A DNA stretch of 41,869 nucleotides. It comes from Sulfoacidibacillus thermotolerans (GTDB lineage Bacteria > Bacillota > Bacilli > Alicyclobacillales > SLC66). The stretch spans positions 1-41,869 of the forward strand of contig NZ_MPDK01000024.1 of assembly GCF_003144315.1 (NCBI RefSeq). The letters run 5' to 3'. The notes under the pieces were generated by a model. The model ran no database searches, had not been told where the DNA came from, and was given only the letters and a program-made list of their open reading frames with translations. Shown in pieces: positions 1 through 41,869 of the stretch. Both the position numbers and the translations under genes were made by a program. Positions within the stretch are counted from its first letter, which is position 1; every line of letters begins with the position of its first letter.

Positions 1-2
1 CA

Positions 3-122
3 GTGTTTGTTCTGCTCGCACTAGGGGTTGTCTTTATGCTGATGCCGCGAAAACAGCCACATGTCGTGCATACCGTTTCATTTGCAGAGGAGAACGAAGG
101 AGAGGCTGTCCATGTCACGTGA
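3..122 (+). CDS. C-terminal end of a membrane protein (5' truncated)
   Basis: An open frame enters from the left edge and ends at TGA 120-122. The readable 39 codons give a hydrophobic stretch (VFVLLALGVVFMLM) followed by a polar, acidic tail ending AVHVT. This looks like a last transmembrane helix plus a short cytoplasmic tail. A GTG at base 3 could in principle be a start, but nothing upstream is visible. The family cannot be recognised from this fragment. The promoter of rpsU lies just after it, so it belongs to an upstream transcription unit. Confidence 0.4.
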   Translation: MFVLLALGVVFMLMPRKQPHVVHTVSFAEENEGEAVHVT

Positions 123-166
123 GATTCTCAGTTTGAAGTATGAATAACCTGCGACGGTATCCTAGG

Positions 167-196
167 TTGACAGTATTTGCTGTAGTGGAATATAAT
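167..196 (+). promoter_or_regulatory. sigma-A promoter of rpsU-yqeY
   Basis: TTGACA at 167-172 and TATAAT at 191-196 are both perfect hexamers, separated by 18 bp. The start of rpsU is 70 bp downstream, as expected for a strongly expressed ribosomal protein gene. Confidence 0.8.
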
Positions 197-265
197 CTGC
201 TTTGATATGTATGTGGCTAGCTTTGGCTAGTCTTGCAAGTGTTCGGTGGAGGGAGGGAAACCTGT

Positions 266-445
266 ATGTCCGAGATCAAGATCCGTAAGAACGAATCTTT
301 GGATAGCGCGCTCCGTCGCTTTAAGCGTGCTACTGCAAAGGACGGCATCCTCGCCGAAGTAAAGAAACGGAAGCATTACGACAAGCCAAGCGTGGCTCGA
401 AAGAAGAAATCGGAAGCTGCACGTAAGAACAAAAAGAAATTTTAA
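266..445 (+). CDS. rpsU: 30S ribosomal protein S21
   Basis: A small basic protein (59 aa) of the 30S subunit platform, involved in mRNA start-site recognition. The sequence [20 protein letters not shown] is typical of bS21, followed by the usual Lys/Arg-rich tail ending ARKNKKKF. The ATG at 266 is chosen because the frame opens at 233 but the family begins with this Met and a purine-rich ribosome site (GGAGGGAGGG, about 248-257) sits at the right distance. yqeY follows after 55 bp, the usual rpsU-yqeY pair of Bacilli. Confidence 0.95.
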
Positions 446-500
446 AGTGTGCTGTTTGAAAGTGAATTCGGGAACTTACGACAAGGGAGCGAACAGGCGC

Positions 501-965
501 GTGAAGTTAGCCGATCGCCTATCAGAAGAATTAAAGCAGGCTATGAGGGACAAGGACAAGGTTCGCTTGTCTGTTTTGCGATTGATTAAAGCGGCGATGA
601 AGAATCAAGAGATTGAGTCTCACCACGCACTGTCGGACGAAGAAATCTTGTCTGTCATTCGCAAAGAGGTAAAGCAGCGCAAAGATGCATTAGAGGCTGT
701 AAAAGGCTCTGAGCGCGCAGATTTTATCGCTTCTGTGGAAGCAGAACTTGAGGTCTTATCTTCCTATTTGCCAGCACCGCTTGCTCTGGATGAAATTCGC
801 TCGATCGTGTTGGACGTGGTTCGTGAGACGGGAGCGTCTTCGCGAGCAGACATGGGAAAAGTAATGCCTGTAGTGATGGAACGTGTGGGATCGCGAGCGG
901 AAGGAAAGACCGTGAGTCAAGTCGTGCAAGAAGTTCTCGCAAGTCGATCCGCAGCTCATGAATAG
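501..965 (+). CDS. yqeY: GatB/YqeY domain protein
   Basis: A 154-aa helical protein of the YqeY family, related to the tail domain of GatB, the tRNA-binding subunit of Asp/Glu-tRNA amidotransferase. The exact role of free-standing YqeY is unsettled. The family pattern LSEELKQAMRDKD then LRLIKAAMKNQEIE and the C-terminal ADMGKVMPVVMERVGSRAEG are clear. GTG 501 is chosen because it matches the family N-terminus and has AAGGGAG at 483-489; the frame is open further upstream but without a ribosome site. A terminator follows, so rpsU-yqeY form a closed unit. Confidence 0.9.
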   Translation: MKLADRLSEELKQAMRDKDKVRLSVLRLIKAAMKNQEIESHHALSDEEILSVIRKEVKQRKDALEAVKGSERADFIASVEAELEVLSSYLPAPLALDEIRSIVLDVVRETGASSRADMGKVMPVVMERVGSRAEGKTVSQVVQEVLASRSAAHE

Positions 966-996
966 GTTGTAAACCGCATACTTTTGCAGTGAGATG

Positions 997-1021
997 GGCG
1001 ACCCGTTAGGGTCGCCTTTTT
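997..1021 (+). terminator. intrinsic terminator after yqeY
   Basis: A perfect 8-bp stem (GGCGACCC / GGGTCGCC) with loop GTTA is followed by five T. It closes the rpsU-yqeY unit. Confidence 0.9.
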
Positions 1022-1029
1022 GTTATGCG

Positions 1030-1058
1030 GCATATCTCTTTCTATTATGGCATAAACG
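1030..1058 (+). promoter_or_regulatory. candidate sigma-E promoter for yqfC-yqfD
   Basis: GCATATC (1030-1036) and CATAAACG (1051-1058) are separated by 14 bp, close to the sigma-E pattern (-35 with ATA, -10 CATAnnnT). It lies directly between the yqeY terminator and yqfC. In Bacillus subtilis yqfC-yqfD are mother-cell (sigma-E) genes, which supports the reading. The assignment is by eye only. Confidence 0.45.
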
Positions 1059-1078
1059 TCTTTCGAGGAGGGATGTCC

Positions 1079-1357
1079 ATGAAACGCCGGTGGAGAGATA
1101 AAACGGAGCACATGGCGGCTGAATTGCTAGAAATCCCCAAGGACACCCTGTTGCATGTGCCTCGCGTCATGTTGATAGGCAATGAACAAGTCGTTGTTGA
1201 CAATTATAAGTCCATTCTTTCCTTTGAACCTGAGCTCATTCGCATCGCTCTTGCTAAAGGAGAAGTGGCGATTAAAGGCACTCGCTTGGCGTTTAAGGTC
1301 ATTGTTCCAGAACAGCTTGTCATCGAAGGCACAGTATCTAGTGTAGACTTTCACTAG
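1079..1357 (+). CDS. yqfC: sporulation protein YqfC
   Basis: A 92-aa protein of the YqfC/YabP family, made in the mother cell during sporulation and always paired with YqfD. The recognisable core is LLHVPRVMLIGNEQVVVDNYKSILSF followed in the family by short beta strands; here the segment GEVAIKGTRLAFKVIVPEQL continues it (shown in pieces of the single chain). ATG 1079 is chosen over ATG 1073 because AGGAGGG (1066-1072) abuts the latter but is 6 bp from the former. yqfD starts 12 bp after the stop. Confidence 0.85.
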   Translation: MKRRWRDKTEHMAAELLEIPKDTLLHVPRVMLIGNEQVVVDNYKSILSFEPELIRIALAKGEVAIKGTRLAFKVIVPEQLVIEGTVSSVDFH

Positions 1358-1369
1358 GGGGGAAAAACG

Positions 1370-2569
1370 GTGGCGATACGCATTGCAGAGTTTTTCAGTG
1401 GTTCTGTGCGCGTGCTTGTCCTAAAAGATCAGAGCCGAACTGTACTGTCGGCTCTGATCGCTCGCGGAGTCCCCCTATTTGATGTGGAGCATGTTGCCTC
1501 CGAACAATATCAGTTGACTCTGAGTTTGGCTCATGTAAAGGAACTAGTACGGGCAGTGCGTCTAGCATCAGCTAAAGTGCAATTTATCAATAAATGGGGG
1601 CTTCCTTTTGTTTTATGGCGAGCTCGGCGCAGAAAAGCATTTATTGGTGGCGCTCTTTTTTTTGTTCTTGCTCTTTACACGTTGTCTGGCTTTATTTGGC
1701 ATGTGGAGATTGAAGGTACAGATCAACCGGAAGTAATTCAGGCGGCGCTACAAAAATTACATGTATATCCTGGTGGGTTGTTGTACCGAGTTGTCGATCA
1801 AGATGCTCTACAACTTGCGCTGTTAGATGCATTGCCTGATCTGTCATGGGTTGGCGTACGAATGCATGGGACTTCAATCTACATCCGGGTGATTTCGCGC
1901 ATTCAAGGTGCGAAGGTTCAGCCAACTACTCCGCAAGATATTGTGGCAAAAGTGCCGGGGGTCGTCGCGATTGTTTTGGCAGATAACGGACAGGCGGTAG
2001 TGAAACCCGGACAATTTGTAACTCCTGGGACAATACTCATATCTGGTGTTTTAGAAGATGGCAAGTCTGTACATGCCAGTGGGATAGTCCGCGGTATCGT
2101 ATGGTATCGCTCAGATGTCACATTGTCACAAAAGACGACGGTAGATTTGTTAAGTGGTGAGCATGTTTCGCATGATTATCTGATGCTTGGAAAGTTTGCC
2201 TTGCAAATTTGGGGGTTTTCTCATCCGCCCTATACACATGAAGAGGTTCAGAGTATAGATGTTCCTCTGAAGCTTTGGGACTTGACGTTGCCCCTTGTTT
2301 TGCGCAAGGAGACTGTTTATGAAGCGATACCTCATACCGTCGCGTTGACTGAATCGGCCCTTACTGCACGCGGATTACAGTTTGCGGCGACAGATGTTCT
2401 CGCAAAGTGTAAAGGGGAGGGGAAAGTTCTTCGTCAAAATATTTTACAGCGCAAACTCGAGCATGGTAAGCTATATATGACTGTGTGGACAGAAGTGCTG
2501 CAGGATATAGGGATTAATCAAGCGATCTCCCCTCAAAAACCAGAGACAGGGAAGAAAATTACAGGTTGA
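1370..2569 (+). CDS. yqfD: sporulation protein YqfD
   Basis: A 399-aa membrane protein of the YqfD family (stage IV sporulation), with an N-terminal soluble domain of about 85 residues, one strong transmembrane helix at about 91-110 (FIGGALFFVLALYTLSGF) and a long extracytoplasmic part rich in beta strands. In known sporulators it is needed for efficient spore formation; the molecular role is not established. The GTG start at 1370 has a run of six G about 5 bp upstream. phoH follows after 26 bp, so the late sporulation genes are read through into the phoH-era set. Confidence 0.85.
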   Translation: MAIRIAEFFSGSVRVLVLKDQSRTVLSALIARGVPLFDVEHVASEQYQLTLSLAHVKELVRAVRLASAKVQFINKWGLPFVLWRARRRKAFIGGALFFVLALYTLSGFIWHVEIEGTDQPEVIQAALQKLHVYPGGLLYRVVDQDALQLALLDALPDLSWVGVRMHGTSIYIRVISRIQGAKVQPTTPQDIVAKVPGVVAIVLADNGQAVVKPGQFVTPGTILISGVLEDGKSVHASGIVRGIVWYRSDVTLSQKTTVDLLSGEHVSHDYLMLGKFALQIWGFSHPPYTHEEVQSIDVPLKLWDLTLPLVLRKETVYEAIPHTVALTESALTARGLQFAATDVLAKCKGEGKVLRQNILQRKLEHGKLYMTVWTEVLQDIGINQAISPQKPETGKKITG

Positions 2570-2595
2570 TTTTAGGCCGCGAATAGTTAGAGGAG

Positions 2596-3582
2596 ATGGG
2601 AGCGCGATTGAGTGAAGAAAGCGTAGTCTCGCAAAAGATTCTTCTGCGCGATAATGAGGAAGCGCGAGCAATTTTCGGACCCCAAGACGCGTATATTCGC
2701 ATGTTAGATCAGGCATTTGCATGTACACTGATCAATCGAGGGAATGAACTGAGCGTACAGGGTACGCCAATGGTTGTGGAGCAAGTTGTTGAATTGATTG
2801 GAGTCTTCAAGCAACTTATTCGAAAAGGACATCCGCTGTCTGAACGTGACGTGCTGTATGCACTTGAATTGCAGAAAAAGGGCGACCTTGCCCATCTTTT
2901 AGACCTTTTTCAAGAGGATTTAGCGCAAAGTTTTAAAGGGAAAGTAATTCGCGTAAAAACGATTGGTCAACGTGCATATGTAGAAGCGATTCGAAAGCAC
3001 GACATTGTTTTTGGTGTGGGCCCGGCGGGAACAGGGAAGACCTATCTGGCAGTGGTGCTCGCATATCTAGCTTTAAAAAATGGGCTTGTCAAACGCATTG
3101 TACTCACCCGACCAGCGGTTGAGGCTGGAGAGAACTTGGGTTTTTTGCCGGGGGATCTTCAGGAAAAAGTTGACCCCTATCTGCGACCTCTGTATGACGC
3201 ATTGCACGATGTGATGGGACCTGAACAACTTGCGCGTTCTATGGAGCGCGGTTTAGTAGAGGTGGCACCTCTTGCGTATATGCGAGGGCGGACGCTCGAG
3301 GATGCGTTTGTCATCCTTGATGAAGCGCAAAATACGACTCCCGAACAAATGAAAATGTTTTTAACACGGCTTGGGTTTGGTTCAAAGATGGTGATTACCG
3401 GAGATATTACACAGGTTGATTTGCCGCGCGGCAAACGTTCGGGGCTGCGTGAAGCGCTTCGTATTTTATCAGATATTGATGGAATTGCGTTTGTCGTGTT
3501 GGAAGAATCTGATGTTATACGCCATCAACTGGTGCAAAAAATTATTCATGCATATGCAAAGGATGAGGTCGAGCGGGGATGA
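2596..3582 (+). CDS. phoH: PhoH family ATPase
   Basis: A 328-aa cytoplasmic P-loop ATPase with an N-terminal RNA-binding-like region and a C-terminal ATPase domain. Walker A GPAGTGKT is at 142-149 and Walker B VILDEAQN at 239-246; the TGDITQVDLP segment after it is typical of PhoH. The role is thought to be RNA-related, in line with its fixed place beside ybeY and era. Start choice is uncertain: AGGAG directly touches ATG 2596, so an in-frame TTG at 2608, 5 bp after GGGAG, may be the true start. The stop overlaps the next start by 4 bp (ATGA). Confidence 0.92.
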   Translation: MGARLSEESVVSQKILLRDNEEARAIFGPQDAYIRMLDQAFACTLINRGNELSVQGTPMVVEQVVELIGVFKQLIRKGHPLSERDVLYALELQKKGDLAHLLDLFQEDLAQSFKGKVIRVKTIGQRAYVEAIRKHDIVFGVGPAGTGKTYLAVVLAYLALKNGLVKRIVLTRPAVEAGENLGFLPGDLQEKVDPYLRPLYDALHDVMGPEQLARSMERGLVEVAPLAYMRGRTLEDAFVILDEAQNTTPEQMKMFLTRLGFGSKMVITGDITQVDLPRGKRSGLREALRILSDIDGIAFVVLEESDVIRHQLVQKIIHAYAKDEVERG

Positions 3583-5702
3583 TAAATCCAAAAAGATCGA
3601 AATCCGCGGTGACCACGTTGCTAAAGGATTACAATTTGCGGTTTGGTGCGCGCTTTCGAATTGCGATTTATCTGTTTTTGACCTTTGTGCTGTTTTTTAC
3701 GCTTGTCGGTACAGTCTTACCTGAGAGGTACGACTTATCTGCCGGTCAGGTCAGTCAAGTGACGATTCGCGCGCCGATTGATGCTGTTGACACTTATGCT
3801 ACGCAGGCAGCCCGGCAGGCCGCTGCAGCACTTGTTCCGCCTCGTTATGACATCAATCCAGCGACTGAACAAGATGCATTGGCTGCCTTAGATCGCCTGT
3901 TTAATGCAGTGAACATCGTTCGTGGTGAACCAACGCTTAGTCCTGATACCGCCGTCACGCAAGTGCGTCAGTCGGCACCGCGCAAATTGCCGTCGGCAGT
4001 AATTGCAGCTCTCTTGCAGATGCCGCCAAGTGAACTGACGGTGGTAAGTAGTGATGCGGTACGCATTGTTCAGCAATTGCTGCAAGCTAGTTTTTCAGCG
4101 CGCGACATGGAGCGTGCTTCACTGATTGTCGATCAACAATTGGTGACTCTGCAGGTGGACGAGCAATTGCGCGTAATTATCGGTCAGATTGTCTTGTCCG
4201 TATTGCAGCCCAATCTCGTGTATAACGAGGTGTTGACTCAAGAAGCGAGATTGGCTGCTGAACGCAGTGTGCCAGATGTGTGGATTAATCGCGGCGACGT
4301 GATTGTTCGGCGAGGACAATTGATTACACCGACGATGATGAGCGAATTACAAGATTTGAAGTTGCTTAAAACACAACCTGACTATGGGATTTATATAGGG
4401 TTTTTCTTTTTTATTGCGCTATTAGTTTTGGCTACAGCAGCTTTTATCCAATTGCGCAGCCTGCGCATTTCACGCGATAATGTATACTTGTTGCTCTATT
4501 CTATCGTGATTATTTTTTCTGCTGGTTTGATTTTGCTTGCCAAGTCAGCTGTAGATGTGGGTGTCCCTCCAGACATTTCCTATGCCTTGCCGATTGCCAT
4601 GGCGAGTATGATGCTTGCCATGTTTTTTGGATCATCACTTGCCGTGCTCTCGTCACTCCTCCTGTCTATTTTGACGAGTGCGGCGTTTGGTTTTGAATTT
4701 CAACATTTTTTTACACCGCTCATTGGGGCGCTTGGTGCAGTCATGGCGATGACACGCGTTCAACATCGCAGTGTTTTTATGCGGGCGGGTTTTTTAACGG
4801 CGTTATTAAATGCGTGTACGATTATTGTTATGCACTTTATCTTGACATCTACAGACTCTGGGCTGCACGAACTTGCTTTTGAAGTGATCTATGGAATTGT
4901 TGGAGGGTTATTGTCTTCTGTTTTAACGATTGGCTTGATGCCCTTTTTAGAGACGGCATTCGGCGTAGTAACCCATATGGGATTACTTGAACTCGCGAAT
5001 CCCAACCATCCTTTGTTGCGTAGATTACTGCTTGAAGCACCGGGGACTTACCACCATAGTCTGATCGTGGGCAATCTTGCAGAATCGGCTGCAGAGGCGA
5101 TTGGTGCAGATCCTTTGATCTGCCGCGTTGGGGCATATTATCACGATGTAGGGAAGATGAAACGCCCTTTATTTTTTGTGGAAAATCAGGTTTCTGGAGA
5201 AAATCCGCATGATAAGGTGTCTCCCAATCTCTCCTACTTAATTATTACCTCACATGTGACAGATGGGTTGAAAATGCTTGAAGAGTATAAATTGCCAGCG
5301 CCTGTCCGCGATATTTGTGCAGAGCATCATGGGACAACGGTCCTGTGGTACTTTTATAACAAAGCGGTAGAGGAGGATAAACACCATACGCCTGATGTAG
5401 ATCAGTATCGCTACCCTGGACCGCGCCCACAGTCTAAAGAAGCTGCTATTGTCATGATGTGCGATGCAGTAGAGGCCTCTGTGCGTTCGATGGGGAAACC
5501 AACCCCACAGCGAATTGAGGCGCTGATTCGCAAGATTATGAAAGATCGATTACAAGATGGTCAACTCGATCAATGTGATATTACGTTTAAAGATTTGGAA
5601 CGTATGGTAGAGGCGTTTATGCGTACATTACAAGGAATCTATCATGAGCGTATTGAGTATCCTGATCCCGCCAAGATTGTGGACAATCACAGCAAGGGCT
5701 GA
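3579..5702 (+). CDS. pgpH: 7TM-HD phosphohydrolase, c-di-AMP phosphodiesterase
   Basis: A 707-aa membrane protein (YqfF/PgpH). Order of parts: cytoplasmic N-terminus, transmembrane helix at about 27-48, large extracytoplasmic 7TMR-HDED domain, about seven helices from residue 272 to 460, then a cytoplasmic HD domain. The HD site is H522-D523 within YYHDVGKMKRP, with TYHHS before it and CAEHHG after it as further metal ligands. PgpH homologues hydrolyse cyclic di-AMP, linking it to potassium and cell-wall homeostasis. It overlaps phoH by 4 bp and is followed closely by ybeY, so the genes are translationally coupled. Confidence 0.93.
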   Translation: MINPKRSKSAVTTLLKDYNLRFGARFRIAIYLFLTFVLFFTLVGTVLPERYDLSAGQVSQVTIRAPIDAVDTYATQAARQAAAALVPPRYDINPATEQDALAALDRLFNAVNIVRGEPTLSPDTAVTQVRQSAPRKLPSAVIAALLQMPPSELTVVSSDAVRIVQQLLQASFSARDMERASLIVDQQLVTLQVDEQLRVIIGQIVLSVLQPNLVYNEVLTQEARLAAERSVPDVWINRGDVIVRRGQLITPTMMSELQDLKLLKTQPDYGIYIGFFFFIALLVLATAAFIQLRSLRISRDNVYLLLYSIVIIFSAGLILLAKSAVDVGVPPDISYALPIAMASMMLAMFFGSSLAVLSSLLLSILTSAAFGFEFQHFFTPLIGALGAVMAMTRVQHRSVFMRAGFLTALLNACTIIVMHFILTSTDSGLHELAFEVIYGIVGGLLSSVLTIGLMPFLETAFGVVTHMGLLELANPNHPLLRRLLLEAPGTYHHSLIVGNLAESAAEAIGADPLICRVGAYYHDVGKMKRPLFFVENQVSGENPHDKVSPNLSYLIITSHVTDGLKMLEEYKLPAPVRDICAEHHGTTVLWYFYNKAVEEDKHHTPDVDQYRYPGPRPQSKEAAIVMMCDAVEASVRSMGKPTPQRIEALIRKIMKDRLQDGQLDQCDITFKDLERMVEAFMRTLQGIYHERIEYPDPAKIVDNHSKG

Positions 5703-5726
5703 TCAATGGAAAAAGGGGGAGTGCAT

Positions 5727-6212
5727 GTGAAACAAGCGGAGGATCTCGTCATCCATTTTTCAAATGAAGTTTTGGATGCGGCGCTCGATGCTAAGCGTAT
5801 GGAAGAAATCGCAAATGCTGTTTGCAAAGAAATTGCAATGCGTGCGGACTTGCCAAAATCAGAGGTCTCGATCACACTTGTCGATAATGCGACGATTCAA
5901 GAACTTAATCGAAACTATCGCGATCGCGATCAGGTGACAGACGTTTTATCTTTTGCATTGTTAGAAGGGGAAGACGAACCGCAAATTGCAGATCCTTTGC
6001 CCATCGTGACTTTAGGCGATATCATCCTTTGTTGGCCGCGTATACACGAGCAAGCGGCGGAGTATGGGCACAGTGTAGAACGGGAATTCGCATTTTTAAC
6101 TGCACACGGCTTTTACCATTTACTTGGATATGATCATCAAACGGAGGAGACAGAACAAGAAATGATGCGATTGCAAGAAGCAGTGTTAAGTGCACTCGGT
6201 TTTGAGCGGTGA
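5727..6212 (+). CDS. ybeY: endoribonuclease YbeY (16S rRNA maturation)
   Basis: A 161-aa zinc-dependent endoribonuclease of the UPF0054 family, acting in 16S rRNA 3'-end processing and ribosome quality control. The metal motif HGFYHLLGYDH gives ligands H127, H131 and H137; the common Leu in HGxLH is Tyr here. The NRNYRDRDQVTDVLSF segment is also typical. GTG 5727 is chosen because GGAG lies 5 bp before it; an in-frame ATG at 5706 with a weaker site would add 7 residues. dgkA follows after 4 bp. Confidence 0.93.
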   Translation: MKQAEDLVIHFSNEVLDAALDAKRMEEIANAVCKEIAMRADLPKSEVSITLVDNATIQELNRNYRDRDQVTDVLSFALLEGEDEPQIADPLPIVTLGDIILCWPRIHEQAAEYGHSVEREFAFLTAHGFYHLLGYDHQTEETEQEMMRLQEAVLSALGFER

Positions 6213-6216
6213 GGCA

Positions 6217-6708
6217 ATGAAAGGGCTCGTGCGCAGTTTTCGCTATGCGTTTAATGGCATGGCCTATGCTTTGGCGACACAGCGCAATATGCGTGTGCAC
6301 TTTTTGGCGGCCTTTGTCGTGATCTTTTTATGTACAGTGATTTCAATCAATGTACTGCAGATCACCACCGTTTTGTTTTCGATCGCGTTAGTGATTACCT
6401 TGGAGATGGTAAATACTGCAATTGAACATGTCGTTGATATGGTTACTTCAGAATTTCATCCTTTGGCTAAAGTCGCAAAAGATGTAGCTGCGGCCGCAGT
6501 ATTGATCGCTGCGGCTAATGCTGTTGCGGTTGCGTATCTCGTATTTTATGACAAGTTAAATCCAATTCATTGGCGGACTCTGCGTACACTTTTACAGCCG
6601 CCGTTCATCGGTGTCGTATTGATCGGCGTGCTCTGTTTAATGGTTGCGGTTTCTGGATATGCAGTACACCTGCGATTACGCGGAAAGGATGTACATACAA
6701 GTGGATAA
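6217..6708 (+). CDS. dgkA: diacylglycerol/undecaprenol kinase family protein
   Basis: A 163-aa membrane enzyme of the DgkA family; in Gram-positives it phosphorylates undecaprenol to the lipid carrier for wall synthesis. The hallmark EMVNTAIEHVVDMV is at 63-76 and KVAKDVAAAAV at 85-95. Three transmembrane helices cover residues 29-110. The protein is about 40 residues longer than the Bacillus enzyme: a fourth hydrophobic helix (PPFIGVVLIGVLCLMVAVSG, 128-147) is added at the C-terminus. ATG 6217 is the family start; GAGG lies very close before it. The 3' end overlaps cdd by 8 bp. Confidence 0.9.
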   Translation: MKGLVRSFRYAFNGMAYALATQRNMRVHFLAAFVVIFLCTVISINVLQITTVLFSIALVITLEMVNTAIEHVVDMVTSEFHPLAKVAKDVAAAAVLIAAANAVAVAYLVFYDKLNPIHWRTLRTLLQPPFIGVVLIGVLCLMVAVSGYAVHLRLRGKDVHTSG

Positions 6709-7102
6709 TTTTAATTTTTTACTGCAGCAGGCGCAAACAGTACGCGAAAACGCCTATGTCCCCTATTCGCAGTTTGCAGTGGGAGCAGCAATTCAAACGG
6801 ATTCTGGAACTGTATTTACAGGGTGTAATGTCGAGAATGCTTCTTACGGGTTAACTAATTGTGCAGAGCGTTCGGCCGTTTTTCGAATGATCGCGTCTGG
6901 AGAACGCAAAATTCGCGCAATCGCTGTGATTGCAGATGCGCCACGCCCCATCGCACCATGTGGGGCTTGCCGTCAGGTATTATCAGAATTTGGGTCAGAA
7001 AATACGATCGTATTGTTAGCGAATGTTGCAGGTGAAAGACTACAGACAACGCTAGGAGAATTATTACCTTATGCATTTGTAAAGGAGGATTTGAATGGCT
7101 GA
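6701..7102 (+). CDS. cdd: cytidine deaminase
   Basis: A 133-aa homotetrameric-type cytidine deaminase that converts cytidine and deoxycytidine to uridine and deoxyuridine in pyrimidine salvage. Zinc ligands C54, C87 and C90 and catalytic E56 are seen in NCAERSAV and PCGACRQ; the substrate loop is CNVENASYG. GTG 6701 is chosen by family length, with GGAAAGGA about 11 bp upstream; an ATG at 6689 abuts the ribosome site and is less likely. The gene overlaps dgkA and era at its two ends. Confidence 0.93.
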   Translation: MDNFNFLLQQAQTVRENAYVPYSQFAVGAAIQTDSGTVFTGCNVENASYGLTNCAERSAVFRMIASGERKIRAIAVIADAPRPIAPCGACRQVLSEFGSENTIVLLANVAGERLQTTLGELLPYAFVKEDLNG

Positions 7103-8000
7103 GCATCAACGGAAATCAGGCTTTGTTGCTATTATTGGTCGACCCAATGTAGGGAAATCCACTCTGCTCAATCGCTTAGTCGGGCAAAAAATTGCGATCA
7201 TGTCAGATAAACCCCAGACGACACGCACTCGCATTCGTGGAATTCTTACGCGCGAAGAAGGGCAAGTGGTATTTCTTGACACCCCGGGTATGCATCAACC
7301 GCGTCATCAATTAGGTCAGTATATGATGGAAATTGCGGAAAATTCAATTCGCGAAGTGGATTTAGTTATGTGTGTAACAGATGCTTCTTTTGCTGGAGCA
7401 CAAAAAGATGAATATGTACTCGATAAGATAAAAGAGGCGCGTGTTCCTTCCGTGCTCGTGCTAAATAAGGTTGATCGTGTAGCGGATAAGTCTCAACTCT
7501 TGCGTTTGATTGACGAGTATCGAGCAGCTTATCCTTTTGTAGATATTATTCCGATCTCCGCAAAAACAGGTGAGCAAGTCGATGTATTGACGAAGGTAAT
7601 TTATGAACACTTGTCAGAGGGACCGATGTACTACCCAGAGGACATTGTTACTGATCACCCAGAGCGTTTTATCATTGCAGAATTGATTCGTGAAAAGGTT
7701 TTGCTATTGACGCGTGAGGAGATTCCACATTCAGTTGCAGTGGTCATTGAACAGTTAGAAACGCGAGATGACCGAGATGTGCTTTATATCAATGCGCTCA
7801 TTTACACTGAGCGAGACTCACAAAAGGCAATTTTGATCGGGAAAAACGGGGATCTCTTAAAAAAGGTCGGCATGTTGGCGCGTCACGACATTGAGAGTAT
7901 ATTTGGTTCAAAAGTTTTTTTAGAACTTTGGATCAAAGTAAAAAAAGACTGGCGTAATCGCGAACATTTGCTGCGCTCATTTGGTTATGAACAGGAGTAA
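7095..8000 (+). CDS. era: GTPase Era
   Basis: A 301-aa essential GTPase that binds 16S rRNA and assists 30S assembly. G1 GRPNVGKS at 15-22, G3 DTPG at 62-65, G4 NKVD at 124-127 and G5 SAK at 155-157 are intact; a KH RNA-binding domain follows with GKNG at 249-252. Length is normal. ATG 7095 has AAAGGAGG at a good distance, inside the end of cdd. A weak hairpin follows the stop. Confidence 0.97.
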   Translation: MAEHQRKSGFVAIIGRPNVGKSTLLNRLVGQKIAIMSDKPQTTRTRIRGILTREEGQVVFLDTPGMHQPRHQLGQYMMEIAENSIREVDLVMCVTDASFAGAQKDEYVLDKIKEARVPSVLVLNKVDRVADKSQLLRLIDEYRAAYPFVDIIPISAKTGEQVDVLTKVIYEHLSEGPMYYPEDIVTDHPERFIIAELIREKVLLLTREEIPHSVAVVIEQLETRDDRDVLYINALIYTERDSQKAILIGKNGDLLKKVGMLARHDIESIFGSKVFLELWIKVKKDWRNREHLLRSFGYEQE

Positions 8001-8015
8001 TTGTGTGCAAAAAAT

Positions 8016-8040
8016 GGGCTGGTTTTCTTCCAGCTCTTTC
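8016..8040 (+). terminator. weak terminator-like hairpin after era
   Basis: GGGCTGG (8016-8022) pairs with CCAGCTC (8030-8036), one G-T pair included, and is followed by TTTC. The T tract is short, so read-through into yqzL-recO is likely. Confidence 0.4.
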
Positions 8041-8116
8041 ATCGTATAGTTGTGTGTCTTCGCTTCATCCTATAGGTAATTGGTTTTGTTTTATGGGTGC
8101 CGAAAGGATGATTGCG

Positions 8117-8263
8117 ATGCGAGACTTTTTATGGAACTACTTTTCTCTGACAGGAGCGATCGATGCTTATTTGCTCTATAAGGAGCATGAAGCTCTCGTG
8201 AATTCCTCCGATCAGGAGACACAGGCGGTTATCGCACAAGAAGAAGCCGATTCTGTTCCATAG
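8117..8263 (+). CDS. yqzL: YqzL family small protein
   Basis: A 48-aa protein beginning MRDFLWNYFSLTGAIDAYLL, which matches the conserved YqzL pattern; it sits between era and recO exactly as in Bacillus. Function is unknown. ATG 8117 has GAAAGGA (8102-8108) 8 bp upstream. The frame is open further upstream to 8003 but that part is not family-like. Confidence 0.85.
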   Translation: MRDFLWNYFSLTGAIDAYLLYKEHEALVNSSDQETQAVIAQEEADSVP

Positions 8264-8296
8264 TTGTTTTTTCGCAACTTCAGAAGGAGCGCCAAA

Positions 8297-9070
8297 ATGC
8301 TGGTTCGGATTCAAGGCATAGTTCTAAAAACATACTCAAAAGGTGAAGATGATCGGTTACTTCTCATCTTAACTCCGCAACTGGGTTTTTTGCGGGTACT
8401 TGCTCCGCGTGCTGAACGACCAGGTCATGCGTTGTCAGCAGCAACTCAGGTACTCGCAAAAAGTGATTTTATTTTGTACAGACCCGCTGCAGGAATTGCC
8501 GTGATCAGACAAGCATCATTACTAGATGCGTATGCTGACTTACGAAGTCATGTGGAGCGGCTTTCTTATGCACTTGCCATGCTGGAGTTGTTTTCGCGCA
8601 TAAGCGAGGCAGTGCAAGACTGTGCACGAGAAGAATTTGTCCTGGTTCAATTGTATAAGGATATGATAGCTAGTTTGGAGCGACTACGCACTGCCGATGC
8701 ACCGCTTTTTGCGCTTGCACATTTAGCCATTTTGACTTTGCCGTGGCTTGGACTGTCACTTTCTTATACAACATGCGCTGCGTGTTTTTCATCCCTACCA
8801 CATGAAACATCTGTTTTTAGTTTTTTACATGGCGGTTTTCTTTGTCCATCTTGTCAAAGAGAAGAAAAAAATCAGGGTGCACTTATGTTGCATCCACGCG
8901 TGCGTCTGCTTATGGAAAAAATGAGTCAGGCTCATGTTGATCAGTTGCGCGAAGTTCGTGTCGAGGTGAATTTGCAAAAGCAAATTTACGTTGCAATTGC
9001 ATTGTTTTTGCGTGAATATGCAGGAATTGTCTTGCGTTCTTTTGAAGTAATTCAACAATTGCAGGAATAG
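8297..9070 (+). CDS. recO: DNA repair protein RecO
   Basis: A 257-aa recombination mediator that works with RecR to load RecA on SSB-coated DNA. The N-terminal OB-fold begins LVRIQGIVLKTYSKGEDD. A four-cysteine zinc site is visible (CAAC in the middle, CPSC about 30 residues later). ATG 8297 has AAGGAG (8284-8289) 7 bp upstream. In Bacillus glyQS would follow; here a convergent minus-strand gene does. Confidence 0.92.
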   Translation: MLVRIQGIVLKTYSKGEDDRLLLILTPQLGFLRVLAPRAERPGHALSAATQVLAKSDFILYRPAAGIAVIRQASLLDAYADLRSHVERLSYALAMLELFSRISEAVQDCAREEFVLVQLYKDMIASLERLRTADAPLFALAHLAILTLPWLGLSLSYTTCAACFSSLPHETSVFSFLHGGFLCPSCQREEKNQGALMLHPRVRLLMEKMSQAHVDQLREVRVEVNLQKQIYVAIALFLREYAGIVLRSFEVIQQLQE

Positions 9071-9080
9071 AGAATTTGGA

Positions 9081-9111
9081 TAAAAAAAGCCACTTTGTTT
9101 TCTCAAGTGGC
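9081..9111 (-). terminator. terminator of the small minus-strand gene
   Basis: GCCACTT (9089-9095) pairs with AAGTGGC (9105-9111). On the minus strand the stem is followed by a T-rich run (complement of TAAAAAAA, 9081-9088), so it terminates leftward transcription and supports the gene at 9163-9375. On the plus strand no T run follows. Confidence 0.7.
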
Positions 9112-9162
9112 TTCGCGTACAATAGAGTCAGTTGCAACTTTAGAGATTCAGCTTGTGGTTTG

Positions 9163-9375
9163 TCACTGAGGAAGAGAAAAAAAGTGTGCAAACCGATAGT
9201 CTGAGAAAACAAAAATGATCCCAGTGACAGCACCCATCCAAAAATATCGGCTTTTCATCGTCTTTCGATTAAAGCCAAATGGAGTTCCCTTTTCATAAGA
9301 GAAAAAGCGTGCAGACACAAAGCCACATATAATAATTAAGACAAGGCGGGCTAAAATTTTTACAAGAATATGCAA
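9163..9375 (-). CDS. small membrane protein of unknown function
   Basis: A 70-aa protein with two hydrophobic segments (HILVKILARLVLIIICGFVS and WMGAVTGIIFVFSDYRF) separated by a basic loop. The family is not recognised. The start is a TTG at 9375 with AGG about 9 bp upstream. Support comes from the terminator at its end and from its place in the gap where Bacillus carries glyQS. It is convergent to recO and divergent from ccpN. Confidence 0.55.
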   Translation of the reverse strand: MHILVKILARLVLIIICGFVSARFFSYEKGTPFGFNRKTMKSRYFWMGAVTGIIFVFSDYRFAHFFSLPQ

Positions 9376-9476
9376 ACGATTGAACCTACCTTTCTAGTTT
9401 CCGTTTATTCATAGATTGATTGTACCATGCCGCTTTCGTTTGCGCCAAGTCATGCAGGAATAGGTCAGCGAGGTGA

Positions 9477-10118
9477 AAAACGATCGAACTGTCAAAACGA
9501 CAACAGCAAATTGTCGCTATTGTTCGCGATCGCGGTCCGATTACTGGGGAGCGCATTGCTGACGAATTGTCGCTTACACGTGCAACACTGCGTCCTGACC
9601 TAGCTATTTTAACCATGGCGGGAATTTTAGATGCGCGCCCGCGGGTTGGGTATTTTTATATCGGCGATCATCATGCAAAGGACTTAGTGGGCGACTTGTT
9701 TCGTAAATACCAAGTGAAAGATTACAAATCGCTGCCCGTTGTCGTTCATGAACATACAACGGTATATGATGCGGTTGTTACGATGTTTTTAGAGGATGTA
9801 GGCACACTTTTTGTCGTGCGTGATGAAGGCGTTTTAGTTGGTGTTGCGTCGCGCAAAGATCTGCTCAAAGTTGCTATTGGCCAGTCCAATCTACATGAGG
9901 TGCCTGTTTCAGTTGCTATGACAAGAATGCCAAATATCACGACCATTGATCTAGAAGCCACGATGTATGATGCAGCGCGTAAATTAATAGAGGCCGAAGT
10001 CGATTCGCTCCCTGTCGTTCGCTGTGGGAGTGAACAACAACTCGAGGTGGTCGGACGAATTACCAAAACTACTGTGACAAGGCTTGTTGTTGAGCTTGGT
10101 TCGCTGCGAAATGTCTAA
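9477..10118 (+). CDS. ccpN: transcriptional repressor CcpN (HTH-CBS), start codon unresolved
   Basis: A repressor of gluconeogenic genes with an N-terminal winged HTH and two CBS domains. The frame after TGA 9474-9476 reads KTIELSKRQQQIVAIVRDRG, matching the CcpN N-terminus, then GERIADELSLTRATLRPDL as the recognition helix; CBS domains follow from about residue 80. There is no ATG, GTG or TTG at the family start. A GTG at 9473 would give the family sequence only if the run of five A (9476-9480) had four. ATC 9483, 6-7 bp after GAGGTGA, is the other candidate. The left end given is the first codon of the open frame, not a proven start. ppsR follows after 18 bp. Confidence 0.8.
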   Translation, partial: KTIELSKRQQQIVAIVRDRGPITGERIADELSLTRATLRPDLAILTMAGILDARPRVGYFYIGDHHAKDLVGDLFRKYQVKDYKSLPVVVHEHTTVYDAVVTMFLEDVGTLFVVRDEGVLVGVASRKDLLKVAIGQSNLHEVPVSVAMTRMPNITTIDLEATMYDAARKLIEAEVDSLPVVRCGSEQQLEVVGRITKTTVTRLVVELGSLRNV

Positions 10119-10136
10119 TCATTTGGGGGCATAGAG

Positions 10137-10955
10137 ATGGAATTTCATTTACCGGCGATCGTGTACGTAGTTTCAGATTCAGTGGGGGAAACTGCCGAGT
10201 TTGTGGTGCGGGCGGCTGCGAGTCAGTTTGATCATGGAAATTTCGAAATCCGGCGCTTTTCATACGTTGACTCCGTTCAAACGATTCAAGAAATTGTTGC
10301 GGCAGCAGATGAAATGGGTGGGTTTATTGCATATACATTGATTCTACCAGCTCTTCGGGAGGCGATGCGCGCAGAAGCAAAGCGTGTGGGCGTTCGCGCA
10401 GTTGATATTATGGGGCCGATGATGTCTGCGTTTGAAGACGTTTTTAGTGCAACGCCAAAGTTGCGACCAGGTTTAGTCCACCAATTGGACGATGAATATT
10501 TTCGACGGGTGGAGGCGATCGAATTTGCAGTTAAATATGACGACGGTCGCGATGTTCGAGGGTTGTTGCGAGCCGATGTGGTCCTTGTAGGAGTTTCGCG
10601 CACTTCAAAAACGCCACTAAGCATGTATTTAGCTCATAAACGCGTGCGTGTGGCTAACGTGCCACTCGTTCCTGAGGTTCAGCCGCCAGATGAATTATTT
10701 GAACTTCCCCGAAATCGTGTGGTTGGTCTTACGATTAATCCAAAAGAGTTAAATGTGATTCGCCAAGAGCGATTGCGCCATCTTGGACTTCACGAACAAG
10801 CGTATTACGCAAGTGAACAACGAATTTTAGAGGAATTAAATTATGCAGATTATGTGATGAAGCAGCTGGGGTGTCCTGTGATTGATGTTTCACGGCGCGC
10901 TGTAGAAGAAACGGCAGGTATCATCTTAAGCTTGATCGAGGCGCGGGAAAGATAA
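10137..10955 (+). CDS. ppsR: pyruvate, phosphate dikinase regulatory protein
   Basis: A 272-aa bifunctional kinase/phosphorylase of the DUF299 family (YqfL), which inactivates and reactivates PPDK or PEP synthase by ADP-dependent phosphorylation and phosphate-dependent removal. The N-terminal VYVVSDSVGETAEFV and the P-loop-like GVSRTSKTPLS are diagnostic. Pairing with ccpN is conserved and fits joint control of the PEP-pyruvate node. ATG 10137 has a GGGGG stretch upstream. Confidence 0.92.
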   Translation: MEFHLPAIVYVVSDSVGETAEFVVRAAASQFDHGNFEIRRFSYVDSVQTIQEIVAAADEMGGFIAYTLILPALREAMRAEAKRVGVRAVDIMGPMMSAFEDVFSATPKLRPGLVHQLDDEYFRRVEAIEFAVKYDDGRDVRGLLRADVVLVGVSRTSKTPLSMYLAHKRVRVANVPLVPEVQPPDELFELPRNRVVGLTINPKELNVIRQERLRHLGLHEQAYYASEQRILEELNYADYVMKQLGCPVIDVSRRAVEETAGIILSLIEARER

Positions 10956-11104
10956 GAAACTTTTGTTGCAAATGCGGATTTTTTGTGTCCATTTTGCCGA
11001 TTGTCGGAAAGCGGAAGGATTATTTCTGTTTTATCGCGTACATCTATATACAAGGGCAAAGAAAGTAGGTTTAGATGTCGCTGACAAGAGTTACACTAGA
11101 CAAA

Positions 11105-11140
11105 TGTCGAATACTTTGTGGACGAACTGACAGTGTCGAT
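11105..11140 (+). promoter_or_regulatory. Spo0A-box-like sites
   Basis: TGTCGAA at 11105-11111 is a perfect Spo0A core heptamer and TGTCGAT at 11134-11140 differs by one base. Weaker forms are TGTCGGA 11002-11008, TGTCGCT 11076-11082 and CGTCGAA 11152-11158. Confidence 0.4.
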
Positions 11141-11161
11141 AAATTTCTGTGCGTCGAAAGC

Positions 11162-11188
11162 AGGAAAGTGTAGAATCTTGGCGAATAA
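11162..11188 (+). promoter_or_regulatory. candidate sigma-H promoter for dnaG-sigA
   Basis: AGGAAAG (11162-11168) and CGAATAA (11182-11188) are 13 bp apart, close to the sigma-H pattern (AGGAnnT and GAAT). The sigA operon of Bacillus subtilis is also read from a sigma-H promoter early in sporulation. Confidence 0.45.
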
Positions 11189-11269
11189 AGTTACGTATGA
11201 GATAAAACAAAAGATGACGCATGACAATCAGAATCCAAAGTCGCATTGAGCGAAGGGGGATTAACTTCT

Positions 11270-13186
11270 GTGAGCATGCGCATTCCAGAGGAATTTCTTG
11301 CTTTACTGCGTCAGAAAGTCGACATTGTAGACGTAATTTCGGAGTATGTACGGCTAAAGCGGGTTGGACGCTCTTTAGTGGGCTTGTGTCCATTTCATTC
11401 AGAGCGAACACCATCGTTTCACGTGACGCCCGGCAAGGGGTTTTATCACTGTTTTGGGTGTGGGGCTGGGGGGACAGCCGTCACGTTTCTTATGGAGATC
11501 GAGCAACTCACTTTTCCCCAGGCAATTGAGCGTCTGGCTAAACGAGCAGGCTTGCCTATGCCACAGGTCGAGAACGATCCTCTAGAAAGTGAAGATCGCA
11601 AACGACGGGAGCAACTTTACGAAGTTAATGCGCTAGCGACCAAATTTTACAATCATATTTTAATGAATCATCCTGCAGGCGCGCAAGGGCTTTCTTATCT
11701 TTTAGGACGCGGACTTACAAAAAAAACAATCGCTCAGTTTCAATTGGGGTTTGCTCCGTGGGGCGGCCGAGAACTGGTGCGGTTTTTGCGTAAACGCGAG
11801 TTTTCGACAGATGTGATTGTCGAAGCGGGATTAGGAATGCTTACGTCTGATGGGGAGTTAGTGGATCGCTATCGCAACCGTGTAATGTTTCCGATCGGAG
11901 CTTTGCAAGGCCGCACGATCGGGTTTGGGGGTCGCGCACTTGGCTCAGAAGAGCCAAAGTATCTGAACACGCAGGAAACGCCGATCTTTCGCAAACGAAA
12001 TGTGCTGTATGGATATGCACTTGCACGTCAAGCCATACGCAAAACAGGTCAAGTGGTATTGCTAGAAGGGTATATGGATGTGATTGCACTTCATCAACAT
12101 GGCCTTGCGAATGCAGTTGCAACACTTGGAACGGCGCTCACACAAGAACAGGCATCGATCTTGCGAAGAGTTGTTTTGGATGACGTGATACTGCTTTATG
12201 ACAGCGACTCAGCTGGGCAAAAGGCGGCGCTAAAGAGCATTGAAATTTTGCGCGAAATGGAGATTCCTTTGCGCGTAGCGAGCATACCCGATGCGAAAGA
12301 TCCAGATGAAGCAGTTCGAGAACTTGGGGCGGATCGTTTTAAAGCGGAATGCCTCGAGCAGACGATGAGTGCATTGCAGTTTCAATTGCTGCAGTTAACG
12401 CACAAGCATCCAAATCATCTGACAAGTGATCGACTCGACTATCTCCGCGATGCAGTGAATATCCTTGCTGAGGAGGATAGTTCGATCGAGCGCGAAGCGA
12501 TGCTAGAGTGGCTAAGTAAGACGTATTCCATCTCTGTTGCAGCGCTAAGAGATGATCTGCAGACGCAATTGCGCACAAAAAGCAAGCGTCCTCAGGCGAA
12601 TGCCTTTGCAAAAAAATGGGATACTATTAGGCATATGCCGCAAGATCTGGAATCGGGTCGCAAAAGTACTCCCATCGATGAACGGCTACCATTAAGACAT
12701 GAAGTAGCTGAACGGCAACTTCTGGTTTATATGTTACTCGATTCTGATGTCGTGAAACAAGTACAAATGAGTGTCCACTCTGAATTTTCTTTGCCGATGC
12801 ATAGTGCTTTGCAAGCTTATTTGTACGCCTTTTATGCTGAACATGAACACGCGGATCCGGAACTATTTTTGGCAACGATCGATGATTCCGCGGTGCTGCA
12901 GTTTGCGACGAAATTGTTGCAAGAAGCGATTGAGAGCGCGGAGCCCGATCATGCGCCCGATCCGCAAGTGGTTCGCGATTATATACAGTGTCTTATAGAC
13001 CATGATTTAGAGCGCGAAATGGCGCGCGTATCAAGCGAGTTAAAAAGAGCGCTCGAACAAGGTGATACGCTCGCGATGAAGCAAGCAGAGGAGGAACTGT
13101 GGCGATTGCGCAGTGAATTAGCGAAAGGTAGTAAGCCTGCGCTTATCGTGCAGGCGCCAAGAACCGGAAGGAGGAGCGGACGATGA
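11270..13186 (+). CDS. dnaG: DNA primase
   Basis: A 638-aa primase that makes RNA primers at the fork. The CHC2 zinc site is C40, H43, C61, C64 (CPFH and CFGC). The TOPRIM core has E266 and D270 (LLEGYMD) and D311/D313 (YDSDSAG). A helicase-binding C-terminal domain follows. The start is GTG 11270 by comparison with MGNRIP-type family starts and the AAGGGGG 10 bp upstream; ATG 11276 is possible. The last 4 bp overlap sigA, giving coupled translation in the dnaG-sigA unit. Confidence 0.95.
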
Positions 13187-14328
13187 ACAAGGAGTTGCAA
13201 GACGATATGCGTTCAGGGCGAACGCTTGAAGATGTGAGGGAGCACTTGCTTGCCTCTGGGAAAAAGCGAGGCGTCTTGACATACACCGAGATCATGAACC
13301 GGCTATCTCCTTTTGATCAAGACAGCGATCAGATTGAAGATTTTTTTGATCAGGTAAATGAGCTTGGTATTGAAGTCATCAATGAGGGAGATGACGATCC
13401 GCGTGCGAATGATGATCTCCCTTCTGACATGGAACTGGCCGAAGAAGATGTGCGGCATGAGGAATTTGATTTAAATGATCTGACCATTCCCCCGGGAATT
13501 AAGATCAACGACCCAGTTCGTATGTATCTCAAAGAGATCGGTCGCGTTCAATTGCTCTCGGCAGAAGAGGAAATTGAACTTGCAAAGCGTATTGAAGAGG
13601 GCGATGAGGCGGCGAAACGGCGCTTGGCAGAAGCGAATTTGCGTCTGGTGGTTAGTATTGCTAAGCGGTATGTTGGGCGCGGGATGCTCTTTCTAGATTT
13701 AATTCAAGAAGGAAATATGGGATTAATTAAAGCCGTCGAGAAATTCGATTATCGTAAAGGATATAAATTTAGCACGTATGCGACGTGGTGGATACGTCAA
13801 GCGATTACGCGCGCAATTGCAGATCAAGCGCGGACAATTCGGATACCGGTGCATATGGTTGAGACGATCAACAAGCTGATTCGTATTTCGCGTCAGTTAC
13901 TTCAAGAATTGGGTCGAGAACCTAGTGCAGAAGAAATTGCAGCCGAAATGGACATGAGTCCAGAAAAGGTTAGAGAGATCCAGAAGATTGCCCAAGAACC
14001 TGTCTCTCTCGAGACGCCAATCGGCGAAGAAGATGATTCGCATTTAGGTGATTTTATTCCGGATGACGATGCTTTGGCACCAGCTGATGCAGCAGCTTAT
14101 GAATTGTTGAAGGAACAACTCGAAGATGTTCTTGACACGCTTACCGAGCGCGAAGAAAATGTCCTGCGGTTGCGCTTTGGATTAGATGATGGACGGACGC
14201 GAACACTTGAAGAAGTGGGCAAGGTTTTTGGGGTTACACGTGAACGAATTCGTCAGATCGAGGCGAAGGCGCTACGCAAATTGCGTCATCCAAGTCGCAG
14301 TAAGCGCTTAAAAGACTTTCTAGAGTAA
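13183..14328 (+). CDS. sigA: RNA polymerase primary sigma factor SigA (RpoD)
   Basis: A 381-aa housekeeping sigma factor. A short region 1.1 and an acidic linker lead to region 1.2 ([15 protein letters not shown], 111-125), region 2 with the -10 recognition helix ([17 protein letters not shown], 196-212), region 3, and region 4 with the [23 protein letters not shown] (349-368). The acidic stretch [20 protein letters not shown] is typical of Bacillota SigA. The gene starts inside the end of dnaG. A nested inverted repeat follows the stop. Confidence 0.97.
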
Positions 14329-14344
14329 ATGGATCTTACAAAAT

Positions 14345-14406
14345 TGTACAGTGCGTATGTTCTCCGCTTATTGTACTAAGGCGGTTGTACAGCGCACTGT
14401 ACAGTG
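14345..14406 (+). repeat. nested inverted repeats after sigA
   Basis: TGTACAGTGCG (14345-14355) and CGCACTGTACA (14393-14403) are perfect 11-bp complements. Between them CCGCTTA (14364-14370) pairs with TAAGGCGG (14377-14384) with one bulge around TTGTAC. CACTGTACAGTG (14395-14406) is itself a perfect 12-bp palindrome, and TTGTAC occurs three times. No T run follows the outer stem directly, so it may be an operator array rather than a simple terminator. Confidence 0.6.
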
Positions 14407-14427
14407 AACAGTTTGCGTTTTTATACA

Positions 14428-14457
14428 CTGTCAAAGGACCGGTAGATTCGCTATAAT
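14428..14457 (+). promoter_or_regulatory. candidate sigma-A promoter of the acyl-CoA dehydrogenase gene
   Basis: TATAAT at 14452-14457 is perfect; CTGTCA at 14428-14433 matches TTGACA at four of six positions with an 18-bp spacer. Confidence 0.5.
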
Positions 14458-14493
14458 AAAAGAGTCGTTGAGTAAGGGCTTTCATCATTTGCT

Positions 14494-14513
14494 CCGACTG
14501 AACGATCAGTCGG
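14494..14513 (+). promoter_or_regulatory. palindromic operator, probably for a TetR-type repressor
   Basis: CCGACTGA-ACGA-TCAGTCGG is a perfect 8-bp dyad. It lies about 40 bp after the -10 box and 84 bp before the dehydrogenase start, where a repressor would block transcription. TetR-family fatty-acid or branched-chain acyl regulators use sites of this size and type; the regulator gene is not in the window. Confidence 0.5.
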
Positions 14514-14596
14514 CTTGAAATGAATGAAGTCGGACGGGCTGTCGGGTGTACACATTCGAATTGCAGCCGTGATATTAAACTTGTGGGGTGACGTCT

Positions 14597-15739
14597 GTGA
14601 ATTTTGATTTATCGCAAGAACAATCGATGATTGTGAAGATGGTGCGGGAATTTGCTGAAGAGGAAATTGCGCCAAAAGCTGCAGAAGTGGATCGCAATGC
14701 ACGCTTTCCAATTGAAACTTTTGAAAAGCTTGGAGAATTAGGTTTACTCGGGTTGCCGATCAGTGAAGAGTATGGAGGAGCTGGGGGAGATACAATTTCC
14801 TATGCGCTTGCAGTAGAAGAAATCGGGCGTGCGTGTGGAAGTACAGGATTGAGTTATGCAGCTCATGTGTCTCTTGGGTGTGGTCCACTTTATTACTTTG
14901 GTACAGAAGAGCAAAAGAAAAAGTATCTAACTCCTTTAGCAAGTGGCAAAGCGCTTGGTTCATTTGGTTTGACGGAGCCAAATGCTGGTTCTGATGCAGG
15001 GGGGACACAGACGCGCGCAGTTCGCGATGGTGACTCGTATGTTATCAACGGCAGTAAGTCGTTCATTACAAACGCTGGCTATGCTAAAACGATTGTCGTG
15101 ACAGCTGTAGTTGGAAAAGATGAGCGAGGCAAAAATCGCATTGGGGCGTTTATCGTCCCTACTGATACAAAAGGGTTTTCTGTTGTGCGCACGTATGAAA
15201 AAATGGGGTTGCGTGGAAGCAATACGGTTGAATTATCATTAGAAGATGTACGAGTGCCGGCAGAAAACTTGCTTGGGAGTGAATCGGCGGGATTTAAGCA
15301 GTTCCTTTATACGCTGGATGGTGGGCGCATTAGCATAGGTGCTCTCAGTGTGGGTCTTGCGCGTGCCGCCTATGAAGCAGCATTACAGTATGCGAAAGAG
15401 CGTGTTCAATTTGGACATACCATCTCGAAATTCCAAGCGATTCAGTTTAAATTAGCTGATATGGCGATGCATATTGAACTTGCTCGGGATATGGTTTTAA
15501 AAGCGGCATGGCTGAAGGATCAACATCGACCCTTTACAAAGGAATCAGCAATGGCGAAATTGTTCGCATCTGAAATTTGCATGCGTGCTGCTGACCAAGC
15601 GGTGCAGATCCATGGAGGGGCTGGATATGTACAGGACTTCCCTGTAGAGCGTATTATGCGGGATGCGAAACTTATGGAGATCGGAGAAGGGACCTCTGAA
15701 GTACAGCGCCTTGTCATTGCAAGACAAATTGGCTGTTAA
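14597..15739 (+). CDS. acyl-CoA dehydrogenase (short/branched-chain type)
   Basis: A 380-aa FAD enzyme that oxidises acyl-CoA to enoyl-CoA and passes electrons to ETF. The N-terminal helical domain (NFDLSQEQSMIVKMVREF), the FAD-binding FGLTEPNAGSDAGG motif and the C-terminal IGEGTSEVQRLVIAR are all present; the Glu in EGT is the expected catalytic base. It resembles butyryl/isovaleryl-CoA dehydrogenases of Bacillus (AcdA/MmgC group); the substrate cannot be told from sequence. GTG 14597 is preferred over GTG 14588 because GGGGTGA lies 6 bp before it. It is a single-gene unit between its own promoter/operator and terminator. Confidence 0.92.
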   Translation: MNFDLSQEQSMIVKMVREFAEEEIAPKAAEVDRNARFPIETFEKLGELGLLGLPISEEYGGAGGDTISYALAVEEIGRACGSTGLSYAAHVSLGCGPLYYFGTEEQKKKYLTPLASGKALGSFGLTEPNAGSDAGGTQTRAVRDGDSYVINGSKSFITNAGYAKTIVVTAVVGKDERGKNRIGAFIVPTDTKGFSVVRTYEKMGLRGSNTVELSLEDVRVPAENLLGSESAGFKQFLYTLDGGRISIGALSVGLARAAYEAALQYAKERVQFGHTISKFQAIQFKLADMAMHIELARDMVLKAAWLKDQHRPFTKESAMAKLFASEICMRAADQAVQIHGGAGYVQDFPVERIMRDAKLMEIGEGTSEVQRLVIARQIGC

Positions 15740-15754
15740 ATAACGGTTTCTTAA

Positions 15755-15788
15755 CTGTCGCCAATTCCCTGAGAGGCGGCAGTTTTTT
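15755..15788 (+). terminator. intrinsic terminator after acyl-CoA dehydrogenase
   Basis: CTGTCGCC (15755-15762) pairs with GGCGGCAG (15775-15782), one T-G pair, followed by six T. Confidence 0.85.
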
Positions 15789-15823
15789 ATCTTTTTAGTG
15801 ATACAGAATATGGAGATGGAAGT

Positions 15824-16606
15824 ATGCATGAGCTTTCTTTACGATTACAGACGGTTGCTGATCAAATAGGGACAGTGGAGTGTTTTGCAGATATCGGAAG
15901 TGACCATGGTTTGCTCCCGATTGCATTGGTTAGAGCTGGACGTGCAAAGCGAGCGATTGCCGTGGAAGTGGCAAAAGGACCGTGTGCCGCAACCGCTCAA
16001 GCAGTTTTACAAGCGAAGTTGCAGGAGAGCATTGAAGTGCGTTTGGGGGATGGACTCACTGTCCTACAAAAGGAAGAAGTCGATGCTGTTGTCATAGCAG
16101 GTATGGGAGGACAAACAATGTGGGATATTCTTACATCCAAACATGCCGATCAGGTTCTTGTGCAAGATCATGCAGTTCGCCTTGTTTTACAGCCGATGGC
16201 GCAGGCGGGGCTCATGCGTTACTTTGCTCTTCATGGTGGCTATGAGGTATGTCAGGATGTGCGATTGATTGATAAGGGGATACATTATGAAGTGATGTGT
16301 CTGCAACCCCATCGTACAAAGCAACGGGTTGCGATGGCACCACGCGCACAACGTTTGCGTGAAGCGTATGAGCAACTTGCTCCTCAGGTAAAATGGCGCT
16401 TCGTATTTGGTGAAACTTTATTGCACGCAAAATCCCCACAGGTGCTTTTACAAATGCAAAAAGAAGCGCGTGCATTTAAACGCGTGCTAAAGCAAGCGCA
16501 CTCTGGACGTTCAGAGCGGGCGCAAGGGCGGATTAATAAGCTAAAAAGCGAGCTCGATGCACTTCTTGAACTGATGAGCAGCGTGTATGGGGTCTCTACA
16601 TTCTAA
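15824..16606 (+). CDS. trmK: tRNA (adenine22-N1)-methyltransferase TrmK
   Basis: A 260-aa Rossmann-fold methyltransferase using SAM to make m1A22 in tRNA. Motif I is FADIGSDHGLLPIAL (21-35); the catalytic-loop VVIAGMGGQTMWDIL follows at 89-103; a C-terminal coiled-coil region is also typical. In Bacillus trmK lies just downstream of sigA and is followed by the Nif3-like yqfO; here the partner is absent and trmK ends by a 4-bp convergent overlap with the next gene. Confidence 0.9.
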   Translation: MHELSLRLQTVADQIGTVECFADIGSDHGLLPIALVRAGRAKRAIAVEVAKGPCAATAQAVLQAKLQESIEVRLGDGLTVLQKEEVDAVVIAGMGGQTMWDILTSKHADQVLVQDHAVRLVLQPMAQAGLMRYFALHGGYEVCQDVRLIDKGIHYEVMCLQPHRTKQRVAMAPRAQRLREAYEQLAPQVKWRFVFGETLLHAKSPQVLLQMQKEARAFKRVLKQAHSGRSERAQGRINKLKSELDALLELMSSVYGVSTF

Positions 16607-17472
16607 TCGTGGACATGGCGAACAAGTTCTGGATGAAGCATCACAGTCCACATACTACCCACTCCTAAAATCCATAGTGCAACAAAAGCAAGAAAACCAA
16701 CGAGTGGCACGTTACATAACAGTAAAATAGCAATTGCTCCATATAATGCTGCAATTCGTCCTGGATCCCGTCCAATAAATTCTACAATCGTACGTCCAAT
16801 TTTATTGGTGACAAGAATCATGCCAGTTAACCCAAGCAGTGCGTACAGGAGAAGGATTGCGAATGTAGCGATCCAAATTCGCGGGGATGCATAGCTTGCA
16901 AATGTGAGTAGTGCTGGAATCATTGTAATGACAAGTCCAGTTGTAAATAGTCGCAAATACTTTCTTCCAATCAACGCACTCACACGTAGATCTCTTCGAA
17001 AGATCAAACTGCCTCCTACAGCGAATGTAACAAATAAAACGGCTGCTATGCTTGCATTTAAGAAATACAGACCCAGACTCACAAGCCCTGCAAGAGTGAG
17101 TGTAGTGAATATTTTCGTATTGGGACCAAGAGCAAATATTCCTTCTGTAACAGTTGCGCCTTGATCCTGTGTGATACTGCCGCCAAGAGAAAGAACAAAA
17201 GCAGAATACGATCCGGGTCGTAAGACGATATTTCCACCAATTGCGAGAATAGAGTTGGTTACGCTACCTTCTACAATCACGGGCTGTTCAATTGCGACTA
17301 CAGTATCTACATTTTGCTGTTTAGGGATGATGATTGCATGATTCACTTTGTCAGGCTGTGATGAGGTGTTCGCGTAGGCGAGACGGATCGAACCAGCAAA
17401 GGACAAAAAAAGAACGAACAAGAGCAGGATCCCAAGAATAAAAATTGATTTTGGTCTTTGTGTGCAGTTCAT
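16603..17472 (-). CDS. membrane protein with bactofilin-like (polymer-forming) segment
   Basis: A 289-aa protein with an N-terminal signal or anchor helix (IFILGILLLFVLFLSFAGS), then a short beta-helix-like region with repeated hydrophobic-glycine steps (EGSVTNSILAIGGNIVLRPG, then AFVLSLGGSITQDQGATVTE, about 66-115), and four C-terminal transmembrane helices. Proteins of this design are often labelled polymer-forming cytoskeletal proteins and found after ECF sigma and anti-sigma genes. It starts 4 bp after the anti-sigma stop, so the three genes form one unit. A role in sensing or responding to envelope stress is inference. Confidence 0.7.
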   Translation of the reverse strand: MNCTQRPKSIFILGILLLFVLFLSFAGSIRLAYANTSSQPDKVNHAIIIPKQQNVDTVVAIEQPVIVEGSVTNSILAIGGNIVLRPGSYSAFVLSLGGSITQDQGATVTEGIFALGPNTKIFTTLTLAGLVSLGLYFLNASIAAVLFVTFAVGGSLIFRRDLRVSALIGRKYLRLFTTGLVITMIPALLTFASYASPRIWIATFAILLLYALLGLTGMILVTNKIGRTIVEFIGRDPGRIAALYGAIAILLLCNVPLVGFLAFVALWILGVGSMWTVMLHPELVRHVHD

Positions 17473-17476
17473 ACGT

Positions 17477-17884
17477 TCACCTACTTGTGCGCGCTAGACG
17501 CGTAGCAGACATTCCAAGACCTATAGCGAGCAAGATCAGGACGCTAGTCACAGCCGCCGTTTCTAACGACGAACCAGAAGAGCCGTTCAGGGAGCTTTGT
17601 AGCAGTATCCCTTGAAGCCCCATATAAATTCGCCATAGTGCATACCCCAGCATGCGTCCAGGGGTTACAAGAAGTACAATAAGCGGCGAAGCGATGCCGA
17701 TGAGGCTTAGGATCATCGTGGCCAAAGCAAGCCGATTGCGTCGCTTACTTTGCGCGCATCTGGCTGCTTCAACGATGCGGACGGCTAAATCATGACTAGG
17801 TTCGACGGCAAAGGCAGAGAGTAAAGCAGCCTTAATTTTGGGATCAAGTGGTTCTGAAGCGGTTGTCTCTTGATCGTCTCGCAT
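17477..17884 (-). CDS. probable anti-sigma factor (membrane)
   Basis: A 135-aa protein with a cytoplasmic N-terminal part of about 65 residues, and two transmembrane helices (LALATMILSLIGIASPLIVLL and TAAVTSVLILLAIGLGMSA). It lies between an ECF sigma gene and a membrane protein, the usual anti-sigma place. The zinc anti-sigma motif HxxxCxxC is not seen, so assignment rests on context and topology. ATG 17884 has GGGAA 5 bp upstream; the frame could extend 13 codons to a TTG without a good site. Confidence 0.6.
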   Translation of the reverse strand: MRDDQETTASEPLDPKIKAALLSAFAVEPSHDLAVRIVEAARCAQSKRRNRLALATMILSLIGIASPLIVLLVTPGRMLGYALWRIYMGLQGILLQSSLNGSSGSSLETAAVTSVLILLAIGLGMSATRLARTSR

Positions 17885-17953
17885 AGCGGTTCCCTTTCCC
17901 TTCTGAGTTTCGCTGTATTGCAATCAAAGGTTTAAATACGTCTGTATCAATGA

Positions 17954-18472
17954 TTATAAAAATTTGCGTAAAGCTTGTTTTGCATAGGCTAGGCGAGATT
18001 TTACGGTTCCAATTGGCACGCCTAAAATACGGGCAATTTCTGTGTACTCATAGCCATCACGCTCTCTAAGTAAGAGAATCGCGCGGTGGTCAGGAGAAAG
18101 TTGTGCAAGCGCTTCTTCAATAACTGTGCGTAAAGTCGGGTCATTTTCACGCTCTGGAATTTCAGCAACATTCTCAATGGGTTCCGCCTGGTGCCGTTTT
18201 TGTGAGCGCATATGGTCAATCGCTAGACGGGTTACGATCGTCGTCAGCCACGCCGAAAAGGCGCTCGGTTCCTTTAGTGTATGCAATTTGCGAAACACTT
18301 TTAAAAAGGCGTCTTGTGTGACCTCTTCGGCATCGCGCGGCGAGTGCAAAATAGCATACGCCGTCTGATAGGCTTGGCGATGGCGGGCAGCAACTAATGC
18401 TGCAAACGCCGTGTCATCTCCCAATTGTGCCTGGCGAACGAGAGCATTGAGGAGTTCTTCATCTCCCGTCAA
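17954..18472 (-). CDS. ECF-type RNA polymerase sigma factor
   Basis: A 172-aa sigma-70 family factor with only regions 2 and 4. Region 2 includes DAEEVTQDAFLKVFRKLHTL and FSAWLTTIVTRLAIDHMRS; region 4 includes LSPDHRAILLLRERDGYEY and the HTH IARILGVPIGTVKSRLAYAK. It resembles the SigW group. The start is TTG 18472 with AGGAGG about 11 bp upstream. It probably directs an envelope-stress regulon and its own operon with the two downstream membrane genes; the PAP2 gene just upstream is likely co-transcribed. Confidence 0.88.
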   Translation of the reverse strand: MTGDEELLNALVRQAQLGDDTAFAALVAARHRQAYQTAYAILHSPRDAEEVTQDAFLKVFRKLHTLKEPSAFSAWLTTIVTRLAIDHMRSQKRHQAEPIENVAEIPERENDPTLRTVIEEALAQLSPDHRAILLLRERDGYEYTEIARILGVPIGTVKSRLAYAKQALRKFL

Positions 18473-18493
18473 GTTCCCATCCGCCTCCTATCT

Positions 18494-18508
18494 ATCGTGA
18501 ATCACGAT
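18494..18508. repeat. palindrome between PAP2 and sigma genes
   Basis: ATCGTGA-A-TCACGAT is a perfect 7-bp dyad around one base. It covers the PAP2 stop codon and lies 22 bp before the sigma-factor start, so it could be an operator or an mRNA hairpin. No T run follows. Confidence 0.45.
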
Positions 18509-19104
18509 TTGTTTGCAGATTCCACGCGCGAAAGACGTGCGCTGATCTTTTCCCAATTTGCGATGAGTTGTTTAATCAAGTGATCCATGGGTTTTTTGGC
18601 TGCTGCAACTACAAATGTCGAGAACAGTCCGACTCCAAATCCACCGAGTACATCAGTTGGATAGTGTACGCCGACGTATACTCTGGAAAAACCAATCAAC
18701 AGTGCTAAGATCGCAAAAAATGTCCCCATGGCATGATCGCGCAAGTACGCTCCCCCGGCAAGACCAGTTGACCCTGTCGTATGATCACTTGGAAACGACG
18801 CGTCTGCCGCGTGATGAATCAGTGGGACTGTATGCAATGTGACAAAGGGGCGTGGCCGAAAAAAGAAATGTGCAATAAGAACATTGATCAATAAGCCGAA
18901 CACTCCTGTAATTCCTGCAGAAAGAGCAGCTTCACGGTGGATCTGACGCAAATTGGAAGGCTTACCCCAAAACCAGTAAGCGAGTAATAGTGCCGCGTAG
19001 ATATAAAGGCCATCTTGTGCCAGTCCAATCATTAGACCGTTTAACCACGGGGTATAAGTATGCATATGGTAAATCAAAAAATACAGTTGTACATCCCAAC
19101 TCAT
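18502..19104 (-). CDS. PAP2 family phosphatase (undecaprenyl-diphosphatase type)
   Basis: A 200-aa membrane phosphatase with about five to six helices. The three PAP2 motifs are present: FFFRPRPF, FPSDHTTG and SRVYVGVHYPTDVLGG, giving the catalytic His and Asp. BcrC-type members recycle undecaprenyl pyrophosphate for wall synthesis. ATG 19104 is chosen over an ATG 27 bp upstream because GGGAG lies 7 bp before it. The ECF sigma gene begins 29 bp after the stop, which suggests a cell-envelope function for the cluster. Confidence 0.85.
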   Translation of the reverse strand: MSWDVQLYFLIYHMHTYTPWLNGLMIGLAQDGLYIYAALLLAYWFWGKPSNLRQIHREAALSAGITGVFGLLINVLIAHFFFRPRPFVTLHTVPLIHHAADASFPSDHTTGSTGLAGGAYLRDHAMGTFFAILALLIGFSRVYVGVHYPTDVLGGFGVGLFSTFVVAAAKKPMDHLIKQLIANWEKISARLSRVESANKS

Positions 19105-19206
19105 TATACCACTCCCTTTATTTGTGCTCATGGTAAGAGACGTGTTGAAGAAGGAATTTGTTCATTTTGGGGGACGGAACTTTTTGGTTAATACATCCTG
19201 TTGCAT

Positions 19207-19234
19207 ATGACGACTACGTGTGGTTCAATATAAA
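19207..19234 (+). promoter_or_regulatory. candidate promoter of rnpB
   Basis: ATGACG (19207-19212) and TATAAA (19229-19234) with a 16-bp spacer; the -10 box ends 7 bases before the first paired base of RNase P RNA. Confidence 0.45.
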
Positions 19235-19240
19235 TTCAGG

Positions 19241-19665
19241 GAAGTAACCAAGGCAATCGCCGGCGCAGTACCGAAAGGTCGCGCGGGAGGAAAGTCCGAG
19301 CTCCATAGGGCAGGGTGCTGGGTAATCCCCAGTGGGAGTGATCCTAAGGAAAGTGCCACAGACATGTAGACCGCCGATGGCGTTCGTTATGTAGAGCGCA
19401 CAGGCAAGGATGCAACGGTGCGGTAAGAGCGCACCAGCGATGCGAAGACGCATTGGCTAGGTAAACCCCACCTGGAGCAAGACCGCATAGGAGTGCATTG
19501 TGGCGGCCCGTCACGCACTCGGGTAGGTTGCTTGAGCGGCGCGGTAACGCGTCGCCTAGATAGATGATTGCCGCCTCATGCCGTGCGAGGCGAGAGTGGC
19601 CTATAAGGGCGAAACATCGCCGTTTGCAGCACGCGAGGAACAGAACTCGGCTTATCGGTTGCTTC
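19241..19665 (+). ncRNA. rnpB: RNase P RNA, type A architecture
   Basis: The catalytic RNA of RNase P, which cuts tRNA 5' leaders. P1 is GAAGTAACC (19241-19249) with GGTTGCTTC (19657-19665). The P4 strands GAGGAAAGTCCGAGCTCC and CAGAACTCGGCTTA pair through CCGAG/CTCGG, a compensated change from the common CCGGG/CCCGG. The central part (GGTAAGAGCGCACCAGCG, AAACCCCACCTGGAGCAAG, CGGGTAGGTTGCTTGAGC) is ancestral type A, unlike the type B RNA of Bacillus. TAGATAGATGATTGCCGCC is also typical. Ends are set by P1 pairing. Confidence 0.93.
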
Positions 19666-19670
19666 TTTCA

Positions 19671-19707
19671 AAAGAACCCAAAAGGCAACAAGCCTCCTGG
19701 GTTCTTT
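19671..19707 (+). terminator. terminator-like hairpin after rnpB
   Basis: AAAGAACCCA (19671-19680) and TGGGTTCTTT (19698-19707) form a perfect 10-bp stem; an inner GGC/GCC pair lies in the loop. The terminal TTT belongs to the stem, so termination may be partial. Confidence 0.7.
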
Positions 19708-19749
19708 AATGTTGCTCAAATGAGATGGATGGTGTGGAGGCTCTGTGCG

Positions 19750-20187
19750 GTGGACCCACGTTTACTGAGTTATTTATATTTTTTTAACATAAAGAGAGAT
19801 TATTATGAATGCCATGAATATGGAGAAGCTTTATGGCTTGACAGTGGCCGTCCACAAGTGCTAAAGGGTCTGATTCAGGCTGCAGTGTGTTTGTATCATT
19901 TGCAAAGTGGAAATGTTCGTGGTGGATATGCGATGTGGGTGCGTGCTCGCAAATATCTGGAACCGTATATGCCAGTTTATGAGCAGATTAACTTGGAGCG
20001 CTTGCGTCAGGAGATCGATCGCGTTTTTGCAAAAGTTCCCAGTGAGTGGTATGACCAAACAGTTGCACAGGAAAAGATTGCTGCTTTACAACTTCCGATT
20101 GTATCGATTTGGATTGAGGATGATGCGATCCAGTCTGCTCTTCATACGTTTGTCCCTCCGTCCCATGATGAGGAAAGGATCCCATGA
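19750..20187 (+). CDS. DUF309 domain protein
   Basis: A 145-aa protein. The family pattern is clear: YFFNIKRDYYECHEYGEALW followed by KGLIQAAVCLYHLQSGNVRG and the helix with WVRARKYLEPYMP. DUF309 proteins are small all-helical proteins with a conserved CHExxExxW site; the function is unknown. The frame is open back into rnpB, but GTG 19750, with TGGAGG 9 bp upstream and the family start just after it, is the best start. It is convergent with the PiT gene. Confidence 0.82.
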   Translation: MDPRLLSYLYFFNIKRDYYECHEYGEALWLDSGRPQVLKGLIQAAVCLYHLQSGNVRGGYAMWVRARKYLEPYMPVYEQINLERLRQEIDRVFAKVPSEWYDQTVAQEKIAALQLPIVSIWIEDDAIQSALHTFVPPSHDEERIP

Positions 20188-20228
20188 AGTTAACGGATGT
20201 TCTTTCATCTTTGGTGAGATTGTGAGAG

Positions 20229-21194
20229 TCAGTGAAGGTGTGTGATCCATGCTGCAAAAAGGCCAAAGATGACGGCTACCGGCAAAGTTAACCCCCAAGC
20301 AATGAATAATCGCACTACTTTTTTTATCTCTAAACGCTGATGGTGTAAATCGCGCCCTACACCAAACAGGGCGCTGTCACTCGTTTGCGTCGTGCTCACT
20401 GGGCCGCCAAGTGTAGCTGCAGTAATGACAACGAGGGCTGCGGAACTTTGAATGGCGACGACATGCTTTGGTTTTAGTTTATAAAAGGCTTCTCCAATTG
20501 TCCTTGCTATGCGTTGCCCACCAAGTAAACAACCAACTAACCAAATAGCGGTAGAACCCCCTACAAGAAGCGGGGTTATTGTGAAATGTCCGGTTTGATG
20601 GGCAAGAAGAAGCAGTAAAGCGGCAAGCCCAATTGCTTTTTCCGCATCGTTTGCTCCGTAGGCGACTCCTTGGATAAATGAAAGAATATAGGATAGTCGT
20701 CGCCACAAAGGATCGAGCGGGCGAGTGACGCGGTGTCGATAATGGCGTTCAATTCGATAACTGATCGCTCCAGCGAGAAACCCAAACACGACAGATAAGA
20801 GCACAGAAAAAATTGTCATCCAAAATCCGTGCCAGTGAATTGCACGAATTCCGATTGATTCGATCGTGGCTCCGATGAGTCCACCGATCAGGGCAAGCGA
20901 GGTGCTCGTTGGCAGGCGAACGAGCCAAGTTAAGACAAGCGTAGCTAAAGTTGCAAGCAATGCTTCATTTAGCACATGTATGTCCCCGTGATGAAGCAAG
21001 ATAATCTCTTGTCCCACGGTTTTTGCTACGTGCGATCCAAGAATAAAGGGACCAACGGCAATCCCGATAACGAGTAGTGTGAGGGATTTGCGTGTTTTTG
21101 TACCCGCGTGTTCAAATAATCCAAGTAAATTTCCGCCGTCATTCCATCCCGAGAGGCCTTGGAAAATGGCGATAAGAAAAAACGCAAACCACAA
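20229..21194 (-). CDS. PiT family inorganic phosphate transporter
   Basis: A 321-aa membrane protein with about ten helices and the two inverted PiT signatures: SGWNDGGNLLG near the N-terminus and AYGANDAEKAIGLAA in the middle, plus LGGPVSTTQTSDSALFGVG. The first Asn-Asp motif is slightly off the common GANDxxN form. It should import phosphate with a cation. The start is a TTG at 21194 with GGGGA about 10 bp upstream; in-frame CTG or ATC codons 3 and 2 codons earlier are alternatives. It follows the methyltransferase gene by 27 bp in one direction. Confidence 0.85.
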   Translation of the reverse strand: MWFAFFLIAIFQGLSGWNDGGNLLGLFEHAGTKTRKSLTLLVIGIAVGPFILGSHVAKTVGQEIILLHHGDIHVLNEALLATLATLVLTWLVRLPTSTSLALIGGLIGATIESIGIRAIHWHGFWMTIFSVLLSVVFGFLAGAISYRIERHYRHRVTRPLDPLWRRLSYILSFIQGVAYGANDAEKAIGLAALLLLLAHQTGHFTITPLLVGGSTAIWLVGCLLGGQRIARTIGEAFYKLKPKHVVAIQSSAALVVITAATLGGPVSTTQTSDSALFGVGRDLHHQRLEIKKVVRLFIAWGLTLPVAVIFGLFAAWITHLH

Positions 21195-21221
21195 GGTGAT
21201 CAGTCCCCGTTCATTAACCCA

Positions 21222-21791
21222 TTACAACGTTTTTTTCCAAAAGAAACCGCGCTTGCGCGTAGCCATGATTTCGCCATATTCCGTCCACTGCAGCCATGCG
21301 GTTTCTTCAAGGGCGATGCGGCGACGTAAAATCGCAAAATTTAGAAGAGAAAAGACAACTGCAGTGAAATATGCGTGAAAAATAAGTGGGAAGCTAATAA
21401 ATTCCAAAGTCACTGCCAGGTAGTTTGGGTGGCGAATGTAGCGATAGGGGCCACGTGTTACTGGTTTTTCTAGAGGAGTTACAAATACCCGCACGTTCCA
21501 CCGGTCGCCAAGTGTAAGAATACTCCATAAGCGTAACCACTGTGCACACGCAAAGAGTAGTAAAAAGGGGATCGATAAACTGTGAAACGCTGATTTAGCA
21601 TACCAAATTTCGCTTAGTAAAGACAAGAAAAAACCGCTGTGCAAAGCATAGAAAATGCGCATTTGGGTTGCACCAACTTCAACGGCACCTGACTTTCGCA
21701 TGCGAGCAGCGTTTCTCGCAGCCAAGCGCAATTCTAAGATGCGCTCAAGTGCGAGAAAAAGAAGGAAGGCGAATGCAATGTGAAGGTACAT
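21222..21791 (-). CDS. bpsB: isoprenylcysteine carboxyl methyltransferase-like protein (BpsB/YpbQ type)
   Basis: A 189-aa membrane methyltransferase of the ICMT family with about five helices and the C-terminal SAM-binding pattern RGPYRYIRHPNYLAVTLEF followed by EETAWLQW. In Bacillus subtilis the equivalent gene lies beside the type III polyketide synthase and its product methylates alkylpyrones. The same pairing is seen here, 55 bp after the PKS stop. ATG 21791 is chosen because AGGAG touches ATG 21800 but is 9 bp from 21791. Confidence 0.82.
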   Translation of the reverse strand: MYLHIAFAFLLFLALERILELRLAARNAARMRKSGAVEVGATQMRIFYALHSGFFLSLLSEIWYAKSAFHSLSIPFLLLFACAQWLRLWSILTLGDRWNVRVFVTPLEKPVTRGPYRYIRHPNYLAVTLEFISFPLIFHAYFTAVVFSLLNFAILRRRIALEETAWLQWTEYGEIMATRKRGFFWKKTL

Positions 21792-21846
21792 AAGAGACAT
21801 CTCCTGACTGTATATAGGCGGTAAAAGGGCGAGGAAATCATTGGTT

Positions 21847-22929
21847 CTAAGTGAACTCTAGCAATACTTGTTCACACGAAAAGCCTGGGCCTAGAGCTGC
21901 TAGAATGCCGTATTTTGCTGTTGTGGAAAGTGTTTTTGGCATTTGTTCAAGCATTTTCTTTAGTACAAATAAAACACTAGGCGAAGACATGTTTCCGTAG
22001 CTTGAAAGGACTTCACGTGCCGCGTCCAGCCATGATTCTGGGATGCTAAGAGCGGTTTGATAAGCTTCCAGTACTTTCGCCCCACCAGGATGTGCGATAA
22101 AAGCACTCAGTTCATGTCTTGTGATTTGATAGTCATCAAGTAATTGACTGACTTGATCGGCCATTTCTCGGCGGACGAGTGAGGGAATGTCACGCGAAAA
22201 AATGACCGATAACCCTTCATCACGTACATCCCATCCCATGACAGCTTCGCTATTTGGCCAAAGTTGCGATTTGGAGCCGACGATACGAGGCCCATGCAAG
22301 TTTAAACCGGTATTTGCGATGCGTTCTTCTCCAATGATGAGGGCTGCGGCTGCTCCATCGCTAAATAATGCAGTGCCTATCAGATTGCTTTTGGAGTGAT
22401 CGCCATGAACAAAGGTCAGTCCGCACAACTCGACTGCGATGAGTAGCGCAATATCTTCTGGATGCGCTTTTATGTAATCAGATGCACGCGCGAGTCCAGA
22501 TGCCCCACCAGCACAACCAAGTCCAAAGAGAGGCATTCGCTTTACATCTTCGCGCAGTGACAAAGCTTGTGCAATTGGAACGTCGAGACTCGGGGTGGCG
22601 ATTCCTGTGGAAGAAACAAAGAAGATGGCATCTACTTCTTGTGCTTGAATCTGGGCTTTGTCTAAAGCGGCGGCAGCAGCTTTTGTTCCTAACTCAACAG
22701 CGGCCTTCTGATAGGTTTCGTTTTTTTCTTGAAATGACTTTGGAGTCGTAAACCATTCGAGTGGCACGCAGAAATGGCGCTTTTCGATCGCGGCATGATC
22801 GAATACAGGTAATAATCGATCGAGATCGCGAAAACTGGAGGCAAAAAGTTGACGAGCGACTTCTTTTGCTTCTTCGCGCGTAACGATATAAGGAGGAACG
22901 GCAGTTTCCACAGCAGCAATCATGGGCAT
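21847..22929 (-). CDS. bpsA: type III polyketide synthase (BpsA-like, chalcone/stilbene synthase family)
   Basis: A 360-aa thiolase-fold enzyme. The catalytic triad is C139 (GLGCAGGASGLA), H280 (AHPGGAKVLEAY) and N313 (YGNMSSPSVLFVL). Bacterial members condense long-chain acyl-CoA with malonyl-CoA to alkylpyrones or alkylresorcinols; product size is not readable here. ATG 22929 is chosen over GTG 22941 because GGGGTGA lies 8 bp before it. The ICMT gene follows, and a thioesterase gene starts divergently 112 bp away. Confidence 0.9.
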   Translation of the reverse strand: MPMIAAVETAVPPYIVTREEAKEVARQLFASSFRDLDRLLPVFDHAAIEKRHFCVPLEWFTTPKSFQEKNETYQKAAVELGTKAAAAALDKAQIQAQEVDAIFFVSSTGIATPSLDVPIAQALSLREDVKRMPLFGLGCAGGASGLARASDYIKAHPEDIALLIAVELCGLTFVHGDHSKSNLIGTALFSDGAAAALIIGEERIANTGLNLHGPRIVGSKSQLWPNSEAVMGWDVRDEGLSVIFSRDIPSLVRREMADQVSQLLDDYQITRHELSAFIAHPGGAKVLEAYQTALSIPESWLDAAREVLSSYGNMSSPSVLFVLKKMLEQMPKTLSTTAKYGILAALGPGFSCEQVLLEFT

Positions 22930-23041
22930 TGTGTAGGTCACCCCAAATTTTTACTATATGGATAGTTTGTCTTGCTGGCATTGTTTTCATCCAAGGCTTA
23001 TGATGAAACTAATGTTGTTGTGGGAAAGAGGAGGGATGCAG

Positions 23042-23530
23042 ATGCGCGAAAAGATTAATGAATTGCTGCGTGCGATGAGTGAACCAGAATTAGAACAAAT
23101 CTACCATTTAATTGAGGCAAAAAATCGCACATATCATCAACCTTTGGCGTTTTTATTGGAAGTGATGCATTTTGAGGCGATCGAGGAGACAGCAAATGGA
23201 TTTTGGTATCAGATGAAAATTACAGATGACCTGCGCAATCGCTATGGGATTGTCCATGGGGGAGTGATTACAACTTTCATTGATACAGCGATGGCAGAAA
23301 CAGCTTTTGCTTTAGATGGCGAGTTGAAAAAAGCAGTGACACTTGATTTGACAGTGAATTTTGTTAAACAAGCGGTAAATGGCACTTTACGCTGTCAGGT
23401 TACACCAACGCAAAATAGCTACCGACTCGCCTTATTTACAGCGTATGTCACGGATGAAGTGGGCGATATCATCGCGACGGCAACCGGTCACTTTTACAAA
23501 TCGTTGCGCCAGACACAAACACAAAATTAA
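23042..23530 (+). CDS. PaaI-type hotdog thioesterase
   Basis: A 162-aa protein with an N-terminal helical part and a hotdog domain carrying RYGIVHGGVITTFIDTAM (68-84), the 4HBT/PaaI signature, and VTLDLTVNFVKQA as the next strand. It should hydrolyse an acyl- or aryl-CoA thioester. ATG 23042 is preferred because AGAGGAGGG ends 6 bp before it and abuts ATG 23036. It is divergent from the type III PKS, so a link to acyl-CoA supply or product release is possible but is inference. Confidence 0.82.
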   Translation: MREKINELLRAMSEPELEQIYHLIEAKNRTYHQPLAFLLEVMHFEAIEETANGFWYQMKITDDLRNRYGIVHGGVITTFIDTAMAETAFALDGELKKAVTLDLTVNFVKQAVNGTLRCQVTPTQNSYRLALFTAYVTDEVGDIIATATGHFYKSLRQTQTQN

Positions 23531-23553
23531 GTGGGTATAGCATGGCGTTTTTC

Positions 23554-24393
23554 TTATTTGTCGTGTATAGATGGTTCTATGCGGTCTTTGCGCAAATTGT
23601 AGAGTGTACGCCACAACACAGTGAGCAAAGGAAGAGGCAGTGCAATCAAGAGTAAAATAAGTGCCAAGGGCAAAGCTGTTGGTAATCCCTGTTCTTCTAA
23701 TGAAATCCATATTTCTACAGGGAGTGTATGTGGATCATAAGCTACAATGATCACTGCACCAAAAGCACCGAGCGCTCGTGCAAAAGCCATCGCAACACCT
23801 ACCGTAAGACCGGGGAACGCTAAGGGGAGGGTCACACGCCAAAAAGTGTGCCAAGGCGTCAATCCAAGTGCCAAAGCAGTTCGTTCGAGACTCTGATCGA
23901 CTTGTGAAAAGGCCGCAATAGAGGAGAAAATGTAATAGGGCATGGCTTCGTAGATTTCAGCAATGACAATTGCCAAATCGCTATTTGATGCAGAAATTTG
24001 CAAATGTGCAAGAACACTGCCGATCATGCCATAGGGCCCGTAAAAATACACGAGTAAGAGGCCGATTACAAGTGGCGGCATCAGGAGTGGAATATACAAA
24101 AAAAATTCGACGAGACGCCATTTAGGACTGGGATTTCGCGCTAGTTGCCAACCGAGCGGTGTACCAAGCAGGATAATCACGAAAACGGCAAGGAGTGTTG
24201 AGGAAATGGAGATCGAGATGGCTTGTTGCGCGCGATCACTCAGAGTTTCCCACATGGTGGAAAGTGGGGCGTGAGTGAGCAGTGCAACTAAAGGAAGAAG
24301 AAGAAAGGCGAGTCCAACGAGCCCAAGTAGAGAAAAGGAACTTCCTATTAAGCGATGTTTTTGTACAAAACGAAGGAAAGGCAAAGGATTCAC
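23554..24393 (-). CDS. ABC transporter permease, molybdate/sulfate type (ModB-like)
   Basis: A 279-aa integral membrane subunit with about six helices. The EAA loop is present (ERTALALGLTPWHTFWRVTL with LPLAFPGL after it) and the AFARALGAFGAVIIVAYDP stretch is typical of ModB/CysT permeases. No binding protein or ATPase gene is adjacent, so the other subunits must be elsewhere. A molybdate role is suggested by moaA and moeA in the same window but is not proven. The start is GTG 24393 with a poor ribosome site. Confidence 0.75.
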   Translation of the reverse strand: MNPLPFLRFVQKHRLIGSSFSLLGLVGLAFLLLPLVALLTHAPLSTMWETLSDRAQQAISISISSTLLAVFVIILLGTPLGWQLARNPSPKWRLVEFFLYIPLLMPPLVIGLLLVYFYGPYGMIGSVLAHLQISASNSDLAIVIAEIYEAMPYYIFSSIAAFSQVDQSLERTALALGLTPWHTFWRVTLPLAFPGLTVGVAMAFARALGAFGAVIIVAYDPHTLPVEIWISLEEQGLPTALPLALILLLIALPLPLLTVLWRTLYNLRKDRIEPSIHDK

Positions 24394-24421
24394 CGTCCAA
24401 ATCTAACGTAATGTCTCATTA

Positions 24422-24430
24422 TGCTATAAT
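24422..24430 (+). promoter_or_regulatory. extended -10 promoter element of the ABC exporter operon
   Basis: TGCTATAAT (TGn plus perfect TATAAT) lies 36 bp before the first plausible codon; no good -35 is seen, which is common with an extended -10. Confidence 0.55.
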
Positions 24431-24465
24431 GCCAAGGGATAGAAAAGGGTTGGGAGGGAGTTGCA

Positions 24466-26214
24466 ATCGAAGACCCTAAGCATCTATTGCGACAATACCT
24501 CATCACTAAAAAATGGTCTTATACTACTGCGATTTTCTCCATCATTTTATCAGAAATTGTTTCCGTACAGTTTCCGCATGTATTAGGTGAATTCACAGAT
24601 GCACTCTCTCGCGGGGCATTGACTTCCGTTCTCATTGCGCATTATGCGTTCGAATTACTTGTAATCGGCATACTCTATGTGTTGCTTTATGGCGTAGGGC
24701 AAATGCTAAATGGACGCAGTGGACGGATCTTTGAGTATCAGTTAAGAAAGAGACTGTTTGAACATTGGGAAAGTTTATCTACTGATTATTATCAACAGCG
24801 CAGTATTGGGGACTTGTTAAATCATGCGATGAACGATGTGCGCGCTGTGCGTGAAGCCCTTTCTGGCGGGGCAAATATTCTCACGAACGCAGTGTTTTTA
24901 TTGCTTGCTACGCTTTATATGACGTTTACAACAATCAGCGTACAGTTGACCTTTATCAGTATGATCCCCATTTTACTTGTTCCCGTTTTAGTCGTCTGGT
25001 TTGGTCCAAAGATCCGGACTGCATCGCGTGAAGTGCAAGAAGCGCTTTCTGCGATGGCAGAGTTTACAGAGGAAAGTCTGTCGGCTGTTCGTTTGATCAA
25101 AGCCACCGCGAGTGAAGAAGTTGAGGCGCAACGCTTTTCTCGTAAGGTTCAGGAAATCGTGAAGCGGCAAATGCACATGGTCAAACGCAGTGCGATTTTT
25201 CAGTCCAGCATCCCATTACTTGGATCTCTAAGTTTTTCTATCGCCTTGCTCTATGGAGGGTTATTGACCGTTTCGCACAAGATTTTGTTAGGTCAATTTG
25301 TAGCGTTTACGCTGTATTTGGCGATGATTATTACACCATTGCAGCAAATTGGCTTTGTCATCAATAACTTTCAACGCGCTTCGGCGTCGCTTGCGCGTTT
25401 GCGCGTATTATTAAGCGCTCGTCCTTCGGTCGTCGATTCGAAAACGGCGATTTCGTTGCCTCATGTGCAGGGGGCAATTGAAGTGAAACTCGATTTTTTC
25501 CGGTACCCTAATAGCGAACATAAGGTTCTTGAAGGGATTGCTTTTTCTGTTCAGCCAGGACAGACCATTGGCATTGTTGGGCGGACGGGGGCAGGCAAAA
25601 CGACGTTGGCAAACTTGCTCTTACGCGTTTTTGATCCGCCACGAGGTGCGATTTTTATTGATGGAGTTGACATTCGCGATGTAGTGCTGCGCGATTTGCG
25701 CACTGCGATCGCTTATGTTCCGCAAGATGGGTTTCTATTTTCGACTACGATCGCAGAAAACATAGGGTTTGCTAAAGCGGAGGCTACACCTTCAGAACTT
25801 ATGCAAGCGGCAAAAGATGCAATGGTTTACGAAGAGATTGTGCGATTTAAGGAAGGGATGAACACGCAAATCGGAGAGCGCGGCGTGACTCTTTCAGGGG
25901 GGCAAAAACAGCGTGTGGCAATTGCTCGGGCATTGATCAAGAATGCACCGATCATGATTCTTGATGACAGCCTGTCTGCAGTGGATATGAATACAGAAAA
26001 GATGTTGATTACGCGTTTAAAGCAGCTTAGGACGAAGAAAACGACACTGATTATCGCTCATCGCTTATCGGCAGTGTTTCACGCTGATCAGATTCTGGTT
26101 TTGGATGAGGGACGCATCGTTGAACGAGGAACGCATGAGGAGTTACTACAGCGTTTTGGCATCTATCGAACCTTGTATGATTTGCAACAAGGGGAGCAGG
26201 GGGTGACAGTGTGA
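24466..26214 (+). CDS. heterodimeric ABC exporter subunit with degenerate catalytic site (BmrC/YheI-like)
   Basis: A half transporter: six-helix domain (about 1-310) and ATPase domain. Walker A GRTGAGKTT (about residue 372), signature LSGGQKQRVAIARAL and Walker B IMILDDSLSAVD are seen. The catalytic Glu after Walker B is Asp, as in the degenerate half of heterodimeric multidrug exporters. The start is unclear: the family-like N-terminus IEDPKHLLRQYL begins at ATC 24466, 5 bp after GGGAGGGAG, and no ATG, GTG or TTG is in frame there; TTG 24487 lacks a ribosome site. It overlaps the partner gene by 4 bp. Confidence 0.9.
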   Translation: MEDPKHLLRQYLITKKWSYTTAIFSIILSEIVSVQFPHVLGEFTDALSRGALTSVLIAHYAFELLVIGILYVLLYGVGQMLNGRSGRIFEYQLRKRLFEHWESLSTDYYQQRSIGDLLNHAMNDVRAVREALSGGANILTNAVFLLLATLYMTFTTISVQLTFISMIPILLVPVLVVWFGPKIRTASREVQEALSAMAEFTEESLSAVRLIKATASEEVEAQRFSRKVQEIVKRQMHMVKRSAIFQSSIPLLGSLSFSIALLYGGLLTVSHKILLGQFVAFTLYLAMIITPLQQIGFVINNFQRASASLARLRVLLSARPSVVDSKTAISLPHVQGAIEVKLDFFRYPNSEHKVLEGIAFSVQPGQTIGIVGRTGAGKTTLANLLLRVFDPPRGAIFIDGVDIRDVVLRDLRTAIAYVPQDGFLFSTTIAENIGFAKAEATPSELMQAAKDAMVYEEIVRFKEGMNTQIGERGVTLSGGQKQRVAIARALIKNAPIMILDDSLSAVDMNTEKMLITRLKQLRTKKTTLIIAHRLSAVFHADQILVLDEGRIVERGTHEELLQRFGIYRTLYDLQQGEQGVTV

Positions 26215-28013
26215 AGAGGAATGCAAGCAATGTCAAATCGGGCGTTGCGCGCGAGGGGGCCAACAGCCTGCTGCACTTGCTGCCTTTTGCTCGTCCTTAT
26301 GCACTGCAATTTGTTCTTGTATTTGGCCTAATTGTCATCTACAATGCCACATCGGTGTTACAACCGTATCTCGTAAAGATCGCCATTGACAAAGAAATCT
26401 CTGGCCCTCATATCCACACGCGTGGATTATTTTTGATTACTGGGATCTATGTTTTGGTGGTACTGCTTGGGGTGCTAGCCAACTATCTGCAGATCGTTCT
26501 CCTGCAATATGCAGGGCAGAACATCATCCAAAAAATTCGTTTGGAGCTATTCACGCATATTGAGCGCCAAGCGATGAAATTTTTTGATGGCAATGCAATT
26601 GGTCGCTTGGTCACGCATGTCTCTAGTGACACAGAAACGATTAGTCAATTTTTTACACAGTTCTTTTTAAGTATGGTGCGTGATGGATTGTCGTTGGTGA
26701 TGATTGTTGTCATGATGTTTGCTTTAAATGTGCGCATCGCCTTTTATGCAATGTTTTTGATCCCAATTATTTTTTTGGTTTCCGCCTTATTTCGCAAACG
26801 CCTGCGTATAGCGTATCAGACGACCCGTACGCGACTCTCTAATGTCGTTGCATTCTTAGCGGAAAATCTAGCAGGTGTGCGGATTACGCAAATGTTCCAC
26901 CAGGAATACAGGCAGGCACAGCGCTTTGACGTGTTGAATCGGAGTCATCAGACAGCAAATATTCATGAGTACTATGTATCTGTGCAGTTTAATCGCGTTC
27001 TTGAACTACTAGGCAATGTAGCCGTTGCACTCGTCGTTTGGGTGGGTGGGGGAGAGGTGTTACACAAAGTCATTCTCTTTGGTACGTTGTACGCATTTAT
27101 CAGCTACGTACGACAATTTTTTACACCGATTAACTCACTTACCCAGCAGTGGAATACACTTCAGTCTTCCATGGTGGCAGCCGATCGAGTATTGCGCATT
27201 TTACAGACAAAACCAGCGATTGAGGATCCTTTGCTACCGCAGGAAATCAAGTCAGGACTAGGTAAGATTGTGTTTGATCACGTGACGTTCGCATACAAAC
27301 AAGGAGAAAACGTTTTGCATGACTTGACATTTACCATTGAGCCAGGATCGTTCGTGGGATTTGTAGGAGCGACAGGAGCTGGCAAGAGTTCTGTGATGAG
27401 CTTATTGATGAGGTTTTATGAAGTTTCGGAGGGGCGGATCTTACTTGATGACGTCGATATCAGACACTATCGACAGCAAGATTTGCGTCGCGTGATCGGG
27501 ATTGTGCAGCAAGATGTACAGATTTTTAGCGGGACGGTGCTCGATAATATTCGCTTGTTTCAGACGCAGATCACGGAGGAACAGGTGATTCATGCTGCAA
27601 AGATTGTAGGGGCAGACGACTTTATTTGTAAGTTGCCAAATGGCTATCAGACAAACATTCTTGCGAAAGGAGCAAATCTCTCAATGGGGCAACGTCAACT
27701 GCTTGCCTTTGCCCGCATCGCCGTTCAAAACCCACGCGTACTCATTCTTGATGAAGCGACTGCAAGTCTTGACAGTCAAACTGAGCAGTGGGTGCAACGC
27801 GGGCTTCAGACGCTGGCAGTGGATCGTACAACACTTGTTATTGCACATCGACTCTCCACAGTTCGCGCGGCCGATCAGATTTTCGTGCTAGATCAGGGAC
27901 GTATTGTAGAGACTGGATCACACAGTGAGTTGTTTGCCGCGCGCGGATTGTATCGACAACTATGCGAAAAATCGGGCGTGGAGAGCGCATATGTGTTATC
28001 CACCAATATGTGA
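26211..28013 (+). CDS. heterodimeric ABC exporter subunit with intact Walker B (BmrD/YheH-like)
   Basis: A 600-aa half transporter with six helices (about 30-330) and an ATPase domain: Walker [10 protein letters not shown] (about 385), a non-canonical signature [15 protein letters not shown] (about 489) and Walker [13 protein letters not shown] with the catalytic Glu. Its altered signature faces the partner's weakened Walker B, while its own Walker B faces the partner's normal LSGGQ; this is the expected arrangement of one active and one degenerate ATP site. Substrate is unknown; drugs or lipids are usual. GTG start coupled to the stop of the first subunit. Confidence 0.92.
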
Positions 28014-29090
28014 CATCTCGACTTTCGGGAGTTTGGGAGTTGACGCTGAACGCAGTTCTGAGTAATGGTCACTGCGCACATGCCAGATCTGCTTTAGCAC
28101 GGCAGTTATTTCTTCGTCGCTTGTGCCACTGCGCAACAAACTTCGCAAGTCATGACCTTGCCCTGCAAAGAGACACGTATAAAGTTGCCCTTCTGACGAG
28201 AGGCGGGCACGCGTGCATCCGCCGCAAAAAGCGCGAGTGACCGATGCGATGACGCCGATCTCACCTTGCCCATCGACATAGCGATAGCGTGTGGCAACCT
28301 CACCTGGGCGATTTGGAGCAAGTGCTTCAAGTGGCCAGCGCCGTCCGATTGTATCGAGAATTTCCGCAGCGGTTACTACGTCATCCATACGCCAACCGTT
28401 GCTATTGCCAACGTCCATATACTCAATAAAGCGCAGGATATGCGGTGTGGAGCGAAAGTGTTCTGCCATTGTAACGATACTTTGATCATTTACATTGCGC
28501 TTGACCACCATGTTGACTTTGACGGGGGATAAACCCACGTCAGATGCGATGGCGATTGCTTCTAGTACTTTAGCGACAGGAAAATGCACGTCATTCATGC
28601 GGGTAAATACTTCGTCATCCAATGCATCAAGGCTCACCGTGATCCGTCGCAACCCCGCGTCTTTGAGAGTTTGGGCGAGTTTTGGTGTAAGTAGAGAGCC
28701 ATTTGTCGTAAGTGCGATATCCGTGATGCCGTCAATCTTTGCGATCATGTCGATGAGTTTCCATAAATCGCGCCGCAAAAGCGGTTCTCCACCAGTCAAA
28801 CGCACCTTTGTTACGCCAAGTTTTGCAAACTGGAAAACGAGTCGCGTAATCTCTTCAAAGGAAAGCAATTCACTGTGCGGTAAAAAGGCGAAATTTGGGC
28901 CGAATCGTTCCTTTGGCATGCAGTATGTGCATCGGAAATTGCATCGATCCGTTACAGAAATGCGCAAATCGCGCAGCGGACGTGAAAATTCGTCTACAAG
29001 CGGCAAGGACTTTTGCTGGAGGTCGGACGGTTTCGTGAACTCTTTACTGGCAGTAAGTTTGTCGTGGTGAGGATGTTTTGCAGTTTCCAC
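27996..29090 (-). CDS. moaA: GTP 3',8-cyclase MoaA (molybdenum cofactor step 1)
   Basis: A 364-aa radical SAM enzyme. The first cluster motif CNFRCTYC gives C50, C54, C57; the [10 protein letters not shown] motif binds SAM; the second cluster is in the C-terminal [18 protein letters not shown]. The chain ends GG, as needed for activity in MoaA. With MoaC it makes cyclic pyranopterin. There are about 35 residues before the core, longer than usual. GTG 29090 is chosen because GAGGAGG lies 8 bp before it; an upstream ATG at 29141 has no ribosome site. It overlaps the exporter gene by 18 bp tail to tail. Confidence 0.92.
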
Positions 29091-29202
29091 TTCCGATTCC
29101 TCCTCGTCAGTGTGCAAATACAGTTGCCTTGTTCTCATCATACTGATCGCAAGTAGACATCGTCAAGCAAAGGAAGCGGTGAGATGAGTGAAACAAGTCC
29201 TT

Positions 29203-29388
29203 CTATACAAACGCGCCAAATACAAACTCAAGCCATGTACCGACGGCTCCTGCGATGATTGCACAAGCAAAGAGAACAAGCAAGGCAAGCGATCTGAATT
29301 CACGTTTGCGCCACAAGTGTGGCACGAGCGGTGCGGTCATCAAAAGGGCAATTAGTCCCGGAAAGATGTAATTAAGGACAGCTACCAC
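29203..29388 (-). CDS. small two-helix membrane protein, candidate germinant-receptor D subunit
   Basis: A 61-aa protein with two hydrophobic helices (VLNYIFPGLIALLMTAPLV and SLALLVLFACAIIAGAVG) joined by a basic loop (HLWRKREFR). It starts at GTG 29388 with GGGGA about 9 bp upstream, 60 bp after the gerC-type gene on the same strand. Some ger operons carry a D gene of this size and topology that modulates germination, so this is a reasonable reading from context; sequence identity was not tested. Confidence 0.55.
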   Translation of the reverse strand: MVAVLNYIFPGLIALLMTAPLVPHLWRKREFRSLALLVLFACAIIAGAVGTWLEFVFGAFV

Positions 29389-29448
29389 AAAACGAATCCC
29401 CTTTGCAGTCTATCTATCTGTTGGTTCTTGAGATCGCGATAGCACTTT

Positions 29449-30744
29449 TTACTGCGCACCAAAAGGTGCTCGTTGCTTTCCGAAATTTGTAATTTCGATT
29501 TCGTATTGAACGATGAAACGTGCTTTATTGAAATGTTTTGTATAGTTGAACTGTCTCCAACTTTTTTCAGTTAAAAATCTCCATTTTATCGCGGGATAGA
29601 GTCCGATCGGGTCACCGCGAAACTCCTTTTGACAGCGATGTAACAACTTCACGGTTTCATGTTGCAGTTTTTGATCAAATACGCGTTCGAGCAAGCGGCG
29701 TTGCTTCGTGTCTTGTACATAATTGATCTCTGCTGTTGTGCTGTCTAATGTCGCGTCAAGCGGGACGTGGATGATGAAATGCAGTTGACCATGATCAAGG
29801 TGTGCGCGGATTCGCGGTCCAATAATCTGACGCAACAACAGGGTATTGCGACGGTCTGAGTGGTGGATGTCGGGCAACTCCATTAAAAAAGTGCCTATTT
29901 TTCGTTGCAGCAACAGCACGATGCGTGTCTCTTGTCCAGTCAATCTTCCTGCGGCGCGGTCGCCGCGATAGATCTCAGCGCCGATATACTGCAGCGGGTC
30001 ATCGCCATTTTTTATTGGGAACTGTCCTGCGATTCGATTTTCAGACTGGTTAGTACTTTCTCCAGAGGAGGATTGTTTGTTGAGAGCGACAAGCCCCGTA
30101 AACGCTAAGGTGTCGCCAGACTCATTGGCAATCAAGAAATCATTGAGTGTTTCAACAGGGAGAAATCCTGTAAAAGTGTGTTGGTTGCGCATGTTCTCAA
30201 TAAAATCTAGACTCGTAGAACCGAGTTTACTCAGATTAGCCCGTATCGTGTCGCTTGCATCATCGAGTGAAGTGACTAATAAGATGTCACGCCGATAACT
30301 GCGCGATCGCACCATCCCTTCTAATACGCGTGCAACGTCATTTTTCTTAGCGAAACTTTCTGAGATAATCGTTACTTTTAACTGTTGTGAGGTGATCATG
30401 CGGTCACTGCTGACATTGGCGATATTTTCGGCAACGCCAAATGAAGGAGCTTGAAACGTTGTGACAAGCGGTTTATGAACACCAGAGTGCTTAGGGGATT
30501 CAGTTGCGGGCGTAAAAAATTGGTAAGTAATCTTCAAGTTATTGTGTTTTCCTTTGTCAATCCCAATGACGGTGATGAACGCTAAGCTCTCGAGTTCATG
30601 GTTATCCCAACAACCTCCTAGGAACACACTGGCAAGACAGATCAAAAGAATTCGTCTGAATTGAATTCTGCGTTTGGATTTACGGTTGTACTGTGGCTGC
30701 GTCGGGGGCTGCTTGCTGTTCGGCGCTGGGGTTTTGCCCACCAT
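29449..30744 (-). CDS. gerAC: spore germination lipoprotein, GerAC family
   Basis: A 431-aa Ger(x)C lipoprotein. A long Pro/Lys-rich cytoplasmic leader (30 residues) precedes the signal helix RILLICLASVFLGGC; Cys45 is the lipidation site, followed by WDNHELESLAFITVIGIDK, typical for the family. It is the outer-face subunit of a nutrient germinant receptor in the spore inner membrane. The start ATG 30744 has GGAGGAA about 9 bp upstream and lies inside the B gene, overlapping it by 65 bp. Confidence 0.92.
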   Translation of the reverse strand: MVGKTPAPNSKQPPTQPQYNRKSKRRIQFRRILLICLASVFLGGCWDNHELESLAFITVIGIDKGKHNNLKITYQFFTPATESPKHSGVHKPLVTTFQAPSFGVAENIANVSSDRMITSQQLKVTIISESFAKKNDVARVLEGMVRSRSYRRDILLVTSLDDASDTIRANLSKLGSTSLDFIENMRNQHTFTGFLPVETLNDFLIANESGDTLAFTGLVALNKQSSSGESTNQSENRIAGQFPIKNGDDPLQYIGAEIYRGDRAAGRLTGQETRIVLLLQRKIGTFLMELPDIHHSDRRNTLLLRQIIGPRIRAHLDHGQLHFIIHVPLDATLDSTTAEINYVQDTKQRRLLERVFDQKLQHETVKLLHRCQKEFRGDPIGLYPAIKWRFLTEKSWRQFNYTKHFNKARFIVQYEIEITNFGKQRAPFGAQ

Positions 30745-31831
30745 TTGGTTTATTCCTCCACTTCTTTAGATATCCCACGATTAGAAATAAGATTGCAATG
30801 CCACCATAGAAAGGGAACCCGCGTTTCTCCAACATGATGTCTTTAAAGTCAATGGCATCCGACAGTGTGGGGGGAAGCAAGGCACCATAGTAGATCATGG
30901 CACCGATCGATGGGGCAAAGCGGCGAAAGTGCGGCGTGCGTGCAACGCTTGCTGCCATCAGGGAAAGGACGTAAAGCAGTAAGCTAAGGCGCGCAAAAGT
31001 GACAGCGAGCCAAGTTACAGCGTATACAGCTTCAATATGTTGAATGAATCTACCAAAATAGATTAACTTTGCAAGTTCGATAAACGGGAAAAACAGATGA
31101 TCGTCGATTGGATAAGGAAAGACAAGTTGGATAATTACCAGGCCAATTGCACCAAACAGGATAGAGATTCCGGCAATTATATAAAAGCTATTGCGAAACG
31201 AACGATAGCTGCGAACATATGGACGCAGCATCAGATATACGAGATATTCGCCGAAAAATCCTGAGTGCAAAACACCTTGCTTAAGTAATTGGGGAATGCC
31301 CGGACCAAGAAGTGGGGGCATGTAATCGATGTTAATCAGTGTAAAAGAAATGGCGATCAGGGAGAGAATCACGACCATCATAAGCGCGAACATGATGAGA
31401 TTTGTACGTCCGAGCACTTCGATGCCGTAATACGCCGGGATGATCATGGCGACAATTGACAAAAACAACACGAGGTTGGGAGGCGTGGTCGGCAAAAAGA
31501 CAACGCGAATTTGTTCGATGTCATAGTAGACGTTCATCGCCAGATCAAGTAACAGGGAGGTAAAAAGCGAAAAGCCAAAGAGGCTACCCATTACTCCGCC
31601 AAATGTGTCAATGAGTAAGTCGATCAGATTTTTATTTGGGTCTTTAAAAAGGGGCAATTGCAGTGCCACAATGGTTACGATTCCGATTTCTCCGACGAGC
31701 ATCAACAGTTCTGGGGCGCTGTGGCCCCAGTGAATGAGAATCAGGATCGCTGAATCAAGACCTTTGCCGATGATAATAATCAACATGATCGCGATTAATT
31801 GCATGGAGCTGATGTGACCATCTTTGATCAT
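30680..31831 (-). CDS. gerAB: spore germination protein, GerAB family
   Basis: A 383-aa membrane protein with about ten helices of the APC superfamily; GerAB proteins bind the germinant. The family N-terminus GHISSMQLIAIMLIIIIGKG and the loop DLAMNVYYDIEQIRVVFLP are recognisable. The C-terminal tail is hydrophilic (NGGQNPSAEQQAAPDAATVQ) and is encoded in the overlap with gerAC. ATG overlaps the stop of the A gene by 4 bp (ATGA), with AAGGAG 8 bp upstream. Confidence 0.9.
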   Translation of the reverse strand: MIKDGHISSMQLIAIMLIIIIGKGLDSAILILIHWGHSAPELLMLVGEIGIVTIVALQLPLFKDPNKNLIDLLIDTFGGVMGSLFGFSLFTSLLLDLAMNVYYDIEQIRVVFLPTTPPNLVLFLSIVAMIIPAYYGIEVLGRTNLIMFALMMVVILSLIAISFTLINIDYMPPLLGPGIPQLLKQGVLHSGFFGEYLVYLMLRPYVRSYRSFRNSFYIIAGISILFGAIGLVIIQLVFPYPIDDHLFFPFIELAKLIYFGRFIQHIEAVYAVTWLAVTFARLSLLLYVLSLMAASVARTPHFRRFAPSIGAMIYYGALLPPTLSDAIDFKDIMLEKRGFPFYGGIAILFLIVGYLKKWRNKPNGGQNPSAEQQAAPDAATVQP

Positions 31832-33741
31832 TCACGGGTCTCCTTTTGTTTCGCGCTATTCTTCGCTGTTACAGGTGCTTTCGCTTGGTTTGACGCGTCT
31901 TCTAGTAAGTCATCTTGTTCTAAAATTTTCGGTTGATCGGTTGGCAAAGTACGCAAAGAAGCTGGTCGTGTCTTGTAGGCGAGAACAGATTTGCGCAAAA
32001 ATCCTTCTTCTTTACTGCGCAAAGGAGCGAGTGGAGTGAGATAAGGCAAGCCAAATGACTGCATCGAACTCATATAGACGACCATGAGACTAAACATCAA
32101 GGCAATGCCAAAAAAACCAAAAAAGAAGCTGTCAATCGTAAAGCTATAACGCAGAATGCGAAACGCGTAGCCGATCGATTGGTTGGGGATGGCGTAGGAA
32201 CCAAGTCCAGTCAAAGCGACGACAATGACGACGACAGGACTTACGAGGTTCGCGTCGACTGCAGATTGACCTAAAATCAATGCACCGACAATCCCGATCG
32301 TTGAACCGATGACATGTGGAACGCGAACGCTCGCCTCGCGAATCAGTTCAAAGGACAATTCGAGAATCAATACTTCCACAATGGTTGGGAAAGGAAGATT
32401 TTGACGCGCGGCGGTCATTGCGATCAATAGGTCAGATGGGATCATTTCTTGCTGAAAATTGGTAAGTCCTACATACACACCAGGTAATATGAGTGCGATG
32501 AGCAGCGCGATAAAGCGGATGAAACGCAAAAAATTCGCATACCAGACGCGAAGCTCGGCGTCTTCAGCAGTTGTCAGTTGCATCCAAAATGTCGCAGGTG
32601 CAATGATGGCGAGTGGCACATTGTCTACGAGTACCGCAACCTGGCCTTGTGCGATATAGCGCGCGCACAGATCGGGGCGTTCTGTGTAGATGAGAGTTGG
32701 GAAGATCGAGCGCCAATGATCTTCTAGATACTGCTCAACCAATCCTGAGGCGACGAGTGGGACTGGACCGATATTGGCGATTCGGCGGTGCATTTCTGCG
32801 AGCAGGCGCGGATTTGTGACGTGTGTCATCGAGCATACACAAACGCGTGTACGGGCTGTGTCTTTGAGCGTGATTGATTCGAGAACTAGGTCTGGACAAC
32901 GCAAAATCCGGCGCAATTGCGACATATTGCCCTCAATGCTCTCTGTAAATGCTTCTTGGGCACCACGAATCACCATTTCATTGACTGGCATAGAGATGGA
33001 GCGCTTTTCAAAGCGTGAAAAAGAGCAGACAAGCGCCTCTGCCATGCCTAAGAAAAGGACGACATTGCCTTCGATCACCGCGTCAGCAAGTTTTGGCAGC
33101 TCGTTTTCCAGAGTATATTGCCTACAAGGCAGACGTGCAGCAAGTTCTTCCATATGATGAATGGGTTCCTCAAGATGAACGATTGATGTGAGAATGAAGT
33201 CTTCAAATTCTTTGGTATCAATCGCAATATGGGAGAATGCAGTCACTACTTTTTGCTTCGCTTTTGTGTAATGCGTGACAAAATGAATGTCTGTATTGCG
33301 CGGATAATGCAATAAGCGTTGCAAATACTCGACTTGATCAGAAAATGTGAGAGGGAGGTGATGTTTTTTTTCCGCATCGTCCAAGTGTTTCATTGGATTA
33401 TAGGTTGTTCCGCGTTCTTCGCCAACTTTTTTCTGACGACGTTCGACAATGCTCATTCGTTTGAGATCATGAATAGGGATCGCCTGATCGAGGCGTTTAG
33501 GTGTTTTCTTTTCCTGGTTATGTTTCTCTGCTTTGGGAGGAGCAGAGGAGGGGGAGGAGTTTTTTGTGATTTTATTTTCTTTTGCAGACGAGGGGGACGG
33601 TGACTCGTTGGCGCTTGTGCTTTGCTTTTGTATCCCTTCTCGATCACTTGCGGAAGGACTTAAGCTAAAGCGGGTGCGATAAGTTGACTCGCTTTCGGAT
33701 AACTTCACGATCCAGCGGAGTATCTCCTGAAATGCGTTCAC
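31828..33741 (-). CDS. gerAA: spore germination protein, GerAA family
   Basis: A 637-aa A subunit of a nutrient germinant receptor. The family core begins near residue 135 (LTFSDQVEYLQRLLHYPRNTDI) and has a cytoplasmic domain, then about five helices from 390 to 560 (IRFIALLIALILPGVYVGL; FPTIVEVLILELSFELIREA). Before the core there is an unusual 130-residue hydrophilic region rich in Ser, Pro, Lys and Glu, predicted disordered by eye. GTG 33741 has GGGAGGA 8 bp upstream. It is the first gene of an A-B-C operon read leftward. Confidence 0.92.
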   Translation of the reverse strand: MNAFQEILRWIVKLSESESTYRTRFSLSPSASDREGIQKQSTSANESPSPSSAKENKITKNSSPSSAPPKAEKHNQEKKTPKRLDQAIPIHDLKRMSIVERRQKKVGEERGTTYNPMKHLDDAEKKHHLPLTFSDQVEYLQRLLHYPRNTDIHFVTHYTKAKQKVVTAFSHIAIDTKEFEDFILTSIVHLEEPIHHMEELAARLPCRQYTLENELPKLADAVIEGNVVLFLGMAEALVCSFSRFEKRSISMPVNEMVIRGAQEAFTESIEGNMSQLRRILRCPDLVLESITLKDTARTRVCVCSMTHVTNPRLLAEMHRRIANIGPVPLVASGLVEQYLEDHWRSIFPTLIYTERPDLCARYIAQGQVAVLVDNVPLAIIAPATFWMQLTTAEDAELRVWYANFLRFIRFIALLIALILPGVYVGLTNFQQEMIPSDLLIAMTAARQNLPFPTIVEVLILELSFELIREASVRVPHVIGSTIGIVGALILGQSAVDANLVSPVVVIVVALTGLGSYAIPNQSIGYAFRILRYSFTIDSFFFGFFGIALMFSLMVVYMSSMQSFGLPYLTPLAPLRSKEEGFLRKSVLAYKTRPASLRTLPTDQPKILEQDDLLEDASNQAKAPVTAKNSAKQKETRE

Positions 33742-33806
33742 CGTATATTCCTCCCGATCAGCCGTTAGATGTCAGTTTCGCCTCAGTAGTGGGTGTCTTG
33801 CACTAC

Positions 33807-33827
33807 GTTACCCAATTTATGGGTGAC
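33807..33827. repeat. hairpin/operator-like dyad before gerAA
   Basis: GTTACCCA (33807-33814) and TGGGTGAC (33820-33827) pair with one wobble around ATTTA. It is in the 207-bp divergent space between gerAA and the next plus-strand gene, where the operon promoter must lie. No T run follows. Confidence 0.4.
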
Positions 33828-33948
33828 TTATGTGTCAAAGCAAGTGTTTTGAAAGTAGAGCGTCTATACGTTTTATTGCTTGAAGACATAAGATAAAAGG
33901 AGACAGAGGCCACCTAATACCTGTCCTTTACGCAAGGGAGGGGGGACA

Positions 33949-34449
33949 TTGAATGGAGATCAAGAGGAACGTGCACAAGCGACGAACCTCGCTCTCTTGA
34001 AGCGATTGATCGGTGTCAAGTCAGTTCATTATGGAATTGATCTGTTGACTGCTGCGTTGTTACTTTCAGGGCAGTTACAGCCAGTTGGGATGTTTGTTGT
34101 TCCTGAAGGGTTTATGTTATCTCTGTCTGGTCCCTTACTCGGTGGTGTCACGATGAAAACAACAACTTCAGGAGCAAAGTTTGTTATGGCTGGACTCGAA
34201 GTGATCACCGCAGTGTTTTTGATTGCGCGCGTATTTGGAACGACTGGTGTCTACGTATCATCACACCGCTTTTCGATTGTCGTTGCCGGATTGCCGATAG
34301 GCAGCGCCCCACCTGTGGCAGCACTGCCAGGGGTTCCAGAACAGGTGTTACATCAATATGAGGCGCTGTTGATGCGCCATTTTGGTTTAATGAAGCGAAG
34401 AAAAAGAGATGTAGGCAATGGGATGCTAAGAAGAAAACGAAAGCGCTAA
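33949..34449 (+). CDS. hypothetical membrane-associated protein
   Basis: A 166-aa protein of no family I recognise. It has moderately hydrophobic segments (GIDLLTAALLLSGQLQPVGM, KFVMAGLEVITAVFLIARVF) and a very basic C-terminus (MKRRKRDVG, LRRKRKR). The start is TTG 33949 behind a strong AAGGGAGGGGGG; the overlapping ATG at 33953 opens only a 15-codon frame. It is divergent from the ger operon, so a spore-related role is possible but untested. Confidence 0.6.
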   Translation: MNGDQEERAQATNLALLKRLIGVKSVHYGIDLLTAALLLSGQLQPVGMFVVPEGFMLSLSGPLLGGVTMKTTTSGAKFVMAGLEVITAVFLIARVFGTTGVYVSSHRFSIVVAGLPIGSAPPVAALPGVPEQVLHQYEALLMRHFGLMKRRKRDVGNGMLRRKRKR

Positions 34450-34490
34450 GATGGTCTAAGATGGTTTTGAGCGAAATGGAGGAACGCTCA

Positions 34491-34607
34491 GTGGCGAATG
34501 AAAAGTGGAAGCTCAGCGAGGGGGCGATTTTTTATATCTTGGCATTTCTTGTCGTGTTTTTCTTCTTTTTTACGCGTCCGGCACCCATAGAGCCACCTAA
34601 GGGATAA
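34491..34607 (+). CDS. 38-aa single-pass membrane peptide
   Basis: GTG 34491 with GGAGG 8 bp upstream opens a 38-codon frame: a polar start (ANEKWKLSEG), one strong helix (AIFYILAFLVVFFFFF) and a short Pro-rich tail (TRPAPIEPPKG). The clear ribosome site and typical membrane-peptide layout support translation. It lies 41 bp after the preceding gene on the same strand. Function unknown. Confidence 0.6.
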   Translation: MANEKWKLSEGAIFYILAFLVVFFFFFTRPAPIEPPKG

Positions 34608-34638
34608 GACTGAGTGAAAGCGGATCGCCGTTTTACGA

Positions 34639-35064
34639 TTAGCTTAAAATGACAAATGCGATGGCGACTTCACGCGTGTGGGAAAGGCTTACTGAAAAGC
34701 GAGAGAGCTTGTAGTGGCGCGCGATTTGCTCCGCTTCTCCGTGCAATCGTAAAAGAGGAGCGCCTGACAGGTGAGAGAGCGTCTCAATTTCATGGAAAGA
34801 AACACCCATCGACCTGGCTTTGTGATCTACAGCGGCAAGCTGGCGTTTTGCATTTGAGGGGAAGTTTAGGAGCAAAGAGCCAAAAGCCTTCATGACAGCT
34901 TCCTTGGCGGCAAAGCGACCTGCTAAAATCTCTGCGCGGCGCGCAGCATTCACGCCTTCTATGAGTGCTAATTCTTGAACTGTATAGATGCGTTTCAAAA
35001 AGCGCGATCGCTGTGCTAAGCGCGCGATGCGTGCGATTTCCACAATATCAACACCTTGCACCAT
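34639..35064 (-). CDS. acpS: holo-[acyl-carrier-protein] synthase
   Basis: A 141-aa enzyme that transfers 4'-phosphopantetheine from CoA to acyl carrier protein. The two signatures are GVDIVEIARI (magnesium ligand D6) and GRFAAKEAVMKAFG (E55). It is about 15-20 residues longer than most AcpS, mainly in the middle (LNFPSNAKRQLAAVDHKARS). ATG 35064 has GGAGGG 8 bp upstream. Confidence 0.9.
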   Translation of the reverse strand: MVQGVDIVEIARIARLAQRSRFLKRIYTVQELALIEGVNAARRAEILAGRFAAKEAVMKAFGSLLLNFPSNAKRQLAAVDHKARSMGVSFHEIETLSHLSGAPLLRLHGEAEQIARHYKLSRFSVSLSHTREVAIAFVILS

Positions 35065-35132
35065 CTACGATTCCCTCCGAACTTTGTATAGACAACTCTA
35101 CTTCGTAGTGTACCATAAAGTCTGTGCGGGAT

Positions 35133-35161
35133 TTGACAAACTAATTTTGGATCGCTATAAT
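35133..35161 (+). promoter_or_regulatory. consensus sigma-A promoter of tRNA-Leu
   Basis: TTGACA (35133-35138), 17-bp spacer, TATAAT (35156-35161): a perfect match. The tRNA begins 13 bp later. Confidence 0.92.
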
Positions 35162-35173
35162 CATTAACGTTAC

Positions 35174-35257
35174 GCGGTCATGGCGGAATTGGCAGACGCG
35201 CAAGATTCAGGTTCTTGTGGGGGTAACCCCGTGGAGGTTCAAGTCCTCTTGACCGCA
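35174..35257 (+). tRNA. tRNA-Leu, anticodon CAG
   Basis: Acceptor GCGGTCA pairs with TGACCGC; the D-arm has GGCGGAATTGGCAGACGC; the anticodon stem CAAGA/TCTTG encloses TTCAGGT, giving CAG; a long variable arm (GGGGGTAACCCC) and GGTTCAAGTCC T-arm follow. CCA is not encoded. Confidence 0.95.
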
Positions 35258-35288
35258 TCCTAGATTCAGTACAAAAGTACAGGAAATT

Positions 35289-35320
35289 CTGCAACTTTTT
35301 AGTTGTAGATTTTTTTATTT
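35289..35320 (+). terminator. intrinsic terminator after tRNA-Leu
   Basis: CTGCAACT (35289-35296) pairs with AGTTGTAG (35301-35308) around TTTT, followed by a long T-rich run. Confidence 0.88.
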
Positions 35321-35512
35321 TTTTTTATAAGTCATGGTGTTGATTCGCACATGTGGAAGAAGACTGTCATTTATTATGCCCTTTTCTTTATTTCCTAGAG
35401 AAAGCTTGTTGTTCATATTTCTATATAAAGTTGGAAATCCTATAAGGCGGCGTGCAGAGTGCACGTCTGTTTTATTTTTGAGCGACATGAAACGTTTTTT
35501 GGAGGGCTGGCA

Positions 35513-36622
35513 TTGGTTAAGCACATACTGTTGTTTGCACCGGCGACGCAGGAAGAAGTGGGAATTACCACACGCTTGCGGCGTTATGAACGAATGTTAC
35601 AAAGGTTTGGTATAGAAACGACTTGTGTAGATGCGGCCGATATATCTGTAAATGTACAGGCGAAGACATGGATACACATGCTTGATCCACATGGCGTTGC
35701 ATGGCACTGGTCACAGTTTGGTCGCGGTGAACTGCATACGCTTGCAACTTGGTTGCGGCAATGTGGCTTTGGATTCAGTGTGCAAGTGACACGTTTCCCC
35801 ATAACTCTTGATGCAGTGGAGGGGATGAGTGATTTTCTTGAGGCAGTATTCACGGAAGCGAGGGTCATTTTTATCTCTGCTCCAAAACTTGCACATCAGT
35901 TTACACAGAGGTATTTCCGTCATGCGCACAAAGTTCAACTCCTTGCGCCAGGAATGGATCTACAAGATTTTAAATTAATAAAAGATAACGGAGTCGAGGC
36001 AGACTCTATTGCATTAAAGCATCATGAACTGCAACGACGCTTACAGTTTGCCCGAGCGGGCAAGCGGATCGTGCTATACGCGGGTCGCATTGCAAAAGAT
36101 CGATCACTCACGGTGTTTGTTCGCGTCATGGAGAAGTTACAAAAGCAATTTTCTGGAGTGCGTGGTATGATGGTAGGTCCAATTGAAGAGATAGAGGCGG
36201 CAAAACCACTTTTGCAGCAGTTGCAAGATGCGCACATTGCGTATATTGGCGCAGTTGACCACCTGTTTATGTCTGATATTTTCGCACAAGCAGAAGTCGT
36301 ATGGGATCCGACGGCAAGTTTTGACGTTTCTGCATCGATTTATGAGGCCATGTGGATGAAGCGCCCGACACTGGTTAGCAGACAAGTAATTTGTCCGCAT
36401 GTTCTCCCCTCACAAACCACATTTACATATGACACCGAAGATGAAGCACTGCAAGTATTGCAAAGGATCTTTGACGGGACAGCATCCCAAGCGGAGATTC
36501 TCCAACATGCGACACGATTTATCACAAAAGTAGATGAGACTGCACAGCTTGAGATGGTTAGTTTCTTAAGGCGTCTGAGTATGGAAACAAAGCGCGTTGA
36601 CGGAAAGGAAAGTGTAGGCTAG
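35513..36622 (+). CDS. GT4-like glycosyltransferase
   Basis: A 369-aa protein with two Rossmann-like halves typical of the GT-B fold. The C-terminal half has KRIVLYAGRIAKDRSLTVFV, a VGPIEEIE segment and FDVSASIYEAMWMKRPTLVS, which corresponds to the donor-binding E-x7-E region of family GT4, with Asp in place of the first Glu. Donor and acceptor are unknown. The start is TTG 35513 with GGAGGG 6 bp upstream; the start is set by MVKHILLFAP matching a first beta strand. It stands alone between the tRNA-Leu terminator and copZ. Confidence 0.75.
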   Translation: MVKHILLFAPATQEEVGITTRLRRYERMLQRFGIETTCVDAADISVNVQAKTWIHMLDPHGVAWHWSQFGRGELHTLATWLRQCGFGFSVQVTRFPITLDAVEGMSDFLEAVFTEARVIFISAPKLAHQFTQRYFRHAHKVQLLAPGMDLQDFKLIKDNGVEADSIALKHHELQRRLQFARAGKRIVLYAGRIAKDRSLTVFVRVMEKLQKQFSGVRGMMVGPIEEIEAAKPLLQQLQDAHIAYIGAVDHLFMSDIFAQAEVVWDPTASFDVSASIYEAMWMKRPTLVSRQVICPHVLPSQTTFTYDTEDEALQVLQRIFDGTASQAEILQHATRFITKVDETAQLEMVSFLRRLSMETKRVDGKESVG

Positions 36623-36643
36623 ATTAATAGGGAGGTGAAAAAG

Positions 36644-36856
36644 ATGGCGGAAATGACGGTAAAAGTGCTTGGGATGACTTGCGATCACTGCAAACGCGCG
36701 GTCGAACAAGCACTTCAAGCGCTCCCAGGTGTCAGTAAGGCACAGGCGAATGTCGCAGCTGGACTTGCCACTATTGAGTTTACAAAACAACTGAGCGAAG
36801 AGGCTGTCAAAGTAGCGATCGAAGACGCAGGGTATGATTGGGGCGGCAAGGCATAA
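36644..36856 (+). CDS. copZ: copper chaperone CopZ (HMA domain)
   Basis: A 70-aa heavy-metal-associated protein that carries Cu(I) to a P-type ATPase. The metal site GMTCDHC gives C13 and C16; the fold pattern continues through ALPGVSKAQANVAAG and AIEDAGYDW. ATG 36644 is chosen because GGGAGGTG lies about 7 bp upstream. No copA or csoR is next to it. A terminator follows. Confidence 0.88.
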   Translation: MAEMTVKVLGMTCDHCKRAVEQALQALPGVSKAQANVAAGLATIEFTKQLSEEAVKVAIEDAGYDWGGKA

Positions 36857-36869
36857 CAAAGTGTGCGAT

Positions 36870-36915
36870 GCAGATTGGATTCGCGAGATCGCGAATGCGG
36901 TCTGCTTCTTTTTTT
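36870..36915 (+). terminator. intrinsic terminator after copZ
   Basis: GCAGA (36870-36874) and TCTGC (36901-36905) enclose the inner stem ATTCGCG/CGCGAAT around AGAT; TTCTTTTTTTC follows. Confidence 0.85.
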
Positions 36916-36950
36916 CGTAGGATCTGCCAAAAAAGTATGGGGGAATGGAA

Positions 36951-38174
36951 ATGGATGCTCTGATTGCAATTGAAGAAGCACTTCGTCGTCTACGATCTGC
37001 TGCGAGAATTTTACCTGCGCAAACAGTGCCACTGGATGAGGCATTTTTGCGTGTATTGGCAAACGACGTTCACGCGTTGCTAGATGTTCCGCACTATGAT
37101 CGTGCGATGCTTGATGGTTATGCTGTGAAAGTCGAGGATATTGCGCATGCGACGCGCGAACAACCTGTTGAACTAAAGGTGATTGCAACGGTTGGGGCCG
37201 GGAAGATGCCAGAGGTAAGGGTAACACAGGGTACGGCGGTACGCACGATGACAGGAGCGCCTATCGCCCATGGAGCGGATGCGATTGTACGATTTGAGTA
37301 TACAAAGGAAGTTGCGCGCGGTGGGGAGCGCATGGTACAGGTGTTACGAGTTGTTCCTAAAAGTGAAGCCATCCAAGAGCAGGGGCATGATATAGGTGCG
37401 GGTGAACTGCTGTTGGCCGCAGGGACAGAACTTGGTGCAATTGAAATTGCAGTACTAGCTGCACAAGGGTACGATTCGGTACAAGTTATCCAGAAGCCGC
37501 GTGTAGCAATTGTAGCGACAGGCAGTGAAGTGACACCACTTGGCCAAATGCTTCAACCTGGTCAGTTATACAACAGCAATACTCCTCTCATCCGTGCACT
37601 CGTGACAAAGGCAGGTGGTACTGCAGTAGTGTTTCCGCCTGTGGGCGATGAACCAGAAAAGTTGAAAGAGCGTTTACAAGAGGCGCTTACAGTTTGTGAC
37701 ATCCTTGTGACGACAGGAGGGGTATCCGTAGGTGACTATGATTTAACCCCTATGGTGCTTGAGCAACTGGGTGTAAAACGACTCTTTTGGGGAGTGTGGA
37801 TGCGACCTGGTACGCCTGTGTATGCTGGAACTTACGAAGATCGGGTAGTTCTTTCGCTATCAGGGAATCCGGCTGCAGCTTTTGTAAATTCGCTTGTTTT
37901 GTTAATGCCGCTGTTAAAAATGGCGGTAGGTCAGAAGGACGTATTGCCTACAGTAAAAGCTCGCTTGAAAAATCCTCCCCATAAAAGGCAAGTAAAGCAT
38001 ACGAGGTTTTTTGCAGGGAACCTTGTGTATCTAGACAATGAGTGGTGGATTGATGTAAGCGGAGAACACTCGTCTGGCGTCATGACAAATTTTATTGGGA
38101 AAACTGCGTTAGCTCGATTAGATGCAGAAGATGAACTGGTAGAAGGAACACTTGTGTCTGTCATTCTTTTGTAA
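36951..38174 (+). CDS. moeA: molybdopterin molybdotransferase MoeA
   Basis: A 407-aa enzyme that inserts molybdate into adenylated molybdopterin. Domain order is normal: N-terminal (VPHYDRAMLDGYAVK), the MoCF-binding domain with VAIVATGSEVTPLG, TTGGVSVGDYD and LSGNPAAAFV, then the small C-terminal beta domain. ATG 36951 is preferred because GGGGGA (36939-36944) is 6 bp away but touches ATG 36945. It is separated from moaA, with no other Mo-cofactor gene nearby. Confidence 0.93.
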   Translation: MDALIAIEEALRRLRSAARILPAQTVPLDEAFLRVLANDVHALLDVPHYDRAMLDGYAVKVEDIAHATREQPVELKVIATVGAGKMPEVRVTQGTAVRTMTGAPIAHGADAIVRFEYTKEVARGGERMVQVLRVVPKSEAIQEQGHDIGAGELLLAAGTELGAIEIAVLAAQGYDSVQVIQKPRVAIVATGSEVTPLGQMLQPGQLYNSNTPLIRALVTKAGGTAVVFPPVGDEPEKLKERLQEALTVCDILVTTGGVSVGDYDLTPMVLEQLGVKRLFWGVWMRPGTPVYAGTYEDRVVLSLSGNPAAAFVNSLVLLMPLLKMAVGQKDVLPTVKARLKNPPHKRQVKHTRFFAGNLVYLDNEWWIDVSGEHSSGVMTNFIGKTALARLDAEDELVEGTLVSVILL

Positions 38175-38260
38175 AAGTGGCGGGTATGAACCTTAGGGAT
38201 TCGGCGACAATGGTAATACAATTGCGCATTGCGCTACTTGACAGCCTAGGAGATCGCTCG

Positions 38261-38686
38261 ATGATATCTGCACGTCGCTTTTGGCCGCGCTACTTTCTTG
38301 CGAGTATCGCGAATGTTTTGGTCACTATGCTCGTTTTTCGATTGGCTTTAGTCAGCTTTGTTTGGTCATATGAGACTGCAACTATTTTTGCAGCTTGTGT
38401 CGCAATGCCAATCAATTGGTTGGCTGGAGAACAGCTTACTTGGCAAATTGGTTCTTCCTCGCGCTGGAAACGCGCAATTCGTTACTTTATCGTCTATGTG
38501 ATTGGACTTTTGATCGAAGTGTTGTCCGTTCACTTGTTTGGACATTTGTTGAACTGGAGTCCGCACTTGGCAAACGCAGCTGCCATTTGTATTAGCTTTG
38601 CTTTCACAGGCCCCATGAATCATTTGTGGATTTGGTCGGATTGCATCATGCATGATCAGAAACGCTCACGCCTGTTTCTTCGCTGA
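38261..38686 (+). CDS. GtrA-like membrane protein
   Basis: A 141-aa protein with four helices, starting with the GtrA-type pattern RYFLASIANVLVTMLVF; NWLAGEQLTW and the closing FTGPMNHLWIW fit the family ends. GtrA proteins are thought to flip undecaprenyl-linked sugars for envelope glycosylation. ATG 38261 has AGGAG 8 bp upstream; the frame opens 84 bp earlier but without a site. It may work with the glycosyltransferase 1.6 kb upstream. It overlaps the antiporter gene by 41 bp tail to tail. Confidence 0.75.
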   Translation: MISARRFWPRYFLASIANVLVTMLVFRLALVSFVWSYETATIFAACVAMPINWLAGEQLTWQIGSSSRWKRAIRYFIVYVIGLLIEVLSVHLFGHLLNWSPHLANAAAICISFAFTGPMNHLWIWSDCIMHDQKRSRLFLR

Positions 38687-39923
38687 GTTTTAAAAAATTG
38701 GCGAGAGGTCGAAAGGCGGGTAAAAGGAAAACAGAAGTTGCTAGGATAGAAAAAGTCACGACAAGATCAATAGATTTGGCATGAGGAAAATGCATTTGTA
38801 ACAATTCATTTGCGAAAAGCGCAGGTATGACACCTGTTTGCCGATTGCAAGCACAAAAAATTGCCTCACGCATAGGGAAATCGCGCCAAATTAAGATTTT
38901 TACTGTGAACACCGAGAGAGGACGAGCCACAAGGATCAATAATAAGCTAGTTAAGATCGCACCCACGATTTCATCTGCGGAAGCTCTCATTGGGAAGGAT
39001 AAACCCAGAGCGAGAAAAAGATAACTGCGTACGGCATACAGTAGCCATTCAAAGATCTGATGATCTAGTGCACTGCGGTTTGGGAGATGGACTCTTTTGT
39101 GCTCCCCTGATTCGTCATCAAACGTACTTTGTGAATCGAGTGGACGCGCAAAAAAACCTGTCGTGAAAGCCATTAAAAAAGGACTGCTATGTACGAGTGA
39201 ACTGAGAAGACTCGAGAGCAAAAAAGAACTGATCACGCGCACCGTGCGAAACTTCCAGAGGCTTTGCTGCGGAAGTTTTTCGAGTACGCGTCCTAGCATA
39301 TAACCAAATGCTACAGCACTTATCACTTGCCACGAAAGATCTAAAAACTGGATGCTAAGTCCGGAGTGATTCGGTTTTACGATGCTAAGTAGAGTTGTTG
39401 CAAATAGTGCAGATACGGGATCGTTTAAAGCAGATTCCGCGATGAGTAATTCTTTTATGCGATCACGCAGTGCAATGACATCTAAAAGCGAGATGAGTAC
39501 AGTTGGATCAGTTCCTGCAAGAATTGCACCCATTAATAAATCCGTAAATAGTGTGAAATGTCCTAAAGAAAAACTAAACTGTGCAAATCCAAGTACGCTC
39601 ACGCTGACGGCAACGCCAATCGTGGCCAAAAAAAGAACTGGTTTCCAAATTTTGCGCATCGTCTCCTTTGTGAGTTCTGCTCCACCATAAAAAATGAGCA
39701 AGGAAGCGGCGATTGTTAATGAAGTGCGAGAAGTCGCAAAGAGGATGAGGGTGTGTACATAGGGAATGATTGCATTGATTACGCCACCAAGCAATAGTAA
39801 AAGTGCGACGTCCGGAATAAAAAAGCGCTTCAGTCGTGGAAGGCGTGGCAACACATATGCAAATAGACTTAATACCGCGAGCAGCGCCAAGGCGGCGGCA
39901 GTTTTTGTGAGCAGCGCGATCAC
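38646..39923 (-). CDS. CPA1 family Na+(K+)/H+ antiporter (NhaP type)
   Basis: A 425-aa membrane protein with 12-13 helices. The ion-site motifs GAILAGTDPTVLISLLDVI and LLIAESALNDPVSALFATT are clear for the CPA1 group. It would exchange cytoplasmic cations for protons, relevant to pH control. Start GTG 39923 has AAAGGA almost touching it, so the exact start is uncertain. It begins 24 bp after the upstream gene, with which it is probably co-transcribed. Confidence 0.85.
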   Translation of the reverse strand: MIALLTKTAAALALLAVLSLFAYVLPRLPRLKRFFIPDVALLLLLGGVINAIIPYVHTLILFATSRTSLTIAASLLIFYGGAELTKETMRKIWKPVLFLATIGVAVSVSVLGFAQFSFSLGHFTLFTDLLMGAILAGTDPTVLISLLDVIALRDRIKELLIAESALNDPVSALFATTLLSIVKPNHSGLSIQFLDLSWQVISAVAFGYMLGRVLEKLPQQSLWKFRTVRVISSFLLSSLLSSLVHSSPFLMAFTTGFFARPLDSQSTFDDESGEHKRVHLPNRSALDHQIFEWLLYAVRSYLFLALGLSFPMRASADEIVGAILTSLLLILVARPLSVFTVKILIWRDFPMREAIFCACNRQTGVIPALFANELLQMHFPHAKSIDLVVTFSILATSVFLLPAFRPLANFLKLSEETGVSVSDHA

Positions 39924-39947
39924 GTCCTTTGTTTCTAATTTAGCGAT

Positions 39948-41516
39948 TTACAGATGGTCTTCCTTAAAGATCCATGGCAAGTTGTCTTCATTTATGCGTG
40001 GAAGCCAGTTTTTGTCGATCTTTACAGTTTGCGCATGAGACCTGTTATGTGGCGCTTGCTTTGTATAATCCGTGACATCCGCAGGCCACCATTTGATTGA
40101 AAGACTCGGCAATCCTGTCGAATCAGGCGGATTATAGGTCAGTTGACTTTGCGAGACAAGGTTTGTGCCAATTTGCAGTGATGTCGCAAAAGGGTTTGGC
40201 GTATAGAAAGTGATTCCTCGTAACTGCTCTAAAGTTGGGCGATATGTCCCTAAAACAGGGTCACGTACTTCGTCAATCGCAATGATTACGTGATGATCGT
40301 GGATTTTCACGTTAGCATGCAAATATTGTTGTACCTCATTATACTGTAATAATCGACTTGTGCGTGCGACAAGGATGTGTCCCTGTTCATATTCCTGTTT
40401 TAGGCGAATCAGAGCTTTGAGGTTGTCTCCATAAAAAGGCATACGATTTGGATTTCCCCCCAGATGTTGTGCGACAATCGAATATTCGTGATGTAATTTT
40501 AGATCAGCGAGGTGCTGGACTGAGAGTTGACTATGCAATTGACGCGGATTCCAATTCCATAATACGCCTAAAAGCGGTTGGTACCCATCGTCTGTATATC
40601 GATAAAATCCCCAGCATTTGTGTCCATCGCGCAATTCAATGGGATAAAGCATTGTGCGCTCACCAAACTTGCTGTCGCGACGTGTCCAGATAAATTTAAC
40701 GCCACTTTTTAACATGAGATCTGCAATATAGTAAGGTGAAGCGGGGAGATCTCCTTGTTGATAGTTTGAGTCAGGATTTCCAAAATTACCAACGTTGCTT
40801 TCGTTGCCATGGTTGATCCAGACTGCATATTGAAGGTGATTTTCTTTTAGAGCATTCATTGCAATTTCGGCAAAGTGACGTTGAAAGAGAGTTGCATGCG
40901 AGTCCATCATGGAAAAATCCCCTAAGGAATGCAAGGAATCGATCCATCCGACCTTACTATAGAAAATGATCTCTTTGGCATCGTGTAAAAGATTTGGTGA
41001 CAGGCGATAAAAATAGCTCATTTGATCTTGCCAAACCGTGTGTAAAGACTTGTCGAGAAATCCTGGACGGTCGGTGCCGATAAAGAAAAAAAAGGAATCT
41101 CCAACATCAAGGCCTAGTCCACGACCAAGCGGAGTGTCTTCTTTCGTATTTAAAAATCGGTGAATAAGTTCGAATTTTTGCAAGGTCATTCCATCGGTAT
41201 CAGATGTGATTGCAAGCATCGCATCATATGGATAAGGAAATTTACGTAGCTGGATAGATTCGCGAGTCAGCTTCTCTCCATTGTTGATGAAGGGAGAAAG
41301 AGAGTGTAGCTGCTGTGTTTGCGAAGCGCGCGCGCGGTGTTTTGGCCACTCGCGATGAGTCAATGGTTTGGCAGTAGACGATGCGGTTGACTGTTTGTCT
41401 GTATTTGCGGCGCTTAGTCCTTTATGCAAAGCGGGACGCAGCAGGAAGCGCGCATCGACAATCATAAGAGCAGAGGTCAGCAGAAGACTGATCGTCAGTG
41501 TGCGCAGCAAGTTCAT
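39948..41516 (-). CDS. exported or membrane-anchored protein of unknown function
   Basis: A 522-aa protein with an N-terminal hydrophobic segment (LLRTLTISLLLTSALMIVDA), a low-complexity Ser/Thr/His-rich linker to about residue 85, then a large globular part. The part starts FPYPYDAMLAITSDTDGMTL; together with YAVWINHGNESNVGN this recalls the Asp and His strands of polysaccharide deacetylase-like barrels, but the canonical motifs are not complete. Its tail is rich in WxP and aromatic residues. ATG 41516 has GAGGG 7 bp upstream. Extracytoplasmic carbohydrate work is a guess. Confidence 0.6.
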   Translation of the reverse strand: MNLLRTLTISLLLTSALMIVDARFLLRPALHKGLSAANTDKQSTASSTAKPLTHREWPKHRARASQTQQLHSLSPFINNGEKLTRESIQLRKFPYPYDAMLAITSDTDGMTLQKFELIHRFLNTKEDTPLGRGLGLDVGDSFFFFIGTDRPGFLDKSLHTVWQDQMSYFYRLSPNLLHDAKEIIFYSKVGWIDSLHSLGDFSMMDSHATLFQRHFAEIAMNALKENHLQYAVWINHGNESNVGNFGNPDSNYQQGDLPASPYYIADLMLKSGVKFIWTRRDSKFGERTMLYPIELRDGHKCWGFYRYTDDGYQPLLGVLWNWNPRQLHSQLSVQHLADLKLHHEYSIVAQHLGGNPNRMPFYGDNLKALIRLKQEYEQGHILVARTSRLLQYNEVQQYLHANVKIHDHHVIIAIDEVRDPVLGTYRPTLEQLRGITFYTPNPFATSLQIGTNLVSQSQLTYNPPDSTGLPSLSIKWWPADVTDYTKQAPHNRSHAQTVKIDKNWLPRINEDNLPWIFKEDHL

Positions 41517-41624
41517 ACATCATCCCTCGTTCTTGGTGAGGTCATTCAGAATGTAAAGCTGTATAAGTAGTGTGCGCGCAGAGGAGGAATGACATGCTGT
41601 AAAGGTTTTCTTATTGAATAAGGG

Positions 41625-41652
41625 TGGACAAACGCGCAAATTGTGCTATAAT
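41625..41652 (+). promoter_or_regulatory. promoter of tRNA-Ser
   Basis: TGGACA (41625-41630), 16-bp spacer, TATAAT (41647-41652), with TGC before the -10 making it an extended -10. The tRNA begins 16 bp later. Confidence 0.8.
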
Positions 41653-41667
41653 AATGCCTGTTCGCTT

Positions 41668-41758
41668 GGAGAGGTGGCCGAGTGGTTGAAGGCACTCGTC
41701 TTGAAAACGAGCAACGGCTAATACCCGTTCGTGGGTTCGAATCCCACCCTCTCCGCCA
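41668..41758 (+). tRNA. tRNA-Ser, anticodon TGA
   Basis: Acceptor GGAGAGG pairs with CCTCTCC; the D-arm is GGCCGAGTGGTTGAAGGC; the anticodon stem CTCGT/ACGAG encloses CTTGAAA, giving TGA; a long variable arm and GGGTTCGAATCCC T-arm follow, with G as discriminator and an encoded CCA. Confidence 0.96.
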
Positions 41759-41763
41759 AAGAA

Positions 41764-41801
41764 TAAAAAACGGCTATCTGATTTTTGGATAGCCGTTTTT
41801 T
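41764..41801 (+). terminator. intrinsic terminator after tRNA-Ser
   Basis: CGGCTATC (41771-41778) pairs with GATAGCCG (41788-41795); the A run before and T run after extend the stem and allow termination in both directions. It also appears to be the insertion target of the group II intron that follows. Confidence 0.92.
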
Positions 41802-41804
41802 ATT

Positions 41805-41869
41805 GTACGCCCGGCATGGGCGGAATCTTTAGGGTGTAAGTCCCGAACGGGGGTTGGCGACAAACCTAC
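41805..41869 (+). mobile_element. 5' end of a group II intron, probably class C (cut by window edge)
   Basis: Directly after the terminator T run the sequence reads GTACGCCCGGCATGGGCGG, then AGGGTGTAAGTCCCGAACGG. This matches the 5' end of bacterial group IIC introns (GTGCGCCCGGCATGGG... AGTCCCGAAC). Class C introns insert just downstream of terminator hairpins, which is exactly the position here. The boundary at 41805 is set by the GTRCG-type start; A in place of the usual G at the third base is noted. The rest, including any reverse transcriptase, lies outside the window. Confidence 0.75.

Follow-up and report, generated by a model that had tools for sequence, protein, structure and literature searches.

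The closest described system is ccpN of Staphylococcus aureus, in which initiating ribosomes were mapped to an AUA codon (Kohl et al. 2026, Nat Commun, PMC13009471). Passages of that paper state that the non-canonical start and the extended Shine-Dalgarno (SD) sequence of S. aureus ccpN are conserved with Bacillus subtilis, and give the yield from AUA as ∼10% (poor medium) to 30% (rich medium) of that of an AUG version. The authors suggest that, in S. aureus, gluconeogenesis is repressed when nutrients are abundant. In B. subtilis, CcpN is described as a repressor of the gluconeogenic genes gapB and pckA (PMC7028823). In our literature search, a non-canonical ccpN start was found treated only in the passages of PMC13009471. 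In Listeria, non-canonical starts are reported as fixed in six conserved genes (2026, PMC13068326). The starts of Listeria infC (ATT) and rnhC (ATC) are given there as experimentally confirmed, reporters rank ATG > ATA > ATT, and the word ccpN is absent from the main text of the paper. Like ccpN, Listeria rnhC is a conserved gene fixed on ATC, but it is an unrelated gene and the passage on it offers no regulatory reading (PMC13068326).

The window, the whole stretch of DNA analyzed here, comprises 41,869 nucleotides of Sulfoacidibacillus thermotolerans (contig NZ_MPDK01000024.1) and includes a ccpN gene for which we find a similar organization. It is very probable that this ccpN is intact and that its translation starts at a non-canonical AUC codon at 9483, with GAGGUGA six bases upstream. 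The window shares with S. aureus the gene itself and an Ile-family start behind an extended SD (PMC13009471), but differs in that the codon is AUC rather than AUA, that an in-frame stop rules out any canonical alternative, and that the start is proposed here from sequence. Outside this gene, the inefficient AUU start of Escherichia coli pcnB reportedly limits the level of its protein, to judge from the title of a study; gene, codon, and phylum all differ from those of the window ccpN. The mechanism is thus already known from AUA in S. aureus ccpN; the contribution of the window is a lineage where a stop codon leaves no room for a canonical start. New here are the breadth of the survey and a codon that differs by gene, AUC in ccpN and AUU in infC. 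The features of the locus are as follows.

9470..9476, plus strand: Shine-Dalgarno sequence GAGGTGA, complementary to 16S rRNA, six bases before ATC 9483; it holds the apparent GTG (9473-9475) and the TGA (9474-9476)
9474..9476, plus strand: in-frame stop TGA read from the sequence, which blocks any start farther upstream; shared, three codons before ATC, by G001, G002, G006, G013, and others
9477..9482, plus strand: putative untranslated spacer AAAACG between SD and start; its length differs by single bases among relatives
9483..9485, plus strand: proposed start codon ATC (AUC); an Ile codon here in 152 of 178 genomes, ATC in 130
9483..10118, plus strand: ccpN coding sequence, 211 codons plus stop, with HTH_11 and two CBS domains by profile matches
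10137..10955, plus strand: regulator of PPDK/PEP synthase, yqfL-like (NF003742, 321 bits, cut-off 225), 18 nt after ccpN

Read directly, positions 9470 to 9491 are GAGGTGAAAAACGATCGAACTG, that is, GAG and GTG, then AAAAA and CG, followed by ATC GAA CTG. The GTG occupies 9473-9475, the five A 9476-9480, and the ATC 9483-9485. In the ccpN frame, the order of codons is TGA, AAA, ACG, ATC, GAA, CTG, and the window has no ATG, GTG, or TTG in this frame from the TGA to the conserved KTIEL. The GTG is one base off the ccpN frame and opens an ORF of just 29 codons; the first canonical start listed in frame is TTG 9567, which lies inside the HTH domain match (residues 8-59, frame counted from 9477). 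An earlier, sequence-only reading of this DNA had placed the GTG one base out of frame and found ccpN to lack a normal start, and the frame and the TGA confirm both points. It had also proposed that, with four A, the gene would read M-K-T-I-E-L as in Bacillus. Relatives of the Bacillus type with an in-frame GTG instead read V-S-T-I-E-L.

The protein is CcpN (NCBIfam NF053704, 314 bits over the whole protein against a curated cut-off of 260). It has an N-terminal HTH_11 (PF08279) and matches PF00571 in two stretches, corresponding to two CBS domains. The CBS part matches the YqzB structure 3fv6 at 1.3e-44; the best solved relatives, 3fv6 and two further YqzB entries, cover this part only (query residues 67-206) and are uninformative on the N-terminus. 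Position 1 of profile NF053704 aligns with the Ile/AUC codon (residue 3, frame from 9477), and the curated model thus begins at the proposed start. The gene order of ccpN followed by the PPDK/PEP-synthase regulator is also found in other Bacillota.

Both 16S 3' ends that we located in the genome have the sequence GGATCACCTCCTTTCT, with which GAGGTGA pairs over seven bases. By duplex energy, this is the best anti-SD site within 9400-9600 (-10.3 kcal/mol), a value that 0.34% of the window's plus-strand 10-mers attain. As a word, GAGGTGA occurs five times in the window versus 3.98 expected, which is not above chance. Its meaning therefore comes from position and conservation, not rarity, and read in this manner, what looked like a GTG start forms the core of the Shine-Dalgarno sequence. 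In the predicted fold of 9430-9540, both the SD (at its GGUG) and the AUC (at its A) are paired, which, if real, would hinder initiation.

Close relatives share this layout. We searched 41 genomes, the window's own and 40 relatives; 38 had a match, and starts were read in the 30 that were obtained as loci. Within the genus, the sequence is GAGGTGAGCAACG-ATC in G002 and GAGGTGAGTAATG-ATC in G001; within the family, it is TAGGTGAACCCCT-ATC in G006 and TAGGTGATCTCCT-ATC in G013. In all four, a TGA lies three codons before the ATC. The comparison with close relatives that the sequence-only reading had called for thus finds TGA, spacing, and ATC in common among genomes of the same genus and family. 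Across eight aligned loci, the ATC does not vary and the stretch between GGTGA and ATC varies in bases and in length. The A run is not conserved among relatives (GAGCAACG, GAGTAATG, GATCTCCT), whereas the ATC is. Two genomes, G008 and G014, have GAGGCGAAAACC-ATC, without even a GTG. In G001 (locus L004), a single base creates an ATG that immediately precedes the conserved ATC and follows GAGGTGA by only 3 nt, possibly a recent gain of a canonical start.

To extend the comparison, loci were taken from a class-wide draw of 398 genomes (380 with a match), a search of the order (59 genomes, 55 with a match), and 30 chosen genomes. The resulting 184 loci are a non-random sample, composed of best-scoring loci, about one per genus, hand-picked among the matches listed, plus 52 members of the order that are strong, nearly full-length matches and include the window's own genome. 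Four duplicates (L001, L032, L033, and L034) and two loci with no N-terminal match (L164 and L165) were dropped, leaving 178 genomes from 123 genera and 50 families. At the position of ATC 9483, these genomes have ATC (130), ATA (19), ATT (3), ATG (10), GTG (6), TTG (5), CTG (3), ACT (1), and TTC (1). An Ile codon is therefore at the start position in 152 of 178 genomes, and a canonical ATG, GTG, or TTG is at exactly the same place in 21. At least one genome with an Ile codon was found in 44 of 50 families, and with ties resolved by listing order, ATC ranks first among the codons of 35 families. On these counts, an AUC start is the usual state of ccpN in the sample. The CTG codons belong to three loci of genus g10 (L167, L168, and L169, from G387, G407, and G370) and follow GGGGGTGA or GGAGGTGA. 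Together with ACT and TTC, they make up the five of 178 genomes in which the codon is neither Ile nor canonical. For the ACT and TTC cases (G009 and G054), the start is likely to be one codon downstream or two upstream.

The choice among Ile codons at this position differs from that in the rest of the gene. At residues 2-60, Ile is encoded by ATT 483, ATC 348, and ATA 106 times in these genes. From each gene's own use, ∼57 ATC, 16 ATA, and 79 ATT are expected among the 152 genomes, versus 130, 19, and 3 observed, though a chi-square on this bias overstates significance owing to the shared ancestry of the genomes and to non-random sampling. As the codon counts indicate, the AUH codon at the ccpN start is conserved among species beyond its amino acid and is not an ordinary isoleucine. 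In 50 of 178 genomes, spread over 21 of 50 families, the stretch from the in-frame stop to the codon contains no canonical start; among Ile codons where no canonical start is possible, 45 are ATC, five are ATA, and none is ATT. An in-frame GTG at -3 accompanies the Ile codon in 69 of 152 genomes (54 ATC, 13 ATA, and 2 ATT). The AUC bias is similar in these two sets, so the 69 genomes probably do not use the in-frame GTG as their main start. Gene finders that consider only ATG, GTG, and TTG would leave ccpN mis-started or truncated in at least the 50 genomes of 178 without a canonical upstream start. A ccpN with an AUC start is also open to misreading as frameshifted, as happened in the sequence-only reading.

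Distances from the SD were compared as well. A search for exact SD words missed interrupted SDs such as GGTGGTGA and was replaced by a count of the gap from GGTG to the Ile codon and by duplex energies. Among the 152 genomes with an Ile codon, 67 have a gap of 6 nt, 53 of 7 nt, and six of 3, 5, or 8 nt; GGTG is absent from the 25 bases upstream of the codon in the other 26. Gaps of 6 and 7 nt coexist within seven families and also within one genus. The added A that had appeared anomalous is therefore a common one-base-longer spacing. Upstream of the Ile codon, 42 types of codon occur at -2 and 36 types at -1, versus a Glu codon at +1 in 135 genomes and a Leu codon at +2 in 149. With translation from the GTG, a single-base change in spacer length would put ccpN out of frame, which leads us to conclude from the comparison that the spacer between SD and ATC is non-coding. 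In genomes with neither ATG nor GTG at -1, the best anti-SD pairing (10-mer start) is located 15-17 bases ahead of the codon in 136 of 145. Seven of the 152 Ile-codon genomes, including the same-genus G001, have an ATG or GTG directly before the ATC, and in these the median anti-SD distance is 18 versus 16 elsewhere. Given this shift, the position of the SD seems to track the start really used.

Four other explanations can be considered. That translation starts at the adjacent ACG 9480, and not at ATC 9483, is highly unlikely. The ACG is one base from an ATG, G002 also has ACG, and the sister species G001 has ATG there. However, an SD spacing of just 3 nt would result, the place is taken by CCT in G006 and G013 and by ACC in G008, and it is the Ile codon that is kept across the 152 genomes, not the variable codon at -1. 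Still less probable is that ccpN is a recent frameshift or pseudogene, with its protein poorly made or truncated from TTG 9567, even though that codon is the first listed in-frame canonical start. The remaining gene is open and highly conserved, with 89% identity to G002 and no internal stops. A start within the HTH match would cut the DNA-binding domain, and the genomes of 21 families that likewise have no canonical upstream start are at odds with a lesion of this lineage. Of the proposal that a recent frameshift left the repressor to start from ATC 9483, the ATC start stands and the recent frameshift does not, because this is the commonest state of the ccpN family in the sample.

The possibility of a sequencing or assembly error, in which the true run would have four A and translation would start normally at GTG 9473, was also raised by the sequence-only reading. 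The draft genome comprises 135 contigs, and homopolymers are prone to sequencing error. Nevertheless, G001, G002, G006, and G013 have the same 1-nt-longer spacer and the TGA with different bases, and a 7-nt gap recurs in 53 of 152 Ile-codon genomes, which makes an error so unlikely that we give it almost no weight. Equally little weight falls to programmed slippage, by which the five A directly after the GTG would shift GTG-initiated ribosomes into the ccpN frame, because the A run is missing in relatives with the same layout in which ATC is conserved, and G008 and G014 lack the GTG itself.

Initiation at AUC 9483 remains the preferred explanation. The ccpN gene combines the features of the AUH-start type: the conserved N-terminus has no canonical start, a strong SD is at the proper distance, and the AUH codon is conserved. 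Under the mechanism we propose, GAGGUGA would position the ribosome on the AUC six bases downstream, and the bases between the two would be untranslated and their number free to vary. Work in S. aureus suggests that initiation at AUC would occur with fMet. By analogy with the AUA version in S. aureus, AUC would lower initiation, and weak initiation would keep CcpN, a repressor of sugar metabolism, scarce. The level of CcpN may perhaps also respond to growth conditions, as was measured for the AUA version. The sequence-only reading had suggested that slippage at this site sets the level of the repressor. Slippage is very unlikely given the relatives, as described above, but control of the level at this site is plausible if it operates through inefficient AUC initiation, as published S. 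aureus reporter data would allow. From the breadth of the distribution, weak initiation seems to be an old trait of this repressor that has been retained.

A second non-canonical Ile-codon start is seen in infC of the same genome. The sequence is AGGAGGTGTTGTTCA-ATT-AGC-AAG (L185:1495-1497, contig C59 of G000), and the ATT follows AGGAGGTG by 7 nt. We found no canonical codon between AGGAGGTG and the ATT, nor farther upstream up to 15 codons from the anchor motif; the open frame that holds the ATT also has a TTG, 12 codons ahead of it. In E. coli, infC is autoregulated through IF3. We compared infC across 30 genomes, in 26 of which the motif was anchored (25 in a first pass); the motif failed in L186, L188, L191, and L192, which were left uncounted. 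By the SD rule, the start is ATT in 21, ATC in three, ATA in one, and ATG in one. Two adjoining codons are candidates in L196 and L197, and in both the Ile codon directly before Ser-Lys is ATT. In two of the 26 (L199 and L209), canonical codons are in frame upstream of the chosen start.

The two genes are alike in having an SD and an Ile-family start, but infC uses mainly AUU and ccpN mainly AUC. Both codons are usually regarded just as inefficient starts, which raises the question of why ccpN has retained AUC and infC AUU. The identity of a non-canonical start codon may be a selected, gene-specific trait of bacilli (AUC in 130 of 152 for ccpN; AUU in 21 of 26 for infC, from a subset of genomes), an idea for which we see the case as evenly balanced. 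We hypothesize that AUC could be favored over AUU on account of weaker pairing between its third base and the initiator anticodon, or of a different treatment of the two codons by IF3. If true, the third base, poorly paired with the initiator anticodon, would set a gene-specific rate of initiation or a gene-specific response to IF3 or to the supply of initiator tRNA.

Upstream of ccpN, a scan of 9050-9560 for promoters and terminators found both of its promoter-like sites on the minus strand and none on the plus strand. One terminator-like site is inside ccpN at 9498-9516, compared with 0.6 expected by chance. By eye, an inverted repeat, AGCCACTT...AAGTGGCT, can be read at 9088-9112, after recO; on the minus strand, a T run is behind it, and its loop is longer than the terminator scan allows. 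This repeat may be the end of a minus-strand transcript. Between recO and ccpN, at 9163-9375, is a minus-strand ORF of 70 codons with a hydrophobic N-terminal stretch.
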